NCBI RefSeq assembly: GCF_003385895.1
Contig: NZ_QRDQ01000008.1
Coordinates: 427,839-491,838 of the forward strand
Reading direction: 5' to 3'
Source: Flavobacterium cutihirudinis
Lineage (GTDB): Bacteria > Bacteroidota > Bacteroidia > Flavobacteriales > Flavobacteriaceae
Length of the DNA stretch: 64,000 nt
Part shown: positions 1-64,000 of the stretch, one piece after another
Layout of the letters: every line of letters begins with the position of its first letter
Numbering within the stretch: position 1 is the stretch's first letter
The notes under the pieces: model-generated
What the model was told of the DNA's origin: nothing
Databases searched by the model: none
What the model saw: only the letters and a program-made list of their open reading frames with translations
Program-made: the position numbers and the translations under genes

Positions 1-143
1 TTTTTAAATTTTACTTTTGAACTGCAAAGTTACAAAGTTTACTCGCAACTACTTAATTTGAAGTATAAAGTTTTGTTATAGTTCGATTGAAAAAGTCGAA
101 ACTTGGAAAGTCATAAAGTCTAAAGTCTAAATTTGGTTTGCTT

Positions 144-1310
144 TTATTTGAATATTGCTCGAAATAAAGCTTTTATGAATGGTACTTTCGGACATTTTAA
201 AATCACTTGAAAATCTTCAAAGAGATTCGTTTCTTCATCCAAAAACTTAAAAATTAGTTTGGGATTTCCGTTTTTGAATAAAGAAGAAAAAATAGAACTT
301 CCCAATTCATTCTGACGATACAGAATATCCAAAAGCAGTAAATCATAAAACCAAAATCGGCATTTTTTATGAAAGTTTGTCATCCTGAGCGAAGTCGAAG
401 GAACGCAAAGAAACTCTGCCAATTCCGAAGATTTTTTATCCGAATTTTTGAACGTATAACCCGTACTCGCTTTTGTCCAACCGCCGGCAGTTCCAATATT
501 TAAAACTCTTTTGGTGTTTTTCTTCCAAAAAGGATAACTCGTCATCGGGATACTTCCCTGCTCTTTTTCTATAATCTCAAATTGATTTATTCCGAGTTTT
601 TCTAAATAAAGCCAAATCTCATTTTCATATTCTTCTTTCGGAAGAAGTTTTTCTGAGAACAAAGTATATTCCACTAAAGCTTCAGTTTTAGAAGTTGGCA
701 AAACATACATAAATCTTGTATTTCCTTTTTGCTCCACCGAAAAATCCATGAATGTAGCTTGTTCCCGACTGAAAACTTCAACTTCCGTTTTCACAAACCA
801 ACCCACAAAATGCTGTTGCAAAACGGGATATTTCGTTTGACTTTCGGCGAAAGCCTTTGTATAAATGCTATTGAACAAATAATTGCAAGTATATCTGTTT
901 TCTTCTGTTCCAACAAAAACGTGCGTTTCGAGTTCGTTGATATCCGTTACTTTTTCATGTAGAAAAGTAATATTCGCCTGATTTGAAAGAGTCTCAAAAA
1001 CGAAGTTATAAAAATCTAAACCATTGATTTTATTGTATGAATAAGGTTCTAGCTCTAAATCACGTTTGAAATTTTCATTGGCAAATAAGGCAGAATCCCA
1101 TTTTTTGGAGATAATCGAATTCCAAGTTGATTCTTCTTTTTCCCAAAAACTCCAAGTTCTGTCATTAGTTTTCTTTGAATCTTTATCAAGCAATAAAATT
1201 GATTTATCTGAAAATTTGCCAGACAAAACCATTTTATAAACGGTCATCAAAGAAGCCAATCCGGCGCCGGTAAAAATGTAATCGAAATGTTTGATTTGCG
1301 AAGAATTCAT
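144..1310 (-). CDS. crtY: Lycopene beta-cyclase (CrtY type)
   Basis: FAD/NAD(P)-dependent enzyme that closes the beta-ionone rings of lycopene to give beta-carotene in carotenoid (flexirubin-independent, zeaxanthin-type) pigment synthesis. The N-terminus has a Rossmann motif GAGLAS at residues 15-20, an acidic strand end (LLLDKD, 39-44) and the family signature NDRTWSFW at 49-56; the length of 388 aa is normal for CrtY. I start at the ATG at 1310, because the two codons before it give only a TTG. It lies 18 bp after the thioredoxin-like gene on the same strand, so the two are probably cotranscribed. Oddity: residues about 303-312 (PSTSLRMT) are encoded by a copy of a dispersed palindromic repeat (376-401), lying in frame in a loop before the conserved FHKKxxFWFYDLLLLDIL stretch. 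The other crt genes are not in this window. Confidence 0.92.
   Translation of the reverse strand: MNSSQIKHFDYIFTGAGLASLMTVYKMVLSGKFSDKSILLLDKDSKKTNDRTWSFWEKEESTWNSIISKKWDSALFANENFKRDLELEPYSYNKINGLDFYNFVFETLSNQANITFLHEKVTDINELETHVFVGTEENRYTCNYLFNSIYTKAFAESQTKYPVLQQHFVGWFVKTEVEVFSREQATFMDFSVEQKGNTRFMYVLPTSKTEALVEYTLFSEKLLPKEEYENEIWLYLEKLGINQFEIIEKEQGSIPMTSYPFWKKNTKRVLNIGTAGGWTKASTGYTFKNSDKKSSELAEFLCVPSTSLRMTNFHKKCRFWFYDLLLLDILYRQNELGSSIFSSLFKNGNPKLIFKFLDEETNLFEDFQVILKCPKVPFIKALFRAIFK
376..401. repeat. Dispersed repeat arm inside crtY
   Basis: The 26 bases match the arm of the inverted repeat at 9041-9067 closely (shared core: tgagcg-agtcgaag). Only one arm is present, and it is read in frame as part of lycopene cyclase. 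Confidence 0.7.
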
Positions 1311-1328
1311 TCTCAAAAATAAGGAATT

Positions 1329-1793
1329 TTATTTTTCCAGTTTTTCTAAAAGAATTTTAAAATCATTTGGACTCAAATAGATATTGTATTGAAAAATGAT
1401 TTCATTTTTCTCGTTCAAAACACATAAAGTCGGATATGTTATTTGATTATTAATTGTTCCGAGTTGTAAAGCCAGTTCATGAACGCCAACATTATTTCCC
1501 GAAGGCTGAAATTTAAAAACGTGATTATTAAAAGTAATATCTCGTTTTTCCTCGGCATTAAAATCAATGAAATAAAATTCTGAATTTAGTTTTTCGATTA
1601 TTTCTTGATTTTTGAATGTTGTCGTTTTCATTCTTTGGCAAAACTGACACCAATCAGTGTGAATGAAAACAATGACTTTTCGTTTTTGAATTTGCTGTAA
1701 ACTGTCAATTTCTTCAAAAGAATAGCTTTTCAGCTGACAAAAACCTGTCGTTGAAATTCCGAAGAAGAAGATTAATAGAAAAAGCTTTTTCAT
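1329..1793 (-). CDS. Exported thioredoxin-fold protein
   Basis: A small periplasmic protein of the thioredoxin-like/DUF255-type fold. Residues 1-20 form a signal peptide (MKKLFLLIFF...CQ), followed by a WCQFC redox motif at 48-52 and a cis-Pro strand (TYPTLCVL) further on. The fold suggests disulfide reduction or isomerisation in the cell envelope. I use the internal ATG at 1793 rather than 1823, because it starts exactly at the signal peptide and the ten codons before it are Lys/Gln-rich and unlikely. It is probably the first gene of a two-gene transcript with crtY; no direct functional link to carotenoids is evident. The 154 aa length fits single-domain members of the group. Confidence 0.8.
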   Translation of the reverse strand: MKKLFLLIFFFGISTTGFCQLKSYSFEEIDSLQQIQKRKVIVFIHTDWCQFCQRMKTTTFKNQEIIEKLNSEFYFIDFNAEEKRDITFNNHVFKFQPSGNNVGVHELALQLGTINNQITYPTLCVLNEKNEIIFQYNIYLSPNDFKILLEKLEK

Positions 1794-1832
1794 TTGTTTT
1801 TTGTTTTTTTGCCGATTTTTCATTGTTCTAAG

Positions 1833-1935
1833 TAAACTGGACTGAAGTCCAGCCCTACAAAATAGTTCGTTCCGTTGGAACTTAAAGAGCCAGAGGCTCG
1901 ATTTATATTGTAGGGCTGGACTTCAGTCCAGTTTA
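1833..1935. repeat. Composite palindromic repeat, 28-bp perfect arms
   Basis: Arms 1833-1860 and 1908-1935 are perfect inverted copies of 28 bp. Each arm contains its own small hairpin (ggact-ga-agtcc). The 47-bp centre holds two more hairpins, gttcc-gtt-ggaac and gagcc-aga-ggctc. This multi-hairpin design is typical of REP/BIME or MITE-like elements rather than a simple terminator, although it could also terminate the TonB-receptor transcript at 1966. Confidence 0.75.
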
Positions 1936-1965
1936 ATTATGAATTGCATTATTGCCTTATTTCAT

Positions 1966-4218
1966 TTACCTCAAAGTGTATCGCAATCCCAAAAACCCAC
2001 GAATCGTTTGGTTTTGCCCATAAACATAAGTCGTGTCAAAAGTTAAACCATAAGGATTATCAGGCGTGACCAAAACTTTTCCGGCCGAATCGTATTGCAC
2101 ATTTTTATCAAAAGGATCATTTGTTCTCGAAATCAAAAACGGATTCTTTTGCATTGGTGTAAAATTCAGCAAATTTTTGATGCCACCATAAAGTTCAAAA
2201 TTCTTCCAGCCGGTAAATGTAAACTGAATATTCTGAATGCTGTACCAAGGCGAATTTGGACTTCGCGGATCGGTTTCGCTCAGCAAAGGCAATTTCATCG
2301 GACTGTAAACATTCCCGGTGTAATCAATTCCTAAATTCCACGGTTGTATTTTATATGAAACGCTCCAAGTTGCGGTAAAATTCTCCGTTAGAAAAGGTCT
2401 CTCAGAAATTCCGCTTTGCACATTTTTATTGTCTAAAACTGTTGCCCCTACGATAAACTTTAAACCGGAAGGAAAATTAAGATCCACATTCGTGCTGATT
2501 CCCTGACTCAAAGCATATCCGTCGATATTATCATAAATAATCTTGTTTGGGTCACTTTCGTAGTCAGAAATGATTTTGTTGCTAAAGCGGGTATAAAAAG
2601 CGGTTGTTTCGATACCCATAAACGTTCCGTTGCCAAAATTAATTTTCTGAATATAATTCAAATTCACATTTACAGATTGTTCCGGTTTCAAATCATTCGC
2701 AATCACAACATCTCTCGAACCTGTCAACGCCGCGTGATCTTCGGTAAATAAATTCACAACTCTAAAACCTGTTCCGGCATTTAATCTGAAAATCGTGTTT
2801 TCATTGGCTTTGAATCGATAGGCAAATCTTGGCGTAAAAATAGAACCGTGAATTGAATTATAGTCGTATCGCATTCCAAGCAAAACCTGGCTTTTTGGCG
2901 AAAATGTAATTTCATCCTGAACAAAAATTCCCGGAAGCCAAGTGCTTTCTGCTTCTTTGGTTGCTGTTGTATTGTCATCATAATACGAATATCGGCTTGC
3001 AATTCCGGCTAATAAATCATTTCTTCCGATTTTTTTATCCCAAGTCAATTGCAAAAAACCAATTTTCTGATTCGCGATATATGATGTTGTTCCGTAACGG
3101 CTGTCTTGATAATGCACATTTCCAGAGAATGAAAGCATCAGTTTTTCTTCAAATGGCAATTGATAACTTCCTATCAATTCGGCTCTTTTGGTATAAATAC
3201 TTTCACCGTAAATTTCGTCGCCTCCGCGGAATTTTTTCTCCCAGCGCACATCTCCGCCCCAGCGATCTTCATACATTCCGCGTACCGCGACCGTAAAAAG
3301 GCGATTGTTATTTCGCAGAAAACTCCATTTATTAAAAATCGAAATTCGATCAGAAAGCGTCACATCCGTAAAATTGTCTTTATCTTTATCAATAACCTGA
3401 TTGTAGTTGAAATAATTAAGGCCCAAAAGTGCATTGGCTTTTTTCCCGACATTAAATTTCATTCCCAAATCAAGATTATTTTCGAAATAAGTCGTCGTAA
3501 AATAATCGGCAGAAAACATTGGAGCGTTTGTTGGATTTTTAGTAATAATGTTGATCAAACCGCCAACTGCTTCACTTCCGTAAAGAGACGAAGCGGGGCC
3601 TTTTACGATTTCAATTCTTTCAACCAAAGAATTCGGAATTCCGGATAGACCATAAACCGTCGAAAGACTGCTGACAATTGGCATTCCGTCAATTAAAATC
3701 AAAGTATAAGGACCTTCCAATCCGTTAATATGAATATCGCCCGTGTTGCAGACACCGCAATTAAGCTGAGGTCGAACGCCATTCACATTCTGCAATGCAT
3801 CGTAAATACTTGGAGTCGGGTTTTTTTTGAAAAAAACCGGTGAATAAACCTCAACCGGAACAGCACTTTCCAAACGTTTTACTGCTTTTAAAGTTCCTGA
3901 AACTACAATTTCGTTAAGTTCATTTTGATCTTCTGTCAATTCAAAATCAAGTTTTAAATTTTGATTTTCTAAAACCGAAATTTTTTGGGTTTGAGGTTTG
4001 AATCCAGTCGAGGTCACGTGTATTTTATAATTTCCTTTCGGAACATTTTCGAGTTTATAAAATCCAACTGAATCGGCTTGAGTTTTAAAGTTTGTATTTA
4101 ATAAACTGATATTAATTTCCTGTCCTGCAGGAATTAATCCGTCAATTCTTCCCGAGATATTTTGCGAATAAAGGCGTGTAGCAGAAATTATTAATATTGT
4201 CAAAAATAAATATTTCAT
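1966..4218 (-). CDS. TonB-dependent outer-membrane receptor
   Basis: A 750-aa outer-membrane importer energised by TonB-ExbBD. In order: signal peptide (1-19), carboxypeptidase-regulatory-like beta-sandwich (about 20-98), plug domain with IDGMPIVSS and VERIEIVKGPASSLYGSEAVGG, then a 22-strand-type barrel ending in GLRYTLR. The plug carries an unusual cysteine pair, CGVCNTG at 154-160, just before DIHINGL. The ATG at 4218 is chosen because upstream there is only a TTG and the signal peptide begins here. The substrate is not determined by sequence. The nearby FAD oxidoreductase, MerC protein and Zur-type regulator make a metal (zinc) or metal chelate plausible, but the 323-bp repeat-filled gap upstream means cotranscription with those genes is uncertain. 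Confidence 0.9.
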   Translation of the reverse strand: MKYLFLTILIISATRLYSQNISGRIDGLIPAGQEINISLLNTNFKTQADSVGFYKLENVPKGNYKIHVTSTGFKPQTQKISVLENQNLKLDFELTEDQNELNEIVVSGTLKAVKRLESAVPVEVYSPVFFKKNPTPSIYDALQNVNGVRPQLNCGVCNTGDIHINGLEGPYTLILIDGMPIVSSLSTVYGLSGIPNSLVERIEIVKGPASSLYGSEAVGGLINIITKNPTNAPMFSADYFTTTYFENNLDLGMKFNVGKKANALLGLNYFNYNQVIDKDKDNFTDVTLSDRISIFNKWSFLRNNNRLFTVAVRGMYEDRWGGDVRWEKKFRGGDEIYGESIYTKRAELIGSYQLPFEEKLMLSFSGNVHYQDSRYGTTSYIANQKIGFLQLTWDKKIGRNDLLAGIASRYSYYDDNTTATKEAESTWLPGIFVQDEITFSPKSQVLLGMRYDYNSIHGSIFTPRFAYRFKANENTIFRLNAGTGFRVVNLFTEDHAALTGSRDVVIANDLKPEQSVNVNLNYIQKINFGNGTFMGIETTAFYTRFSNKIISDYESDPNKIIYDNIDGYALSQGISTNVDLNFPSGLKFIVGATVLDNKNVQSGISERPFLTENFTATWSVSYKIQPWNLGIDYTGNVYSPMKLPLLSETDPRSPNSPWYSIQNIQFTFTGWKNFELYGGIKNLLNFTPMQKNPFLISRTNDPFDKNVQYDSAGKVLVTPDNPYGLTFDTTYVYGQNQTIRGFLGLRYTLR

Positions 4219-4350
4219 TCTTATAAAATTAAATTTAGACAAAACTAAAAATTAAATTTGACAAATATTGTTTCTATTTGCATTAATTTTAAACGGATTG
4301 AATTCAATGTGTTAGATTTTTGTTTTTTAAGATCTAAAACAAAATAAGTT

Positions 4351-4479
4351 GAATAGCGTCCAGCTTTAGCTGGATGTTAACATAAATCAAACAGAAGGGC
4401 TTTAGCCGAATATATAAAGTTTGGCTAAAGCCTTTTTTCAATTCGAATCTTATTCCCCTAGCTGAAGCTAGGGGCTATT
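4351..4479. repeat. Composite repeat of three hairpins
   Basis: This fills most of the gene-free stretch 4219-4541. It contains tccagct-tt-agctgga, then ggctttagcc paired with ggctaaagcc, then cccctagct-ga-agctagggg, all enclosed by gaatagc and gctatt ends. The build resembles the composite repeat at 1833-1935, but the words differ. Upstream of it (4219-4350) I see only AT-rich leader of the TonB receptor. Confidence 0.65.
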
Positions 4480-4502
4480 AAAATCAAAATGATGAATTTC
4501 AC

Positions 4503-4535
4503 AAACCCGACAGGTTTTAAAAACCTGTCGGGTTT
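4503..4535. terminator. Palindrome after FAD oxidoreductase gene
   Basis: Perfect 15-bp arms, 4503-4517 and 4521-4535, separated by taa. It sits 6 bp beyond the stop of the minus-strand gene that ends at 4542. The words (aacccgacaggtttt) resemble the REP sequences around the RAYT gene, so it may be a REP-like element serving as transcript end. Confidence 0.55.
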
Positions 4536-4541
4536 AAAATA

Positions 4542-5447
4542 TCAAAAATCTTCATCAATAAGATCTTTATTAATAACCGCTCCGGCGAAAGAACCGGTAG
4601 AAACCGCAATAGCTACAGATCGCATTTGCGTTGTGCAATCTCCGCTGGCATAAATTCCAGGAATATTTGTTTTTTGCATGGCATCGACTTTTACTAAACC
4701 TTGCTCGTTTATATCGCAACCTAAATCCGCTGGCAATGAACAATGCTGTTCAAATGGCGGTCTTGCATAAATGGCTTTTACTTCAACTTTTTCCTGATTT
4801 TTGAAAACAATATTAGAAATATATCCGTCTTTATGTTCAAACGAATCTATTTCTTCTTCAAAAATTGAAATTCCTTTCTCCTTCAGAATTTGAGTTTGTT
4901 CCAAAGTCAAAGCTGATTTTCCATTCGTGCATAATCTCAAGTCTTTTGTCCAATTTGAAATTAGTTTTGAATATTCAAAAGCCATTTCGCCATTTGCAAT
5001 AATCGCTGTTTTTTCATTTTTCACTTCATAACCATGACAATACGGACAATGCAAAACCGAAATTCCCCAACATTCTGCAAAACCTTTTATCTCTGGAAGC
5101 AAATCTTTGACGCCACTTGCGAACAAGATTTTTCTGGAAGTGAAAACTTCACCTGATTCCGTCGAAACTTCAAATCCGTTTTCAATTTTTTGCATTCGTA
5201 TTGCAAGTCCATTGTAGAACTGAACCGTTTTATAAAGCTCAACTTGTAATTTGGCTTTCGCCGAAATAACAACGGGCTTTTCCCCATCTTGGGTAATAAA
5301 ATTATGTGAATGCGGTGTCTGCCTGTTGCAAGGCAAACCGCTGTCGATAACCAAAACCTGACGAAGGGAACGTCCTAAACTCATAGAAGCTGAAAGTCCG
5401 CTGTAGCTTCCGCCAATGATAATCACATCAAAATCTTTCTGTTTCAT
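4542..5447 (-). CDS. NAD(P)/FAD-dependent oxidoreductase (thioredoxin-reductase-like)
   Basis: A 301-aa flavoprotein of the low-molecular-weight thioredoxin reductase superfamily. It has an FAD-binding motif GGSYSG (12-17), a redox pair HCPYCHGYE with Cys134 and Cys137, and the C-terminal FAD motif GIYASGDCT near residue 270. The CxxC context (HCPYCHGYE) differs from classical TrxB (CATC) and is closer to TrxB relatives that act on other disulfides, such as the gliotoxin oxidase group; the substrate is unknown. It follows the MerC-domain gene by 11 bp on the same strand, so the two almost certainly share a transcript starting at the divergent promoter with the Fur-family gene. Regulation by that repressor, and a role in metal or redox handling, is inference. 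Confidence 0.87.
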   Translation of the reverse strand: MKQKDFDVIIIGGSYSGLSASMSLGRSLRQVLVIDSGLPCNRQTPHSHNFITQDGEKPVVISAKAKLQVELYKTVQFYNGLAIRMQKIENGFEVSTESGEVFTSRKILFASGVKDLLPEIKGFAECWGISVLHCPYCHGYEVKNEKTAIIANGEMAFEYSKLISNWTKDLRLCTNGKSALTLEQTQILKEKGISIFEEEIDSFEHKDGYISNIVFKNQEKVEVKAIYARPPFEQHCSLPADLGCDINEQGLVKVDAMQKTNIPGIYASGDCTTQMRSVAIAVSTGSFAGAVINKDLIDEDF

Positions 5448-5458
5448 ACTGTTATTTT

Positions 5459-5812
5459 TTAATGATTTTCTTTTTTGTGCAATTTATAATTCAGTAAATG
5501 ACCAATGATCATTCCGATTCCGCCCAAATAAATTAGATCAAGATGTATTTTAAATATTATTTCACTCAAAATACTGATCCAAATTAAACCCATCGAAACA
5601 ACTAAAATTGACGACACCAAAAGCGATGATTTTTTCATAATTTTGATTATTGCAAATAAACCAAAAGAAGCAAAAATCAAATCGATTATTGGATTATGAA
5701 TTAGTCCTAAAGGAAGAATCGTGAGAACAGGAAAAATCAAACAATGAACGAGGCAAAATGTCGCGCTTGAAATTCCTAAAATATCGTAAAAAGATGTTGT
5801 TGTTTTCTTCAT
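5459..5812 (-). CDS. MerC-domain membrane protein
   Basis: A 117-aa integral membrane protein with four predicted membrane segments, matching the MerC domain length. The first helix contains CLVHCLIFP (Cys20 and Cys24), the position of the metal-binding cysteines in MerC mercury transporters. MerC-domain proteins in Bacteroidota are usually not part of mercury operons; no merA, merT or merR lies nearby. Together with the divergent Zur-type gene this points to another soft or transition metal, most simply zinc, but that is inference. It is the first gene of a transcript with the FAD oxidoreductase. Confidence 0.82.
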   Translation of the reverse strand: MKKTTTSFYDILGISSATFCLVHCLIFPVLTILPLGLIHNPIIDLIFASFGLFAIIKIMKKSSLLVSSILVVSMGLIWISILSEIIFKIHLDLIYLGGIGMIIGHLLNYKLHKKENH

Positions 5813-5831
5813 ATTTTGTAGATTTGCTTAA

Positions 5832-5846
5832 TGCAATTTAGTTGCA
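5832..5846. promoter_or_regulatory. Zur-like operator, box 1, on merC-gene -7 element
   Basis: Near-palindrome tgcaatttagttgca (6 of 7 pairs match). It overlaps the minus-strand -7 element TATATTTG (5852 to 5845) of the MerC-domain gene. Its half-site TTGCAA/TGCAA is shared with the box at 5868-5884. Confidence 0.5.
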
Positions 5847-5873
5847 AATATATCATAATTTTATTATTTGCAA
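5845..5873 (-). promoter_or_regulatory. Promoter of MerC/oxidoreductase operon
   Basis: On the minus strand, TTG (5873-5871), an 18-bp spacer and TATATTTG (5852-5845) match the flavobacterial pattern TTG-N17-23-TAnnTTTG. Both elements lie at or within operator-like boxes. Confidence 0.55.
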
Positions 5874-5884
5874 CAATGTTGCGA
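5868..5884. promoter_or_regulatory. Zur-like operator, box 2
   Basis: TTGCAACAATGTTGCGA is an 8-1-8 near-palindrome with 7 of 8 pairs matching. It covers the -33 TTG of the minus-strand promoter and lies 21 bp before the ATG of the Fur-family gene, so it could serve both repression of the MerC operon and autoregulation. Confidence 0.55.
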
Positions 5885-5905
5885 TAAAATTTTTAATTTT
5901 AAAAA

Positions 5906-6298
5906 ATGAAAACTACACGGAACACCACAGCAAAAACGGCCGTTTTAGAGGTTTTTGAGAAATCCAAAACCGCATTATCACACGCCGAAATTCAAAAACA
6001 ATTGAACGACGTATGCGATCGCGTCACCATTTATAGAATCCTCGACCGTTTGGTTAACGACGATATAGTACACAAAATTTCGAACCTTGACGGAACGGTA
6101 AAATATGCAAAATGCAATCATTCTCATCAGCGTGTTCACATACATAATCATGCTCATTTTAGTTGCGAAAACTGCCATGAAATTACTTGTCTTGATACTG
6201 TAAAACCAAGTTATATTATGCCTCATAATTATAAAGTAAACGAGATAAATTTTACTTTATCAGGATTATGTCCAAAATGTTTGAATTCTAACATCTAA
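5906..6298 (+). CDS. Fur-family repressor, Zur-like
   Basis: A 130-aa metal-dependent repressor. The winged helix is in residues 1-65 (DRVTIYRILDRLVNDDIVHKI). The dimerisation half has a His-rich stretch (HSHQRVHIHNHAHF, 72-85) and two CxxC pairs, Cys87/Cys90 and Cys122/Cys125, the structural zinc site seen in Zur and PerR/Fur proteins. The short length and late second CxxC pair fit Zur-type members in Bacteroidota, but Fur or PerR identity cannot be excluded by eye. It is transcribed away from the MerC operon, with two palindromic boxes in the shared 93-bp region. Upstream of the start there is no strong Shine-Dalgarno sequence, as is usual in this phylum. Confidence 0.85.
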   Translation: MKTTRNTTAKTAVLEVFEKSKTALSHAEIQKQLNDVCDRVTIYRILDRLVNDDIVHKISNLDGTVKYAKCNHSHQRVHIHNHAHFSCENCHEITCLDTVKPSYIMPHNYKVNEINFTLSGLCPKCLNSNI

Positions 6299-6299
6299 G

Positions 6300-6317
6300 T
6301 TTTAGACTCGCCTAAAA
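6300..6317. promoter_or_regulatory. MntR/DtxR-type operator upstream of mntH
   Basis: TTTTAG-ACTCGC-CTAAAA has perfect 6-bp arms and the general shape of DtxR-family operators. It ends 3 bp before the -33 TTG of the mntH promoter. The DtxR-family gene just after mntH is the obvious ligand. Confidence 0.6.
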
Positions 6318-6320
6318 ATA

Positions 6321-6353
6321 TTGTTATACGAATATAATTTTTACATATATTTG
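6321..6353 (+). promoter_or_regulatory. mntH promoter
   Basis: TTG (6321-6323), a 22-bp spacer and TATATTTG (6346-6353) fit the flavobacterial consensus. The start codon is 20 bp downstream of the -7 element. Confidence 0.6.
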
Positions 6354-6372
6354 TTAAAATAACAATTGCAAA

Positions 6373-8241
6373 ATGACCAAATCTTTAGAAGAAGTAAACC
6401 AATCGGTTGCTACGGAGCATAAAAAAACAGGATTCAGGAAAATATTAGCCTTTTTAGGTCCCGCATATTTAGTTAGCGTTGGTTATATGGATCCTGGAAA
6501 CTGGGCAACAGATATCGCCGGCGGAAGTCAGTTTGGATACACACTTGTCTGGGTTTTATTGATGAGTAACTTAATGGCTTTGCTTTTGCAGAGTCTAAGT
6601 GCAAGACTTGGAATCGTAACACAGCGCGATTTGGCGCAAGCTTCGAGAGAAACTTATTCGAAATTCATCAACTACATTTTATACTTTTTGGCAGAAATTG
6701 CCATCGCCGCCTGTGATCTCGCCGAAGTTCTCGGAATGGCAATCGGAATTAATCTTTTATTTGGAATTCCATTGCTTGAAGGTGTTTTAATTACTGTTCT
6801 TGACACTTTCCTCCTATTATTCCTGATCAATAAAGGTATTCGCAAAATGGAAGCGTTTATAATTGTTTTGGTCGCAATTATTGGCTTTTCTTTTATTTTC
6901 GAAATGATTTTTGCACAACCTGAAGTTCCAAAAATCCTAGCCGGACTTATACCGTCTATTCCAAATTCGGCTGCTTTATATATTGCAATCGGAATTATTG
7001 GCGCAACGGTAATGCCTCACAATCTGTATTTGCATTCCTCTTTGGTGCAAACCAGAAAATTTGACCGAACGCCAGCCGGAATCAAGCAAGCTCTAAAATA
7101 TAACCTCATCGATTCTACAATCGCGTTGAATCTCGCTTTCTTCGTAAATGCTGCAATCTTAATCCTCGCTGCAGCAACATTTCACAAAAACGGAATGTTT
7201 GAAGTTGCTGAAATTCAAGATGCACATCAATTTCTAGAACCTTTATTAGGAACCAAATGGGCGCCAATATTATTTGCCGTTGCCTTAATCGCTGCCGGGC
7301 AAAGTTCAACTGTTACGGGAACTTTAGCCGGACAAATCGTAATGGAAGGCTATTTGCATTTACGCATTCAACCTTGGGTTCGTCGAATTATTACACGTTT
7401 AATCGCAATTGTTCCTGCTTTGATCGTAATCTACATTTATGGCGAAAGCGTTACAGGAAAATTACTGATTTTGAGTCAGGTCGTTTTAAGTCTCCAATTA
7501 GGATTTGCCATTATTCCGCTGATTCATTTTGTTAGTGATAAATCAAAAATGAATGGTTTTCATATTTCCAAAACTACTCAAGTCGTTTCCTGGATTATTG
7601 CTTCGATCATTGTTTCGCTAAATGCAAAATTAGTTTACGATGAAATTACATCTTGGCTTCAAAACTCAAGCAACCCGACTGTGCTGTGGTTTACAGTCGT
7701 TCCGCTTGCTTTTGCATTCGCAGGATTATTGCTGTACATTGTGTTTAAACCTTTTATTACAAAAGCCAAATCAAAAACCATCAATCATTCACCGCATAAT
7801 TTAAAACTTCAGTTTACACCAAAAGAAAGCCAAAGTATTAAAAACATAGCGGTTTCTGTGGATTTCTCCAAAGCTGACGAAGCAGCGCTAAACAAAGCTT
7901 TTGAATTAGGAGGAAGCAATACACAATACACATTGATTCACATTGTTGAAACGGTTGGCGCATTAATGTACGGTGTTAACATTCACGATCATGAAACAAC
8001 AATCGACGAAAAATTGCTTTTAGAATATCAAAATATGCTTTCAGAAAAGGGATTCAAAATCAAAACTGAACTTGGTTTTGGAAAACCCAACAAAGTAATT
8101 CCGAAAATTATAAACGAAGGAAATTTTGACATTTTAGTTATGGGAACCCACGGCCACACTGGATTAAAAGATATTCTTTTTGGCACAACGGTAGATAAAT
8201 TGAGACATAAAATTTCAATACCTTTGTTGATTGTTAAATAA
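6373..8241 (+). CDS. mntH: Nramp divalent metal transporter fused to Usp domain
   Basis: Proton-coupled Mn2+/Fe2+ importer of the inner membrane. Residues about 20-460 hold the Nramp core with the two metal-site motifs, DPGN at 40-43 (TM1) and MPHN at 214-217 (TM6). After TM11 there is a linker and then a universal stress protein domain, residues 489-622, ending in the nucleotide-binding signature GTHGHTGLKDILFGTTVDKL. Nramp proteins without the fusion are about 410-450 aa, so the 622-aa length is explained by the Usp tail, an architecture known in Bacteroidota but of undefined role. A DtxR-type operator lies upstream and mntR follows 89 bp later. Manganese is the likeliest substrate because of that regulator. 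Confidence 0.93.
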   Translation: MTKSLEEVNQSVATEHKKTGFRKILAFLGPAYLVSVGYMDPGNWATDIAGGSQFGYTLVWVLLMSNLMALLLQSLSARLGIVTQRDLAQASRETYSKFINYILYFLAEIAIAACDLAEVLGMAIGINLLFGIPLLEGVLITVLDTFLLLFLINKGIRKMEAFIIVLVAIIGFSFIFEMIFAQPEVPKILAGLIPSIPNSAALYIAIGIIGATVMPHNLYLHSSLVQTRKFDRTPAGIKQALKYNLIDSTIALNLAFFVNAAILILAAATFHKNGMFEVAEIQDAHQFLEPLLGTKWAPILFAVALIAAGQSSTVTGTLAGQIVMEGYLHLRIQPWVRRIITRLIAIVPALIVIYIYGESVTGKLLILSQVVLSLQLGFAIIPLIHFVSDKSKMNGFHISKTTQVVSWIIASIIVSLNAKLVYDEITSWLQNSSNPTVLWFTVVPLAFAFAGLLLYIVFKPFITKAKSKTINHSPHNLKLQFTPKESQSIKNIAVSVDFSKADEAALNKAFELGGSNTQYTLIHIVETVGALMYGVNIHDHETTIDEKLLLEYQNMLSEKGFKIKTELGFGKPNKVIPKIINEGNFDILVMGTHGHTGLKDILFGTTVDKLRHKISIPLLIVK

Positions 8242-8245
8242 AAAA

Positions 8246-8316
8246 GGCTCAAAGATTCAAAGTAACAAAGGGACAAAGGTTTTCTACTTTGAACCTTTGT
8301 CTGCAACTTTGTCCCT
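8246..8316. repeat. caaag-type intergenic inverted repeat
   Basis: gacaaaggtt (8272-8281) pairs with aacctttgtc (8292-8301), inside a run of caaag/ctttg words. Similar words occur at 10-45, 40525-40560 and 40660-40695. It may also weaken readthrough between mntH and mntR. Confidence 0.5.
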
Positions 8317-8330
8317 AAAAAAAGAAAAAA

Positions 8331-8984
8331 ATGACTTTCTCAGAAGAAAACTACCTAAAATCTATATATCACCTAACGGCTTCTTTGGAAACCGAGGTGA
8401 GTACCAATGCTATTGCTGAAGTGATGGAAACCAAAGCTTCATCGGTTACTGATATGCTTAAAAAGCTCGCAGAAAAGGATTTAGTAAATTATAAAAAATA
8501 CCAAGGTGTTTCGTTAACCGAAAACGGAAAACTTGCCGCCAAGATGATTGTTAGAAAACATCGTTTATGGGAAGTGTTTTTAGTGGAAAAACTAAATTTC
8601 AGCTGGGATGAGGTTCATGAAATTGCCGAACAATTGGAACACATCAAATCAGAACAATTGATTAATCGTTTGGATGATTTTCTGGGAAATCCTACTGAAG
8701 ATCCGCATGGTGACCCAATTCCGGATGCAAATGGCCGAATTATAAAAATTGAAAAACAGCTTTTATCAGAATTAGAAGAAAACCAAACTGGCGTTTGTGT
8801 TGGCGTGAAGGACACTTCTTCAGAATTCTTGAAATATTTAGACAAACAAGGAATTGCTTTGGGTTCTAAAATCGAATTTCTTTCTAAAGAATCCTTTGAT
8901 TTATCGATAAAAATTAAGGTTGATGGAAGGGAATTATCAATTTCGAATAAAATTGCTTCTAATTTGTTTGTGAAGCTGGTTTAG
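8331..8984 (+). CDS. mntR: DtxR-family manganese-dependent repressor
   Basis: A 217-aa metalloregulator. The N-terminal winged helix (residues 1-65, with ENYLKSIYHL and SVTDMLKKLAEKDLV) is followed by the metal-binding dimerisation domain (RKHRLWEVFLVEKLNFSWDE and EIAEQLEHIKS, with the His and Glu ligands expected of DtxR/MntR) and a C-terminal SH3/FeoA-like domain (about 145-217). NPTEDPHGDPIP is the family's conserved loop. The C-terminal domain makes it longer than B. subtilis MntR (about 140 aa) and similar to three-domain DtxR/IdeR. Location directly after mntH and the palindrome before mntH support a Mn-responsive role; Fe sensing is possible. Confidence 0.88.
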   Translation: MTFSEENYLKSIYHLTASLETEVSTNAIAEVMETKASSVTDMLKKLAEKDLVNYKKYQGVSLTENGKLAAKMIVRKHRLWEVFLVEKLNFSWDEVHEIAEQLEHIKSEQLINRLDDFLGNPTEDPHGDPIPDANGRIIKIEKQLLSELEENQTGVCVGVKDTSSEFLKYLDKQGIALGSKIEFLSKESFDLSIKIKVDGRELSISNKIASNLFVKLV

Positions 8985-9040
8985 GGTTATTTCGCCGAGA
9001 TTCGCAAAGAATTTCGCAAAGGTTCACAAAGATTTATTCA

Positions 9041-9117
9041 TTTGTCAGGCTGAGCGGAGTCGAAGCCGTGCAAAGTGATTCAGCAAACGGGGCTTCGACT
9101 CCGCTCAGCCTGACAAA
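9041..9117. repeat. Perfect 27-bp inverted repeat, same family as crtY insert
   Basis: Arms 9041-9067 and 9091-9117 are exact reverse complements of 27 bp with a 23-bp loop. It lies after mntR and before the convergent gene ending at 9134, so it could also act as a bidirectional terminator. The related arm at 376-401 is inside crtY. Confidence 0.8.
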
Positions 9118-9133
9118 GCTAATAATATGGTTA

Positions 9134-9532
9134 TTAAACAATCCCCTTTTCAATCATCTCCAACATAACCGGCGATGCATTTTTAAATGTTGGCGGTTGC
9201 TCAATAATACTTCCGGCGTTCTTTTTATTTACTTTGAAAGTAACATCGTTATCTGTAGTAAACAAAAGCGCTGTCAAAAACGGATTTTTAATATAAGTTC
9301 CCAAAACCAATAAAGCTTCATCTAAAGTATGAATGCTTTCGATTTCTTCGGTTTTGTAACGAGTTGTTAATGAAATAGAAAACGAATTATCTTCATTCAG
9401 AACCAGTCTGAAATAGATGTTTTTGATTTCGTTGTCGCCCATTGTTTTTGCCAAAGTCAGTTTTGCGAAAGTTCCGGCTTGGATACTTTCTTTAACTCGT
9501 TCACAAAAAAGGGCAAATATTGGTTCGTACAT
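9134..9532 (-). CDS. Uncharacterised protein, possible methyltransferase-associated domain
   Basis: 132 aa, no signal peptide or membrane segment. The layout FxKLTLAKxxGDxExKNIYxRxVL...FTTRYKTEE...NPFLTALLFTTDNDVTFKVNKK resembles, from memory, a small domain that in Bacteroidota precedes a class I SAM-dependent methyltransferase domain. Here no methyltransferase follows: the frame ends after a short tail. It may be a stand-alone version or a truncated relative. Function unknown; it is flanked by repeat-rich spacers and shows no clear operon partner (87-bp gap to the next minus-strand gene). Confidence 0.7.
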   Translation of the reverse strand: MYEPIFALFCERVKESIQAGTFAKLTLAKTMGDNEIKNIYFRLVLNEDNSFSISLTTRYKTEEIESIHTLDEALLVLGTYIKNPFLTALLFTTDNDVTFKVNKKNAGSIIEQPPTFKNASPVMLEMIEKGIV

Positions 9533-9619
9533 TTTTTTAAGATTCTAAATTGCTGAGATACTAAGGTTCTAAGTTTTAATTTCTTTGTGGAAACTTAGCC
9601 AAACTCTGCAGTATAATTA

Positions 9620-10402
9620 TTATTTCCCTGTAAATTCAGCTTTACGTTTTTCTAAGAATGCTGTTGTTCCTTCTTTAAAATCTTGTGTTCCAAAGCATTT
9701 TCCGAACGATTTTATCTCAGTATCAAATCCGTTTTTACCGTCTTCATAATTTGCATTGATTGCTTTTATCGCTTTTGCTATTGCAAATGGAGCGTTTTTA
9801 ATGATTTTTTGAGCAATAACTGTCGTAAATGATAAAAGTTCAGCTTGAGGCACAACATGATTTACTAAACCGTATTGTTTGGCTTCTTCTGCAGAAATCA
9901 TCGCTGCTGTCATGATCATTTCCATTGCACGGCCTTTTCCAACTAATTGCGGCAAACGCTGTGTACCTCCGTAACCAGGAATTAATCCTAAAGTAACTTC
10001 TGGTAATCCCATTTTTGCATTGTCTGAAGCCACTCTAAAGTGACACGCCATTGCCAATTCTAATCCGCCTCCAAGAGCGAAACCATTAACTGCTGCAATT
10101 ACAGGTTTTTTAAGATTTTCGATAAAATCGAATAAAATTTCCTGACCTTCTGCAGCTAATTGCGCACCTTCAACAATCGTATAATTTGCAAATTCCGAAA
10201 TATCGGCTCCAGCAACAAAAGCTTTTTCTCCGCTTCCGGTTAAAATTATAGCGCGAACTTCCTCGTTTTTGCTTAATAATTTGATCGCTTTACTCAAATC
10301 GCTAATTGTTTCCTTATTTAAAGCATTCAATTTAGCCGGTCTGTTAATTGTAATTGTTGCAATTCGCTCTTCTATCGCAATTAAAATATTTTCGTAATTC
10401 AT
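9620..10402 (-). CDS. Enoyl-CoA hydratase/isomerase family protein
   Basis: A 260-aa crotonase-fold enzyme, probably hydrating 2-enoyl-CoA to 3-hydroxyacyl-CoA in fatty acid or amino acid degradation. The oxyanion-hole segments are [11 protein letters not shown] and [15 protein letters not shown]; the two catalytic glutamates of crotonases are at the expected places ([32 protein letters not shown]-like segment). The ATG at 10402 is used; the frame stays open 72 bases further, but that would overlap the kinase gene and add a stretch unlike the family. It starts 10 bp after the histidine kinase stop, suggesting a shared transcript, although no functional link is obvious. Confidence 0.92.
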   Translation of the reverse strand: [260 protein letters not shown]

Positions 10403-10412
10403 GACGCTGATT

Positions 10413-11885
10413 TTATGAGTTTGTAATAGGCAAAGAAACTCTAAATGTAGTTCCTTTTCCGTATGTTGATTCAAAGGTAATTGTTCCTTTGTAATTTTCT
10501 ATAATGTTTTTGATAATTCCGAGTCCAAGTCCCATTCCACTTGTTTTTGTGGTAAATTTTGGCTCGAAAATTCGGCTAATATCTTGTTTTTGAATTCCGA
10601 TTCCGTTGTCTTTTACAGCAATTTCAACATTATTGTTTCGTCTTTTTACCGTAACAATTATTGATTTTTGAAACTGACTTTCAGGAATGGCTTGTGTTGC
10701 ATTTTTAACCAAGTTGGTAATAACGCGGATTAACTGCGTACGATCCATTTTGGAGATAATTTCTTCCTCTTCTTTTTCAAAAACAATATAATCTTCATTG
10801 AAAATATCCAAAGCCAATTCGACAACTTCAACAACATTCAACGTTTCGTTTTGCTGTGCCGGCATCGAAGCAAAGTTCGAAAATGCTGAAGCTACTGCGG
10901 TCATGGTGTCAATCTGCTGAATTAAAGTCTCTGAATAATCATTCATTTTCTGTTTGACATCTGGAGCTGAAGGATCAAACTTTCGTTGAAAACTCTGAAC
11001 GGTCAAACGCATCGGCGTAAGCGGATTTTTAATTTCATGCGCGACTTGTTTCGCCATTTCGCGCCAGGCTTCTTCACGTTCGCTTTGCGCTAATTTTATG
11101 GCACTCGTTTCCAGTTTGTCGACCATTCCGTTATAGGCTTTTATAAGGAAGTTCACTTCTTTACTGTTGGCTTCTAAAACAATTTTTTCATTTTTCTGAT
11201 CCAAATTGGTTTCTTCCAAACGATCAGAAATGGTTTTCAGCGATTTTGTAATATAAGTCGAAAGGAAATAAGCCAATCCAAAAGCCACAATCAACATAAA
11301 AGAATATACCTGACTTAAACGAATTAAAAAGGTATTCAACTCATTGTCATAATATCCGTCATCTTCTAGATAAGGAAGATTTAGAATTCCGAGTGGTTTG
11401 AATTTCTCATCTTTAATTAAACTATAAGATGATCTGTTTTTTACCCCATCGATGGTTTTAATATCAACAAAACGCTTTTCGATAGAAGAACGGACTAACT
11501 TCAGAATATATTCCGGAATTGGTGGCGGTGCTTTATCAACAGCAAAAGACTCTTTTGAGGATTTTAAAAGTTTTCCGTCAAGGCTGTAAATGTTGATTTC
11601 AATTTTGTGAATCTGAGCTAGTTCGTGGATTTTATCTTTAAAAATCAAATCCAGATTTTGAGTTTTAAGCGGATAAGTCGTAGTTGAAAGCACATAATTG
11701 ATGTGTTCTTTAACCGCATTTTCTTTTCGTTCTAAACGTTCTTGATGATATTCTTTGGCCTCGGTTTTAAACTGAATAATCGAAATCGAAGCCAATAAAA
11801 AAGATGCCACAACAATCAATACAATCATCGACAGGAAAATCCTGGTACGAAGAGAAAGCATTGTCATTTTGAAGTTGTTAAACAT
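10413..11885 (-). CDS. Membrane sensor histidine kinase with HAMP (NtrY-like)
   Basis: A 490-aa sensor kinase. TM1 is at about 10-35, an extracytoplasmic sensor region at about 36-190, TM2 at about 195-215, then HAMP, the dimerisation box with the phospho-acceptor His (VAHEIKNPLTPMRLTVQSF) and HATPase_c (N box NLVKNATQAI, G1 DNGIGI, G2 GMGLGLGIIKNII). HEIKNPLTP is characteristic of NtrY-type kinases. No response regulator is adjacent, so the partner is elsewhere. I choose the ATG at 11885 because codons further upstream fall in a dispersed gccacgaatt repeat. The stimulus is unknown. Confidence 0.9.
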   Translation of the reverse strand: MFNNFKMTMLSLRTRIFLSMIVLIVVASFLLASISIIQFKTEAKEYHQERLERKENAVKEHINYVLSTTTYPLKTQNLDLIFKDKIHELAQIHKIEINIYSLDGKLLKSSKESFAVDKAPPPIPEYILKLVRSSIEKRFVDIKTIDGVKNRSSYSLIKDEKFKPLGILNLPYLEDDGYYDNELNTFLIRLSQVYSFMLIVAFGLAYFLSTYITKSLKTISDRLEETNLDQKNEKIVLEANSKEVNFLIKAYNGMVDKLETSAIKLAQSEREEAWREMAKQVAHEIKNPLTPMRLTVQSFQRKFDPSAPDVKQKMNDYSETLIQQIDTMTAVASAFSNFASMPAQQNETLNVVEVVELALDIFNEDYIVFEKEEEEIISKMDRTQLIRVITNLVKNATQAIPESQFQKSIIVTVKRRNNNVEIAVKDNGIGIQKQDISRIFEPKFTTKTSGMGLGLGIIKNIIENYKGTITFESTYGKGTTFRVSLPITNS

Positions 11886-11892
11886 AGTTTTA

Positions 11893-12058
11893 TTTTTTGC
11901 CACGAATTACACGAATTTACGCTAATTTTTATTTTAGCCACAGATTAAAAAGATTTTAATGATTTTTAAGCTTTGTGTATAATCCCATTAATCATTTTAA
12001 TCTGTGGCAAAAAGTATAAAAATAAATTCGTGCTAATTTGTGTAATTTGTGGCAAACT
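11893..12058. repeat. Long imperfect inverted repeat (gccacgaatt type)
   Basis: Left arm from 11893 (ttttgccacgaattacacg...) pairs imperfectly with a right arm ending at 12058 (...gtgtaatttgtggcaaa); internally, gccacagattaaaa pairs with ttttaatctgtggc. It fills the whole space between hemJ and the kinase gene. Confidence 0.65.
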
Positions 12059-12060
12059 TT

Positions 12061-12609
12061 TTATTTTTTTTCTCGTATGCGCTTGTAAAAACGGAATCCC
12101 AACATTATTAAAACCGAAAATAAAACTATTCCGATTACGCCGAAAATCCAGTTGATAGCACTTTTTAAAACTACTAAAAAGACAACGGCAAACAGAATAA
12201 TCGTTGCGCCTTCATTCCATAAACGCATAAAATTATTGGAATATTTTACCTCATCGTTTTGCAATTGTTTAAAAATCTGATGGCATTTTCCGTGATATAA
12301 ATATAAAAGAAAAACGAAACATAATTTTACATGCATCCACGGCATTTGTATCCAAATATGACCGGCTTCTGTAAAAAACAGCATCCAAAAAGCAAAAATA
12401 CTTGCCAAAACCGCCGACGGCCACGTAATAATATACCACAAACGATAGGCCATTATTTTGTATTGCGCCTGCAGAATTTCTTTTTCCGGCGAAGGTTTTT
12501 CATTGGCTTCAATTTGGTACACAAACAAACGCACAATATAAAACAAACCTGCAAACCAAGTGATTACAAATATTAAATGCAGTGATTTTAGATAGTTATA
12601 GTATTCCAT
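12061..12609 (-). CDS. hemJ: Protoporphyrinogen IX oxidase HemJ
   Basis: A 182-aa inner-membrane enzyme (HemJ/UPF0093, often labelled CopD family) that oxidises protoporphyrinogen IX to protoporphyrin IX, the penultimate haem step. There are four to five membrane segments; the family signature KSLHLIFVITWFAGLFYIVRLFVY lies in the first helix, with the conserved His (residue 11) and Arg that bind haem/substrate in characterised HemJ, and WMHVKL plus FMRLWNE follow. It lies 85 bp after the ferrochelatase gene on the same strand, which puts the last two haem enzymes together. No hemG or hemY is in the window. Confidence 0.88.
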   Translation of the reverse strand: MEYYNYLKSLHLIFVITWFAGLFYIVRLFVYQIEANEKPSPEKEILQAQYKIMAYRLWYIITWPSAVLASIFAFWMLFFTEAGHIWIQMPWMHVKLCFVFLLYLYHGKCHQIFKQLQNDEVKYSNNFMRLWNEGATIILFAVVFLVVLKSAINWIFGVIGIVLFSVLIMLGFRFYKRIREKK

Positions 12610-12611
12610 TA

Positions 12612-12690
12612 TTTTTTGTTTCAGGTTTCAGGTTTCAAGTTTCAAGTTAATCAACTTTTGAGAAAAACTTTAAACTTTAAACCTGAAACA
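12612..12690. repeat. gtttcaggtttcaag direct/inverted repeat
   Basis: Tandem copies of gtttca(a/g)g face an inverted aaacctgaaac at the other end, between hemH and hemJ. A second member lies at 41400-41490. Confidence 0.5.
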
Positions 12691-12694
12691 AATT

Positions 12695-13714
12695 TTACTT
12701 AGCCCAATCATTAATCCAGTTAGAAACCGTTTGACACCACTCATCATCATCATTCAAACACGGAATTGCCAAGAATTCTTCGCCTCCGTTTGCTTCAAAA
12801 TCTTCTTTGGCGCGCATCGCGATTTCCTCTAAAGTTTCTAAACAATCTGTAACGAAAGCTGGAGTTACAACCGCAATTTTCTTGATTCCTCTTGAAGGCA
12901 TTTTGTCGATTTCAACATCTGTGTAAGGCTCTAGCCATTTGTCGCCCGCCAATCTTGATTGGAAAGTCACACAATATTTGTCTTTTGGAATTCCTAATTG
13001 TTCTACAACCAAACGCGTTGTTTCGTAACAATGTGTTCTGTAGCAGAATTCCGCTTCTGGAGTTCCTACTTCGCAACACATTTCATTGGTTGTAAACTTT
13101 TTATGTGATTTTGTTTTATCGGTTTTACGAACGTGACGTTCTGGAATTCCGTGGTATGAAAACACCAATTGATCATAATCGAAATCACGCAAATGTGTTT
13201 TAATTGAATCGGCTACATTTTTAATGTAATCCGGTTTGTTGTAAAACGCCGGAACATCAGAGAATTTCATGTGAGGAAATTTCGCTTTACGGATTTCTTC
13301 TGCCAAAACTAAAATCGTCAATGTAGAAGCCATCGCATATTGCGGATAAAGCGGGAAAAGTAAAACTTCAGTAACGCCTTGATCGTGCAGTTTCTGTAAA
13401 CCTTTTTCGATTGTCATTGATCCGTAACGCATCGCCAATTCAACTGGAACATTGGCTAAAGGCTGTACTTTTTTGTGCATTCTTTCAGAAAGAACGATTA
13501 ACGGAGAACCTTCTTTCCACCAAATTTTCGCGTAAGCGTGCGCTGATTCTTCTGGTCTTTTTCTTAAAATAATTCCACGAACTAATAATGCTCTCAATAA
13601 ATACGGAACGTCGATCACGTATTTATCCATTAAAAATTCATCTAAGTAAGGTTTTACATCTTTTGGAGTTGGACTATCTGGAGATCCTAAGTTTATTAAT
13701 AATACGCCTTTCAT
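12695..13714 (-). CDS. hemH: Ferrochelatase
   Basis: Inserts Fe2+ into protoporphyrin IX, the final step of haem synthesis. 339 aa, typical length. It has MKGVLLINLGSPDSP at the N-terminus, the catalytic His in FSYHGIPERH (near residue 187) and the acidic face VTDCLETLEEI (near 270). A cysteine cluster, EMCCEVGTPEAEFCYRTHCYETT, in the middle resembles the position of the [2Fe-2S]-type insertions described in some bacterial ferrochelatases, but whether a cluster forms here is unknown. First gene of hemH-hemJ. Confidence 0.95.
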   Translation of the reverse strand: MKGVLLINLGSPDSPTPKDVKPYLDEFLMDKYVIDVPYLLRALLVRGIILRKRPEESAHAYAKIWWKEGSPLIVLSERMHKKVQPLANVPVELAMRYGSMTIEKGLQKLHDQGVTEVLLFPLYPQYAMASTLTILVLAEEIRKAKFPHMKFSDVPAFYNKPDYIKNVADSIKTHLRDFDYDQLVFSYHGIPERHVRKTDKTKSHKKFTTNEMCCEVGTPEAEFCYRTHCYETTRLVVEQLGIPKDKYCVTFQSRLAGDKWLEPYTDVEIDKMPSRGIKKIAVVTPAFVTDCLETLEEIAMRAKEDFEANGGEEFLAIPCLNDDDEWCQTVSNWINDWAK

Positions 13715-13780
13715 TATTTTTTTTGCTTTAGGCTTTAAGCGCTAGGCTTTAAGCTTTTTATTTGTTTTTAAAAATTTCGT

Positions 13781-13788
13781 CAAAAGTA
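13781..13788 (-). promoter_or_regulatory. hemH -7 promoter element
   Basis: TACTTTTG on the minus strand (13788 to 13781) matches TAnnTTTG, 67 bp before the ATG. No clear -33 TTG at standard spacing, so this is tentative. A direct repeat aggctttaagc (13730-13756) lies in the leader. Confidence 0.35.
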
Positions 13789-13970
13789 TTCTATTGAACT
13801 TTTTAGAAATATGATAATTATTACTTTTTAATTATTGTTGAATATTCAAAATCGATTTGAACAATTCGTGAAATTTTTCACGCAGATCTAAACAGATTAG
13901 AGCAGATGTTGCAGATTAATTCGTGAATTGCTTCGCCTGTTCGCTATCGCTCGGGTCGTGGCGAAAAAAC

Positions 13971-14843
13971 TTAAACATTCGCATTAATCGACATTAAATA
14001 CTTCTTTGGAGTTGTGGCAAACTTTTTCTTAAACGCCGCGATGAAATGACTTCCAGTACTATAGCCAATTTTAAGCCCAACTTCGTTTACATTATAAGAA
14101 CCGCTGTCTAATAATTTTCTTGCGAAATCCATTTTGTAATCGAAAAGGAAACCGTAAACCGTATCGCCGTAAATTTGTTTGAAACCCATTTTTAGTTTCT
14201 TCAAATTCAAACCAATTTCATCTGCCAATTCTTGTAATCCTGGCGGTTCGGCCATATTAGCGATAATGATCTCTTTTGCTTTTCTGATTTTCAGCACGTT
14301 ATCTTCATCAATCAAAAACGGACATTGTTCTGCGTTTGGATCTTCGGTTCTATTAAAATACAGACTCAATAATTCGTATCCTTTTCCTTTGTAATAAAGG
14401 TTTTTAATAGACGGATGAAGATTATAATGGAATAACTGACTAAGTACAATTGCCATTGACGGACTTATATTTCCTTCGTTATAATACTTTTTATCCTTAT
14501 TATCAGGACTTAAAAACGTAATATAATCTGCTTCCGCAGAAAACAACGCGTGAAATTTTTTGATGGAAACAATTACCGAAATCACCCACGAGTTTGGAGC
14601 CAATTCTAAATTAAGCGGTAATTCTTTCTGTGGATTATACAAAAGCAACGATTTTTCCTCTTTCAAATCCAAAGCATAAGAACCTTGATTGAATAAGAAT
14701 TTCGCATTGCCTTTTATCCCGAAGTGAAACTGTATCAGTCCAGTACCTATTTCATGCTGTGCAGAAAAAGGCTCTAAACTATCATTTTGAAAACGGATCA
14801 GCGTAAAGTCGTCTTCAATTTTTATAACTTCTTGAGAACTCAT
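13971..14843 (-). CDS. AraC-family regulator (divergent from hemA)
   Basis: A 290-aa transcription factor with an N-terminal ligand/dimer region (1-185) and a C-terminal double helix-turn-helix AraC domain (190-285; LADEIGLNLKKLKMGFKQIYG and VGLKIGYSTGSHFIAAFKKKFATTPKKY). The arrangement resembles PchR-like regulators of iron and siderophore genes. It faces hemA across 226 bp, so it is a candidate activator or repressor of hemA and of itself. The effector is unknown; haem, a haem intermediate or iron would be reasonable guesses given the location. Confidence 0.88.
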   Translation of the reverse strand: MSSQEVIKIEDDFTLIRFQNDSLEPFSAQHEIGTGLIQFHFGIKGNAKFLFNQGSYALDLKEEKSLLLYNPQKELPLNLELAPNSWVISVIVSIKKFHALFSAEADYITFLSPDNKDKKYYNEGNISPSMAIVLSQLFHYNLHPSIKNLYYKGKGYELLSLYFNRTEDPNAEQCPFLIDEDNVLKIRKAKEIIIANMAEPPGLQELADEIGLNLKKLKMGFKQIYGDTVYGFLFDYKMDFARKLLDSGSYNVNEVGLKIGYSTGSHFIAAFKKKFATTPKKYLMSINANV

Positions 14844-15038
14844 AGCGATATTTTTTTTTTACAAAAATCAAAACAAGTTTAAAATGTTATTTAGAATCAC
14901 TCTAAACTAATCACTTGAAATGAGCTGATTTTGCTACAAAAATAGTCCTTTTTACTCAAAAACACCCATTTAGGTTCAAAAAAACATACAGCGATATAAA
15001 AAGTACTTTTAGCGTTATTTTTATCAATGGTATAGTAA

Positions 15039-15046
15039 TAATTTTG
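15039..15046 (+). promoter_or_regulatory. hemA -7 promoter element
   Basis: TAATTTTG matches TAnnTTTG and lies 23 bp before the ATG. No good TTG is found at the -33 position, which fits a promoter that needs an activator, such as the divergent AraC protein. Confidence 0.45.
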
Positions 15047-15069
15047 TTGCACTTTATGAAAGTGAATTT

Positions 15070-16320
15070 ATGGAAAACAATAATGTACCGAAACACCTTT
15101 ATTTTTACTCAGTTGGTCTGAGTTATAAAAAAGCTGATGCTGAGGTCAGAGGTCAATTTAGTTTGGATGCAGTTGCGAAAACGCGTTTGCTGGAACAGGC
15201 TAAAAACGATGGAATAGAAAGTTTAATAGTTACTTCAACTTGCAACAGAACTGAAATCTACGGTTTTGCTGAACATCCATTTCAATTAATAAAACTTATC
15301 TGCGACAACAGCAACGGTTCTGTTGACGCTTTTCAAAGAGTTGGTTTCGTTTACAAAAATCAAGAAGCAATAAATCATTTATTTCGTGTAGGAACTGGTT
15401 TAGACAGTCAGATTCTGGGCGATTTTGAAATTATATCTCAAATCAAAACTAGTTTTGTTCATTCAAAATCAATGGGATTAGCTAATAATTTCATGGAAAG
15501 ATTGGTGAATGCGGTGATTCAGGCAAGCAAAAGAATTAAAAATGAAACGGAGATCAGCTCTGGTGCTACTTCGGTTTCTTTTGCATCGGTACAATATATT
15601 TTGAAGAATGTTGAAGATATCAGCAACAAAAATATTTTGCTTTTCGGAACTGGAAAAATCGGAAGAAATACTTGTGAGAATTTAGTAAAACATACTAAAA
15701 ACGAGCATATTACTTTAATAAACAGAACGAAAGACAAGGCTGAGAAATTGGCCGGAAAATTAAATCTTATTGTTAAAGATTATTCTGAATTACATTTAGA
15801 ACTTCAAAAAGCGGATGTTGTGGTTGTGGCAACAGGCGCGCAAAACCCAACAGTTGACAAAGCGATTTTGAATCTTAAAAAACCTTTGTTGATTCTGGAT
15901 TTGTCTATTCCTAAAAACGTTCATGAAAATGTTGAGGATTTAGAAGGCGTAACGTTGATCCACATGGATTATTTGTCTCAATTGACAGATGAAACTTTGG
16001 AAAACAGAAAATTACACATTCCGGCAGCGGAAGCAATTATCGAAGAAATCAAAGAAGAATTTGTAATCTGGATGAAAGGCCGAAAATTTGCCCCAACAAT
16101 TAACGCCTTAAAAGAAAAACTAAACGCTATTAAGAACTCGGAATTAGATTTTCAAAGCAAAAAAATCGCTGATTTTAATGAAGAACAAGCTGAAATCATC
16201 AGCAACAGAATCATCCAAAAAATCACTACACATTTCGCAAATCATTTAAAAGACGACGACACCATGGTCGATGAAAGCATCGAATGGATCGAAAAAGTCT
16301 TCAAAATAAAAGCATCTTAG
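15070..16320 (+). CDS. hemA: Glutamyl-tRNA reductase
   Basis: First committed step of C5-pathway haem synthesis: NADPH-dependent reduction of Glu-tRNA to glutamate-1-semialdehyde. 416 aa. The catalytic Cys58 is in TSTCNRTEIYG; the NADPH-binding domain has LLFGTGKIGRNTCENL (about 195-210), and a C-terminal dimerisation helix follows. HemL, which uses the product, is not in the window. It begins the hem gene series, running away from the AraC regulator. Confidence 0.95.
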   Translation: MENNNVPKHLYFYSVGLSYKKADAEVRGQFSLDAVAKTRLLEQAKNDGIESLIVTSTCNRTEIYGFAEHPFQLIKLICDNSNGSVDAFQRVGFVYKNQEAINHLFRVGTGLDSQILGDFEIISQIKTSFVHSKSMGLANNFMERLVNAVIQASKRIKNETEISSGATSVSFASVQYILKNVEDISNKNILLFGTGKIGRNTCENLVKHTKNEHITLINRTKDKAEKLAGKLNLIVKDYSELHLELQKADVVVVATGAQNPTVDKAILNLKKPLLILDLSIPKNVHENVEDLEGVTLIHMDYLSQLTDETLENRKLHIPAAEAIIEEIKEEFVIWMKGRKFAPTINALKEKLNAIKNSELDFQSKKIADFNEEQAEIISNRIIQKITTHFANHLKDDDTMVDESIEWIEKVFKIKAS

Positions 16321-16325
16321 TTTTT

Positions 16326-16465
16326 AATTTAAACCATTAAGATATTAAGGAAATTAAGACCAATCTTTGTCAAGAGAATTAAGCCACGCTGTAATACAAA
16401 GCTTAATAATCTTAAAATTCACCGCAAAAGCTTAATTCTCTTAATGCCCTTAATGGTAAAAAGCA
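16326..16465. repeat. Palindromic element, left copy flanking GxxExxY gene
   Basis: It begins tttaaaccattaagatatta and ends cttaatgcccttaatggtaa, so the ends (ccattaagatattaag / cttaatgcccttaatgg) form an imperfect inverted repeat. The same ends recur at 16882-16967. Confidence 0.7.
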
Positions 16466-16474
16466 AAAAGTTCT

Positions 16475-16879
16475 ATGACAAAAAAAGAGGTTACGCAATT
16501 GGCTTATGAAATTACAGGTTTTGCTATAAAAGTGCACAAAGCTTTGGGACCTGGGCTTTTAGAAAGCATATATGAGAAGTGCCTCAAATATGAATTAGAA
16601 CAAAACGGATATGATGTAAAACAACAATTATCTGTTAAAATTGATTATTACGATCTTGAATTTGAATCTGATTTAAGAATAGATCTATTGGTTAATGATT
16701 GTGTCGTTGTTGAATTAAAAGCTATTGAAAATCTTTTGCCAATTCACGAAGCACAATTATTGACATATATGAAATTATTACAAAGACCTCAAGGACTATT
16801 AATAAATTTCAACACAACAAACATTACAAAATCAATGAAACCTCTTGTAAATGATCATTTCGCAAGATTAATAGATTAA
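16475..16879 (+). CDS. GxxExxY protein (PD-(D/E)XK nuclease fold)
   Basis: 134 aa, member of the GxxExxY family, function not established. The name motif is G27-LL-E30-SI-Y33. It is followed by a nuclease-like core: D70 in LRIDLLV, the E80-L-K82 strand, and Q94-LLT-Y98, the QxxxY motif seen in RecB/Cas4-type PD-(D/E)XK nucleases. All residues for a metal-dependent nuclease site therefore seem present. It interrupts hemA and hemC and is bracketed by two copies of one palindromic element, which suggests that it is a module inserted with its repeats. No antitoxin, methylase or helicase partner is seen. Confidence 0.88.
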   Translation: MTKKEVTQLAYEITGFAIKVHKALGPGLLESIYEKCLKYELEQNGYDVKQQLSVKIDYYDLEFESDLRIDLLVNDCVVVELKAIENLLPIHEAQLLTYMKLLQRPQGLLINFNTTNITKSMKPLVNDHFARLID

Positions 16880-16881
16880 AT

Positions 16882-16967
16882 TTAAACCCTTAAGATATTA
16901 AGAAAGTTAAGCTTAATTTTCTTGACAAAGATTGACTTAATTCTCTTAATGCCCTTAATGGTAAAAA
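16882..16967. repeat. Palindromic element, right copy flanking GxxExxY gene
   Basis: Same ends and orientation as 16326-16465: the left end differs by a few bases, and the right end (cttaattctcttaatgccct...) is essentially identical. The centre is shorter and differs. It ends 8 bp before the hemC start codon. Confidence 0.7.
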
Positions 16968-16974
16968 ACAAAAA

Positions 16975-17898
16975 ATGGCTGAAAAAACAATCAGAATAGG
17001 AACGCGCGATAGCGAATTAGCACTTTGGCAGGCACATACTGTCGAAAAACAACTGAACGATTTAGGTTATAAAACTTCAATTGTTGCCGTTAAATCTCAA
17101 GGTGATATTATTCTGGACAAACCTCTTTATGAATTAGGGATTACTGGAATTTTCACTAAAACGCTTGACATTGCAATGATCAACGGTGATATTGATATTG
17201 CCGTGCATTCGATGAAAGATGTTCCTACTGCTTTACCAAAAGGAATTGTTCAGGCAGCAGTTTTAGAAAGAGCCAATGTTTTAGACATTTTGGTTCATAA
17301 AGGAAACCACGATTTCACGAACCCAAGTACGATTGCGACAGGAAGTTTACGTCGTCAGGCACTTTGGTACAACAAATACCCAAATCATACTGTAGTTGAT
17401 TTACGTGGAAACGTAAATACACGCATGCAGAAATTACAAGACAATAATTGGGACGGAGCTGTTTTTGCTGCTGCAGGTTTGGAGCGAATTAACTTAAAAC
17501 CTGAAAATTACATTAATTTAGATTGGATGATTCCGGCGCCAGCACAAGGAGCAATGCTTGTTGTGGCGATGGAAGATGACAATTATACTTTAGATGCACT
17601 TTCGCAATTAAATCATATCGAAACTGAAATCTGTACTTACATCGAACGTCAGTTTTTACGAACTTTAGAAGGCGGTTGTACAGCACCAATTGGAGCTTTG
17701 GTTACTTATAATGAGGACGAAGATACACTTCATTTTCAAGGCGTTTTACTTTCTGTTGATGGAAAACAAAAACTGGAAATCAATAAAACCGTTGATATTT
17801 CAGAATGGAAAAAACTAGGTTTTCATTCGGCTCAGGAGATTTTGAATAATGGCGGAACTGAATTGATGGCAACTATTAAAGAATCTCTGAAAAAATAA
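16975..17898 (+). CDS. hemC: Porphobilinogen deaminase (hydroxymethylbilane synthase)
   Basis: Joins four porphobilinogens into hydroxymethylbilane. 307 aa. It shows IGTRDSELALWQ at the N-terminus, the substrate-binding DVAVHSMKDVPT-type segment (DIAVHSMKDVPTALP), a RRQALW / DLRGNVNTR pair of arginine motifs, and Cys235 in LEGGCTAPIGA, which carries the dipyrromethane cofactor. Its stop overlaps the hemD start by one base (TAATG), so the two are translationally coupled. Confidence 0.96.
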   Translation: MAEKTIRIGTRDSELALWQAHTVEKQLNDLGYKTSIVAVKSQGDIILDKPLYELGITGIFTKTLDIAMINGDIDIAVHSMKDVPTALPKGIVQAAVLERANVLDILVHKGNHDFTNPSTIATGSLRRQALWYNKYPNHTVVDLRGNVNTRMQKLQDNNWDGAVFAAAGLERINLKPENYINLDWMIPAPAQGAMLVVAMEDDNYTLDALSQLNHIETEICTYIERQFLRTLEGGCTAPIGALVTYNEDEDTLHFQGVLLSVDGKQKLEINKTVDISEWKKLGFHSAQEILNNGGTELMATIKESLKK

Positions 17899-18563
17899 TG
17901 GCAAAATCAGTACAAATAGTATCCACTAAAATATTATCTCCTCTTCATAAGCAAGAACTAATGAAATATGGCGTCGAATTAATCGAAGCCGATTTCATTA
18001 AAACTGAAAACAAACCTTTCGAATTAAAAGACCTCAACGAAAGTTTGATTTTTACAAGTCAGAATGCTGTTCGAAGTGTTTTATCTGATCCAAAATCAGA
18101 AGAATTAAAAAAGAAAAACGTGTACTGCGTTGGTCTTAAAACCAAAACTTTATTGACAGATAATGGATTTAATGTTGTGGCTTATACTGGCTACGCTTCG
18201 GATTTAGCCGAAATCATCACTTTGATTTACGGAAACGACAGTTATACTTTTTTCAGCGGAAACCTCAGAAGAGACACTTTACCCGAAGCTTTAAAAGAAG
18301 CTGGAATTAAATTCAATGAAATTCAGGTTTACGAAACTACGCTTCAGCCACAGAAAATAAAAGCAAATCCTGAAGCGATTTTGTTCTTTAGTCCGTCTGG
18401 AGTTAAAAGTTATCTGAAACACAATACCATCAGTAAACAAATCTGTTTCTGCATTGGCGATACCACCGCAGAAGCTTTATCAAAAATTACAAAAAACATC
18501 ATCATCGCAGATCAACCTACAATTGAAGACGTGATCGAAGATGTAATTCACGAATACAAATAA
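17898..18563 (+). CDS. hemD: Uroporphyrinogen-III synthase
   Basis: Cyclises hydroxymethylbilane with D-ring inversion. 221 aa, two-domain HemD fold: IFTSQNAVRSV and FFSPSGVKSYL are the conserved interdomain substrate segments, and YTFFSGNLRRDTLPEAL matches the family's central motif. HemD sequences are weakly conserved, but the position directly overlapping hemC settles the assignment. Confidence 0.92.
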   Translation: MAKSVQIVSTKILSPLHKQELMKYGVELIEADFIKTENKPFELKDLNESLIFTSQNAVRSVLSDPKSEELKKKNVYCVGLKTKTLLTDNGFNVVAYTGYASDLAEIITLIYGNDSYTFFSGNLRRDTLPEALKEAGIKFNEIQVYETTLQPQKIKANPEAILFFSPSGVKSYLKHNTISKQICFCIGDTTAEALSKITKNIIIADQPTIEDVIEDVIHEYK

Positions 18564-18575
18564 TGTAAATGACCT

Positions 18576-18653
18576 CCTGCAAGGTTTTCAAAACCTTGTA
18601 GGTTTAAATATAAATCAACAACAATACCTACAAGGTTTTGAAAACCTTGCAGG
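18576..18653. repeat. Inverted pair of REP elements (R1/R2)
   Basis: R1 (18576-18602) is itself a palindrome-like 27-mer beginning cctgcaaggtttt and ending accttgtagg. R2 (18627-18653) is its exact reverse complement. They are joined by an AT-rich spacer with aacaacaata. Located between hemD and hemE. Confidence 0.85.
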
Positions 18654-18668
18654 AAAAACAAATAAGAG

Positions 18669-19694
18669 ATGTTAAAAAACGACCTATTTTTAAGAGCATT
18701 AAAAGGAGAAACTGTTCAGCGTCCGCCGGTATGGATGATGCGTCAGGCAGGAAGATATTTACCTGAATTTAGAGAACTTCGTGATAAATATGATTTTTTT
18801 ACGCGTTGTGAAACTCCTGAATTAGCTGCGGAAATTACAGTTCAGCCAATTCGTAGAATCGCTCCAGATGCTGCGATTTTATTCTCGGATATTTTGGTAG
18901 TGCCTCGTGCAATGGGAATTCACGTTGAATTGAAAGATAATTTGGGACCGATTATTCCAAATCCAATCCGTACAATGGAACAGGTGAATCAGGTTATTGT
19001 TCCAGATGTAAATGAAACTTTAGGTTACGTTTTTGATGCTGTGAAATTGACTAAGGAAATGTTGAATGATGAAGTTCCATTAATTGGTTTTGCAGGTTCG
19101 CCTTGGACAATTTTCTGTTATGCTGTTGAAGGAAAAGGCTCTAAAAGCTTTGATACAGCAAAAGGTTTCTGCTTTTCAAACCCAGTTGCAGCGCATACTT
19201 TATTGCAAAAAATCACAGATACAACTATTTTATACTTAAAGGAAAAAGTAAAATCGGGAGTGAATGCTGTTCAGATTTTTGATTCTTGGGGAGGAATGCT
19301 TTCTCCGGTTGATTATCAGGAATTTTCATGGAAATACATCAATCAGATTGTTGACGCTTTAGCGGATATTACGCCGGTTATTGTTTTCGGAAAAGGATGT
19401 TGGTTTGCGCTTGGCGAAATGGGTAAAAGTAAAGCTTCTGCATTAGGAGTTGACTGGACATGTTCAGCTAGAAATGCTCGTTATTTGTCTGGTGGAAATA
19501 TTACTTTACAAGGGAATTTTGATCCGTCAAGATTGCTTTCTCCAATTCCGACTATCAAAAAAATGGTTCACGAAATGATCGACGAGTTCGGAAAAGATAA
19601 ATATATTGTAAATTTAGGTCACGGAATTTTACCAAATATCCCTGTAGATCACGCCAAAGCGTTTATTGACGCGGTTAAGGAATACGGGAACTAG
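18669..19694 (+). CDS. hemE: Uroporphyrinogen decarboxylase
   Basis: Converts uroporphyrinogen III to coproporphyrinogen III in the cytosol. 341 aa, standard length. Signatures: [15 protein letters not shown] near residue 20 (substrate-binding Arg pair), [12 protein letters not shown] (catalytic Asp), [26 protein letters not shown] and [10 protein letters not shown] with the conserved His. It is separated from hemD by a REP pair, and followed by one REP and the RAYT gene. Confidence 0.97.
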
Positions 19695-19714
19695 TATTCA
19701 GTCTCATTGGCATT

Positions 19715-19741
19715 CCTGCAAGGTTTTCAAAACCTTGTAGG
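19715..19741 (+). repeat. REP element R3 upstream of RAYT
   Basis: Identical in sequence and orientation to R1 (18576-18602). It lies after hemE and 59 bp before the RAYT start codon. Confidence 0.85.
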
Positions 19742-19745
19742 TTTA

Positions 19746-19795
19746 AATTTGTTTTATATTTACAGTAAAAACTTACAGTAAATATAAAACAAATT
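19746..19795. promoter_or_regulatory. Perfect hairpin adjoining RAYT start codon
   Basis: Arms 19746-19763 and 19778-19795 are exact 18-bp reverse complements (aatttgttttatatttac) with a 14-base loop. The hairpin ends 4 bp before the ATG at 19800, so in mRNA it would bury the ribosome-binding region. Confidence 0.6.
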
Positions 19796-19799
19796 AAAA

Positions 19800-20351
19800 A
19801 TGAAACTTGAAGTATTGAAAAAAGATTATTATTATCATATTTATAATCGAGGAATTAATGGAACAAACATTTTTGAAAATGACGCTAATAAACTTTATTT
19901 CTTAAAGCAATTAGCTAAATATTTGGAGAATAAAATTTCCATTTTCGGTTATTGTTTGATGAACAATCATTTTCATTTGGTTATTCGGTTGAACACTGAA
20001 GAAAAAGAGGTTACACAAGCATTCTCAAATTTATTTAATTCTTACGCAAAAGCATTTAATAAACAAACCAACAGAACCGGAAGTTTATTCGAAAAGCATT
20101 TTAAAAGAATAAATTTAAAAGATGAAAATTATTTAAGACGACTGATTGTTTATGTTCATTTAAATCCAAGACATCATTTCGATATAGATTTTACAGATTT
20201 TAAGTTTTCATCTTATCAAGCTTTTTTATCAAATCGGGAAACAAAAGTAGAACGAGCTGAAGTTTTGACTTTATTTGGAGATTTAGAAAATTTCATCTTT
20301 TGTCATAATCAGAAAAATGAGTTTTTAAATGAAACTTATACTTTTGAGTAA
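19800..20351 (+). CDS. REP-associated tyrosine transposase (RAYT, Y1/IS200-like)
   Basis: A 183-aa HUH single-strand endonuclease of the Y1 transposase family that acts on REP hairpins. The HUH motif is H57-F-H59 in MNNHFHLVI; the catalytic Tyr is probably Y118 in IVYVHLNPRHH; the N-terminal YYHIYNRGINGTNIF and GSLFEKHFKRI segments are family marks. It is not flanked by terminal repeats of a complete IS; instead five copies of one REP lie within 1.9 kb, one directly upstream and an inverted pair downstream. It is intact and probably functional. It sits in the haem gene series in the same direction, so it depends on readthrough or its own weak promoter. Confidence 0.9.
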   Translation: MKLEVLKKDYYYHIYNRGINGTNIFENDANKLYFLKQLAKYLENKISIFGYCLMNNHFHLVIRLNTEEKEVTQAFSNLFNSYAKAFNKQTNRTGSLFEKHFKRINLKDENYLRRLIVYVHLNPRHHFDIDFTDFKFSSYQAFLSNRETKVERAEVLTLFGDLENFIFCHNQKNEFLNETYTFE

Positions 20352-20362
20352 TTCAGGTCTGT

Positions 20363-20456
20363 CCTGCAAGGTTTTAAAAACCTTGTAGGTCTAAAACAAG
20401 ATTACAATATTTAATATTTAACAACAATACCCACAAGGTTTTTAAAACCTTGCAGG
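20363..20456. repeat. Inverted pair of REP elements (R4/R5) downstream of RAYT
   Basis: R4 (20363-20389) differs from R1 by one central base; R5 (20430-20456) is inverted relative to R4 with one extra change. The spacer contains aacaacaata as in R1/R2. The pair is 12 bp after the RAYT stop. Confidence 0.82.
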
Positions 20457-20468
20457 AAATGAAACACA

Positions 20469-20852
20469 ATGCTCAACAAAGGCCTAAGAGACGAAGAAAA
20501 AATTAGAATTGACAATGTCCTAAAAACATTGCGAACTCTTGTTTTTGTACCTTATCCTTTGACTTCTTTACAAAAAACTGATATTGAAAATCAACTAAAA
20601 GAATTCGGATTAAACATTGAAAGTTTAATTGATTACTCAAATGGCGATTTAATCGATTTCTTGATTCGTCTTTCTTTTGATTGGGAACAATTGGAACAAT
20701 TTGCTGATATTCTAGTCGAATTTTCTAAAGCCGAAAACTATAATTTTGAAAATAAAGCTTTGGCCATTTATCAATATATCCAGCAAGAAAGCAAAGTTTT
20801 TTCTTTCGGAATCAATACTAAAATTGCTTCTCTAAAAACAAACAAAAAATGA
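20469..20852 (+). CDS. Hypothetical protein
   Basis: 127 aa, soluble, no signal peptide, no motif I recognise. It is mostly helical in appearance, with acidic and aromatic residues in the middle (SFDWEQLEQFADILVEF). Its last four bases overlap the start of the GNAT gene (ATGA), so the two are translated together. It begins 12 bp after the REP pair. Confidence 0.7.
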   Translation: MLNKGLRDEEKIRIDNVLKTLRTLVFVPYPLTSLQKTDIENQLKEFGLNIESLIDYSNGDLIDFLIRLSFDWEQLEQFADILVEFSKAENYNFENKALAIYQYIQQESKVFSFGINTKIASLKTNKK

Positions 20853-21397
20853 GTTTTACAGATTGGAAAATAGACCGAATTGACCTTATTCTTCCCAACG
20901 AGTTTTATAAACTGATTGATAAGAATAGAAATCACATTGCAAAAACTTTTCCTGTAACACTTGCCAATTCTGATTCACCAGAAAAAGCAGAAAATTTTAT
21001 CTCCTTTAATAAAGACAAAGAAAAAAATAGCGAAGGATATTATTTTTTCGCCCGAGAAATAATAACCAATAATCTAATTGGTTATTTATGCATAAAAACT
21101 ATTGATTACCGCATTTCAAAATGTGAATTAGGCTATTTTATTGATGAAGATTTTCAAGGAAAAGGAATCACATCAAAAATGGTTTCTGATGCGCTTGAGT
21201 TTTGTTTCAATGAATTAAAGCTGAATAAAGTTTTCATCTGTACTTCAGAAATTAATCTGGCAAGCCAAAGAATCGCATTAAAACATAATTTCAAACAAGA
21301 AGGAATTTTAAGAGACGAATTTAGAAATGGCGACGGAACATTACAGAATACTGTTTATTTCGGATTGCTTAAATCAGAATACAATCACACTAACTAA
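20849..21397 (+). CDS. GNAT N-acetyltransferase (RimJ/RimL-like)
   Basis: A 182-aa acetyl-CoA-dependent N-acetyltransferase. Visible GNAT features are IGYLCIKTIDYRISKCELGYFIDEDFQGKGI, where the Q-G-K-G-I part is the acetyl-CoA loop, and ASQRIALKHNFKQEGILRDEFRNGDG, typical of the RimJ/RimL/ribosomal-protein subfamily. The acceptor is unknown. Overlaps the upstream hypothetical gene by 4 bp. Confidence 0.88.
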   Translation: MSFTDWKIDRIDLILPNEFYKLIDKNRNHIAKTFPVTLANSDSPEKAENFISFNKDKEKNSEGYYFFAREIITNNLIGYLCIKTIDYRISKCELGYFIDEDFQGKGITSKMVSDALEFCFNELKLNKVFICTSEINLASQRIALKHNFKQEGILRDEFRNGDGTLQNTVYFGLLKSEYNHTN

Positions 21398-21417
21398 AAG
21401 CTTGAAATAATTTATTT

Positions 21418-21726
21418 ATGATAAAAAATATAGTTTTAATAGTTGCTTTTATCTTTTTAATTAGTTGTGAAGGTTATAAAACAGGCGCAGGAATCGTTTA
21501 TGACAAATCTACCAATAAGCCTTTGGACAGTGTGCGTTATTATGCTGTTGGAATTGATTATATTGAATACACCGATTCTCTTGGAAAATATTATGTAGAA
21601 GGCAAATTTGGAGGGTGCGTTTCTGAATGTCCTGATTTTGATGCCGAATTTTCTAAACCAGGTTATAAAACTATAACACTTAAGAATCCAAATGGAGATG
21701 TTTATTTAGAATTAGAAGAAAAATGA
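21418..21726 (+). CDS. Small lipoprotein with Ig-like regulatory fold
   Basis: 102 aa. The signal peptide ends in a lipobox (FLISC, Cys17). The rest looks like a carboxypeptidase-regulatory/transthyretin-type beta-sandwich (GAGIVYDKSTNKPLDSVRYYAVG...YTDSLGKYYVEG...FSKPGYKTITL). Two cysteines near GGCVSEC may form a disulfide. Its stop overlaps the hemF start by 4 bp, so it is coupled to hemF translation; whether it matters for haem synthesis is unknown. Confidence 0.78.
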   Translation: MIKNIVLIVAFIFLISCEGYKTGAGIVYDKSTNKPLDSVRYYAVGIDYIEYTDSLGKYYVEGKFGGCVSECPDFDAEFSKPGYKTITLKNPNGDVYLELEEK

Positions 21727-22625
21727 AAGATAAATTTTACGCATACATACAAAACTTACAAGACCAAATCTGCGCTGGATTAGAAGCCGTTGACGGAACG
21801 ACGAAATTCCGTGAAGATTTATGGAAACGTCCGGAAGGCGGTGGCGGAAGAACACGCGTTATTGAAAACGGTGCTGTTTTCGAAAAAGGCGGTGTAAACA
21901 TTTCTGCCGTTCACGGAAAACTTCCTGAAACGATGCAAAAAATGTTCAGCGTTGGCGAAGCTGATTTTTTTGCTTGCGGATTAAGTTTGGTTTTACATCC
22001 AAAAAATCCAATGACTCCAACGGTTCACGCAAACTGGCGTTATTTTGAAATGTATGATGAATCTGGAAAAGTAATCGAACAATGGTTTGGGGGCGGACAA
22101 GATTTAACGCCTTATTATTTGTTTGAAGAAGATGCAAAACACTTTCACCAAACTTGCAAAACAGCTTGCGACAAACACAATCCAGAGTTTTATCCGAAAT
22201 ATAAAAAACAATGCGATTCGTATTTTTGGAATGCGCATAGAAATGAAGCTCGCGGAATTGGCGGTTTATTTTTTGATTATTGCAAAGCAAATGAATCAAT
22301 GTCAATGGAAAATTGGTATAACTTTGTAACTGAGGTTGGTAATAGTTTCCTTGAAGCTTATGTTCCGATTGTGGAAAGAAGAAAAAATTTAGAATATACG
22401 CCTGAAAACAGAACTTGGCAGGAAATCCGTCGTGGTCGTTATGTTGAGTTTAATCTGGTTCATGACAAAGGAACTTTATTCGGATTAAAAACAAACGGAA
22501 GAATTGAAAGTATTTTAATGAGTTTGCCTCCACACGTGCAATGGGTTTATGATCATCATGCAGAAGCCGGAAGCGAAGAAGAAAAATTGGTAAATGTGTT
22601 AGAAAACCCACGCGAATGGATTTAA
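21723..22625 (+). CDS. hemF: Oxygen-dependent coproporphyrinogen III oxidase
   Basis: Oxidative decarboxylation of coproporphyrinogen III to protoporphyrinogen IX, using O2. 300 aa, standard length. Signatures: WKRPEGGGGRTRVIENGAVFEKGGVN, SLVLHPKNPMTPTVHANWRYF, FGGGQDLTPYY, and RRGRYVEFNLVHDKGTLFGLKTNGRIESILMSLPP near the C-terminus. Its presence with HemJ marks an aerobic route. It overlaps the preceding lipoprotein gene by 4 bp and the following DUF4421 gene by 10 bp. Confidence 0.97.
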   Translation: MKDKFYAYIQNLQDQICAGLEAVDGTTKFREDLWKRPEGGGGRTRVIENGAVFEKGGVNISAVHGKLPETMQKMFSVGEADFFACGLSLVLHPKNPMTPTVHANWRYFEMYDESGKVIEQWFGGGQDLTPYYLFEEDAKHFHQTCKTACDKHNPEFYPKYKKQCDSYFWNAHRNEARGIGGLFFDYCKANESMSMENWYNFVTEVGNSFLEAYVPIVERRKNLEYTPENRTWQEIRRGRYVEFNLVHDKGTLFGLKTNGRIESILMSLPPHVQWVYDHHAEAGSEEEKLVNVLENPREWI

Positions 22626-23554
22626 AACTGATTTACATAGCGTTTTTTACAAGTATTTTTGGGTGTTTTGCCCAAAACGATACTTTGCAAAATCCCTATA
22701 TTAAATCATATAGTGATAAAATCACCGCGAGCGCTTATTATTTGGACACTTCAAATAGTTTCGAGATTGCCTCAGATAATACAGATCCGAAAATATATCT
22801 CAATCTTATTCCAAATAGACGAGAACAAATTGGTTTTAATTTGAATTATAAAATCATTGACGTTACGATTGGTTTTGCTCCCAAATTTCTTGGTGGAAAT
22901 AAAGGAGATTCTCATTCTAAAAACTTTAATTTCAATACCCGTTTTTATTATAAAAAATGGATGCAGTCTTTCACTTTCATCAATCAAAAAGGCTTTTATA
23001 TTAGCGAAGATAATTTTACCGCTCAACTGCCACAGATGCGGACTACAAAAATTGGCGGATCGACATCGTACATTTTTAATGATAAATTCTCTTTTAAAAC
23101 ACTAGTTAACCAAAACGAATGGCAAACTAAAAGTTCCGGAAGTTTTATTCCAACTTTTTCCTTTTATTACACTAATATAGACTTCAATACACCCGATTCA
23201 TCACCTGGCGACATTTACGTATTTACCTTAACCCCTTCCTATTTTTACAATTTTGTAATCAGTGATCGTGTATTAATTGGAGCTGGAATTGGTTTGGGCG
23301 CCGGAATCAATGATATTGACGGTGATACCTCAGCGTTATATCAAGCCGATTTAAATTTAAAATTAGCCTATAATCAAGATCGTTTCTTTGCTTTTGCAAG
23401 TCTTAATGCGACAAGCTTTGATCAGGATGAAAAAGTCGATCCGCGACTAAATGATAATATTGTCACTTTAAAACTTTCTGCAGGTTATCGATTTGATCCT
23501 CCAAAAAAAGTAAAAGAAATATACGACAAGGCAAATGAGAAAATAGGGCTTTAA
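22616..23554 (+). CDS. DUF4421-type outer-membrane protein
   Basis: 312 aa with a signal peptide (MDLKLIYIAFFTSIFGCFAQ) and alternating beta-strands ending KLSAGYRFDPPKKV, like the DUF4421 family of Bacteroidota outer-membrane barrel proteins. Function unknown. It begins inside the last codons of hemF, which implies translational coupling. Confidence 0.8.
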   Translation: MDLKLIYIAFFTSIFGCFAQNDTLQNPYIKSYSDKITASAYYLDTSNSFEIASDNTDPKIYLNLIPNRREQIGFNLNYKIIDVTIGFAPKFLGGNKGDSHSKNFNFNTRFYYKKWMQSFTFINQKGFYISEDNFTAQLPQMRTTKIGGSTSYIFNDKFSFKTLVNQNEWQTKSSGSFIPTFSFYYTNIDFNTPDSSPGDIYVFTLTPSYFYNFVISDRVLIGAGIGLGAGINDIDGDTSALYQADLNLKLAYNQDRFFAFASLNATSFDQDEKVDPRLNDNIVTLKLSAGYRFDPPKKVKEIYDKANEKIGL

Positions 23555-23617
23555 AAGGCCTTTAAAATAGCAAAAACAAGCATAAGCAGGGATTTCTAAT
23601 AATTAAAAATCATTATT

Positions 23618-24520
23618 ATGGAAAATAAAGATGTAAAAACGGCACAATTAAATCGTATGCATTCCGGAAAAGGCTTTATCGCCGCACTTGATCAAAGTGG
23701 TGGAAGTACTCCAAAAGCTTTGGCACAATACGGAGTTCAGGAAAGCAGTTATGCAAATGAAGAAGAAATGTACACACTTGTTCATGAAATGCGAACGCGA
23801 ATAATTAAGAGTCCTGCGTTTGACAGTCAATATATTCTTGGAGCGATTTTGTTTGAAAATACAATGGATCGTAAAATCGACGGACAATGGACGGCCGATT
23901 ATTTATGGGAAAAGAAAAATATAGTTCCGTTTTTAAAAGTAGACAAAGGTCTTGCCGATCTAAATAACGGAGTGCAAATCATGAAGCCAATTTCTAATTT
24001 GGATGATTTACTGACAAGAGCTGTAGCGCGAAATGTTTTTGGTACCAAAATGCGTTCTGTTATCAAAGAAGCCAATCCTGTTGGAATTCGCGAAGTTGTT
24101 GAACAGCAATTTGCAGTTGGTTTACAAATTTTCGAAAAAGGATTAATTCCGATTATTGAACCTGAAGTTGATATTTATAGTTCCGACAAAGAAAAATCAG
24201 AAGAAATTCTAAAGGAAGAAATCAAAAAACAGCTTAGTTTATTGGACAAAGATGTAAAAGTAATGCTGAAATTATCGATTCCGACGGTGAATGATTTTTA
24301 CAAAGAATTAATGTCAGATCCGCATGTTGTTCGAGTTGTCGCATTATCCGGTGGATATGGACAAGACGAAGCCAATCAAAAATTAGCAGAAAACCACGGA
24401 TTGATTGCCAGTTTTTCAAGAGCGCTTTCTGAAGGACTTTCTGCCAATCAATCGGATGCTGATTTTAATACTAAAATTGGCCAAACTATTAACGAAATCT
24501 ACGAAGCATCAATTACATAA
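23618..24520 (+). CDS. Fructose-bisphosphate aldolase class I
   Basis: Schiff-base aldolase splitting fructose-1,6-bisphosphate into DHAP and glyceraldehyde-3-phosphate. 300 aa, close in layout to the Staphylococcus Fda type: [19 protein letters not shown] at the N-terminus, the lysine region [35 protein letters not shown] with the likely Schiff-base Lys, and [12 protein letters not shown]. Metal-independent. It is preceded by 63 bp without a clear promoter and may be read through from the hem series. Confidence 0.93.
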
Positions 24521-24637
24521 ATAAGTCAAAAGATTAAAGTCGTAAAGTCAAAAGTCTTTAAATCAATAAATAAAAATTTAAAAATAAGATTGTAGAAAAA
24601 TCTAAAATCTGCACTCTAAAATCTAAAATTCAAAAAA

Positions 24638-25630
24638 ATGTTCCCATTACAAAGAAACCGTCGTTTAAGAACTAATGAATCAATTCGTTCTTTAGTTCGC
24701 GAAACAAGTTTAAGCCCACAGGACTTTATGCTTCCAATGTTTGTTGCTGAAGGAAAAGATATAAAATCTGCCATTCCTTCAATGCCTGGAATTTATCGTC
24801 ATTCTTTAGACAATACAATCAAAGAAGTAAAAGAAGCTTGGGATTTAGGAATCAAAGCGGTAAATATTTATGTGAAAGTAAGCGATAATTTAAAAGACAA
24901 TAAAGGTACTGAAGCCTGGAATAAAGACGGTTTGATGCAACAAACTATCCGAGCGATTAAAGATGCAGTTCCAGAAATGATTGTTATGCCGGATGTCGCT
25001 TTAGATCCATATTCGATTTATGGTCACGACGGAATTATCGAAAACGGTCAATTGATCAACGACGCAACTGTAGACGCCTTAACAAGAATGAGTTTAAGCC
25101 ACGCTGAAGCCGGAGCCGATTTTGTAGCACCAAGCGATATGATGGACGGAAGAGTTTTGGCGATCAGAAAAGCACTGGAAGAAAATGGTCACCATAACGT
25201 GGGGATTATGAGTTACAGTGCAAAATATGCTTCGGCATTTTACGGACCGTTTCGTGATGCTTTGGATTCTGCTCCGGTAGATTCTCAAAATATTCCAAAA
25301 GACAAGAAAACTTATCAAATGGATTATGCTAACAGAATTGAAGGAATTCGTGAGGCTTTATTAGACGTTGAAGAAGGTGCAGATATCGTAATGGTAAAAC
25401 CGGGAATGGCTTATTTGGATATCGTTCGTGAGGTAAAAAATGCCGTTCATGTGCCGGTTGCAGTTTATCAAGTATCTGGTGAGTACGCTATGGTAAAGGC
25501 CGCAGCAGAAAGAGGGTGGTTAGATCACGACAAAATCATGATAGAGCAACTTTATTGCATTAAGCGTGCGGGCGCTAGTATTATCTCTACTTATTTTGCA
25601 AAAGAAGCTGCTGTAATTTTAAATAAATAA
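24638..25630 (+). CDS. hemB: Delta-aminolevulinic acid dehydratase (porphobilinogen synthase)
   Basis: Condenses two 5-aminolevulinates to porphobilinogen. 330 aa. Signatures include RNRRLRTNESIRSLVRET, the substrate-site SYSAKYASAFYGPFRDA (Schiff-base Lys) and the second Lys segment GADIVMVKPGMAYLD; DVALDPYSIYGHDG here replaces the Cys-rich zinc loop of the zinc-dependent type, pointing to a Mg-dependent form. The 117 bp before it contain only short tctaaaatct repeats. Confidence 0.96.
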   Translation: MFPLQRNRRLRTNESIRSLVRETSLSPQDFMLPMFVAEGKDIKSAIPSMPGIYRHSLDNTIKEVKEAWDLGIKAVNIYVKVSDNLKDNKGTEAWNKDGLMQQTIRAIKDAVPEMIVMPDVALDPYSIYGHDGIIENGQLINDATVDALTRMSLSHAEAGADFVAPSDMMDGRVLAIRKALEENGHHNVGIMSYSAKYASAFYGPFRDALDSAPVDSQNIPKDKKTYQMDYANRIEGIREALLDVEEGADIVMVKPGMAYLDIVREVKNAVHVPVAVYQVSGEYAMVKAAAERGWLDHDKIMIEQLYCIKRAGASIISTYFAKEAAVILNK

Positions 25631-25631
25631 A

Positions 25632-26042
25632 ATGAAAAAAGCAGTTTTCTTAGCCGCAGTTTTAGTATTTGCGTCCTGCAAAAAAGAGAGTCAGGAACCT
25701 TTTGGAAATTCATCTGAAACTACAACCGAAACTTCTGCTGAAGGAGAATCGGCGAAAGCCAAAACTCCAGTAGATTTAGGAAAAGAAATTTTTGAAGGAA
25801 GAGGAAATTGTACTTCTTGCCATCAGCCAGATCAAAAAGTTATTGGGCCAAGTATTCAGGAAATAGCAAAAATATACAAAGACAAAAAAGGTGACATTTC
25901 TACTTTCTTAAAAGGAAACGCAGATCCAATTGTTGATCCGAGTCAGTTTGCTGTAATGCAGACCAATTTAGCGATTACCAAAGAAATGTCTGATGCAGAA
26001 TTAAAAGCCATTGAAGCTTATATCAACAGTCATTTGAAATAA
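25632..26042 (+). CDS. Lipoprotein cytochrome c
   Basis: 136 aa. Lipobox signal (LVFASC), an acidic/Thr-rich linker (EPFGNSSETTTETSAEGES), then a class I cytochrome c domain with CTSCH haem-attachment site and QVMQT-like distal Met segment (FAVMQTNLAITKEM). Probably anchored to the periplasmic face and used in electron transfer. It starts one base after hemB stops, so it is in that operon; a strong terminator follows. Confidence 0.9.
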   Translation: MKKAVFLAAVLVFASCKKESQEPFGNSSETTTETSAEGESAKAKTPVDLGKEIFEGRGNCTSCHQPDQKVIGPSIQEIAKIYKDKKGDISTFLKGNADPIVDPSQFAVMQTNLAITKEMSDAELKAIEAYINSHLK

Positions 26043-26061
26043 AAAGAAAATATATTCAAAA

Positions 26062-26089
26062 AAAAGGGCGCTGAAATCAGCGCCCTTTT
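26062..26089. terminator. Terminator between cytochrome c and M13 genes
   Basis: aaaagggcgctga (26062-26074) and tcagcgccctttt (26077-26089) are exact complements with a 2-base loop and T/A tracts on both sides, so it can serve both converging genes. Confidence 0.85.
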
Positions 26090-26101
26090 CTGTTTATGAA
26101 T

Positions 26102-28162
26102 TTACCAGATCTTAACTCGTTTATCCGGACTAACAAACATTTTGTCTCCGCTTTTAATACCAAACGCTTCATAAAAAGCATCTACATTCTGGATTGGAAC
26201 ATAAGCTCTGTACATTCCAGGCGAATGCGGATCTGTTTTTACCTGACTTTTAATCGCTTCATCTCTCGATTTTGTTCTCCAAACTGTTGCCCATGAAATA
26301 AAGAAACGCTGTTCCGGAGTAAATCCGTCTATCAATCCTGGGTTTCCGTGTGCTTTCAGATACAATTGCAAACCGTCATAAGCAGCGTTAATTCCACCCA
26401 AATCACCAATATTTTCTCCCAAAGTAAATTTCCCATCTACATGAATTCCCGGCAACGGCTCTAAGGCACTGTATTGATCTGCCAATTCAGAACCAAGATG
26501 TGTAAATTGTTTTAAATCATCAGCTGTCCACCAATCTACAAGATTTCCTTCGGCGTTGTAGCGTGCTCCTGAATCATCAAAACCATGTGAAATTTCATGA
26601 CCAATAACCGCTCCGATTCCACCATAATTTACTGCTTCATCAGCCTGATAATTATAAAAAGGCGGTTGCAAAATTGCCGCTGGAAACACAATTTCGTTGT
26701 AAGACGGGCTGTAATAAGCGTTTACAGTTTGCGGAGACATTCCCCAAACCGTTTTATCAACTGGTTTGCCAAGTTTATCTACACTTTCTTTATAATTCCA
26801 TTTTGCAAGGTTCTTTGCATTTTCAAAATAAGTTCCGCCTTCTGAAACGTTTTTAATTTCGAGTGCCGAATAATCTTTCCATTTATCAGGGTAACCAACT
26901 TTAATGTTTATTTTATTTAGTTTCTGAATTGCTTTTGCTTTTGTCTCGTTAGACATCCAAACCAAATTATTGATACGGGTTTGATAAGCCGCAATAACAT
27001 TGTGAATCATGTCGACCGCTTTCGTCTTTGCTTCAGCCGGAAACAACTTTTCGACATACAATTTTCCTAAAGCTTCTCCCGTAGATTGATTGACAACCTG
27101 CAAAGCATTTTCTTCTCTTGGGCGTTGTTTTAAAGCTCCAGTAAGTGTTTTTCCGTAAAAATCGAAATTTGCATTTTCAATATCGGTAGTTAACTGAGAA
27201 GTCGAATTATTTAAAACACACCATTTTAAGTACGGCTTTAGATCATCGATTTTTTTCTCTGCAAAGATTTTTTCAAGAGCCATCATGTATCTTGGTTGCG
27301 TCACATTTACCGTATCGATTTTTGTCATTCCGATTCCGGTAAAGTATTTATCCCATTCTATTGACGGAATACTCTTTTTCAAATCTTTTATTGCTGTTGG
27401 ATTATATTGTTTTCTTCTGTCTCTACGTTCAACACGATCCAATCTTGGTGCAGACATTTCGATTTCTAATGCAACAATTTTAGCAGCGCTTTCTTTGGCT
27501 TGAGCCGAAGATTCGCCAATAAACTGCATCATTCTGGCAACGTGAAGTTGATATTTTTCACGTTTTTCTTTAGAATCTTTATCGTCAGAATTATAATAAT
27601 CTTTATCAGACAAACCCAAACGTCCCGGACTAATATTTACAGCATAAGCATTACTGTTCTTGGCATCAGATCCAATAGAAATGGAGAAAAAACCAATTCC
27701 GCCTTCAGGTTCCATCTCAATTAGCAGTTTTTGCAAATCAGCAACATTTCTTAGTGCATCAATTTTTTTAAGATAGGGTTTTAAAGGTGAAATACCTTTC
27801 TTGTTTCTTCCTATGGTATCCAGAACGGTATTGAATAAAGCAACTGCTTTTCCCTGATCTGTATTTGATTTGTATTTTGGATTTTTTGAAGCTTCTTTTA
27901 AAATCGCCATCGAATTATCATCCGTTTTCTGGCGCAATTCATTAAAACTTCCCCATGAAGTTCGGTCACTTGGAATCTCGGTTTGATCCAGCCAGGTCCC
28001 GTTTACAAATTTAAAAAAGTCTTCACTCGGACTGATATTTCGATTCATATACGAAAGATTAATCCCAGGTTCTTTTGAAGCAACATTCTGAGCCTCAACA
28101 GCTGTAAATGAAAACATTACAGAAAAAGCACAAAAAAGAGGTTTACCAAGTTGTTTTCTCAT
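26102..28162 (-). CDS. M13-family zinc metallopeptidase (neprilysin-like)
   Basis: A 686-aa secreted endopeptidase. Signal peptide MRKQLGKPLFCAFSVMFSFTAVEAQ, the M13 N-terminal domain (about 40-430), then the catalytic domain with zinc motif HEISH at 522-526 (in IGHEISHGFDD), third ligand Glu in LGENIGDLGG and the C-terminal MFVSPDKRVKIW (family ending CxVW without Cys). The 686 aa length is normal for PepO-type bacterial members. Monocistronic, convergent with the hemB-cytochrome operon. Confidence 0.95.
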   Translation of the reverse strand: MRKQLGKPLFCAFSVMFSFTAVEAQNVASKEPGINLSYMNRNISPSEDFFKFVNGTWLDQTEIPSDRTSWGSFNELRQKTDDNSMAILKEASKNPKYKSNTDQGKAVALFNTVLDTIGRNKKGISPLKPYLKKIDALRNVADLQKLLIEMEPEGGIGFFSISIGSDAKNSNAYAVNISPGRLGLSDKDYYNSDDKDSKEKREKYQLHVARMMQFIGESSAQAKESAAKIVALEIEMSAPRLDRVERRDRRKQYNPTAIKDLKKSIPSIEWDKYFTGIGMTKIDTVNVTQPRYMMALEKIFAEKKIDDLKPYLKWCVLNNSTSQLTTDIENANFDFYGKTLTGALKQRPREENALQVVNQSTGEALGKLYVEKLFPAEAKTKAVDMIHNVIAAYQTRINNLVWMSNETKAKAIQKLNKINIKVGYPDKWKDYSALEIKNVSEGGTYFENAKNLAKWNYKESVDKLGKPVDKTVWGMSPQTVNAYYSPSYNEIVFPAAILQPPFYNYQADEAVNYGGIGAVIGHEISHGFDDSGARYNAEGNLVDWWTADDLKQFTHLGSELADQYSALEPLPGIHVDGKFTLGENIGDLGGINAAYDGLQLYLKAHGNPGLIDGFTPEQRFFISWATVWRTKSRDEAIKSQVKTDPHSPGMYRAYVPIQNVDAFYEAFGIKSGDKMFVSPDKRVKIW

Positions 28163-28279
28163 TTATATTTAAGTTTTTCGTTCTTACACAAACATATTGC
28201 TAATAATTGGAAAAAAGTGTTAAAATTACTTCAAGAATTCGATTCTATTTCATCTCAAGCTTGTTAAAAAGAGTTATAA

Positions 28280-28313
28280 TTGTGACATTTAAAAAGCGCT
28301 TTTCGTATTTTTG
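28280..28313 (+). promoter_or_regulatory. SCO gene promoter
   Basis: TTG (28280-28282), a 23-bp spacer and TATTTTTG (28306-28313) fit the flavobacterial consensus. The -7 element is 15 bp before the ATG at 28329, which rules out the TTG at 28311 as start. Confidence 0.55.
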
Positions 28314-28328
28314 CGCCAAATTCTTTTT

Positions 28329-28994
28329 ATGAAATCGTTGCTTTACAAATACCGCAAATTCTTTATTGTTTTAATAGTGTTTTCGGTAGTTACTATATCC
28401 TTATTTTATTCGGCATTAAAACCACAAAAAACACTTCCTATTTACAATCCAGCCGATGTAAATCCGGAATTAGTGGATAGCACGATTCAATACAAAAGCA
28501 AATACCACACTATTGCTGATTTTTCTTTTGTAAATCAAAATGGCGATACGATTACACAAAAAAACTACGAAGGAAAAATTTATGTTGCCGATTTCTTCTT
28601 TACGACCTGTGGTTCAATATGTCCTAAAATGACAACCAATCTTGAAGATGTCCAAAAAGCAGTTTTAAATAATCCAAAAGTAATGCTGCTTTCTCATACG
28701 GTTTTTCCCGAAGTTGACAGTATTCCGGTTCTAAAAGCGTATGCCATCAAACATCATGTGGTTGACAGCAAATGGAATTTAGTGACAGGAGACAAAAAAG
28801 AAATCTACACTATGGCCAGAAAATCTTATTTGGCAGTAAAATTGGGAAGACCGGATCAACTGTACGATATGGTACATACGGAGAATTTTGTATTGGTTGA
28901 CCAAAAAAGACGCGTTCGTGGATTTTACGACGGAACAAACAAAGAAGAAATTAAACGTCTACTAGAAGACATTGATTTCTTAAGTAATGAGTAA
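28329..28994 (+). CDS. SCO1/SenC family protein
   Basis: A 221-aa membrane-anchored thioredoxin-fold protein, probably a copper chaperone for cytochrome c oxidase assembly. One N-terminal membrane segment (about 9-30), then ADFSFVNQNGDTITQKNYEGKIYVADFFFTTCGSICPKM with the CxxxC copper pair (CGSIC) and a distal His in DMVHTENFVLVD. Start ATG 28329 is chosen, because the promoter lies over the alternative. Confidence 0.9.
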   Translation: MKSLLYKYRKFFIVLIVFSVVTISLFYSALKPQKTLPIYNPADVNPELVDSTIQYKSKYHTIADFSFVNQNGDTITQKNYEGKIYVADFFFTTCGSICPKMTTNLEDVQKAVLNNPKVMLLSHTVFPEVDSIPVLKAYAIKHHVVDSKWNLVTGDKKEIYTMARKSYLAVKLGRPDQLYDMVHTENFVLVDQKRRVRGFYDGTNKEEIKRLLEDIDFLSNE

Positions 28995-29064
28995 AATAAG
29001 GCATTTTTAGAAAGATTTAGCATATTCAAAAGTGTTAAATGCCTTTAAATAAAGAATAATTACC

Positions 29065-29072
29065 TATTTTTG
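29065..29072 (+). promoter_or_regulatory. feoA -7 promoter element
   Basis: TATTTTTG matches TAnnTTTG, 25 bp before the TTG start codon. No clear TTG at -33. Just upstream, aggcattt (28999-29006) and aaatgcct (29037-29044) form an inverted pair. Confidence 0.45.
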
Positions 29073-29097
29073 CAATCTAAATTCAATCTAAATAAGC

Positions 29098-29337
29098 TTG
29101 CAAAATACTATCCACACTCTGAAAAAAGGCGAGAAAGCCATTATCAAAGATTTTGATATCGATCTTATTCCTCTAAAATTATTAGAAATGGGTTGTTTGC
29201 CGGGCAGCATAGTTGAATTACTTCAAATTGCTCCTTTTGGAGATCCATTATATCTGGACATCAACGGTTCGCACGTTGCGATTCGTATTGAAACTGCTCG
29301 TGAAATTGAAGTTGAACTTATCAAAAACAATTTATAA
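29098..29337 (+). CDS. feoA: Ferrous iron transport protein A (FeoA)
   Basis: A 79-aa SH3-like cytosolic partner of FeoB (KKGEKAIIKDF, LLEMGCLPGSIVELL, IAPFGDPLYLDINGSHVAIR). The start codon must be TTG at 29098: an in-frame TAA lies 7 bases earlier (29089-29091) and the first in-frame ATG would remove the conserved N-terminal strands. Its TAA overlaps the feoB ATG by one base. Confidence 0.92.
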   Translation: MQNTIHTLKKGEKAIIKDFDIDLIPLKLLEMGCLPGSIVELLQIAPFGDPLYLDINGSHVAIRIETAREIEVELIKNNL

Positions 29338-31436
29338 TGAGTGTTCAAAATATTAATGTTTCTCTTATTGGAAATCCAAATACAGGAAAAACCTCAGTTT
29401 TTAATCAGTTAACAGGCTTAAATCAGCAAGTTGGAAATTATCCGGGAATTACGGTTGAGAAAAAAATAGGATTTTGCAAATTACCAAATAATGTAAAAGC
29501 CAACATTCTCGATTTACCGGGAACCTACAGTCTGAATGCCAGTTCGATGGACGAAAGCGTTGTAATCGAACTTTTGCTGAACAAAAACGACAAATTATAT
29601 CCAGATGTGGCGGTTGTCGTTACCGACGTTGAAAATCTAAAGCGAAATTTACTGATTTACACTCAGATAAAAGACCTTGAAATTCCGACGATTTTAGTGA
29701 TTAACATGTCTGATCGTATGGAAAGAAAAGGAATTACCCTTGACATTCCGTATTTAGAAGACAAACTGAAAACCAAAATCGCGTTGGTAAGTTCTCGTAA
29801 AGGTTTGGGAATTGATGAGTTAAAAGAGTTAATCGTTTCGTATAAAAACATTGCGCATGAACCTTGTTTAAATGCATCAGTTATTGATCCGGAATATTTT
29901 GAGCATTTACAAAAAGCTTTTCCAAATCAATTGATGTATAAATTATGGCTTGTAATTACGCAGGATGTCAATTTTTCTAATTTGGATCGAAATGAAGTCA
30001 GAAGCAGTTTTACCAAATCACATTCAGAACTTAAGCGACTACAACAAAAAGAAACTATCAAAAGATATCAATTCATCAATGATGTATTAAAAGAAGGTTT
30101 AAAAATTGATACTTCAATTGCAAAAGACATTCGTGCCAAATTAGATCGCGTTTTAACGCACAAAATTTTTGGTTACGTTATTTTCTTTGCGATTTTGTTT
30201 TTGATATTCCAATCGATTTTCAGTTGGTCAACGATTCCAATGGATTTCATTGACAGCACATTTGCTTCTTTAAGCAGCTGGGTTGCCGAAGAACTACCAA
30301 GCGGTATTTTAACCGATTTACTTTCGCAGGGAATTATTCCGGGAATTGGCGGAGTTATTATATTCATTCCACAAATTGCCTTTTTATTCCTGTTTATTTC
30401 CATTTTGGAAGAAAGCGGTTATATGAGTCGTGTCGTATTTTTGATGGATAAAATCATGCGCCGATTTGGTCTTTCGGGGAAAAGTGTTGTGCCTTTGATT
30501 TCAGGAACTGCCTGCGCGATTCCGGCAATTATGGCAACAAGAAACATTGAAAACTGGAAAGAACGTTTAATTACCATTTTAGTAACACCGTTTACAACTT
30601 GTTCTGCAAGGTTACCGGTTTACGCCATTATTATTTCACTTGTAATTCCGAGCAAACGAGTTTTTGGAGTTTTAAACCTTCAGGGATTAACCTTAATGGC
30701 ACTTTATGTCTTAGGTTTTGTTGCTGCAATCCTATCCGCTTACATTTTGAACAAAGTTTTAAAGATAAACTCTAAAACGTATTTTGTAGTCGAAATGCCA
30801 AGTTATAAAATGCCACTTTTGAAAAATGTTGGAATTAATGTGGTAGAAAAAACAAAAGCCTTTATAGTTGGAGCTGGAAAAATCATCTTAGCGATTTCAA
30901 TTATCTTATGGTTTTTAGCATCTTACGGACCTGGAAAAGAATTTAATGATGCCGAGAACATCGTAAAAGAAAGATTTGCAACTACTGCTTTAGACGAAAC
31001 CCGATATGAAAATGAAGTAGCTTCTCAAAAACTAGAAAATTCATATATTGGTTTAATGGGAAGAGCGATCGAACCCGCAATTCAGCCTTTAGGTTACGAT
31101 TGGAAAATCGGAATTGCATTAATCAGTTCGTTTGCAGCGCGTGAAGTTTTTGTTGGAACATTAGCCACCATTTACAGCGTTGGTGATACCGATAACGAAT
31201 CGACCATAAAAAGCAAAATGCAAGCAGAAGTTCGTCCTGACACAGGAAAAAAAGTATTTGACTTTGCAACAGGAATTTCGTTATTACTTTTTTATGCTTT
31301 TGCTATGCAGTGCGCCAGTACACTGGCGATTACCAAAAAAGAAACCAATTCATGGAAATGGCCTGCAATGCAGTTAGTTTTCATGAGCGGTCTAGCTTAT
31401 TTTGCTGCATTAATTGCGTATCAACTTTTAAAATAA
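29337..31436 (+). CDS. feoB: Ferrous iron transporter FeoB
   Basis: A 699-aa inner-membrane Fe2+ permease with an N-terminal G domain. G1 is GNPNTGKTS (12-20), G2/switch I NYPGITVEKK, G3 DLPGTYSL and G4 NMSD; the helical GDI region spans about 170-260; the membrane part has the two Gate regions (GESGYMSRVVFLMD-type ESGYMSRVVFLMD; ARLPVYAI and SCSARLPV) with the conserved Cys of TTCSARLPV. Translationally coupled to feoA and followed 6 bp later by the small Cys-rich gene. Confidence 0.97.
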   Translation: MSVQNINVSLIGNPNTGKTSVFNQLTGLNQQVGNYPGITVEKKIGFCKLPNNVKANILDLPGTYSLNASSMDESVVIELLLNKNDKLYPDVAVVVTDVENLKRNLLIYTQIKDLEIPTILVINMSDRMERKGITLDIPYLEDKLKTKIALVSSRKGLGIDELKELIVSYKNIAHEPCLNASVIDPEYFEHLQKAFPNQLMYKLWLVITQDVNFSNLDRNEVRSSFTKSHSELKRLQQKETIKRYQFINDVLKEGLKIDTSIAKDIRAKLDRVLTHKIFGYVIFFAILFLIFQSIFSWSTIPMDFIDSTFASLSSWVAEELPSGILTDLLSQGIIPGIGGVIIFIPQIAFLFLFISILEESGYMSRVVFLMDKIMRRFGLSGKSVVPLISGTACAIPAIMATRNIENWKERLITILVTPFTTCSARLPVYAIIISLVIPSKRVFGVLNLQGLTLMALYVLGFVAAILSAYILNKVLKINSKTYFVVEMPSYKMPLLKNVGINVVEKTKAFIVGAGKIILAISIILWFLASYGPGKEFNDAENIVKERFATTALDETRYENEVASQKLENSYIGLMGRAIEPAIQPLGYDWKIGIALISSFAAREVFVGTLATIYSVGDTDNESTIKSKMQAEVRPDTGKKVFDFATGISLLLFYAFAMQCASTLAITKKETNSWKWPAMQLVFMSGLAYFAALIAYQLLK

Positions 31437-31442
31437 AAAGTT

Positions 31443-31568
31443 ATGTTTCAAGAAATTATAGCCTTTACAATATTAGGATTAGCCGTTGCTTTTTTGATTA
31501 AGAAGTTCTTCTTTAAATCGAAAAAGAAAAAAGATTGTGGCAACGGAACTGATTGTGGGTGTTCTTAA
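31443..31568 (+). CDS. FeoB-associated Cys-rich membrane protein
   Basis: A 41-aa protein: one membrane helix (EIIAFTILGLAVAFLIKKFFF), a Lys-rich stretch (KSKKKK) and a C-terminal CGNGTDCGCS tail with three cysteines. This matches the small FeoB-associated Cys-rich proteins that follow feoB in Bacteroidota (a FeoC-like position). Start ATG is 6 bp after the feoB stop. The cysteines may bind iron or an Fe-S cluster; that is inference. A strong terminator follows. Confidence 0.88.
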   Translation: MFQEIIAFTILGLAVAFLIKKFFFKSKKKKDCGNGTDCGCS

Positions 31569-31580
31569 AGTAGGGACAAA

Positions 31581-31616
31581 GTAAAAAGGCTGTTCAATTT
31601 TGAACAGCCTTTTTAC
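31581..31616 (+). terminator. feo operon terminator
   Basis: Arms 31581-31597 and 31600-31616 are exact 17-bp complements (core ggctgttcaa) with a 2-base loop and a T tract in the right arm. Confidence 0.88.
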
Positions 31617-31652
31617 TTATAGTCTTTCGTAATACTATATTCTATAAATATA

Positions 31653-31712
31653 TTACTCCGCCGGAGCATTCCCAGTCCAATATTGAAAACCGAGACTGAA
31701 CTGCAACTGGAT
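31653..31712 (-). pseudogene. Possible C-terminal relic of an outer-membrane protein
   Basis: Read on the minus strand from 31712 this encodes IQLQFSLGFQYWTGNAPAE then a stop, which looks like the last beta-strand and tail of a barrel protein. It has no start and begins one base after the stop codon of the HD gene, so it may be a leftover of a deleted gene. Confidence 0.35.
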
Positions 31713-31713
31713 A

Positions 31714-32367
31714 CTATTTCACTCCCTCCCATTCTGCGTAAAACTGCGCTAGGAACGATTCCATAAAACGATGTCTTTCAGCAGCAATTTCCTTTCCTTT
31801 TTCTGTATTCATTTTGTCTTTTAAGAGCAACAGCTTTTCGTAGAAATGATTTATTGTTGGAGCGTTATTTTTTTTATACTCCTCTTTTGTCATATTCGTT
31901 ACCGGCTCAATTTCCGGATTATACAACGCTCTGTTTTTAAATCCTCCGTAATTAAATGCTCTAGCAACGCCAATGGCACCAATAGCATCCAAACGATCCG
32001 CATCCTGAACAATATCTAATTCGACAGAAGAAAACTTCTTTTCGAAATTTCCGCCTTTATAGGAGATATTTTCAATGATATTCACAACATGAACAATTGT
32101 GTCCTCAGAAACATTTTCGGACTCTAGAAACGCTCTTGCTGTTTTTGGTCCTATAGTTTCATCTCCATTATGAAATTTACTATCTGCAATGTCGTGCAAT
32201 AAAGCTCCCAATTGTACAATTGTAAGATCACATTCGGTTTCTTTTGCAATCAAAATAGCATTTTTATAAACACGTTCAATATGAAACCAATCATGTCCGC
32301 CTTCGGCATCATTTAGTTTTTCTTTTACAAAAGCAATCGTCTTAATTATTAATTGAGGATTATTCAT
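31714..32367 (-). CDS. HD-domain phosphohydrolase (YedJ-like)
   Basis: A 217-aa metal-dependent phosphohydrolase. The HD motif residues are visible as H in GGHDWFHIERVYKNA, HD in ALLHDIADSKF and D in VQDADRLDAIGAIGVARAFNYGG, the exact pattern of the YedJ/YpgQ group, which cleaves nucleotides or pyrophosphate. Substrate here not known. Monocistronic; its stop directly adjoins the presumed barrel-protein relic. Confidence 0.88.
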   Translation of the reverse strand: MNNPQLIIKTIAFVKEKLNDAEGGHDWFHIERVYKNAILIAKETECDLTIVQLGALLHDIADSKFHNGDETIGPKTARAFLESENVSEDTIVHVVNIIENISYKGGNFEKKFSSVELDIVQDADRLDAIGAIGVARAFNYGGFKNRALYNPEIEPVTNMTKEEYKKNNAPTINHFYEKLLLLKDKMNTEKGKEIAAERHRFMESFLAQFYAEWEGVK

Positions 32368-32458
32368 GGCATTTAGTTTTTCTGTCTCTATTTCAATACA
32401 GACAAATTTGGCAAATTAAACGGATTGCAAAGATAATGTATCTCTGCTTTATAAAAAA

Positions 32459-32497
32459 TGTTGATTGTCAAAGCTTTTAAAACCTTAACAATCAACA
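32459..32497 (-). terminator. Hairpin downstream of desaturase gene
   Basis: tgttgattgt (32459-32468) pairs with acaatcaaca (32488-32497); on the minus strand it is followed by a T-rich tract. It is 70 bp beyond the stop of the desaturase gene. Confidence 0.5.
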
Positions 32498-32567
32498 TAT
32501 ATTTTAAACTTTTCTTAAAATCGCAACAAAGTTGCAAGTAGAAAAGTATTTATATTTCAAATAGAAA

Positions 32568-33560
32568 TTACAATTTAGCTGGCTCCACCCATTTAAAGAT
32601 GTGACCTTCTGCAGGGATAACCAATCTCTCTGAAATTCTAGCCATACGCGCTGGTAATTTCATCAAATAATCACGAGCTTTTTCAGCTTCGTCTGTCAAA
32701 TTAGAAATTTTATCAATTTCCCATTTATTCATTAATTTCTGCATGATATCAACATAATCGTTTGCTGTATAAACTCCGATACGTTGTGCCGAATCTGAAA
32801 ACTGTTCAAATGCAGTACTTATCTTCTGTCCTGATTCTCTTAAAAAGTGAGCCGGCATAACGATTTTCTGTTTCATCATGTATTGAAACGCCAACATCAT
32901 TTCGCTTGGATCAACCTGGAAAATTCGAGTTACAAATTCGCTGTATGCATGGTGATGACGCATTTCGTCACCAGCAATCATTTTACACATTTTAGACAAC
33001 TTGTTATCACCAAATTTCTTTGCGATTTGCGCCACTCTATTGTGCGAAACATAAGTTGCTAATTCCTGAAAACTTGTGTATACAAAGTTTTTGTACGGGT
33101 CAGTTCCAGTTCCGATATCAAAACCGTCGTTGATCAAATGTTGCGTTGTCATTTCGATTTCACGCATATTTACACGACCAGACAAATACAAGTATTTATT
33201 TAAAAGATCTCCGTGGCGGTTTTCTTCACCAGTCCATTGTCTGATCCATTTTGACCAGCCATTTCCACCGTTCTCCACCTGATCTACACCTTCTACATCC
33301 ATTAACCATGATTCATAAGTAGGCAAAGCTTCTTCAGTGATGGTATCACCAACAAGCGTAACCCAGAAATCATATGGTAATTCTTTAGCAATTTCGCGCA
33401 ATTCTTTAACCTCTTCAAAGAAATTTTCTCCTTCAGAATTAGGCAAGAAATCTGACGGCTGCCAAATTTTTTCCACTGGAATTAAATACTGTTCAACGAA
33501 GCTATCCACGTTTTTTTCCAAAAACTGCATTACTTCTAATCTAATGTTTTTTATAGACAT
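32568..33560 (-). CDS. Acyl-ACP desaturase (ferritin-like di-iron)
   Basis: A 330-aa soluble di-iron enzyme of the stearoyl-ACP 9-desaturase family that introduces a cis double bond into acyl-ACP for membrane lipids. The two EX2H-type iron motifs are EENRHGDL (about residue 131) and DEMRHHHAYSEF (about 217), with further Glu ligands in QELATYVSHNRVA. It precedes the plsC gene on the same strand by way of a 52-bp gap (plsC is upstream), so both lipid genes may be cotranscribed. Confidence 0.92.
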   Translation of the reverse strand: MSIKNIRLEVMQFLEKNVDSFVEQYLIPVEKIWQPSDFLPNSEGENFFEEVKELREIAKELPYDFWVTLVGDTITEEALPTYESWLMDVEGVDQVENGGNGWSKWIRQWTGEENRHGDLLNKYLYLSGRVNMREIEMTTQHLINDGFDIGTGTDPYKNFVYTSFQELATYVSHNRVAQIAKKFGDNKLSKMCKMIAGDEMRHHHAYSEFVTRIFQVDPSEMMLAFQYMMKQKIVMPAHFLRESGQKISTAFEQFSDSAQRIGVYTANDYVDIMQKLMNKWEIDKISNLTDEAEKARDYLMKLPARMARISERLVIPAEGHIFKWVEPAKL

Positions 33561-33612
33561 TACTTATTTTTGATTTGGGATTTTTGTTTTAGCTCGGACT
33601 AAAAACAAAAAT

Positions 33613-34353
33613 CTATTTATACTCGTTTACTCCTTCAACCACGGCTTTTTCTGTCAAAGCCATTAAATCTGTAAAATCATAATCTTTTACTGCCATTGCT
33701 TTGTGTGCAGTAAAAGTTAAATGGTTTCCTAAACCAACAGGAAACATTCCGAAGCGTACCATTTTCCATGAATTATTAATACTCACAGGCACAACGTATG
33801 CTGACGGTGCATATTTACACAAGATTTTTAAACCGCTTTGCGCAAATTCTTTAGGTTTTCCAGTTTTGCTACGTGTCCCTTCCGGGAAAATCACTGCAGA
33901 TCTGGTATTTTTTTCGATATATTCAGACAAGCCTTTGATTACAGGAATCGCTTGTTTAGGGTCTTTACGGTCAATTAGCACTGATCCGCCGTATTTCAAA
34001 TTGAAAGAAACACTTGGAATTCCGCTACCTAACTCTTTCTTACTTACAAATTTACAATGAAAACGTCTAAAGTACCAAATCATTGTCACGATATCGTACA
34101 TACTTTGATGATTGGCAACAAAAATAATCGGAACTCCTTTCGGAATATCTTCAACACCGCTAACTTTATAAGTCGTTCCAACCAGATTGGTACATCTTAG
34201 CAAACAAAAATTAAGATAATCTACACTTTTTTTGTGCGCCTGATAACCAAAAACATTTAGGCAAATCCATTGAATTGGATGAAAAACAACCAAACACAAT
34301 CCAAAACATAAATAGTAAATAACGGAGATGGGATACGAAATTATCTTTTGCAT
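33613..34353 (-). CDS. plsC: 1-acyl-sn-glycerol-3-phosphate acyltransferase
   Basis: A 246-aa membrane-bound acyltransferase making phosphatidic acid. It has an N-terminal membrane segment, the catalytic HX4D motif at 82-87 (NHQSMYDI), the GxxFIDR-like GGSVLIDRKD and the glycerol-phosphate motif FPEGTRSKTGKP. Divergent from rnpA across 125 bp; followed by the desaturase gene. Confidence 0.92.
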   Translation of the reverse strand: MQKIISYPISVIYYLCFGLCLVVFHPIQWICLNVFGYQAHKKSVDYLNFCLLRCTNLVGTTYKVSGVEDIPKGVPIIFVANHQSMYDIVTMIWYFRRFHCKFVSKKELGSGIPSVSFNLKYGGSVLIDRKDPKQAIPVIKGLSEYIEKNTRSAVIFPEGTRSKTGKPKEFAQSGLKILCKYAPSAYVVPVSINNSWKMVRFGMFPVGLGNHLTFTAHKAMAVKDYDFTDLMALTEKAVVEGVNEYK

Positions 34354-34439
34354 GCTTCAAAAATTAATTGCCAAAAGTAATAAATATATTTTTAGCCGTA
34401 TAAAATTTGAAAACAATAAGTGTTTTTATGGTTTAATTG

Positions 34440-34447
34440 TACCTTTG
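34440..34447 (+). promoter_or_regulatory. rnpA -7 promoter element
   Basis: TACCTTTG matches TAnnTTTG, 31 bp before the rnpA ATG at 34479. Confidence 0.45.
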
Positions 34448-34478
34448 TCACAAAATTTGCAAATTTTTTCTGAATTAA

Positions 34479-34883
34479 ATGAACTTCACTTACCCAAAAA
34501 AAGAACGCTTAAAGAGCAAAACGACGATCGGATTACTGTTTTCTGAAGGGAAATCAGTGTCAAAATATCCGCTTCGTTTGGTTTTTCGTCAAGCGGAAGA
34601 AAATTCAGAAGAAAAAATCAAGATTGGTGTTTCAGTTTCAAAGAAATATTTCAAAAAAGCCGTTGATCGAAATTACTTCAAAAGAGTGCTTAGAGAAACC
34701 TACAGATTAAACAAACATTTACTTTGGGACAATGCAGAAGGCAACTATTCTTTAATGTTTTTCTACCAAAGCAAAGACCGTTTAACCTTCGAAGAAATCA
34801 ACACCAAAACGATACAATTGTTCGAGAAATTTCTACAGCAAGTCAACAAAACTCCGGATTCTGAAAATAAATCCGAATCGTAA
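34479..34883 (+). CDS. rnpA: Ribonuclease P protein component
   Basis: A 134-aa basic protein that assists RNase P RNA in tRNA 5' maturation. It has the FxxxxR start (YPKKERLKSKTTIGLLFSEGKSV), the RNR signature DRNYFKRVLRETYR (63-76) and the KIGVSVSKK strand. In Bacteroidota it is usually not next to rpmH, as here. It is followed by the DUF4349 lipoprotein. Confidence 0.95.
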   Translation: MNFTYPKKERLKSKTTIGLLFSEGKSVSKYPLRLVFRQAEENSEEKIKIGVSVSKKYFKKAVDRNYFKRVLRETYRLNKHLLWDNAEGNYSLMFFYQSKDRLTFEEINTKTIQLFEKFLQQVNKTPDSENKSES

Positions 34884-34953
34884 ATTCCAAAACGTAAGAT
34901 TATTATTCAACTTAGACAAAAAAATCGTAGTTTTAGCTCTAAATTGAAATTTT

Positions 34954-35760
34954 ATGCGATATATTTTCTTTTTTCTCTTTGCTATTTTGACCTTTTCCAG
35001 CTGTGAAAAAAAAGCCACAAAAGCTGATGTTGTTTATGATTCTGCAATAACGCTTGCAAAAGTATCAACTCCCAGCCAATCTGCTCCCAGCGAAATTGTT
35101 ATTCCCGAAAAGATCATCAAACAAGCTCGTCTTAAATTTGAAACTAATGATTTAGAGGCTACTTTTGATCAAATAAACGAAACGATTACTGCAAATAAAG
35201 GAAATGTTCAAAATGATTATCAAGAAAAGAGCAATAACCAAATAAGCAGGACTCTAAATATTCGTGTTCCGAGTGAAAAATTTGATTCTTTCTTGGAAGC
35301 GATAAGTAAAGGAGTATCTTATTTTGATGAAAAAAACATCACTTCAGATAATGTTACTGAACAATATATTGACTTAAATTCAAGACTGAGTACAAAACGT
35401 AAACTAGAAAAACGTTACTTAGAAATATTACAAAAAGCCACTAAAATAAGTGAGATTTTAGAAATCGAAAAACAGATTTCAACCATTCGAGAAGAAATTG
35501 AGGCCAAAGAAAATCAGCTAAAATATTTAGAAAGCCACGTTTCGGAAAGCACTATTAGTATTGAATTTTATAAAACAATAGCCCAAAAAGAGAATGTTAA
35601 AGTATCATACGGATCAAAAATTCTAACAGCAATTAAAACCGGATTTTTTAGTTTATCCGATTTTTTAATTTCTATTGTGAGTGTTTGGCCATTTCTTATA
35701 CTTTTTGGCGCCATTGTATATTTTATTAGAAAAAGATTAAAAAGAAGAAAAAAAGAATAA
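34954..35760 (+). CDS. DUF4349 lipoprotein
   Basis: 268 aa. Lipobox (LTFSSC, Cys17), then the DUF4349 region with RTLNIRVPSEKFDSFLEAI and DVTEQYIDLNSRLSTKRKLEKRYLEIL, a coiled coil (about 150-190, AKENQLKYLESHVSESTISIEFY) and a C-terminal membrane helix (SLSDFLISIVSVWPFLILFGAIVYFI) with a basic tail. Function unknown. The S41 peptidase gene begins 2 bp later. Confidence 0.85.
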   Translation: MRYIFFFLFAILTFSSCEKKATKADVVYDSAITLAKVSTPSQSAPSEIVIPEKIIKQARLKFETNDLEATFDQINETITANKGNVQNDYQEKSNNQISRTLNIRVPSEKFDSFLEAISKGVSYFDEKNITSDNVTEQYIDLNSRLSTKRKLEKRYLEILQKATKISEILEIEKQISTIREEIEAKENQLKYLESHVSESTISIEFYKTIAQKENVKVSYGSKILTAIKTGFFSLSDFLISIVSVWPFLILFGAIVYFIRKRLKRRKKE

Positions 35761-35762
35761 TC

Positions 35763-37400
35763 ATGTATCCGTATTTCAAAAAGAAATTTATAATACCTGT
35801 CGCTGCGGCGGGAATGTTGTTTGTTGGAACCAGTTTCAAAGAAGATTTTTTTGAGATTGCCAAGCAAATTGAAATCTTCACGACTTTATTTAAAGCCGTT
35901 AATACCAATTATGTAGACGAAACAAATCCGGGCGATTTGATGGACAAAGCCATTAAGAGCATGTTAGGAAGCTTGGATCCGTATACGGTTTACTTTAACG
36001 AACAGGATGTTGTCAATTTCAAAATCAACAATACCGGAGAATATACCGGAATTGGTGCGATGATTGCCAGAAAAAAAGACCGTCTGATTGTTCGCGAACC
36101 TTATAAAAATTATCCTGCAGACAAAGCCGGATTAAAAGCGGGCGATGAAATCATACAAATTGGAGATGTTTTAATTGCCGATTTCAAAGATGACGCTTCG
36201 CAATTGCTGAAAGGAACTAAAAATACCAAAATTGCCATAAAATACCTTCGTCAGGGAAAAATGAATACAACTGAATTGATTTTGGATGAAGTTGATATCA
36301 AATCGGTTCCATTTTACGGAAAAATAGATGCCAAAACCGGATATATTGTTCTGGCACATTTTAGCAGAAAAGCTTCCGCAGAAGTAAAAGACGCGCTGGA
36401 AAAACTAAAAGCAGACGGTGCAACTCAGATTGTTCTTGATTTAAGAGGAAATCCGGGAGGTTTACTGAACGAGGCTATTGATATCTGTAATTTATTTGTT
36501 CCGAAAAATGAAGTTATTGTAACTACAAAATCAAGAATAGAAAAACACAACAATACGTATAAAACTACGAAAGAACCTGTTGATACAGAAATTCCGCTGG
36601 CTATTCTAGTAAACGGAAGAAGTGCTTCGGCATCTGAAATTGTATCCGGAGCGTTGCAGGATTTAGACCGAGCGGTTATTTTAGGAAGTAGAAGTTTCGG
36701 AAAAGGATTGGTACAGCGTTCTGTTGATTTAACTTACGGAACACAATTGAAAGTTACAATTTCGCGCTATTACACACCATCAGGACGTTGTATTCAGGCG
36801 CTTGATTATGCACATAAAGACAAAAATGGTGTTGCTCAAAAAACAGATGCCAAAAATTTCAATGCCTTTAAAACCCGAAAAGGAAGAACCGTTTATGATG
36901 GCGGAGGCGTTTTGCCGGATATCGAATTGGACGAAACCAAAATGAGTCCAATTACCAGCGCTTTATTAAAAAACGATGGTATTTTTGACTATGCGACAAC
37001 GTATTATTACAAAAATCCAAATCTGGGAGACAAAATTCCGGTTGTAACAGATGCTGATTATACTGCTTTTAAACAATATCTGAAAACCAACAAAATCACT
37101 TTTGATACCGAAACCGAAATCGCATTAAAAAACACATTAGCGGCAGCTAAAAATGAAAAAATAGACGAAACAATTGCCCCGGAATACCAGCAATTATTAG
37201 CTGCATTAGAAAAAAGCGAAAATACTTTACTCGACAAAAACCAAAAAGAAATTCGAAACCTGATTCAAGAAGAACTGATTAAAAGATATCAATATCAGGA
37301 AGGTTTATATCAATTTTACATTAAAAACAATTCAGAAATTAAAAAAGCAGTTAGTGTTTTAAATAATCAAGCGGAATATAAAACGATTTTAAAAATGTAG
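35763..37400 (+). CDS. C-terminal processing peptidase, S41 family
   Basis: A 545-aa periplasmic serine peptidase with an N-terminal hydrophobic anchor, N-terminal helical region, PDZ domain (about 85-175; YTGIGAMIARK...ADKAGLKAGDEIIQIG) and S41 catalytic core with the Ser in GRSASASEIVSGALQDL (287-292) and the Lys in SRSFGKGLVQRS. Probably degrades or trims envelope proteins. In a row with DUF4349 (2 bp gap) and the OmpA gene (5 bp gap). Confidence 0.94.
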   Translation: MYPYFKKKFIIPVAAAGMLFVGTSFKEDFFEIAKQIEIFTTLFKAVNTNYVDETNPGDLMDKAIKSMLGSLDPYTVYFNEQDVVNFKINNTGEYTGIGAMIARKKDRLIVREPYKNYPADKAGLKAGDEIIQIGDVLIADFKDDASQLLKGTKNTKIAIKYLRQGKMNTTELILDEVDIKSVPFYGKIDAKTGYIVLAHFSRKASAEVKDALEKLKADGATQIVLDLRGNPGGLLNEAIDICNLFVPKNEVIVTTKSRIEKHNNTYKTTKEPVDTEIPLAILVNGRSASASEIVSGALQDLDRAVILGSRSFGKGLVQRSVDLTYGTQLKVTISRYYTPSGRCIQALDYAHKDKNGVAQKTDAKNFNAFKTRKGRTVYDGGGVLPDIELDETKMSPITSALLKNDGIFDYATTYYYKNPNLGDKIPVVTDADYTAFKQYLKTNKITFDTETEIALKNTLAAAKNEKIDETIAPEYQQLLAALEKSENTLLDKNQKEIRNLIQEELIKRYQYQEGLYQFYIKNNSEIKKAVSVLNNQAEYKTILKM

Positions 37401-37405
37401 AAAAA

Positions 37406-38209
37406 ATGAAACTTTGTTTAGCCCTATTTCTGTTTTCTATTTACAATTTATCGGCACAGCAAAAACCCATTGAAACCATTTATTTTGAGTTTGATAAATA
37501 TGATCTGACTCCCAAACAAACCGAAGTTGTAACTAATTTCATTAAAAGTATTGATACTGCGAAAGTGGAGTCGATACAAATTTATGGCTACTGCGATGAT
37601 CGTGGTAACGACGGCTATAACTATACTTTGTCTAACAATCGCGCTAATACTATTCAGAAACTGCTTGTATCTACTGGCTTTAACCAAAGCAAAATTGTAA
37701 TTCTTGAAGGAAAAGGACGCATTGTCGTAAAACCCGATACAATTGAAAACCTTCATGAAACCCGAACCAAAAACCGTCGCGTCGATTTGATTGTGGTAAA
37801 ACGAAACAGTTTTGGAAAAGGGGTTTATACTTCTTTCAAAGACAATTTGAAAGTCGGTGATAAAATTTATATGAATAATATATTATTTGATATTGGAAGT
37901 TCAAAACTGACTGCGGCTTCAAAAAAAGAACTTGATAAAATTGCCGCAAAACTTCAAAATCAAAAAAACATACAATTTGAAATTAGAGGTCATGTTTGTT
38001 GTACACCCGAAATATACAGCGACGGAATCGACAAAGACACCAACGAAAGAAGACTATCCTGGAATCGTGCAAAAACGGTATTTAATTATCTGAGTTCTCA
38101 AAAAGTGTCCAAAAACAGAATGAGTTATCAAGGCTGCGGGAATAAATATCCATTGGGCAAAGGCGATGATTTCGATCGGCGGGTTGAATTTTTGATTACG
38201 AAGATTTAA
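37406..38209 (+). CDS. OmpA-family protein with two OmpA-like domains
   Basis: 267 aa, signal peptide (MKLCLALFLFSIYNLSA), then two peptidoglycan-binding OmpA-like domains: residues about 28-125 (IYGYCDDRGNDGYNYTLSNNRANTIQKLL, NRRVDLIV) and 145-267 (ILFDIGSSKLTAASKKELDKIA...LSWNRAKTVFNYL...RRVEFLI). No beta-barrel part. Tandem OmpA domains are less common than one. Last gene of the rnpA-DUF4349-peptidase row. Confidence 0.88.
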   Translation: MKLCLALFLFSIYNLSAQQKPIETIYFEFDKYDLTPKQTEVVTNFIKSIDTAKVESIQIYGYCDDRGNDGYNYTLSNNRANTIQKLLVSTGFNQSKIVILEGKGRIVVKPDTIENLHETRTKNRRVDLIVVKRNSFGKGVYTSFKDNLKVGDKIYMNNILFDIGSSKLTAASKKELDKIAAKLQNQKNIQFEIRGHVCCTPEIYSDGIDKDTNERRLSWNRAKTVFNYLSSQKVSKNRMSYQGCGNKYPLGKGDDFDRRVEFLITKI

Positions 38210-38252
38210 TTGATTTGCCACGAAGACCACTAAGGCGCAAAGTTTTTTTAAA

Positions 38253-39911
38253 TTAGATATTCTTTAGATATTCTTTTGCTGCCTCTAAAACCTCATCTTT
38301 TCCTTCCTGAATTCCTTTTATTGTTGGAAAAACCTCAACATCAACTTTTACGCCAACTCTTTGTGTTTCTCTTCCGTCAGGATAAAAAACACCAAGTCCG
38401 CTCATAAAAGCCTTAAAGCCAAAAAACTCTGCTTTTGTAATATCTCCGTCTGCAGCCGCAGTTTGGCTTCCAATAGTAGTAACATTATCTCCACTTTGCA
38501 ATGCCATCGCAAAAAATTCTGCTCTGCTTTGGGTTTCTTCGTTAACCAATACCACTACTTTACCTGAATAATATTTACTTTTATTTGGAGTAAACACTAC
38601 TGGTTTTTCCCAAAAAAACTTTCCGGGATATGTCAAATCAGGATATATAAGCCTTGCGAAAGGTCGTTCTGAACTAATTATTCTTCTTACAATATCAAAA
38701 CCAAAAAAGTTAGGATAATTTCGAACATCAATAATAATTCCGTTTGTCGATTTCATTTTTTCCATCATTTCATCAACGTCCAATCTGTTTAATGCATCCA
38801 TATTGATATAGCCGATGTTGTTTTCATCGATACTATATTTTTCCGATTTCGCTTTTGCTCTATGATAAACTATTTCTTTATAACGCCCCATCATCTTAGT
38901 AAAAGCAATACCATTTCTGGTAATTTTAAGTTTTACAGAATCAGTGCTTCCGTTAAAAATCGTAAAATCGTAATTTATATTTTTCGTTCTCTTATTTGAT
39001 CCGTGCGAAAACTTGGCCTTTTCTTCTAAAATCTGCTGCATTGGTCTATCGTTTACTTCTTCTATCACATCGCCAATTCTAAGATCATTTAGTTTCGCTA
39101 AAGAATCATTATAAAATCCTGTTATAACCGCTTTGTTTTCAATTACATTAATAAATCCCGGAATGTACTTTCTGCCAAAATAATCATAGAGTTCCTCAGT
39201 AAAAAAATTAGCATGAGAATCGCCTAGTTTTACGACTGTTTCAAGCATTGCTAAATGATATTCTACTTCATTTCCTGCATTCTCAAACTTCGGAATCATT
39301 TCTGTCAATACCGAATCCCATTTCTGATCGGTTACATATTTATAGGGAAAAAAGTATTCGACGATATTCCAATATCTAAAAAAACTTGCGATACGATGTG
39401 CGCGATCCGGATATTTGAAGTCTGTGTATGACGGTTCATTGGTCACTAAAACATTTTCATCAGAACTTGTTGTGATGTATTTGTTTTTTCCTTGAAACCT
39501 ATTTTCTTCAATAAATTTGAGTTTTTGAGAAAGTTCGGTTGTGAACGCATCAGGATTTTGTGTCCAGGAAAGATCAAAATTCTCATCAAAAGATTCTCTT
39601 TTTGAAGTGTTTTTACACGATTTACATTCTTTTACTTCACCCAAACCAGCAATCCAATTGATGTAAATTTTAGATAATTCTTCCTTGTTTTGCGCTTGCT
39701 CTACTTTTGGAATCATCTGAATTAATTGTTCATCCCAGTTAAAATTGCCTTTTGCTACATTTGGATGATAATATTTCAGAAATCCCCAGACTTTTGCCAG
39801 ACTGGTCAAGTTTTCGACTTTTTTGGTTTCTATTTTTGAATTGGATTCATTTTGACCAAAAGTTAAAAAGCTAAAAATAAAAAACACAACAGAAAAAGTA
39901 GTTTTACTCAT
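38253..39911 (-). CDS. S41-family peptidase (secreted)
   Basis: 552 aa with signal peptide (MSKTTFSVVFFIFSFLTFG). N-terminal domain of unknown type (LAKVWGFLKYYHPNVAKGNFNWDEQLIQMIPKV), a PDZ-like part (NDLRIGDVIEEVNDRPMQQ) and an S41 core (IGYINMDALNR...NGIIIDVRNYPN...VVLVNEETQSRAEFFAMALQSG) with the Ser in QSRAEF. It is a different subgroup from the CTP gene just upstream and is convergent with the OmpA gene. Confidence 0.9.
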   Translation of the reverse strand: MSKTTFSVVFFIFSFLTFGQNESNSKIETKKVENLTSLAKVWGFLKYYHPNVAKGNFNWDEQLIQMIPKVEQAQNKEELSKIYINWIAGLGEVKECKSCKNTSKRESFDENFDLSWTQNPDAFTTELSQKLKFIEENRFQGKNKYITTSSDENVLVTNEPSYTDFKYPDRAHRIASFFRYWNIVEYFFPYKYVTDQKWDSVLTEMIPKFENAGNEVEYHLAMLETVVKLGDSHANFFTEELYDYFGRKYIPGFINVIENKAVITGFYNDSLAKLNDLRIGDVIEEVNDRPMQQILEEKAKFSHGSNKRTKNINYDFTIFNGSTDSVKLKITRNGIAFTKMMGRYKEIVYHRAKAKSEKYSIDENNIGYINMDALNRLDVDEMMEKMKSTNGIIIDVRNYPNFFGFDIVRRIISSERPFARLIYPDLTYPGKFFWEKPVVFTPNKSKYYSGKVVVLVNEETQSRAEFFAMALQSGDNVTTIGSQTAAADGDITKAEFFGFKAFMSGLGVFYPDGRETQRVGVKVDVEVFPTIKGIQEGKDEVLEAAKEYLKNI

Positions 39912-40004
39912 TTACAAAGATTTAGTTAAAATATTGGTGAATCTAAAATACCCTAAAAGGATCTTTAAAAAATGTTAGCCCTTTCACAAAAGAATCTTAA
40001 ATAA

Positions 40005-40040
40005 AAAACCCTCAGATGCGAGATAACGCCTAAGGGTTTT
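40005..40040. terminator. Hairpin near 40.0 kb
   Basis: aaaaccct (40005-40012) pairs with agggtttt (40033-40040), with an inner gcg/cgc pair. It lies after the stop of the GNAT gene (minus strand) and upstream of the S41 gene. Confidence 0.5.
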
Positions 40041-40074
40041 AAAAATTATTTTGTTTTTGAATTATTGGTTGTTC

Positions 40075-40521
40075 TTAACCGCGAATCATTTCAATATGCG
40101 GAATATCATCTTCAAGATACATTTCGCTGGTTTGTACAAATCCGTGGCTTTCGTAGAATTTCTGCAAATAAAGCTGAGCACCAATTGTAATTTTATCCTT
40201 ATCGAAATTAGATTTTATTCCGGCAATAGCATTTATCATCAATTCATGTCCCCATTTTTTATCGCGATAATTTGCATCAACAACCACTCGCCCAATTGAT
40301 GCATTATCAAAACTGATTCCGGCATCGAATAAACGCGAATAGGCAACAATTTTACCTTCAAATTCACCTAAAAGATGCAATGCTTTCTTGTCTTTTCCGT
40401 CAAGATCCAAATAAACGCAATTTTGCTCTACTACAAAGATCTCACTTCTCAGTTTGAGCAAATCATATAGCTCGTTTACTGTTAATGCCTCAAAAGGCTT
40501 TATTTTCCATTTTAGTTCCAT
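40075..40521 (-). CDS. GNAT acetyltransferase (ElaA-like)
   Basis: 148 aa, ElaA/predicted acyltransferase group: LYDLLKLRSEIFVVEQNCVYLDLDGKDKKALHLLG is the family mark, IGRVVVDANYRDKKWGHELM the acetyl-CoA loop. I use the ATG at 40521 (MELKWKIKPFEAL), since the sequence upstream is a dispersed caaag repeat. Substrate unknown. Confidence 0.88.
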   Translation of the reverse strand: MELKWKIKPFEALTVNELYDLLKLRSEIFVVEQNCVYLDLDGKDKKALHLLGEFEGKIVAYSRLFDAGISFDNASIGRVVVDANYRDKKWGHELMINAIAGIKSNFDKDKITIGAQLYLQKFYESHGFVQTSEMYLEDDIPHIEMIRG

Positions 40522-40604
40522 TCTGCTAAAGTTTTGCCACAAAGGCACAAAGTCGCAAAGTTAACTTTTTATTTTTTGGCTAATAATACTGATTTCAATA
40601 AAAA

Positions 40605-40629
40605 GCCCGATTCCAAACTGGAATCGGGC
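40605..40629 (-). terminator. Terminator of DUF1579 gene
   Basis: gcccgattcca (40605-40615) and tggaatcgggc (40619-40629) are exact complements with a 3-base loop; on the minus strand a T tract follows. Confidence 0.82.
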
Positions 40630-40707
40630 GATTTACTTTATAAAATTTTCCAATATTGAAAAACTTTGTCACTTTGTTACTCTGTATCTCTGTAACTATT
40701 TTAAAAA

Positions 40708-41349
40708 CTATTTTTTCTTCATAATAATTTCCATGCTTTTATATTCGGTACCATTTTTCGTATCGTACATTTCCATTTTACGCGTAGTTGCATCGACAAT
40801 GGTATACACTTCGCGATATGGCGCTTTTTTTCCCGATACAGGATTTACCACTTCGCCTTTCATTTGCATGCTTTTGGTAGCTTCATCATATGTTCCATAG
40901 GAAACCATCATTCCGGTACCCATATTATCGATAAAAGTATTGGTATATTCTTTACTAGCGTTATTGTATGCTACAGTTCCTTTTCCTTCAAAAGGCGCTC
41001 CCATTATCGTTCCTTTATAATCGGTTTCCTGATAACGTCCACCAAGAATCATTTTTACAGTTGCAGTTGCAGTTGCTTTTTCAGGTTTACTATTTGGTTC
41101 GTACCAAAAAGTCATATCACAACTCCATGTTCCAACTTCTTCCGTTAGCCATTTGTGTGCATCGCTGGGAGTTGCGTAGGCTTGCCAGGCTTTCATTTGT
41201 GTAGCAGAATCTACAGGTTCTTCGGCAATTGGTTCTTCGGTCTTAATACTATCTGAATCTTTTGTCGTTACGGTTTCGGTTTTTACTTCTTTTTTACAGG
41301 AAATAAAACACAATACTATCATTACTAAAATTGTGGTCACATTTTTCAT
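40708..41349 (-). CDS. DUF1579 lipoprotein
   Basis: 213 aa. Lipobox (LCFISC), acidic Thr/Glu-rich linker, then a DUF1579 beta-barrel-like domain (HKWLTEEVGTWSCDMTFWYEPNSKP, MILGGRYQETDYKGTIMGAPFEGKGTVAYNNASKEYTNTFID). Function unknown. Monocistronic with its own terminator. Confidence 0.85.
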   Translation of the reverse strand: MKNVTTILVMIVLCFISCKKEVKTETVTTKDSDSIKTEEPIAEEPVDSATQMKAWQAYATPSDAHKWLTEEVGTWSCDMTFWYEPNSKPEKATATATVKMILGGRYQETDYKGTIMGAPFEGKGTVAYNNASKEYTNTFIDNMGTGMMVSYGTYDEATKSMQMKGEVVNPVSGKKAPYREVYTIVDATTRKMEMYDTKNGTEYKSMEIIMKKK

Positions 41350-41399
41350 AAGTATTTGTTTTTATGTTTGTTATAAACAAATGTAAGAAAAATGTTCTT

Positions 41400-41490
41400 A
41401 GGTTTTTTTGTTTCGGGTTTGAAGTTTCGGGTTTAAAGTTTCGGGTTTCAGGTTAGTGCATAAAACTTGAAACCTGAAACTTGAAACAAA
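41400..41490. repeat. gtttcgggttt/gtttcaggtt repeat
   Basis: Three tandem copies of gtttcgggttt-like words face inverted aaacttgaaacctgaaac. Same family as 12612-12690. Confidence 0.5.
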
Positions 41491-41493
41491 AAA

Positions 41494-42459
41494 TTACCGT
41501 TTATCAATTTTAACCGATTTTATAATCGCTTCCAAATCCAGCATAAGATCGCGTTCCTGATTTGAAGGTGAATAACAAAAGCCTTCGATTACCAAAATTC
41601 GGTTATTGGGCTTGTCTAGAATCGCATAATTAATAAAAGGTCCGGCCATGAAATCATTCTTAAGTTCCCAAGTTCCTTTAGTTTCATAAGCTTGTTTTCC
41701 GTCTAAAAAAGTATTGGAGAAATACGGTGCGTAAGCTTCACCGGTAATCATGCGGGTATTCGGTTCTGTTCCTTTAATGTAATTACCAATAGAATCACGC
41801 ATTTTGATAATATCGCCAACTACATTTGTTTTTTTGAAAGTGCGCAACGGAATTTGATAAATCAACAAACTTGTATTTCCGCTTATGATATTTTTTTTGA
41901 GCCAGATAAAATTCTTTTTATGTAACATATATTCATATCCTATCGGAATTTGAATCTCGACATGAAATTTATTCTTGATAATGGCAGGATTCAACAAAGA
42001 TTTACTGTTGTCCTCTTGAATTTTCTGGATTTCAGCATCACGAATCATTTTGATAATTTGGGCCGAATTCAATTCAAGACTACAAATGATATCATCGACT
42101 GATTTTCCGTAAATCCTAAAAGTATTGTGCGGGAGATTCTTGCTTCGAATGATTTCAAATTTATCTGTAGGCGCTTTTTTTACCACAATAATACTGCGGC
42201 TGTCTGTTACAAAACCTTCTAAAAGTCGCGCCGGATATTGATTAATTGTAAAAAGCGGTTCTTCCTGGGTAAGTCCCCAAACCGGAGAAGCAAATTTATT
42301 TCGAATACTGTCACCTACTTCGCCATACCATAATTGGTCATCGATAATTATCGAAATTGTATTGGTTTTTCCAGATACGGGCTTCGGCTGCTTGTCGGTT
42401 TTTAAACACGAAACAAGCAAAAAGGGCAGTATTATAAATAAAAAATGGGTTTTATTCAT
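41494..42459 (-). CDS. DUF4837 lipoprotein
   Basis: 321 aa. Lipobox (LLVSC) and the DUF4837 body: DDQLWYGEVGDSIRNKFASPVWGLTQEEPLF, VEIQIPIGYEYMLHKKNFIWLKK, and GTWELKNDFMAGPFINYAILDKPNNRILVIEGFCYSP. A Bacteroidota-specific family of unknown role. It follows the LysM transglycosylase gene by 45 bp, so it is likely the second gene of that transcript and may relate to cell-wall biology. Confidence 0.85.
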   Translation of the reverse strand: MNKTHFLFIILPFLLVSCLKTDKQPKPVSGKTNTISIIIDDQLWYGEVGDSIRNKFASPVWGLTQEEPLFTINQYPARLLEGFVTDSRSIIVVKKAPTDKFEIIRSKNLPHNTFRIYGKSVDDIICSLELNSAQIIKMIRDAEIQKIQEDNSKSLLNPAIIKNKFHVEIQIPIGYEYMLHKKNFIWLKKNIISGNTSLLIYQIPLRTFKKTNVVGDIIKMRDSIGNYIKGTEPNTRMITGEAYAPYFSNTFLDGKQAYETKGTWELKNDFMAGPFINYAILDKPNNRILVIEGFCYSPSNQERDLMLDLEAIIKSVKIDKR

Positions 42460-42504
42460 TTTTTTAATTTATGAAATAAAACCCAAATTTAGATGTTTTT
42501 TTTA

Positions 42505-44334
42505 TTATCCGTTTATTTTAAGTTTCATTCCGGGTTTAATATCTCCGTCTTTAATGCCATTCCATTTTTTAATATCTGAAATCGTAACTCCAGGATATTT
42601 TTTTGAAATACTATATAACGAATCTCCTTTTTTAACGTAATAATCTTCGCTCATCTTTTTAGATGTTGCGCCTTTCTTAAATGAATCAACTGAAGCATTT
42701 GATGCTAAAGCCGAATTTACAGAAGCAGTTTCTTCAATAACTGGAACTTCTTTAGAAACAATTAATGTTTTGCCTAAACCAATATTATTAGAAGCAAGAT
42801 TATTAAGTTCTTTTAACTCCGCAATAGTCGTACCGAATTTCTTCGCAATGCTTCCTAAATTATCACCGGCAGCCACAACATATTCCTGAGACTGCGTTGC
42901 ATTTTTGTCTTTATCGTCAGTGCTAGCGATGGCTTCGTCAGATTTTTTCTCGATAGCAGGAATTGATTTAACCTCTTTTTTAAGCGGATCAACATTTGAT
43001 TTAATTCTTAATGTTCTTCCCAATGCTACCGCATTTGTTCTTAGATTATTCCATTTTTTTATATCTGCAATACTAACATCATACTTTTCAGCAATTGCTC
43101 CAAGGTTATCACCTTTTTGTATTTTGTATAATTGAAGTTCTGAATCGTTGATTTTTTCAGGCTGTACCGCTCTAACTTTTGGTGCCACTTTTGCAGCGAG
43201 TCTTGACGGAATAGTACGAATCGTTGATTGATAATCTACGTAAGCGTAAATTTGTTTTTCGTTAGAAACGAAAGTGGCGATTTTATCTTTCGGAAGCCGC
43301 AGACAATGCTCTTCACCCTGATAATAAGGCACAACATTTAATTTATAAGAAGGATTTAAAAGCTGAATCTGAGATTGTGGCATATCAAGCAAATCAGCAA
43401 TTTGTTTGAATGTCATTTCTTTTTTAATGTTCAACGTATCGGTTTCAAAGTTTTTGACAACCGCTCTTTCCGGATTGATTCCGTGTTCCTTGTGGTATTC
43501 AAAAAGATACATTGTAGCATAAAATGCCGGAACATAACCTTGAGTTTCTTTTGGAAGATTTGGGCGAATATCCCAGTATTTTGTTTGTCCTCCAGAACGA
43601 CGAATGGCCTTAGTAACATTTCCTGGTCCTGAATTATAAGAAGCTAAAACAAGTTCCCAGTCATTAAAGACCTCAAACATTTTAGTAAAATAATCGCTTG
43701 CTGCTGCTGTAGATTTCATTGGATCACTACGCTCATCAACATACGAATCGATTTTTAAAGCGTATTGTTTTCCTGTTCCGTACATGAACTGCCAAAGTCC
43801 TGTGGCGCCCATTTTAGAAACTGCTTTAGGATTTAAAGCAGATTCTACAACGGCTAAATATTTAATTTCTAAAGGAATATTGTGTCTTGCGAAAGACTCC
43901 TCAAAAATTGGGAAGTAATATTCTGATAAAGCCATTAATCGAGAAAACGATTTTTTTCGGTTCTTAAGAAATGACTTTATTATATTTTCTAATCCTTGAT
44001 TATATTCGATATTGAATGGTGATTTTTCGTTCATCGCCTGTAAACGCTGCTTTAGCAATTCAGTAGGCAATTCTTCATCAACCGTAACATCAGAATTAAT
44101 GGTTTGTATATCTTTCGATAAATCATCGTAAATATCCAGACTTGTTAGTTCTTTCATCCAAAGACTGTCTACTCGCGCAGCCATATCATTTTTTTTGAAA
44201 GTGCTTTTAACTGAATCTAAATACGATAACTTTACTTCCGGCTTAATTTCCTGTGAAGATGAAGCAGTTTCCTGAGCAAACATCGTCATGGAAAAGAGGG
44301 CCGTAACCACTAAGGATATTTTCTTTACAATCAT
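42505..44334 (-). CDS. MltD-like lytic transglycosylase with three LysM domains
   Basis: A 609-aa envelope protein cleaving peptidoglycan glycan strands. Signal peptide (MIVKKISLVVTALFSMTMFAQ), SLT domain about 130-290 with catalytic Glu in VVESALNPKAVSKMGATGLWQFM and SYNSGPGNVTKAIRRSGG, then LysM repeats at about 403-446, 484-526 and 563-608, each with (K/A)GD-(N/S)L-xx-I. The number of LysM domains and length match MltD-like proteins of Bacteroidota. First gene of a transcript with DUF4837. Confidence 0.93.
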   Translation of the reverse strand: MIVKKISLVVTALFSMTMFAQETASSSQEIKPEVKLSYLDSVKSTFKKNDMAARVDSLWMKELTSLDIYDDLSKDIQTINSDVTVDEELPTELLKQRLQAMNEKSPFNIEYNQGLENIIKSFLKNRKKSFSRLMALSEYYFPIFEESFARHNIPLEIKYLAVVESALNPKAVSKMGATGLWQFMYGTGKQYALKIDSYVDERSDPMKSTAAASDYFTKMFEVFNDWELVLASYNSGPGNVTKAIRRSGGQTKYWDIRPNLPKETQGYVPAFYATMYLFEYHKEHGINPERAVVKNFETDTLNIKKEMTFKQIADLLDMPQSQIQLLNPSYKLNVVPYYQGEEHCLRLPKDKIATFVSNEKQIYAYVDYQSTIRTIPSRLAAKVAPKVRAVQPEKINDSELQLYKIQKGDNLGAIAEKYDVSIADIKKWNNLRTNAVALGRTLRIKSNVDPLKKEVKSIPAIEKKSDEAIASTDDKDKNATQSQEYVVAAGDNLGSIAKKFGTTIAELKELNNLASNNIGLGKTLIVSKEVPVIEETASVNSALASNASVDSFKKGATSKKMSEDYYVKKGDSLYSISKKYPGVTISDIKKWNGIKDGDIKPGMKLKING

Positions 44335-44444
44335 ATAACATTTTTTTAAAATTCTATAATTCAGATCATTATAGAGTTCCTATTTTTGCAAACTTAAAAA
44401 GTTTAAGCCTTAAAAATACGTAAAAAAATGTTAATTGTGATATT

Positions 44445-45632
44445 TTAGTCTAAAATTGCAGCAATTCCAGGTAAAACTTTTCCTTCTAACATCTCCAACA
44501 TAGCTCCTCCACCAGTTGAAACGTAGCTCATTTTATCTTCGAAACCAAATTGTTTTACAGCAGCAACTGAATCACCTCCACCAACTAATGAGAATGCCCC
44601 ATTTGCAGTAGCTTCAGCGATATAATCACCTAAAGCAATTGTTCCTTTAGAGAAAGTTTCCATTTCGAAAACACCTAATGGACCATTCCATAAAATAGTT
44701 TTAGATTCTAAAATTACTTTTTTGAAGTTTTCTAAAGATTTAGGACCTGCATCAAGACCTTGCCATCCGTCAGGAATTGCAGTTACATCAACAACCTGAG
44801 TGTTTGCAGTATTTGAGAAATCGTCAGCAGCAATTACATCAACTGGAATATGAACCTGAACTCCTTTTTCTTTTGCTAATCTTAAAATTTCAAGAGCCAA
44901 ATCTTGTTTGTCATCTTCGCAGATAGACTCACCAATTTTTCCACCTTGTGCTTTGATGAAAGTAAAAGTCATACCTCCACCAATAATCATGTGATCAACT
45001 TTATCTAAGATGTTTTCGATAACTGTAATTTTTGAAGAAACTTTAGAACCTCCAAGAACAGCAGTAACCGGTTTTTCACTGTTTTTCAATACTTTATTTA
45101 AACTTTCAATTTCTTTAGCCAATAAAGTTCCGAAACATTTTTCAGTTGGAAAAAACTGAGCAATAATCGTTGTTGAAGCGTGCGCTCTGTGCGCAGTACC
45201 AAAAGCATCGTTTACGTAGATATCGCCAAGTGAAGCTAATTCTTTCGCGAAAGCAACATCTCCAGCTTCTTCTTCAGCATGAAAACGTAAATTTTCCAAC
45301 AATAAAACTTCTCCCGGTTTTAAATCTTTTGCAGCAGTCTGAGCAGCTTCGCCTACACAGTTTTCAGCAAATTTAACCTCAACTCCTAAAATTTCAGAAG
45401 CTGTTTTTAAGATATGTTTTAAAGAGTATTTTTCTTCAACACCTTTTGGTCTTCCTAAATGCGACATTAAAATTACGCTTCCTCCTTGTGCCAAAATAGC
45501 ATCAATAGTTGGTTTAGCAGCCTCAATACGTGTTGCATCCGTTACATTAAAATTCTCGTCCAAAGGCACATTAAAGTCAACACGGATAATTGCTTTTTTA
45601 TTTTTAAAATCGAAATCGTTTAAAGTTTTCAT
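44445..45632 (-). CDS. pgk: Phosphoglycerate kinase
   Basis: Glycolytic enzyme making ATP from 1,3-bisphosphoglycerate. 395 aa. Signatures: [50 protein letters not shown], and [15 protein letters not shown] plus the nucleotide-binding [13 protein letters not shown] and [14 protein letters not shown]. Complete at both ends. Single gene with its own promoter. Confidence 0.98.
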
Positions 45633-45665
45633 TTTGATTGTTTTTTAATTTTTTAGAAAGAACAA

Positions 45666-45673
45666 CAAATATA
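45666..45673 (-). promoter_or_regulatory. pgk -7 promoter element
   Basis: On the minus strand TATATTTG (45673 to 45666) matches TAnnTTTG, 33 bp before the ATG. Confidence 0.45.
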
Positions 45674-45820
45674 GAACTTTTGCAGTACTAATAAATTCGA
45701 ATAAACTAAAAAATCCATAAGTAAAACAACGAAAACGTTATAATTTCACAAATAAAATCGTTTATTGAATATTAAACACAATTTTACGTGCAAAGTTTAC
45801 ATCGGCTTTACAATAAAAAA

Positions 45821-45852
45821 ACCTTTTCTGTCTACAGATCAACAGAAAAGGT
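45821..45852 (-). terminator. Terminator of pirin-like operon
   Basis: accttttctgt (45821-45831) and acagaaaaggt (45842-45852) are exact complements with a 10-base loop and a T tract on the minus strand. Confidence 0.75.
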
Positions 45853-45894
45853 AAAAATCAAATCAATTATTTTTGTTTTTGGAGATTGTGCTTA

Positions 45895-46398
45895 CTATTC
45901 TTTTTGGACGAAACAAATGGATAAATTCTTCTGAACCGGAAACATTAAGGTTTCAAATTCATTTCCATCATCTGTATTTAGTGACACGAGATAATTTCCT
46001 TCAATAATTCCGAAATAATTTAATAAAGGCGAATAAAAAGTAATTCCGATTCGGTGTTTCGCTATTGCCGTCGTATCGGTATTTATGATATCAAGTTTGT
46101 AATTGATAAACGGAAAATAATTGTTTCCTAAAACATCCGAAACACGATGAAAATTTTCTTTAAGCTGATCTACATAACCGCTTGCCGCCATTCCTGTTAA
46201 AAAATGTAATTTCTCGGCTTTTGGATTTTCGGACAACAATTCCCGAAAAGTATTCTTCGGATTTGTTTCTGAATTAAACTGCTGGCTTTGCATTTGATAT
46301 TCTTTGAAAGTATCTTCAAAAACATATTTATCCCATAGAAAAGTTGACGAACTATCTAAAATGATTCGGTAAGCCAATTTTATTTTTCTCATTTCCAT
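45895..46398 (-). CDS. Hypothetical protein paired with pirin-like gene
   Basis: 167 aa, soluble, no signal peptide and no family I recognise. Predominantly mixed alpha/beta in appearance (RIILDSSSTFLWDKYVFEDTF; FRELLSENPKAEKLHFLTGMAASGYVDQLKENFHRVSDVLG; HRIGITFYSPLLNYFGIIEGNYLVSLNTDDGNEFETLMFPV). It starts 9 bp after the pirin-like gene, so the two are cotranscribed. Confidence 0.7.
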   Translation of the reverse strand: MEMRKIKLAYRIILDSSSTFLWDKYVFEDTFKEYQMQSQQFNSETNPKNTFRELLSENPKAEKLHFLTGMAASGYVDQLKENFHRVSDVLGNNYFPFINYKLDIINTDTTAIAKHRIGITFYSPLLNYFGIIEGNYLVSLNTDDGNEFETLMFPVQKNLSICFVQKE

Positions 46399-46407
46399 TT
46401 TCTGTTT

Positions 46408-47103
46408 CTAAAGTTTCTGTGCAACTTCCATCACCATCAAAACGGCATTTTCTGAAAGCGCTTCCCATTCGATACTATTCGTTTCTGTAATTGCTAAACT
46501 ATCTTTGGCTTCTAAAAGTCTGTTTTCTACTTCAAAAGCACCGTGAACGACAAACACAAAAACACCATTTTTACTGTTTTTCAACGTATAAAATCCTTCC
46601 TTTCTTCCATCGTAAACGCCAATAAAACCGATGGCTCTTTCCACTTCAAACAACGAATTGAGTTTGTTCCTGGTCGAAAAATCAAATTTATATTGCTGAA
46701 AATAGTTCTTGAAATATTGTTTTCCCATTTGGAACTCAATTTCCAAAAAACTCACATTTTCTTTTTCGTACGGATTAAAAAATGATAAAGACAAATCTTC
46801 ATCTGCAGCTAAAACCCTGATTTGTTCTAGATGCAGAAAATCTTCATTGCCAAAATTATCTTTGAATTCAATTCCGCCAAACAAAGGAAGAATAATGAGA
46901 TTCGTACTCGAATTTACAAATCGGGCAATATGTTGTCGGGGAGCCAATATTACCTCGTTTAACACTTTCAAAGATCCGAATGCGTTTCTCGAAAGATCCT
47001 GATATTCCTCAAAATTGAAAGTCGCAAAACAATTGTGCTTCTCTGAATCTAAAAAGCCACGAGCATCTGATTTGTAAATTTGAGCCGAAATTTGTGTTAT
47101 CAT
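46408..47103 (-). CDS. Pirin/YhhW-like bicupin without metal ligands
   Basis: 231 aa. The N-terminus matches pirin-family layout (HNCFATFNFEEYQ, FGSLKVLNEVILAP), but where pirins have a metal-binding HPHxxxE stretch this protein has RQHIARFVNSSTNL (56-69). It ends in a short C-terminal cupin (FVFVVHGAFEVENRLLEAKDSLAITETNSIEWEALSENAVLMVMEV). Role unknown; a non-catalytic regulator or sensor is one possibility. Cotranscribed with the following hypothetical gene. Confidence 0.75.
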   Translation of the reverse strand: MITQISAQIYKSDARGFLDSEKHNCFATFNFEEYQDLSRNAFGSLKVLNEVILAPRQHIARFVNSSTNLIILPLFGGIEFKDNFGNEDFLHLEQIRVLAADEDLSLSFFNPYEKENVSFLEIEFQMGKQYFKNYFQQYKFDFSTRNKLNSLFEVERAIGFIGVYDGRKEGFYTLKNSKNGVFVFVVHGAFEVENRLLEAKDSLAITETNSIEWEALSENAVLMVMEVAQKL

Positions 47104-47146
47104 TTTAATTTAACTTTTGAAAACTGTCTAAAGTTTATTTTTAAAA

Positions 47147-47893
47147 TCAGCTGGCAACGTTTATAGTATGTGTTAAAACAAAACCATCGCTTACGCTTCC
47201 TGTCACGGCAGCCATTTCGTTTGCCGTAGAATCTGAGAAAACATTATCTGTCGCATTATAAGTGTAACCGGACAATCCTTTTGTATAACCATTTTCTGTT
47301 GATGCATTAACTAATGCAACTGCACTATTTGCTCCTTCCGGAAAAGCAATTTGAGTTACCAATAATGAAGTTCCGGATGCATTGTAAATATGAACATGAA
47401 TATGAGTCGCTCTGCCGTTGTACCAACCTGGAAAGATAGAGGTAAACGTTACCAGTCCGTTTTCGTCTGTTGTTTGTCTTCCTCTTAAAAAATGTACTGA
47501 AGTGTAATTTACAGACTGCATTCCGGTTCCACCATATTCTGAATAATATCCGTCTTTATCGCAATGCCAGATATCTACGATCGCATCTTTGAGCGCTGTG
47601 CAACTTGCTTTTGTATTGTTGACTGTAATTTTTATAGTAAAAGCAACACCTGTTCTATCCATCACAATATCCGATTTTACTAAAGAAGACGGAGAAATTG
47701 TTGGAAACGGTCCGGCCGTTTCTGAATTGGTAACCGAACAATCGCCAGAACCGGTACTTGAACCCGAATCTGAACCTGTGTCTGTTGAAGTGTCTGAAGA
47801 ATCGTTATCCTTACTGCATGAGTTTATAATTGGAATGGCCAAAGAACCAATTCCCATTAAACCCAAACCTCTTAAAAACTCTTTTCTTTTCAT
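47147..47893 (-). CDS. Intradiol ring-cleavage dioxygenase-like lipoprotein
   Basis: 248 aa. N-terminal lipobox (INSC, Cys26), a low-complexity linker rich in Asp, Ser, Thr and Gly (about 29-51), then an intradiol-dioxygenase fold with candidate Fe(III) ligands: Tyr116/117 in DGYYSEY, Tyr158 in FPGWYNGRATHIHVHI, His164 and His166. Extracellular dioxygenase-like lipoproteins occur in Bacteroidota, but whether they open aromatic rings is unknown. The previous pirin-like gene is 43 bp downstream of it on the same strand. Confidence 0.87.
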   Translation of the reverse strand: MKRKEFLRGLGLMGIGSLAIPIINSCSKDNDSSDTSTDTGSDSGSSTGSGDCSVTNSETAGPFPTISPSSLVKSDIVMDRTGVAFTIKITVNNTKASCTALKDAIVDIWHCDKDGYYSEYGGTGMQSVNYTSVHFLRGRQTTDENGLVTFTSIFPGWYNGRATHIHVHIYNASGTSLLVTQIAFPEGANSAVALVNASTENGYTKGLSGYTYNATDNVFSDSTANEMAAVTGSVSDGFVLTHTINVAS

Positions 47894-48060
47894 TGCTTTT
47901 TGATTTAAATGTTATGTCAATAGAATGATTAACAGTTATTTTCAAGCAAAATTATCTGAAATTGCAGCGTTGTAAAAAGTTTGAGGTAAAGGCTAAAAAT
48001 TATGCGGTAAACTCGGAGAATATTTTATTTTGTAGTAAAAATAATTCAAACAAAACAGTT

Positions 48061-48750
48061 TTACTTTTGATCCAAAAGTTTAAAAAAAGCATCTTCATAA
48101 CTTGAGCTTACCGGAATTTCGGCCTGTTCGATAAAGATTATTTTATTTCTGATTTTCTCAATTTTAGAAACCGGAATTATAAACGAACGATGTACTCGTA
48201 TAAACTCGGTTTCGGGCAATTTCTGAAGTATTGCTTTCAGCGTCATTCTGGCTACAACGGTTTTCTGGTTTTGAATGTGTATTTTTAAATAATCGTCTAA
48301 ACCTTCAATGTAACGAATATCAGAAAATAAGATTTTAATCAGACTATAATCGGCGCGAATGAAAAGATATTGTTGCTCGATGTTCTGGTTTTGCTGTTTC
48401 CATTGTAGAAAAGCTTTTTCTGCTGCCTGCTGAAATCTTGTTAATGAAATTGGTTTTAAAAGATAATCGGTTGCACTTAGTGTGAAACCTTCAACAGCAA
48501 ATTCAGAATAGGCTGTTGTAAAAATAACCATTGTTTTGTGAGGCAGTTTTTTATGAAAATCCAATCCAGAAATGGATGGCATATTTATGTCCAAAAACAA
48601 TAAATCGACTGGATATTTTTTGAGGTATTTTAAAGCTTCATCCGATTTTGTGAAGGTTTTTACCAATTCGATGTAATCAATTGTATCACATAAACTCTGG
48701 AGAATCTCCAGTGCCAATGGCTCGTCATCTAATGCAATTGCTTTAATCAT
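48061..48750 (-). CDS. LytTR-family response regulator
   Basis: 229 aa. Receiver domain (1-120) with phospho-acceptor Asp54 in LLFLDINMP, and a LytTR DNA-binding domain (about 130-229; YLFIRADYSLIKILFSDIRYIEGLDDYLKIH and IRVHRSFIIPVSKIEKI). It overlaps the kinase gene by 4 bp. Target genes are not known. Confidence 0.93.
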   Translation of the reverse strand: MIKAIALDDEPLALEILQSLCDTIDYIELVKTFTKSDEALKYLKKYPVDLLFLDINMPSISGLDFHKKLPHKTMVIFTTAYSEFAVEGFTLSATDYLLKPISLTRFQQAAEKAFLQWKQQNQNIEQQYLFIRADYSLIKILFSDIRYIEGLDDYLKIHIQNQKTVVARMTLKAILQKLPETEFIRVHRSFIIPVSKIEKIRNKIIFIEQAEIPVSSSYEDAFFKLLDQK

Positions 48751-49838
48751 CCTAATTTAATACTTAAGTTCACAACGTATTTTTCAAGCGTATCTTCTAT
48801 TTTGAGCTGATGTTTATTCGGATAAACCAATTTTAATCTTTCGATTGTATTTTGGAGTCCAATTCCGGACTCAGAATGTACTGAAAAAGTCTTTTTATTC
48901 GAAACGAACAAAGCAAGTTGCTCTTCTTTTATATCGATACTAATACAAATCTCTGAAGTTTGATCTGGATTTACACCATATTTGAACGCATTTTCAATAA
49001 ATGATATTAAAATAAGTGGCGTAATTTGTTTTCCGAAAGTATTCCCGTTGACTTTGTAATCTACAATTACGGTATTTCCGAGACGTGTTTTCTGGAGTGA
49101 AATAAAATTGTTGATGTAGTTTATTTCTTTAGTCAAATTGATAACTTCATCATTAGAATTGGTCATAATGTATCGCATCAATTCTGAAAGCTGAACAACG
49201 GCATCTGGCGTTTTATCGTCTTTTTTTAAAGCCAAAGCGTAAATACTGTTCAAAGTATTAAACAAAAAATGTGGATTTATTTGTGCCTTCAGAAATGCCA
49301 ATTCCGATTTTACTTTTTCTTTTTCAACACTCTGCAATCTTCCGCTTATAGCGAAAAGCAAACTTGAAATTACGCCAATCAAATAAACCAAAGCAGTATG
49401 TCCGTATTGCGTTGGCGGGCCGCCTACAAAATCAAAAGGCATTTCTTTTACAAAAGAAGGTGGTTTAGGAAAATCCTTCGGAAACGGATGAGGAGGATTT
49501 CCAAAATGCTGTGGCGAAGATCTAAAATCTAAAAAATTCCGATCCGGATGATCTAAAGTGGTTGAAATCCAAAGAAAAAAAAGTAGAAAAAGCGTGATAA
49601 TCAGATAATATAAAATCTTCTTTTCAGAAAAATAGAACTTTGGAATTAAAAAATAGTAGTTAAAATAGAAAAAACAAAGCAGTGTAAAATAGATAAAAAA
49701 GTAGATTCGATCATGCGCATTGGTATACAAATGCGGCAATGAAAAAATCGTATTTGTCGACGTAAAAGCATACGGCAAAAAAAGAAAAGCGAGACACAAA
49801 ACTATATGTTTCGCATAAAGTGAAAATTTTGCTTTCAT
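48747..49838 (-). CDS. LytS-like sensor histidine kinase
   Basis: 363 aa. Four membrane helices with a Pro/Phe-rich segment between the second and third (RSSPQHFGNPPHPFPKDFPKPPSF), then a His_kinase domain (LAFLKAQINPHFLFNTLNSIYALALKK) and HATPase_c (FIENAFKYGVNP, SGIGLQNTIERLKLVYP). This is the classical partner of LytTR regulators; overlap of 4 bp with the regulator gene. Confidence 0.93.
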   Translation of the reverse strand: MKAKFSLYAKHIVLCLAFLFLPYAFTSTNTIFSLPHLYTNAHDRIYFFIYFTLLCFFYFNYYFLIPKFYFSEKKILYYLIITLFLLFFLWISTTLDHPDRNFLDFRSSPQHFGNPPHPFPKDFPKPPSFVKEMPFDFVGGPPTQYGHTALVYLIGVISSLLFAISGRLQSVEKEKVKSELAFLKAQINPHFLFNTLNSIYALALKKDDKTPDAVVQLSELMRYIMTNSNDEVINLTKEINYINNFISLQKTRLGNTVIVDYKVNGNTFGKQITPLILISFIENAFKYGVNPDQTSEICISIDIKEEQLALFVSNKKTFSVHSESGIGLQNTIERLKLVYPNKHQLKIEDTLEKYVVNLSIKLG

Positions 49839-49992
49839 AAATCAAATTTGATCTCTCATTTTGACAATACAAAATGATACAACTCAAATTTAACGTTATT
49901 ACAAGTTTATTTCAAATTATTGCGGTAAAAACACATAATGTTGCGACTCGCTCTATAATTAAGGCATAATTTGCCTCTGAATGGTTTTATTT

Positions 49993-50976
49993 TTAATCGT
50001 GAACCGGGCCTTGCGTACAAGGACAGTTACTGATAGATTGTAAGAAATCAAATCCGATTGTGATCATGTGAGTTCCGCTATTATAGTTACCTAGATCATT
50101 GAACATAATTTGATACGAGTAAGCGAAATAAAACTTAGACTTCATGAAACCGGCCATTGGTCCTACAGATAATGGTTTTGGAAATTGATCGTTTAAGAAA
50201 CGGTACGAAGCTCCAATCCAGTAGTAATCTTCATAACGATTGTATCTTCTGTACTTAAAGTTAAAATCGGTACTCGAACGTCCGTCACTTGCAAAATACT
50301 GGTAGAATACTGATGGTTCGTATTCGATTCGGTTATTTTCTCCATCTCTGAAAGTAAAACCAGTATAAACCTGATAATTAGAAAGTACATAAGGTTCTGT
50401 TTTACTGTAATTGTCAACATTTTTCTTTAAAACGTTGTTTGCATTAAAACTTAAGTAAAACCCTTTATTACGATATAAAGCACTAATATCAAAGTTGTTA
50501 TTTGAAGTATAACGATTGTCTGAAACATAAATATCTTGCGCAGGTGTGCCAGGCTGATTTACGTCGCCAGTGAAATTATTTACATCTATACGGAAACTAT
50601 TGAAGTTATACGAAATACCAAAAGACAAATATTGTTTTGAATAATAATCCAAAATGATGTGATGCGCAAAGGAAACTTTTGCACCCGCCTGTCTAGTATT
50701 ACCATTCTTATCATTGTAAAGTGAAATTCCGACACCGGAACGATCCAATATCCTGAAATCAGCATATAAAGACTGGTTTTCGGGAGCATCTTTAATTCCG
50801 ACCCACTGTGTTAATCCGTTTGCTCTAATTCTAAGGTTATCACCTATACCCGCATAAGCAGGAGAAAGAATAAATGGGTTGTCAGCAAGGTATTGCGTAA
50901 AAACTGGTAGGTTTAACTCTTGGCTGTAACCTGATGTTACAGCCATGAGTACTAAGGATAATAATAACTTTCTCAT
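49993..50976 (-). CDS. PorP/SprF-family type IX secretion membrane protein
   Basis: 327 aa outer-membrane barrel of the PorP/SprF family: signal peptide (MRKLLLSLVLMAVTSGYSQ), LPVFTQYLADNPFILSPAYAGIGDNLRIRA and QWVGIKDAPENQSLYADFRI are family marks. SprF-like proteins help secrete or anchor a partner T9SS type B cargo, and here the giant cargo gene ends 44 bp upstream on the same strand. ATG 50976 is chosen because it starts at the signal peptide. Confidence 0.92.
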   Translation of the reverse strand: MRKLLLSLVLMAVTSGYSQELNLPVFTQYLADNPFILSPAYAGIGDNLRIRANGLTQWVGIKDAPENQSLYADFRILDRSGVGISLYNDKNGNTRQAGAKVSFAHHIILDYYSKQYLSFGISYNFNSFRIDVNNFTGDVNQPGTPAQDIYVSDNRYTSNNNFDISALYRNKGFYLSFNANNVLKKNVDNYSKTEPYVLSNYQVYTGFTFRDGENNRIEYEPSVFYQYFASDGRSSTDFNFKYRRYNRYEDYYWIGASYRFLNDQFPKPLSVGPMAGFMKSKFYFAYSYQIMFNDLGNYNSGTHMITIGFDFLQSISNCPCTQGPVHD

Positions 50977-51019
50977 TGTAATAATTTTTTTAGATAACAT
51001 ACTTCGGGGCTAAAATTTG

Positions 51020-54000
51020 TTATCTGTATAAAGTGAAATGTCCAACAAACTCTCTCGCATCTTTCTCGTCATTTAGTTTAAGAACATACCAGTAATCTCC
51101 AGTAGGTAGTTCGGCACCATTGTATTTACCGTCCCATTTTTCTCCTACGTGATACTTAGCAACAACTCTACCATATCTGTCGAAAATATCAAAAGTCAAA
51201 TCTTTGTATGCCAATGCTCCACAGTCCGGACCGATTGTATCGTGATCTCCGTCGCCGTTTGGTGTAAAGAAATTCGCGAAACAAATGTCAACAAAATCTC
51301 CAGGCACTTGCAATTTGAATTCGCAACCGTTATTATCTCTAACAATTACATCATAACGACCATCTTTATAGATTCTATATGTACTAGAAGATCCAAACGC
51401 TTCATTATTGAAACTGTATGTATATGGACGAACACCTCCAGAAGCTTTCACTTCGATAATGTTCATTTCTTTACTTACTACCGGTACCGCTGTTAATTCT
51501 TCAACGGCATCAACATGAACTTCATTTGTAGATCTAGTACAGCCTTCTAAAGCCATTTGAACACTATAATCTCCCGTAACAAGATTCTTAAATGTACCAT
51601 CTCCTGTTTGAACGGTAGTCGTTGCCTGACCATCTTTGAATAAAGTATAAACTATAGTTGCTTTTCTTGTAGCATCGATAGTATTGTCAACTTCAACCAC
51701 TAGTGAATTCACTGGATGATCATCTAAACAATCATAAAACACCTCGGCTGTTGCAGTTAACTTAACAGGATCTGGTAGTCTTATTGTTGCTCCATTCTCA
51801 CAACCATTTGCATCTTTAACCATCACTTCATAATCAACCGCTCCAGAAAGACCGTCGAAAATAAATTTATCGCCATCAATATCCGGACCTCTGTAGTCTA
51901 GTGTAACACCATTTCCTTTTATACTTGCAGTATAAGGTGCTGTACCTCCTTCAGCTTTTACAACGGCCATTCCGTTTTTATCATCAAAGCAATATTCCGG
52001 AATCTGATCAGCAACGATTTCAGTAACAAGAATCTCATCAGGCTCAGTAATCAAGATTTTTTTCTCTTGAACATTACAGCTGTTTTCGTCCATTACTAAA
52101 ATATCATACTCTCCAGGTTTTAAGTTTGTAAACACATGTCCACCGGCAGTATTTCCTTCGAAGAACTGATCCATATTTGGAGAAATTGCATATAAAATTT
52201 TTCCAGTTCCTCCAGAAGCAGTGATCTCAATTTTACCATTATTGAAACCATTACAAGTAATTGCAACAGGATTTGCCGTAGCTATTAATGGCGCAGTTGG
52301 CTGAGTAATTTCAATTACAGCTGAATCGAACTGACAATCTCCACTATCAACACGAACAATGTATTTACCTGCTGGAAGTAATTCAAAATATCCACTAAGC
52401 TGACCAGGTCTAACCTCGTTTTTCTGATCATCTAATAATGTGTAGATATAATCTCCAAGACCTCCTATAGCCGATGCATCAATTCTTCCAGACGGATCAT
52501 CTTTACAATAAACCATATCAACATCAATAGTTTCTAATGCTAAAGGTGTAAGCGGGTTAATTGAAATGTTATTAGAAATTGTACTAATACATCCTTTTGA
52601 ATCACGTACATAATACTGGTGATCTCCTAATCCTACAGTAATTATTGTACTAGATGCAAATGATCCTAATACTGTTGCAAAATTAGCATCGGTACTGTAT
52701 TCGTAAGGACCTGTTCCGCCTACCGCGCTTAATTTAAGCGTTGCAGCATTTTTACATGTTAATCTAGTATTCAGAGCTAATAACGGTTCAACTTTACTTG
52801 GCTCATCGATTACTATATCTGCAGTTGGCTGAGACGCACAGTTAAGTCCATCAACAACAGTTACAGAGTAAGTTCCTGCTCCTAAATTAGAGAATACAGG
52901 TGAAGGCTGAGGCGCAGATGAAATAACTGGATTCGTTGATAAATAATTCAGGATATAAGAATAATTCGTACCCTGACCTCCTGTTGGAAGATCAACTGTT
53001 ATTTGACCCGTTGTGTCTCCATTACAAACTAGTGTACTTACTGTAGCACTTGCTGTAACCAAAATTGGATCTGGATTCTTCAATTGAACAGTTTTCACGT
53101 CAACGCAACCGTTAAGATCTTTAACTCTTACTGTATAAGTTCCTGGAGTTAAATTCTCAAAATAAGTTTGATCAGAATATGTAACGCTAATTGGTCCTGA
53201 TAACTCGAATTTATAACTTCCTGGCCATCCGCCTACAGCACTTAATGAAATTGTACCGTCGTTTCCTGGATTACAAGAAATTGGTGTATGAATTTCTGTT
53301 AATACTAATGCCGCTGAAGGCTGTTCGATTGCAAAACTTGTTTCAACCTCACAAGCTGGTAAACCAACTAATTTCGCTTTTACCGTATAAGTTCCTTCCG
53401 GTAAATTTGGAATATTGATTGTAGCAGTTGTTGTTCTTCCAGCTAAATTAACTGGTCCTGAAATTGTATAGTCAAAAGGTCCTGCATCGTTAGTAGGATC
53501 AGTTTGATTATCAACAAAAGTCAAGTCAACACTTCCTGTTGGAGTTCCAAAACAACTAACATTTTTCAAGTTTTCTGCTACAATACTAAATGTATTTGGA
53601 TTGTTTACGTAATGTATTTTGCTCAATACACAACCTGTTATAGGATTTGTAACCGTAACAGCATAATTTCCAATAGTTAATCCAGTGAAAATTCCATCGT
53701 TATTAGTAACGTCATAAGTACTTCCGGCAGTAATTCCTTTCAAATTATACTCCAATACAGGCATTGGTACTGTCGTTCCAACCATGACAACGTTTACTTT
53801 AATATCTTCATCATTTATACAAGTAATTGCTTTAGTAACCGTTATTGCAGACGGCATTCCAAATTCAATTCCAACAAATGGTTTAATTGTCGCAGTTGTT
53901 GTACCTACACATCCGTTTGTATCGTAAACATTGATTACATAAGATCCTCCAAGTAAATCAGTTTCTGTATAAACAGGACTATCATTACTTTGAACTGGTA

Positions 54001-57000
54001 CAGGATTTCCGTTTCTAATGAATTCATAGATCTTATATGAATTAGAACCACCAGATGGTAAACTTACTGTAATTGTTGCATCATTTGTTCCGTTACCAGT
54101 CGTACAACCGTATTCAGCAACTGTTGGATTTGCAACTACAATTGGTAATTTATCTCCAATAGCTACTAATCTTGAAACAGGACATCCTTTTCCTGAAGTT
54201 ACAGTTATAGTATAAGTACCAACAGGAAGGTTTTTAAACACATTACCTGTCAACGTTCCTGCTGCCGGGCTAATACTATATGTATAAACCGGGTTGTTAT
54301 TTACAGTTAATGTCTGATCAGCCATTTTTACTGTAACAGTACCATCAGAATATCCATTACAAGTAATATTTGTCTTTTCTAATGTGAAATCGATAGCCTG
54401 ATTTGGTGTTTCGATAACTACACGAACTGATTTTGTACAACCTGTACCTTTATCTTTAACAGTAAATGTATACGTGTTAGGAACCAGACCTGTAAAGATC
54501 GGAGAAGGTCCGTAATTAACACCATCTTTACTGAATTCATAACTTGGTGTTACTGTTCCTCCAGAAGGTTTTAATGTTACAACTCCTTGGTTTCCAAGAC
54601 AAATTGGTGTTGTTGTAAGTTCATAATCTAATTTTAAAGGCTCTAAAATAGTCACCGTAGTTGATACAGGACATAGATTTGCATCACGTACTGTTACTGT
54701 ATGTTGACCAGTGTTATTCACTTTTAATACATTAGAGTTTTGGAAACTATTTCCATCAACACTATATTCTAAAGCTTTCGCCGGGTCAAATCCAGTTGCT
54801 GTAACCGTAATATCATAAGTTCCATTTGAACTAGGACATTGTGTCGCTATTGCGCTTACAATATTTGGCAATGGATCTGTAATAATAGTAACTGGTATAG
54901 AAGTTTCACAACCATGAGAATCTTTAGCCCAAATTACCCAAGTGAATGCTTTGTCTAAAACTGCAGTATCACTATTTCCATACACTTTTGGATCACCTGC
55001 TTTAACAAATGCATATGTATAACCTGGAGTACCATCAAGCGCTGTAGCAGTAATTTCTGCACCTTTGTTGCAATTTGCATTTTTATTTGTTGCATAATTT
55101 ACTCTAAGTGCGTTAGGTTCTGGAACAAAAACAGAGAAAGTAGATACGCAATCAGTTGCGTTGTCTTTCACATCTATTTTGTAAGTACCTGTTACAAGAT
55201 TTGTTAATTCAAATTTATTCGTTCCAACAGGAGTGATTGTTCCTACTCCTGTAACACCAGAAATAGTATGTGTAAATCCTGAAGTTCCGATTGAAGAAAC
55301 AGTGAATGTAACTTTTCCATTCGCTTCACCTTTACAAGCAACGCCAGCAACCAATTGGCCATCAGCCAAAATATTTATTCTCTTAGGCACTGTAAACAGA
55401 TCCACGAAAGTACATCCGTTGCTGTCTTCAACCTTGAAAGTATAATCACCTGGAAGTAATCCTGGGAAACTTGCCGCCGATGCAGAACCTGGTGTCGTTA
55501 TAGGTCCAAACAATGTATTAGATGTGGTTGTGTTTGTACCAACAATTGTGAAAGTCAACTGACCAACTCCATTTGTTGCTCTTACTGTTACCGTACTACT
55601 AACATCCTCTCCTGCTTTACAAGTGATTGTGCTTGCGCTGAAATCTAATTTGTTTGGTTTGTTCAATGGGTTAACATCAACTGTCTGACCACCTGTTTCA
55701 CATCCATTCGCATCCTTAACGGTGTAAGTTATTGTCTGAACGGTTCCGTCATTTTCTACTGTATAAGTATTATCAGTTGTATAACCCTCATTATTGAAGT
55801 TATAGTAATAACCTGTCCCACTTCCTGTTTTTGTACCGCCATTAGCCACGACAGTGATTACTGTTGAAGTACTACATGTAGTATTTCTTGGCAATGGATC
55901 TGCTGCTGCAGTCAATAATGCAGGCTCATTAATATCCGTTGTTGTAACAAGTGAAACACAACCTTTCTTATCTGTAACAGTGATTTCATAAGTACCCGCT
56001 GGTAAATTAGTGAATACATTATCAGATGTCTGGATCTTAGAAGCTAAAGGTGTTGGTAATGTTCTCGTTACTGTATAAGTAAACGGTTCCAAACCAGCTG
56101 TCGCACTCAAATTGATTTTCATAGTAGCTGTTCCGCCATTACACAATATAGACTGTGTGACTGGTGTAGAAACAATTACTGCCGGTGTAGGTGTATTAAC
56201 AGTCACTTTCGTTGTTGTTACACTACAAGATGCAGGATTGCTGTCTGTAATTACAAATGTGTAATCACCAGCTGTAGCAACCGATACAGTAAAACTGTTT
56301 CCTGGAACTGTAGGAACTGTTGTTAAACCACCAACTGGAGTTGGTCCCAAATACATCTGGTATTTATATGGCGCAACACCATCTTTAATCTCAACATAGA
56401 TAGAGGCATCAGTTGTTCCTGTACAATATAGATCCTTTTTAAGATCAGCAGTCGCTCGTAATTGTTTCTCAATAATATAATCAACAAAAGCCTCACAACC
56501 GTTATTGTCTCTAACTCCTAATCTATATTTACCAGGACCTGTCAACGTAGCAGTTGATGTCGTCAAATCTGAACCGTTTAATGTGTAGCTTTTCGCTCCT
56601 CCATAAACAGTAGTCAATGCATTTAAATCAACAACTAGGTTTGTTCCTGTATAACATTGTGGTGCAGGTGGCAAAATCGATGGTGGTGCATCGTGAGTCA
56701 CTGATACCGTTTTAACAGCAATACAACCATTAGTATCTTTTACATAAACATCCCATGATAAATCAGTCAAATTAGTGTCTACCTTAAGTGTAGGACTATC
56801 CAAGTATGAACTTGCAGAAGGCGCTGTAGTAGTTGCCTTAACAACTGCATAAGAATAAATTCCTGTACCACCAAGAACACCGCTTATTGTGATATTTGAC
56901 TCGTCACGAGAACAGAATACTTTAGTCGAAACTGTATTAAATGTTATAGCTGCAGGAACTGTAAATTTAACAGTAGCATCTTTAGGACAATCTGTTCCAA

Positions 57001-60000
57001 GGTCTTTAATAGAAACCGTATAAGTTCCTGCTGAAGAAATATTGTCTAAAGTAATCACGTTTCCAGCAACACTGTACGGAACAGCAGGTGTTACACCAAC
57101 CACTGTAAATCCAGATGTACTAACGTTTGATACTGTAAATGTTGCTTTTCCATTATTAGATATTCCATTAACTGGGTTACATGAAATATCATTTACTAAT
57201 TGTGCATCTAAAGCTAAGTTTACCAATTTAGGCACTGTGAACAGATCTACAAAAGTACATCCGTTGCTGTCTTCAACCTGGAAAGTATAATCGCCAGGAA
57301 GTAATCCAGGGAAACTTGCCGCTACTGAAGAATCCGGTGTCGTTTTAGGACCAAACAATGTATTAGATGTCGTTGTATTTGTACCAACTATTGTGAAAGT
57401 CAACTGACCAACTCCATTTCTTGCTCTTACTGTTACCGTACTAACATCTTCGCCAGCTTTACAAGTGATTGTGCTTGCGCTGAAATCTAATTTGTTTGGT
57501 TTGTTCAATGGGTAAACGTCAACTGTCTGACCACCTGTTTCACATCCATTCGCATCCTTAACGGTGTAAGTTATTGTCTGAACGGTTCCGTCATTTTCTA
57601 CTGTATAAGTGTTATCAGTTGTATAACCCTCATTATTGAAGTTATAGTAATAACCTGTCCCACTTCCTGTTTTTGTACCGCCATTAGCCACGACAGTGAT
57701 TACTGTTGAAGTACTACATGTAGTATTTCTTGGCAATGGATCTGCTGCTGCAGTCAATAATGCAGGCTCATTAATATCCGTTGTTGTCACAAGTGAAACA
57801 CAACCTTTCTTATCCGTAACAGTGATTTCATAAGTACCCGCTGGTAAATTAGTGAATACATTATCAGATGTCTGGATCTTAGAAGCTAAAGGTGTTGGTA
57901 ATGTTCTCGTTACTGTATAAGTAAACGGTTCCAAACCAGCTGTCGCACTCAAATTGATTTTCATAGTAGCTGTTCCGCCATTACACAATATAGACTGTGT
58001 GACTGGTGTAGAAACAATTACTGCCGGTGTAGGTGTATTAACAGTCACTTTCGTTGTTGTTACACTACAAGATGCAGCATTGCTGTCTGTAATTACAAAT
58101 GTGTAATCACCAGCTGTAGCAACCGATACAGTAAAACTGTTTCCTGGAACTGTAGGAACTGTTGTTAAACCACCAACCGGAGCTGCTCCCAAATACATCT
58201 GGTATTTATATGGCGCAACACCATCTTTAATCTCAACATAGATAGAGGCATCAGTTGTTCCTGTACAATATAAATCTTTTTTAAGATCAGCAGTTGCTCG
58301 TAATTGTTTCTCAATAATATAATCAACAAAAGCCTCACAACCGTTATTGTCTCTAACTCCTAATCTATATTTACCAGGACCTGTCAACGTAGCAGTTGAT
58401 GTTGTCAAATCTGAACCGTTTAATGTGTAACTTTTCGGCCCTCCATGTACGGTCGTCAATGCATTCAAATCAACGATTAGGTTTGTTCCTTCATAACATT
58501 GTGGTGCAGGAGCAATAATCGTTGGTGCAACATCTTTAGTAATCGTAACATTGACAACTTCAGTACAATTATTACCATCTTTTACATATACGTCAACACT
58601 CCAAGTTGTTACAGCTCCAACTGTTACAGCGTTTGTCAACAATGCGGTATCTACTTTTGTATTACTACTAAATACTGTTGGAAGTGTAACTGTTCCGCCT
58701 TCTTGGAAAGCAAATTCATAATTACCTGCCCCACCTACCGGAGTAACCGTGATAGTACTTATTGGTTTATAACAACTTACATTAGAAGCTGTTGCTGTAA
58801 TAGCCAACGCTACCAGAGGTTCGTTAATAGTAACTGATTTACTGCTTTGACATTTTGTTGTATTGTCTTCGATTGTAACAGTATAAGTTCTAGCTGTTAG
58901 ATTAGGCAAAGTGATAACATCTCCCGCTATTGTATAAGGAACAGAAGGCGATACATTAGTTACATTATAACCTGCTGCTGAAACCCCTGTCACGGTAAAT
59001 ACTGCTTTACCTGTAGCTGCGCCAACACATTTTACATCTGTTGCAATGGCATCATGCAATTCGATAGGAATTAAAGCAGGAATTCTAACCAACTCCTCAT
59101 CTGTACAACCATTATTGTCTGTTACACGGAATAAATATTCACCAGCATCAAGAGAAGTAAATATGTCATTATCTACCTGAGAAGGAATAACTGCTCCATT
59201 AGAAGCATACACAACAGAATATGTAAATGGTCCAACACCATTACCTCTGTGTAAATTCACTGTACTTTTCTCATTTCCAAGCTGACAATCGATAACTGTT
59301 TTAGTTGGTACCATTGTTGGCGGAACTAATACATCAATCGTCTCAGTTTGCATAACTGATGTACATTTATTAGCGTCTCTTACAATAATATCGTAAGGAC
59401 CAGCGATACTCGTTTTAAAAATGTTATTTCCAGAAAAATGTCCTCCGTTATCGAAACTGTATTCTAAAGCACCTGTTCCACCTGAAGCTGTAACTGTGAT
59501 AGTTGCTTCATTTGTACTATTACTTGCGCCACATGTTAATTGGCTAATATCAACCTTAGTAATAATAACTGGTGAAGGATCAGTAAGCGTTGCTGTAATA
59601 GATACTTCACAATGATTAGCATCTCTAACGTAGTAAGTAACTGTTCCATCCGCTGCAGATTGAGTAAATGTATCATTAGTACTATAAGTACCAGCTGCTC
59701 CTTTTTTATATTCAAAATTACCTTTTCCTCCAGTAGCAGAAACTACGACTTTACCATTATTACCAATACATAACGGTTGAGTTTCAGCAACAGCTGGTGT
59801 AATAGTATTTAACGGAGCGATTTTTACATCGATCGTTTCAGTACAGTTTCCGTCATTTACCTCGAAAGTATAATCTCCAGAAGCTAAACCAGTAAAGATA
59901 CCACTTGTAGCTCCTGTTACATTAGTAGTTGGACCGGCCTTAATTGTATATGCATAAGTTCCTGAGCCACCGTCAGCTGCAACAGTTACTTCTGCATTTG

Positions 60001-63000
60001 CGCCCGTTGTATAACAATCCAATGGTTTATTTAAAGGATTCTTAATTGTCAATACATCATTAATTACATAAGTAGTAGAAGAAACACAACCATTACCGTC
60101 TTTTAAATTTAATGTATAAGTCCCTGGAAGCAGGCTAAAATTAGCGGCGCTTTTGTAAGCACCGATTGCCGCTCCTTTGTCTACGCTGTACGTTACTGGA
60201 CCCACAATCGCCGCAGTATTTCCAGTAATAGTTAAAGCAATTGGAGTTCCTGTGTAACAAACTGCTGCTGGTACATCAATTACCGGTGCAACATCCAAAG
60301 GAACATTAACATCCGCTTTCTTAATACAACCATAAGCATCTTTTACATAAACATCATAATCTCCAGAATCTACTGTAAAAGTGTTAACACCAGCAAATGC
60401 CGTAGGCTCAGGATCTCCATCATCAACGATTGCATATGTGTAAGGACTTGTTCCGTCTATACCAGATGCCGTAATCGTACCTGCTACCTTACATGTATTA
60501 TCGTTTTTAGTCTTAGTTGCAATTATTTTTAACTCATTAATTGATTCTGTAATACTAAATGGAACTGTTGTAACCGCACAACCAGCATTTGGGCCAGAAG
60601 TCTCAGTTATTAATACATAATAAGTACCATATTTCAATCCTGGTGTAAAACCAAAATCATCTACATCTAATACTCCATTTACTGAACCTACTTTAGCAGG
60701 AACAGTACCATTATCAGAAATTCCAGTTGATACCCTTGTTGCTGAATCAAAAATTTCGTAAGAGACATCAACATCAGTACTATATATATTTTCAATGTGT
60801 AAATCCACTGAACCATTATCATCATCTTTACACTTAATTGGAACAGCTTTTCCTGTAGCTGTTAAAGTAGAATTACTTGGTATTGTGTTTTTAAACGTTT
60901 CATAATAATAACAATTTGTTCCTTTATCATACACAATAAAAGTATATGTTACTCCAGGTATAAGGTTATTGAAAAAAGCATTCTTACTTACATTTGGAGT
61001 TACTTCCGGAATCCATCTAGGATCACCAACAGCGTATTCAATTCCAGGTGTATATAATGCAAAATAGAATGGTCCTGTACCTGTAAAGGCAGTTGTTATC
61101 TTAACTTCAGCACTACCAAGGCTTCCACAAACTGGTGGAGTTGCAGATACTGTAAGTCCTAGACCTCCAGGTGGCTGAGCAATTAGAATGTCTTTTTCAA
61201 TCCAAGGACATCCATTAGCATCCGTTACAACGATCTGGTATAAACCAAAATCAATAATATCAAAAGTTTCACTACTTAATCCGTCTACTCCCAGTCTTTC
61301 TTCATAATAAGCAGAATTATTCGTTACATATACATTGTAAGGTCCTGTTCCACCTGAAATTTGAGTAATTTCAATTCTTCCTTTAGTTTTTCCAGAATTA
61401 CCAAGATTACAAGTAATATTTGTTGGTATATATGTAACGCTTATTGGGGTTGGTTCTTTTATTTCAATTTCATCTGTTTTAAAACAACCTCTAGAATCGG
61501 TAAGCGTTACCACGTAGAAACCAGCTGGTAATCCAGAAGTTTGCGTACCAAAATCTTTTGTTAATGATAAATGTGTAGCGTCAGCATATTGCTTCACATT
61601 AATATCAAAAGGACCAGTTCCCTGACTATTGTTGTAAGTAACTGTAATTTCAGCATCTGATTGACCATTACATAAAATTGGCTTAGCCAAAAGAGTTTTG
61701 TTTAAAACTAACGTTTGTGTTGGCGTTACTTCTACAGGAGCTGTCGTAAAAGTACAAGTTTTACTGTCCTTAATTTCGAAAGTATAACTACCCTGAGTAG
61801 CAAAAGTTTCTGTGAACGTTGCTGTACTGCTAGTTTTTAAAGCTCCAAAAGCTGTTCCTCCGTTATAAATCTGATAAGAAAATGGTCCAACGCCATTTGT
61901 AATAGTCACATCTATTATTGCATCTTGCGGAGCTGTACAAGTAATGTCCTTTCTTAATTCTGCACCTGCAATTAATTGCTTATCAACAACATAAGATACT
62001 GTCACAGGCGGACAATTATTACCATCAATTACGCCTAATATATAAGTACCAGGTGCATTAATTTTATAAGTATTACCAGAAATACTCGCTCCATTTACCG
62101 TGTATTTAAGAGTACCAACTCCCCCACTTCCTGAAAGTGTAATTGTAAACGGACCTGTAAAACACTGTGCAGCCGGGGCACTGATAGATGGCAATGCATC
62201 TTTTGCAACCGTAACATCATAGATTTTTTTGCTACAGTTATTTGCATCCAAAACATAAACATCCCAATCTGGAGTTGCAGGATCTAGATTACCTACATTA
62301 GTGTCTAAGTAATTTGCTGCAGTTGGAGTTACACCATTTGCAACAAAAGCATATTTATAAGGAGCTTTTCCTCCTGTAGCAGTTACTGTAACTGTAGCAG
62401 TAGGTTTATTACAATTTGCATTAACATCTGTATTTGATAACAAAGCTAGATCTGCGCTTTGTGTAATAGTAAATGGAACATCTTTAAAACACTCTGTACC
62501 AGTATCAGTCACTCTCAAATTATATGCGCCGGCAACTAATCCTGTAACATCTACAGTACTTCCTGTAGCTAAAACAGTTCCAGTTCCAGAAGTTAAAGCA
62601 GCTGTATATGAAGTCGAATTTGTAACTGTAATTTTTGCGCTTCCAGTTGGGTTACCGTAGCATAATACATTAACCTGAGATAACCAGCTCGCATTTATAT
62701 TAACTCTTCCAGGAATAGTCAAATCAAATGTATCACTACAGAAATTATCATCTGTTACTTTAAATAGATATGTACCGGCAGTTAAACCTGTAAAAATACC
62801 ATTAGATGCACCTGTTGCATTTTTAACTGGTCCTGAAACAATAGAATAAACTTTTGTTCCTGTTCCTCCAGTTGCAACTATTGTCGCGGTACTTGTATCT
62901 TCTCCAGTTTTACAAGTAATAATCGAAGGAGTTACAGACGTAATTACTGGTGGATTTAAAGTATTAACCACCACATCTGCAAGATCCTGTGTACAATTAT

Positions 63001-64000
63001 TGCTGTCACGCATACGAATTGTTACTGTTCCTGAAAGTGTAGTTTCAAAAGTAGTGTCTGTAGTGTAAGATCCATTATTATAGCTGTACTCATATCCACC
63101 GCTTCCTCCAGATGGAGCACTAACGGTAATAACCGCTTTTTGTGGTGCATTTGCAGTTCCACAAGTTAAAGCCGTAGTCAATGCAGTAGTAGCCGTCAAT
63201 GGATCCAATTGATTAATTGTAACTGGTGTAGATGCAGATGTACATCCTAAATCATCCGTTACAACAACATTGTATAAACCAGCTTGTAATCCCGTAGTAA
63301 TAGCTGAAGTAGAAACTGAAACGCCTGCTTTTGTTACATTATATTTAAAAGGAGCTTTTCCTGATAACGCCGTAATCGTGATTACTCCGGTAGCACTTCC
63401 ATTACATTTTACATCTGTTGGTGTTGCATTGATTGTTAATGCCGTTGCTTTTAGGGTAACTGTTACCGGTGCTGAAACTGCAGTACATGCCGGTGTAGCC
63501 GAATCTGTTACTCTGAAAGTATAAGTTCCTGCTGCCGTTGCAGTATAAGTATCTGTAATAGTCGTGAATGGTCCGCCTGCTCCGCTTGTAGATACCTCAT
63601 ATTTAACATAAGGTACTGTTCCGCCATTGGCAGTAAGCTTAATTGTTGTGTTTGGTGTACAGCTTGTATCCGGAACTATATCTGTTCCAAGTGTCAACTG
63701 CTCTGCAACCTTATATGTAGTTTGAGCTTTACAGCCAAAACCGTCTTTGATATATAATGTATGTGTACCAACTCCTAATAAGAAGGTATCATTGCCGCCA
63801 TAAGTAACATCATCAATACTGTAAGTCGGAGTTCCAAGAACCGTTCCTGTTATCTTAACAGAAACAAGTGATCCTGTATAACATTGAGCCGCAGGTGTGT
63901 TAATCTGTGGAGGTGTTTCTGATGCTATTGTGATGGTCTTTTTTGGAGCAACACAACCATTATTGTCTTTTACATAAACATCAATTGTTGTTCCTAATAC
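51020..64000 (-). CDS. Giant SprB-repeat adhesin, T9SS type B cargo (5' end outside window)
   Basis: The frame is open from the right edge to the stop at 51020, at least 4,326 residues. The ATG at 63697 is only an internal Met: the frame continues in the same Ig-like repeat style to 64000. The body is a chain of roughly 70-90-residue SprB-like beta domains, each with GGxGxYxYxxxxxxxxxxxFxxLxxGxYxxxVxDxxGC-type endings. The last ~90 residues (FFTPNGDGDHDTIGPDC...FDIFDRYGRVVAKYHVGEKWDGKYNGAELPTGDYWYVLKLND...VGHFTLYR) form a T9SS type B sorting domain (gliding motility-associated C-terminal type). The downstream PorP/SprF gene is the expected partner. Likely a cell-surface adhesin for gliding or attachment; similar to SprB, but orthology cannot be proven, because several such loci can exist per genome. 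It contains ~1.8-kb super-repeats and a recent internal duplication. Confidence 0.93.
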   Translation of the reverse strand, partial: VLGTTIDVYVKDNNGCVAPKKTITIASETPPQINTPAAQCYTGSLVSVKITGTVLGTPTYSIDDVTYGGNDTFLLGVGTHTLYIKDGFGCKAQTTYKVAEQLTLGTDIVPDTSCTPNTTIKLTANGGTVPYVKYEVSTSGAGGPFTTITDTYTATAAGTYTFRVTDSATPACTAVSAPVTVTLKATALTINATPTDVKCNGSATGVITITALSGKAPFKYNVTKAGVSVSTSAITTGLQAGLYNVVVTDDLGCTSASTPVTINQLDPLTATTALTTALTCGTANAPQKAVITVSAPSGGSGGYEYSYNNGSYTTDTTFETTLSGTVTIRMRDSNNCTQDLADVVVNTLNPPVITSVTPSIITCKTGEDTSTATIVATGGTGTKVYSIVSGPVKNATGASNGIFTGLTAGTYLFKVTDDNFCSDTFDLTIPGRVNINASWLSQVNVLCYGNPTGSAKITVTNSTSYTAALTSGTGTVLATGSTVDVTGLVAGAYNLRVTDTGTECFKDVPFTITQSADLALLSNTDVNANCNKPTATVTVTATGGKAPYKYAFVANGVTPTAANYLDTNVGNLDPATPDWDVYVLDANNCSKKIYDVTVAKDALPSISAPAAQCFTGPFTITLSGSGGVGTLKYTVNGASISGNTYKINAPGTYILGVIDGNNCPPVTVSYVVDKQLIAGAELRKDITCTAPQDAIIDVTITNGVGPFSYQIYNGGTAFGALKTSSTATFTETFATQGSYTFEIKDSKTCTFTTAPVEVTPTQTLVLNKTLLAKPILCNGQSDAEITVTYNNSQGTGPFDINVKQYADATHLSLTKDFGTQTSGLPAGFYVVTLTDSRGCFKTDEIEIKEPTPISVTYIPTNITCNLGNSGKTKGRIEITQISGGTGPYNVYVTNNSAYYEERLGVDGLSSETFDIIDFGLYQIVVTDANGCPWIEKDILIAQPPGGLGLTVSATPPVCGSLGSAEVKITTAFTGTGPFYFALYTPGIEYAVGDPRWIPEVTPNVSKNAFFNNLIPGVTYTFIVYDKGTNCYYYETFKNTIPSNSTLTATGKAVPIKCKDDDNGSVDLHIENIYSTDVDVSYEIFDSATRVSTGISDNGTVPAKVGSVNGVLDVDDFGFTPGLKYGTYYVLITETSGPNAGCAVTTVPFSITESINELKIIATKTKNDNTCKVAGTITASGIDGTSPYTYAIVDDGDPEPTAFAGVNTFTVDSGDYDVYVKDAYGCIKKADVNVPLDVAPVIDVPAAVCYTGTPIALTITGNTAAIVGPVTYSVDKGAAIGAYKSAANFSLLPGTYTLNLKDGNGCVSSTTYVINDVLTIKNPLNKPLDCYTTGANAEVTVAADGGSGTYAYTIKAGPTTNVTGATSGIFTGLASGDYTFEVNDGNCTETIDVKIAPLNTITPAVAETQPLCIGNNGKVVVSATGGKGNFEYKKGAAGTYSTNDTFTQSAADGTVTYYVRDANHCEVSITATLTDPSPVIITKVDISQLTCGASNSTNEATITVTASGGTGALEYSFDNGGHFSGNNIFKTSIAGPYDIIVRDANKCTSVMQTETIDVLVPPTMVPTKTVIDCQLGNEKSTVNLHRGNGVGPFTYSVVYASNGAVIPSQVDNDIFTSLDAGEYLFRVTDNNGCTDEELVRIPALIPIELHDAIATDVKCVGAATGKAVFTVTGVSAAGYNVTNVSPSVPYTIAGDVITLPNLTARTYTVTIEDNTTKCQSSKSVTINEPLVALAITATASNVSCYKPISTITVTPVGGAGNYEFAFQEGGTVTLPTVFSSNTKVDTALLTNAVTVGAVTTWSVDVYVKDGNNCTEVVNVTITKDVAPTIIAPAPQCYEGTNLIVDLNALTTVHGGPKSYTLNGSDLTTSTATLTGPGKYRLGVRDNNGCEAFVDYIIEKQLRATADLKKDLYCTGTTDASIYVEIKDGVAPYKYQMYLGAAPVGGLTTVPTVPGNSFTVSVATAGDYTFVITDSNAASCSVTTTKVTVNTPTPAVIVSTPVTQSILCNGGTATMKINLSATAGLEPFTYTVTRTLPTPLASKIQTSDNVFTNLPAGTYEITVTDKKGCVSLVTTTDINEPALLTAAADPLPRNTTCSTSTVITVVANGGTKTGSGTGYYYNFNNEGYTTDNTYTVENDGTVQTITYTVKDANGCETGGQTVDVYPLNKPNKLDFSASTITCKAGEDVSTVTVRARNGVGQLTFTIVGTNTTTSNTLFGPKTTPDSSVAASFPGLLPGDYTFQVEDSNGCTFVDLFTVPKLVNLALDAQLVNDISCNPVNGISNNGKATFTVSNVSTSGFTVVGVTPAVPYSVAGNVITLDNISSAGTYTVSIKDLGTDCPKDATVKFTVPAAITFNTVSTKVFCSRDESNITISGVLGGTGIYSYAVVKATTTAPSASSYLDSPTLKVDTNLTDLSWDVYVKDTNGCIAVKTVSVTHDAPPSILPPAPQCYTGTNLVVDLNALTTVYGGAKSYTLNGSDLTTSTATLTGPGKYRLGVRDNNGCEAFVDYIIEKQLRATADLKKDLYCTGTTDASIYVEIKDGVAPYKYQMYLGPTPVGGLTTVPTVPGNSFTVSVATAGDYTFVITDSNPASCSVTTTKVTVNTPTPAVIVSTPVTQSILCNGGTATMKINLSATAGLEPFTYTVTRTLPTPLASKIQTSDNVFTNLPAGTYEITVTDKKGCVSLVTTTDINEPALLTAAADPLPRNTTCSTSTVITVVANGGTKTGSGTGYYYNFNNEGYTTDNTYTVENDGTVQTITYTVKDANGCETGGQTVDVNPLNKPNKLDFSASTITCKAGEDVSSTVTVRATNGVGQLTFTIVGTNTTTSNTLFGPITTPGSASAASFPGLLPGDYTFKVEDSNGCTFVDLFTVPKRINILADGQLVAGVACKGEANGKVTFTVSSIGTSGFTHTISGVTGVGTITPVGTNKFELTNLVTGTYKIDVKDNATDCVSTFSVFVPEPNALRVNYATNKNANCNKGAEITATALDGTPGYTYAFVKAGDPKVYGNSDTAVLDKAFTWVIWAKDSHGCETSIPVTIITDPLPNIVSAIATQCPSSNGTYDITVTATGFDPAKALEYSVDGNSFQNSNVLKVNNTGQHTVTVRDANLCPVSTTVTILEPLKLDYELTTTPICLGNQGVVTLKPSGGTVTPSYEFSKDGVNYGPSPIFTGLVPNTYTFTVKDKGTGCTKSVRVVIETPNQAIDFTLEKTNITCNGYSDGTVTVKMADQTLTVNNNPVYTYSISPAAGTLTGNVFKNLPVGTYTITVTSGKGCPVSRLVAIGDKLPIVVANPTVAEYGCTTGNGTNDATITVSLPSGGSNSYKIYEFIRNGNPVPVQSNDSPVYTETDLLGGSYVINVYDTNGCVGTTTATIKPFVGIEFGMPSAITVTKAITCINDEDIKVNVVMVGTTVPMPVLEYNLKGITAGSTYDVTNNDGIFTGLTIGNYAVTVTNPITGCVLSKIHYVNNPNTFSIVAENLKNVSCFGTPTGSVDLTFVDNQTDPTNDAGPFDYTISGPVNLAGRTTTATINIPNLPEGTYTVKAKLVGLPACEVETSFAIEQPSAALVLTEIHTPISCNPGNDGTISLSAVGGWPGSYKFELSGPISVTYSDQTYFENLTPGTYTVRVKDLNGCVDVKTVQLKNPDPILVTASATVSTLVCNGDTTGQITVDLPTGGQGTNYSYILNYLSTNPVISSAPQPSPVFSNLGAGTYSVTVVDGLNCASQPTADIVIDEPSKVEPLLALNTRLTCKNAATLKLSAVGGTGPYEYSTDANFATVLGSFASSTIITVGLGDHQYYVRDSKGCISTISNNISINPLTPLALETIDVDMVYCKDDPSGRIDASAIGGLGDYIYTLLDDQKNEVRPGQLSGYFELLPAGKYIVRVDSGDCQFDSAVIEITQPTAPLIATANPVAITCNGFNNGKIEITASGGTGKILYAISPNMDQFFEGNTAGGHVFTNLKPGEYDILVMDENSCNVQEKKILITEPDEILVTEIVADQIPEYCFDDKNGMAVVKAEGGTAPYTASIKGNGVTLDYRGPDIDGDKFIFDGLSGAVDYEVMVKDANGCENGATIRLPDPVKLTATAEVFYDCLDDHPVNSLVVEVDNTIDATRKATIVYTLFKDGQATTTVQTGDGTFKNLVTGDYSVQMALEGCTRSTNEVHVDAVEELTAVPVVSKEMNIIEVKASGGVRPYTYSFNNEAFGSSSTYRIYKDGRYDVIVRDNNGCEFKLQVPGDFVDICFANFFTPNGDGDHDTIGPDCGALAYKDLTFDIFDRYGRVVAKYHVGEKWDGKYNGAELPTGDYWYVLKLNDEKDAREFVGHFTLYR
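55380..56675 (-). repeat. Internal segmental duplication, copy 2
   Basis: About 1.28 kb almost identical to 57225-58517. The offset is 1845 bp at the left end and 1842 bp elsewhere, due to one 3-bp indel (an added Ser codon). I see only isolated single-base changes in the lines compared. Confidence 0.85.
57225..58517 (-). repeat. Internal segmental duplication, copy 1
   Basis: Partner of 55380-56675; same orientation, in frame. Confidence 0.85.

Follow-up and report, generated by a model that had tools for sequence, protein, structure and literature searches.

According to published work (PMC8266576; PMC3116915), the REP/REPIN-RAYT system (TnpA-REP, HUH Y1) comprises a gene bracketed by inverted palindromes and gene-less copies elsewhere in the genome, and its enzyme and repeats have evolved together. 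According to PMC4990558, 23S rRNA intervening sequences with S23p/IVP (PF05635) carry a small ORF in the loop of a hairpin element; their mobility, although proposed earlier, is unproven. Insertion sequences with MITEs have terminal inverted repeats and occur in gene-bearing and gene-less forms, while PD-(D/E)XK nucleases include the Cas4/RecB-type and Hjc enzymes. We know of no role for the GxxExxY family, which had at least 7996 relatives at E <= 0.001 among the 7999 candidates listed, and, to our knowledge, this enzyme fold is not known to drive elements of such kind. No description of GxxExxY genes with flanking repeats was found in the open-licence PMC literature (some searches covering the top matches only), and none of six word strings searched there occurred; the two papers there that use the term GxxExxY do not deal with repeats beside the gene. 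A link between this family and a repeat class of its own would give the family a role, add an enzyme fold to those driving palindromic elements, and help explain high-copy palindromes (123 CGCAARG pairs in one Flavobacterium; 75 CCRCRGAG in a Rhodospirillales MAG).

The window analyzed here, a stretch of 64,000 nucleotides from Flavobacterium cutihirudinis, contains a GxxExxY gene between two genes that we take to be hemA and hemC, within a same-strand run of hem genes (Table 1). The original prediction held that matching element ends flank this gene in the same orientation, and this was borne out: CTTAATGCCCTTAATGG is present in two exact copies (16440 and 16945), and the two flanking elements are 97% identical over 39 nt in their 3' halves and 82% identical over 45 nt in their 5' halves, each in the same orientation. 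When up to three mismatches were allowed, CTTAATGCCCTTAATGG gave four matches vs 0.13 expected, a number reached in 0 of 100 shuffles; the other half, CCATTAAGATATTAAG, was not above chance alone (two matches at up to three mismatches vs 1.22 expected; 37 shuffles reached two). Each flank, taken alone, is an imperfect palindrome, and the locus is a compound variant with a whole palindrome on either side of the gene.

Table 1. Positions of the features of the window considered in this study.
Feature	Position	Strand	Remarks
hemA (presumed)	15070-16320	+	Upstream neighbor; left border of 30 orthologous spacers
Upstream CATTAAG palindrome	16333-16457		Left arm 16333-16358 (ACC-ATTAAG x3), right arm 16431-16457
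GxxExxY gene	16475-16879	+	134 aa; PF13366/TIGR04256; PD-(D/E)XK-like by model, QxxxY motif
Downstream CATTAAG palindrome	16886-16962		Same orientation as the upstream palindrome
hemC (presumed)	16975-17898	+	Downstream neighbor; right border of 30 orthologous spacers
Gene-less palindrome, CACGAATT-type words	11896-12056		Arms 11896-11928 / 12024-12056; end type of the L006 GxxExxY gene
Nested gene-less palindrome, CCACAGATTAAAA / CACAGATT type	11932-12013		In the loop of the CACGAATT-type palindrome; end type of the L005 gene

The encoded protein matched Pfam PF13366 (E 7.9e-39, 133.1 bits; cut-off 22) and NCBIfam TIGR04256 (E 7.7e-41, 139.1 bits; cut-off 35), and PF13366 was the only Pfam family found at E <= 0.001, with neither PF01797 nor PF05635 among the matches. 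The nuclease residues E-D-ExK-QxxxY were intact, as had been noted at the outset for D-(E)xK and QxxxY: in an alignment of 49 sequences, the PD-(D/E)XK active-site residues E30, D70, E80, and K82 were invariant, and Q94/Y98 were retained in at least 90%. The PD-(D/E)XK-like model suggests a nuclease-like fold; no sequence relatives were found in the PDB at E <= 0.001 (best E 0.36). The protein differs from Cas4/RecB-type and Hjc nucleases in that it stands alone with a length of ~130 aa, and the unit differs from insertion sequences in that its gene carries no known transposase domain (PF13366/TIGR04256 only). Terminal inverted repeats (99 of 148 and 34 of 75 loci, see below) and the occurrence of both gene-bearing and gene-less forms are features shared with insertion sequences and their MITEs. 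Although GxxExxY units resemble 23S rRNA intervening sequences in placing a small ORF within the loop of a hairpin-forming element, the window unit is intergenic (hemA-hemC), encodes PF13366 instead of PF05635, and has a different word grammar.

GxxExxY genes were found in 98 of 121 Flavobacterium genomes (407 matches). Bracketing was scored by matching the 150-nt upstream flank of each gene to the reverse-complemented 150-nt downstream flank, an inverted-repeat score of at least 18 counting as a pass. The sample consisted of 150 loci (6 from the own genome, 30 obtained directly with the genus search, and 114 taken in order of E-value), the best-scoring of the 407 matches; some matches near contig ends or with a stop were skipped, and 148 of the 150 loci had both 150-nt flanks. 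Five loci read as short (L030, L031, L076, L086, and L132, among which L031 has an open frame) were left out of the protein comparisons and kept in the flank count. Matching inverted arms bracketed 99 of the 148 loci vs 4 of 130 control genes (ATG frames of at least 100 codons from the window and six arbitrary 20-kb regions), and two of these four were the RAYT and its neighbor. Outside the genus, the best 80 GTDB matches of a longer list yielded 75 loci with both flanks, and 34 of these were bracketed vs 3 of 159 neighbor genes on the same contigs; by record title, the passing loci included Alphaproteobacteria, Chloroflexota, Verrucomicrobiota, Cloacimonadota, and one archaeal MAG. Shuffled flanks passed in 4 of 669 cases. 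Sampling one random locus from each of the strongly merged site clusters left about 15 of 27 bracketed in Flavobacterium and 27 of 63 in the other taxa. The expected enrichment of repeats at GxxExxY flanks was thus observed in both sets (99/148 and 34/75 vs 4/130 and 3/159). GxxExxY genes elsewhere lacking such flanks had been named as evidence to the contrary: the majority in Flavobacterium were bracketed, but 49 of 148 loci there and 41 of 75 elsewhere fell below the threshold.

In 115 of the 133 bracketed loci, a single palindrome enclosed the gene in its loop; in 17, one flank was a palindrome of its own, and in one, both flanks were (at the threshold used). The layout of one palindrome on each side was therefore correct for the window, but not as a rule. 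Direct repeats as a general architecture were rejected (score of at least 20 in 33 of 148 loci vs 97 of 148 for inverted repeats), and the same-orientation pair of the window is accordingly an exception. The arms (median length, 42 nt) lay close to the gene, at median distances of 38 nt on its upstream side and 11 nt on its downstream side, and the median unit span was 546 bp. Each arm repeated a single word (for example, CATTAAG, CATATAAG, CGCAAAG, CACAAAG, CACAGAG, CGCAGAT, CGGAT, CACGAAT, or CATAG) in a short tandem array, and the two arms of a unit read inward. The words recurred about every 9 nt, and a further peak at 21 nt was seen in Flavobacterium; by eye, many arms opened with CC preceded by a stretch rich in T or A. 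All six GxxExxY genes of the own genome lay between inverted arms with six different arm sequences, which ruled out one element sequence common to all GxxExxY genes.

The comparison of these words with the proteins indicated, at the level of sequence, that the end words follow the GxxExxY protein clade across phyla. A tree was built from 57 loci, with one locus kept for each combination of site cluster and word. On it, nine word types required 19 changes vs a shuffled mean of 36.1, and 0 of 200 shuffles were as low; this tree came from a quick method and had weak support (10 of 54 inner branches were starred), L006 was a long branch, and the labels, assignable in 144 of 214 loci, were set after the flanks had been inspected. 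CATTAAG formed one clade comprising Flavobacterium, Weeksellaceae, Bacteroidales, and a Chlorobiota MAG, and CATAG ends, common to Bacteroidota and an Acidobacteriota MAG, needed two changes; the CGCAAAG type alone was hardly clustered on the tree (35 of 500 shuffles were as low). The window protein had 21 relatives with at least 68% identity, and all 20 loci read (L399-L418) showed TTAAG words on both sides, this cut, also set after inspection of the flanks, lying in a gap between 68% and 63%; among 10 loci read at 48-64% identity, five carried CATATAAG. At sites with unrelated surroundings, flank similarity grew with protein identity (Mantel rho 0.21; 0 of 300 permutations as high), a small effect that was mostly seen above 60% protein identity. 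The original prediction, drawn from one locus, was upheld as to the link with flanking repeats; it did not include the variation of the ends between genes in step with the protein clade.

For each orthologous site, the set compared was the 30 highest-scoring genomes among the 117-119 that had a match. At the L005 site, eight species had a protein of clade I with CCACAGATTAAAA ends, eight had clade II with CCACGAATTTCAC-like ends (two copies, L211 and L216, being broken), and one had clade III with ACCGCAAATTACAC ends; full-length copies were 57-67% identical between clades. Since clade and end type matched in 17 of 17 cases, the gene is exchanged along with both of its ends at this site. The remaining 13 of the 30 species had no GxxExxY gene, their alleles holding nothing, other repeats, or another gene, and none showed, in the stretches compared, a palindrome with any of the three end types but without the gene. 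In six of these species (L200, L208, L210, L213, L218, and L219), the site held a different gene of ~170 aa with hydrophobic stretches, most copies of which were adjoined by GTTTCAGG-type repeats. Palindromes like GTTTCAGGTTTCAAG, present in the window at 12625-12689 and 41431-41487, also occurred in the gene-less alleles L201, L202, L215, and L221.

The gene was present in 13 of the 30 species at the L004 site, in one orientation in eight and in the other in five; the remaining species had either palindromes with no gene or no clear repeat. At the L034 site, 11 of 30 had the gene, one cut by the edge of the stretch compared. Among 30 hemA-hemC spacers, seven showed palindrome-gene-palindrome, 16 had palindromes alone (two with CATTAAG and 14 with one or more CATATAAG), and seven had no palindrome or fragments. 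The suggested comparison of hemA-hemC spacers thus yielded gene-free spacers, but an exact empty junction was found at none of the four sites (hem, L005, L004, and L034), nor was a target duplication. One spacer (L051) consisted of 495 nt of several tandem CATATAAG palindromes with no GxxExxY match.

Word copies were also counted in whole genomes, the counts including the ends of gene-bearing units. The CGCAARG word pair was present in 73 of 98 Flavobacterium genomes with GxxExxY vs 3 of 23 without (Fisher 7e-8, kinship ignored), and in 42 of 66 vs 3 of 23 when genomes of up to 4.3 Mb were considered (p 2e-5); 20 of the 23 gene-free genomes were named by the profile search, and three (G095, G098, and G101) were assigned by exclusion. 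Gene-free genomes held 9 of the 1188 copies, and the maximum was 123 in one Flavobacterium genome. These CGCAARG counts served as the check on the objection that the repeats might be equally common with no association to the gene. The CATTAAG pair had a median of 18 copies in the 20 genomes that encode a close relative of the window protein (one with none), 1 in the 78 with other GxxExxY genes (32 with none), and 0 in the 23 without GxxExxY (19 with none); the first two groups differed with a Mann-Whitney value of 4e-7 (kinship ignored), and six genomes without a close relative still had 20-33 copies. In distant genomes, the CCRCRGAG pair was present in 6 of 12 and absent from 6 of 12, with a highest count of 75 and many facing pairs. 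In the Rhodospirillales MAG G121 (the genome of L313), 75 matches to CCRCRGAGNCRCRGAG were found, many facing and about 40-70 bp apart, and its GxxExxY gene had ends of the same kind.

Gene-less palindromes fold into long stems, and four of the CATTAAG type were found in the own genome beyond the window pair. The nested arrangement in Table 1 suggests that palindromes enter the loops of other palindromes; similar nesting was seen by eye in L240, L244, and L248.

Collectively, these results show that the gene is inherited with its ends as a single unit, and they tie word copies to the matching protein. We consider it probable that a GxxExxY gene and the surrounding inverted repeats constitute a small mobile element whose nuclease recognizes its own end words. 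The encoded nuclease would read the tandem words of its own ends, the ~9-nt period placing them near one face of the helix for protein binding, and would cut the palindrome as a duplex, hairpin, or cruciform; repair or copying at the cut may then move the gene-bearing unit or gene-less palindromes with the same words. The original prediction, in which GxxExxY was the enzyme of a repeat-mobilizing system, holds well beyond the window locus for the gene-repeat link; the mobilizing role, namely binding of the words by the protein, cutting of the palindrome, and movement of the unit, is what we infer. Owing to the word-clade code, recognition is directly testable via end swaps between relatives.

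High-frequency transposition was not supported: the GxxExxY gene is under strong purifying selection (dN/dS of 0.033-0.087; hemC, 0.042), divergence at the hem site was similar to that of hemC, and, among the loci compared, unrelated sites carried no near-identical copies (the best pairs reached 88% between genomes and 78% within one). The units seem to be old and in many cases vertically inherited, with exchange now and then, and the window copy looks like an old unit that was kept vertically. Like REPIN-RAYT, the GxxExxY gene was flanked by inverted repeats that also occurred without the gene, and by analogy the unit may work like a RAYT system in outline. On the other hand, it lacks the defining HUH Y1 domain (PF01797) and has a PD-(D/E)XK protein (PF13366) instead, its ends are tandem words ~9 nt apart, the gene is usually in the loop of one palindrome, and one genome has several GxxExxY genes with different ends. 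We rate the enzyme and the end design as categorically new, and the logic of a gene-bearing form with gene-less copies as already known.

The position of 115 of 133 bracketed genes in a palindrome loop would also fit a homing-type process, in which a gene-less palindrome already in place is cut by the nuclease and repair copies the gene into the loop, so that the palindrome is the target and not the end of an element. Gene-less palindromes with the same words exist, the palindrome occurs alone at the hem site, and the modeled fold is nuclease-like. Against such a process, which we consider unlikely, the ends and the gene change together at the L005 site, where, in the stretches compared, 0 of 13 alleles without GxxExxY show a palindrome with one of the three end types. 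The L004-site gene in either orientation (8 and 5 species) speaks against another alternative, that pairing of the arms in the transcript encloses the ORF in a stem (for processing or insulation in operons) and that the DNA words are not read by the protein. Such a stem is known around an ORF in the Coxiella intervening sequence, the 28-bp terminal stem of which was cut by RNase III in vitro according to PMC4990558, and it would suit the long stems of gene-less palindromes and the location of the window unit in a same-strand hem gene run. However, RNA pairing calls for neither tandem words at near-constant intervals nor agreement between word type and protein clade, and we regard a purely structural role in RNA as very improbable.

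The main competing account, which we consider somewhat unlikely, is that another process (a transposase in trans or template switching in replication) spreads the palindromes, with GxxExxY and IVP genes settling in the loops and traveling along. Co-inheritance by itself can produce an association of gene and ends, nested palindromes exist, gene-less palindromes of several word types were found at the same sites as gene-bearing ones, and IVP genes share the layout. Genes for PF05635 (23S rRNA IVP, a four-helix bundle) were present in 60 of 61 Flavobacterium genomes searched, and in a sample of 30 loci (L339-L368), 16 of the 28 with both flanks were bracketed by inverted arms of tandem words (inverted-repeat score of at least 18), many of the CTAAG/CAAAG type. 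Against passengers, the words follow the GxxExxY clades in different phyla, the number of word pairs goes with the matching protein, and the end grammar is family-specific when both flanks are required: a CC-start pattern was found on both flanks of 70 of 223 GxxExxY loci vs 1 of 28 IVP loci, and AGKTNYNRAG on both flanks of 12 of 28 IVP loci vs 2 of 223 GxxExxY loci, these patterns having been set after inspection of the flanks. The split was weaker for either flank (CC-start, 142/223 GxxExxY vs 8/28 IVP; AGKTNYNRAG, 13/28 IVP vs 17/223 GxxExxY). IVP ends start with AGKT and have a period of 8, whereas GxxExxY ends start with CC and have a period near 9. Because the two grammars differ, we favor the interpretation that IVP may drive a second class rather than being a passenger. 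Returning to elements with their own nucleases, a wider proposal, which we put forward tentatively as a serious possibility, is that GxxExxY proteins are self-encoded, word-specific nucleases of undescribed, prokaryote-wide palindromic transposable elements with swappable tandem-word ends, that IVP represents a parallel class, and that many anonymous intergenic palindromes are explained in this manner.

Other repeats were present in the window. A RAYT-like gene at 19800-20351 (region 18575-20457) scored 24.4 bits with PF01797 (cut-off 23) and 46.7 bits with NF047646 (below the cut-off of 80), and CCTGCAAGGTTTT.AAAACCTTG palindromes were found near it at 18576, 19715, and 20363. Palindromes with near-perfect arms were located at 1833-1935 (GGACTGAAGTCCAGCCC) and 9041-9117 (CAGGCTGAGCGGAGTCGAAG).
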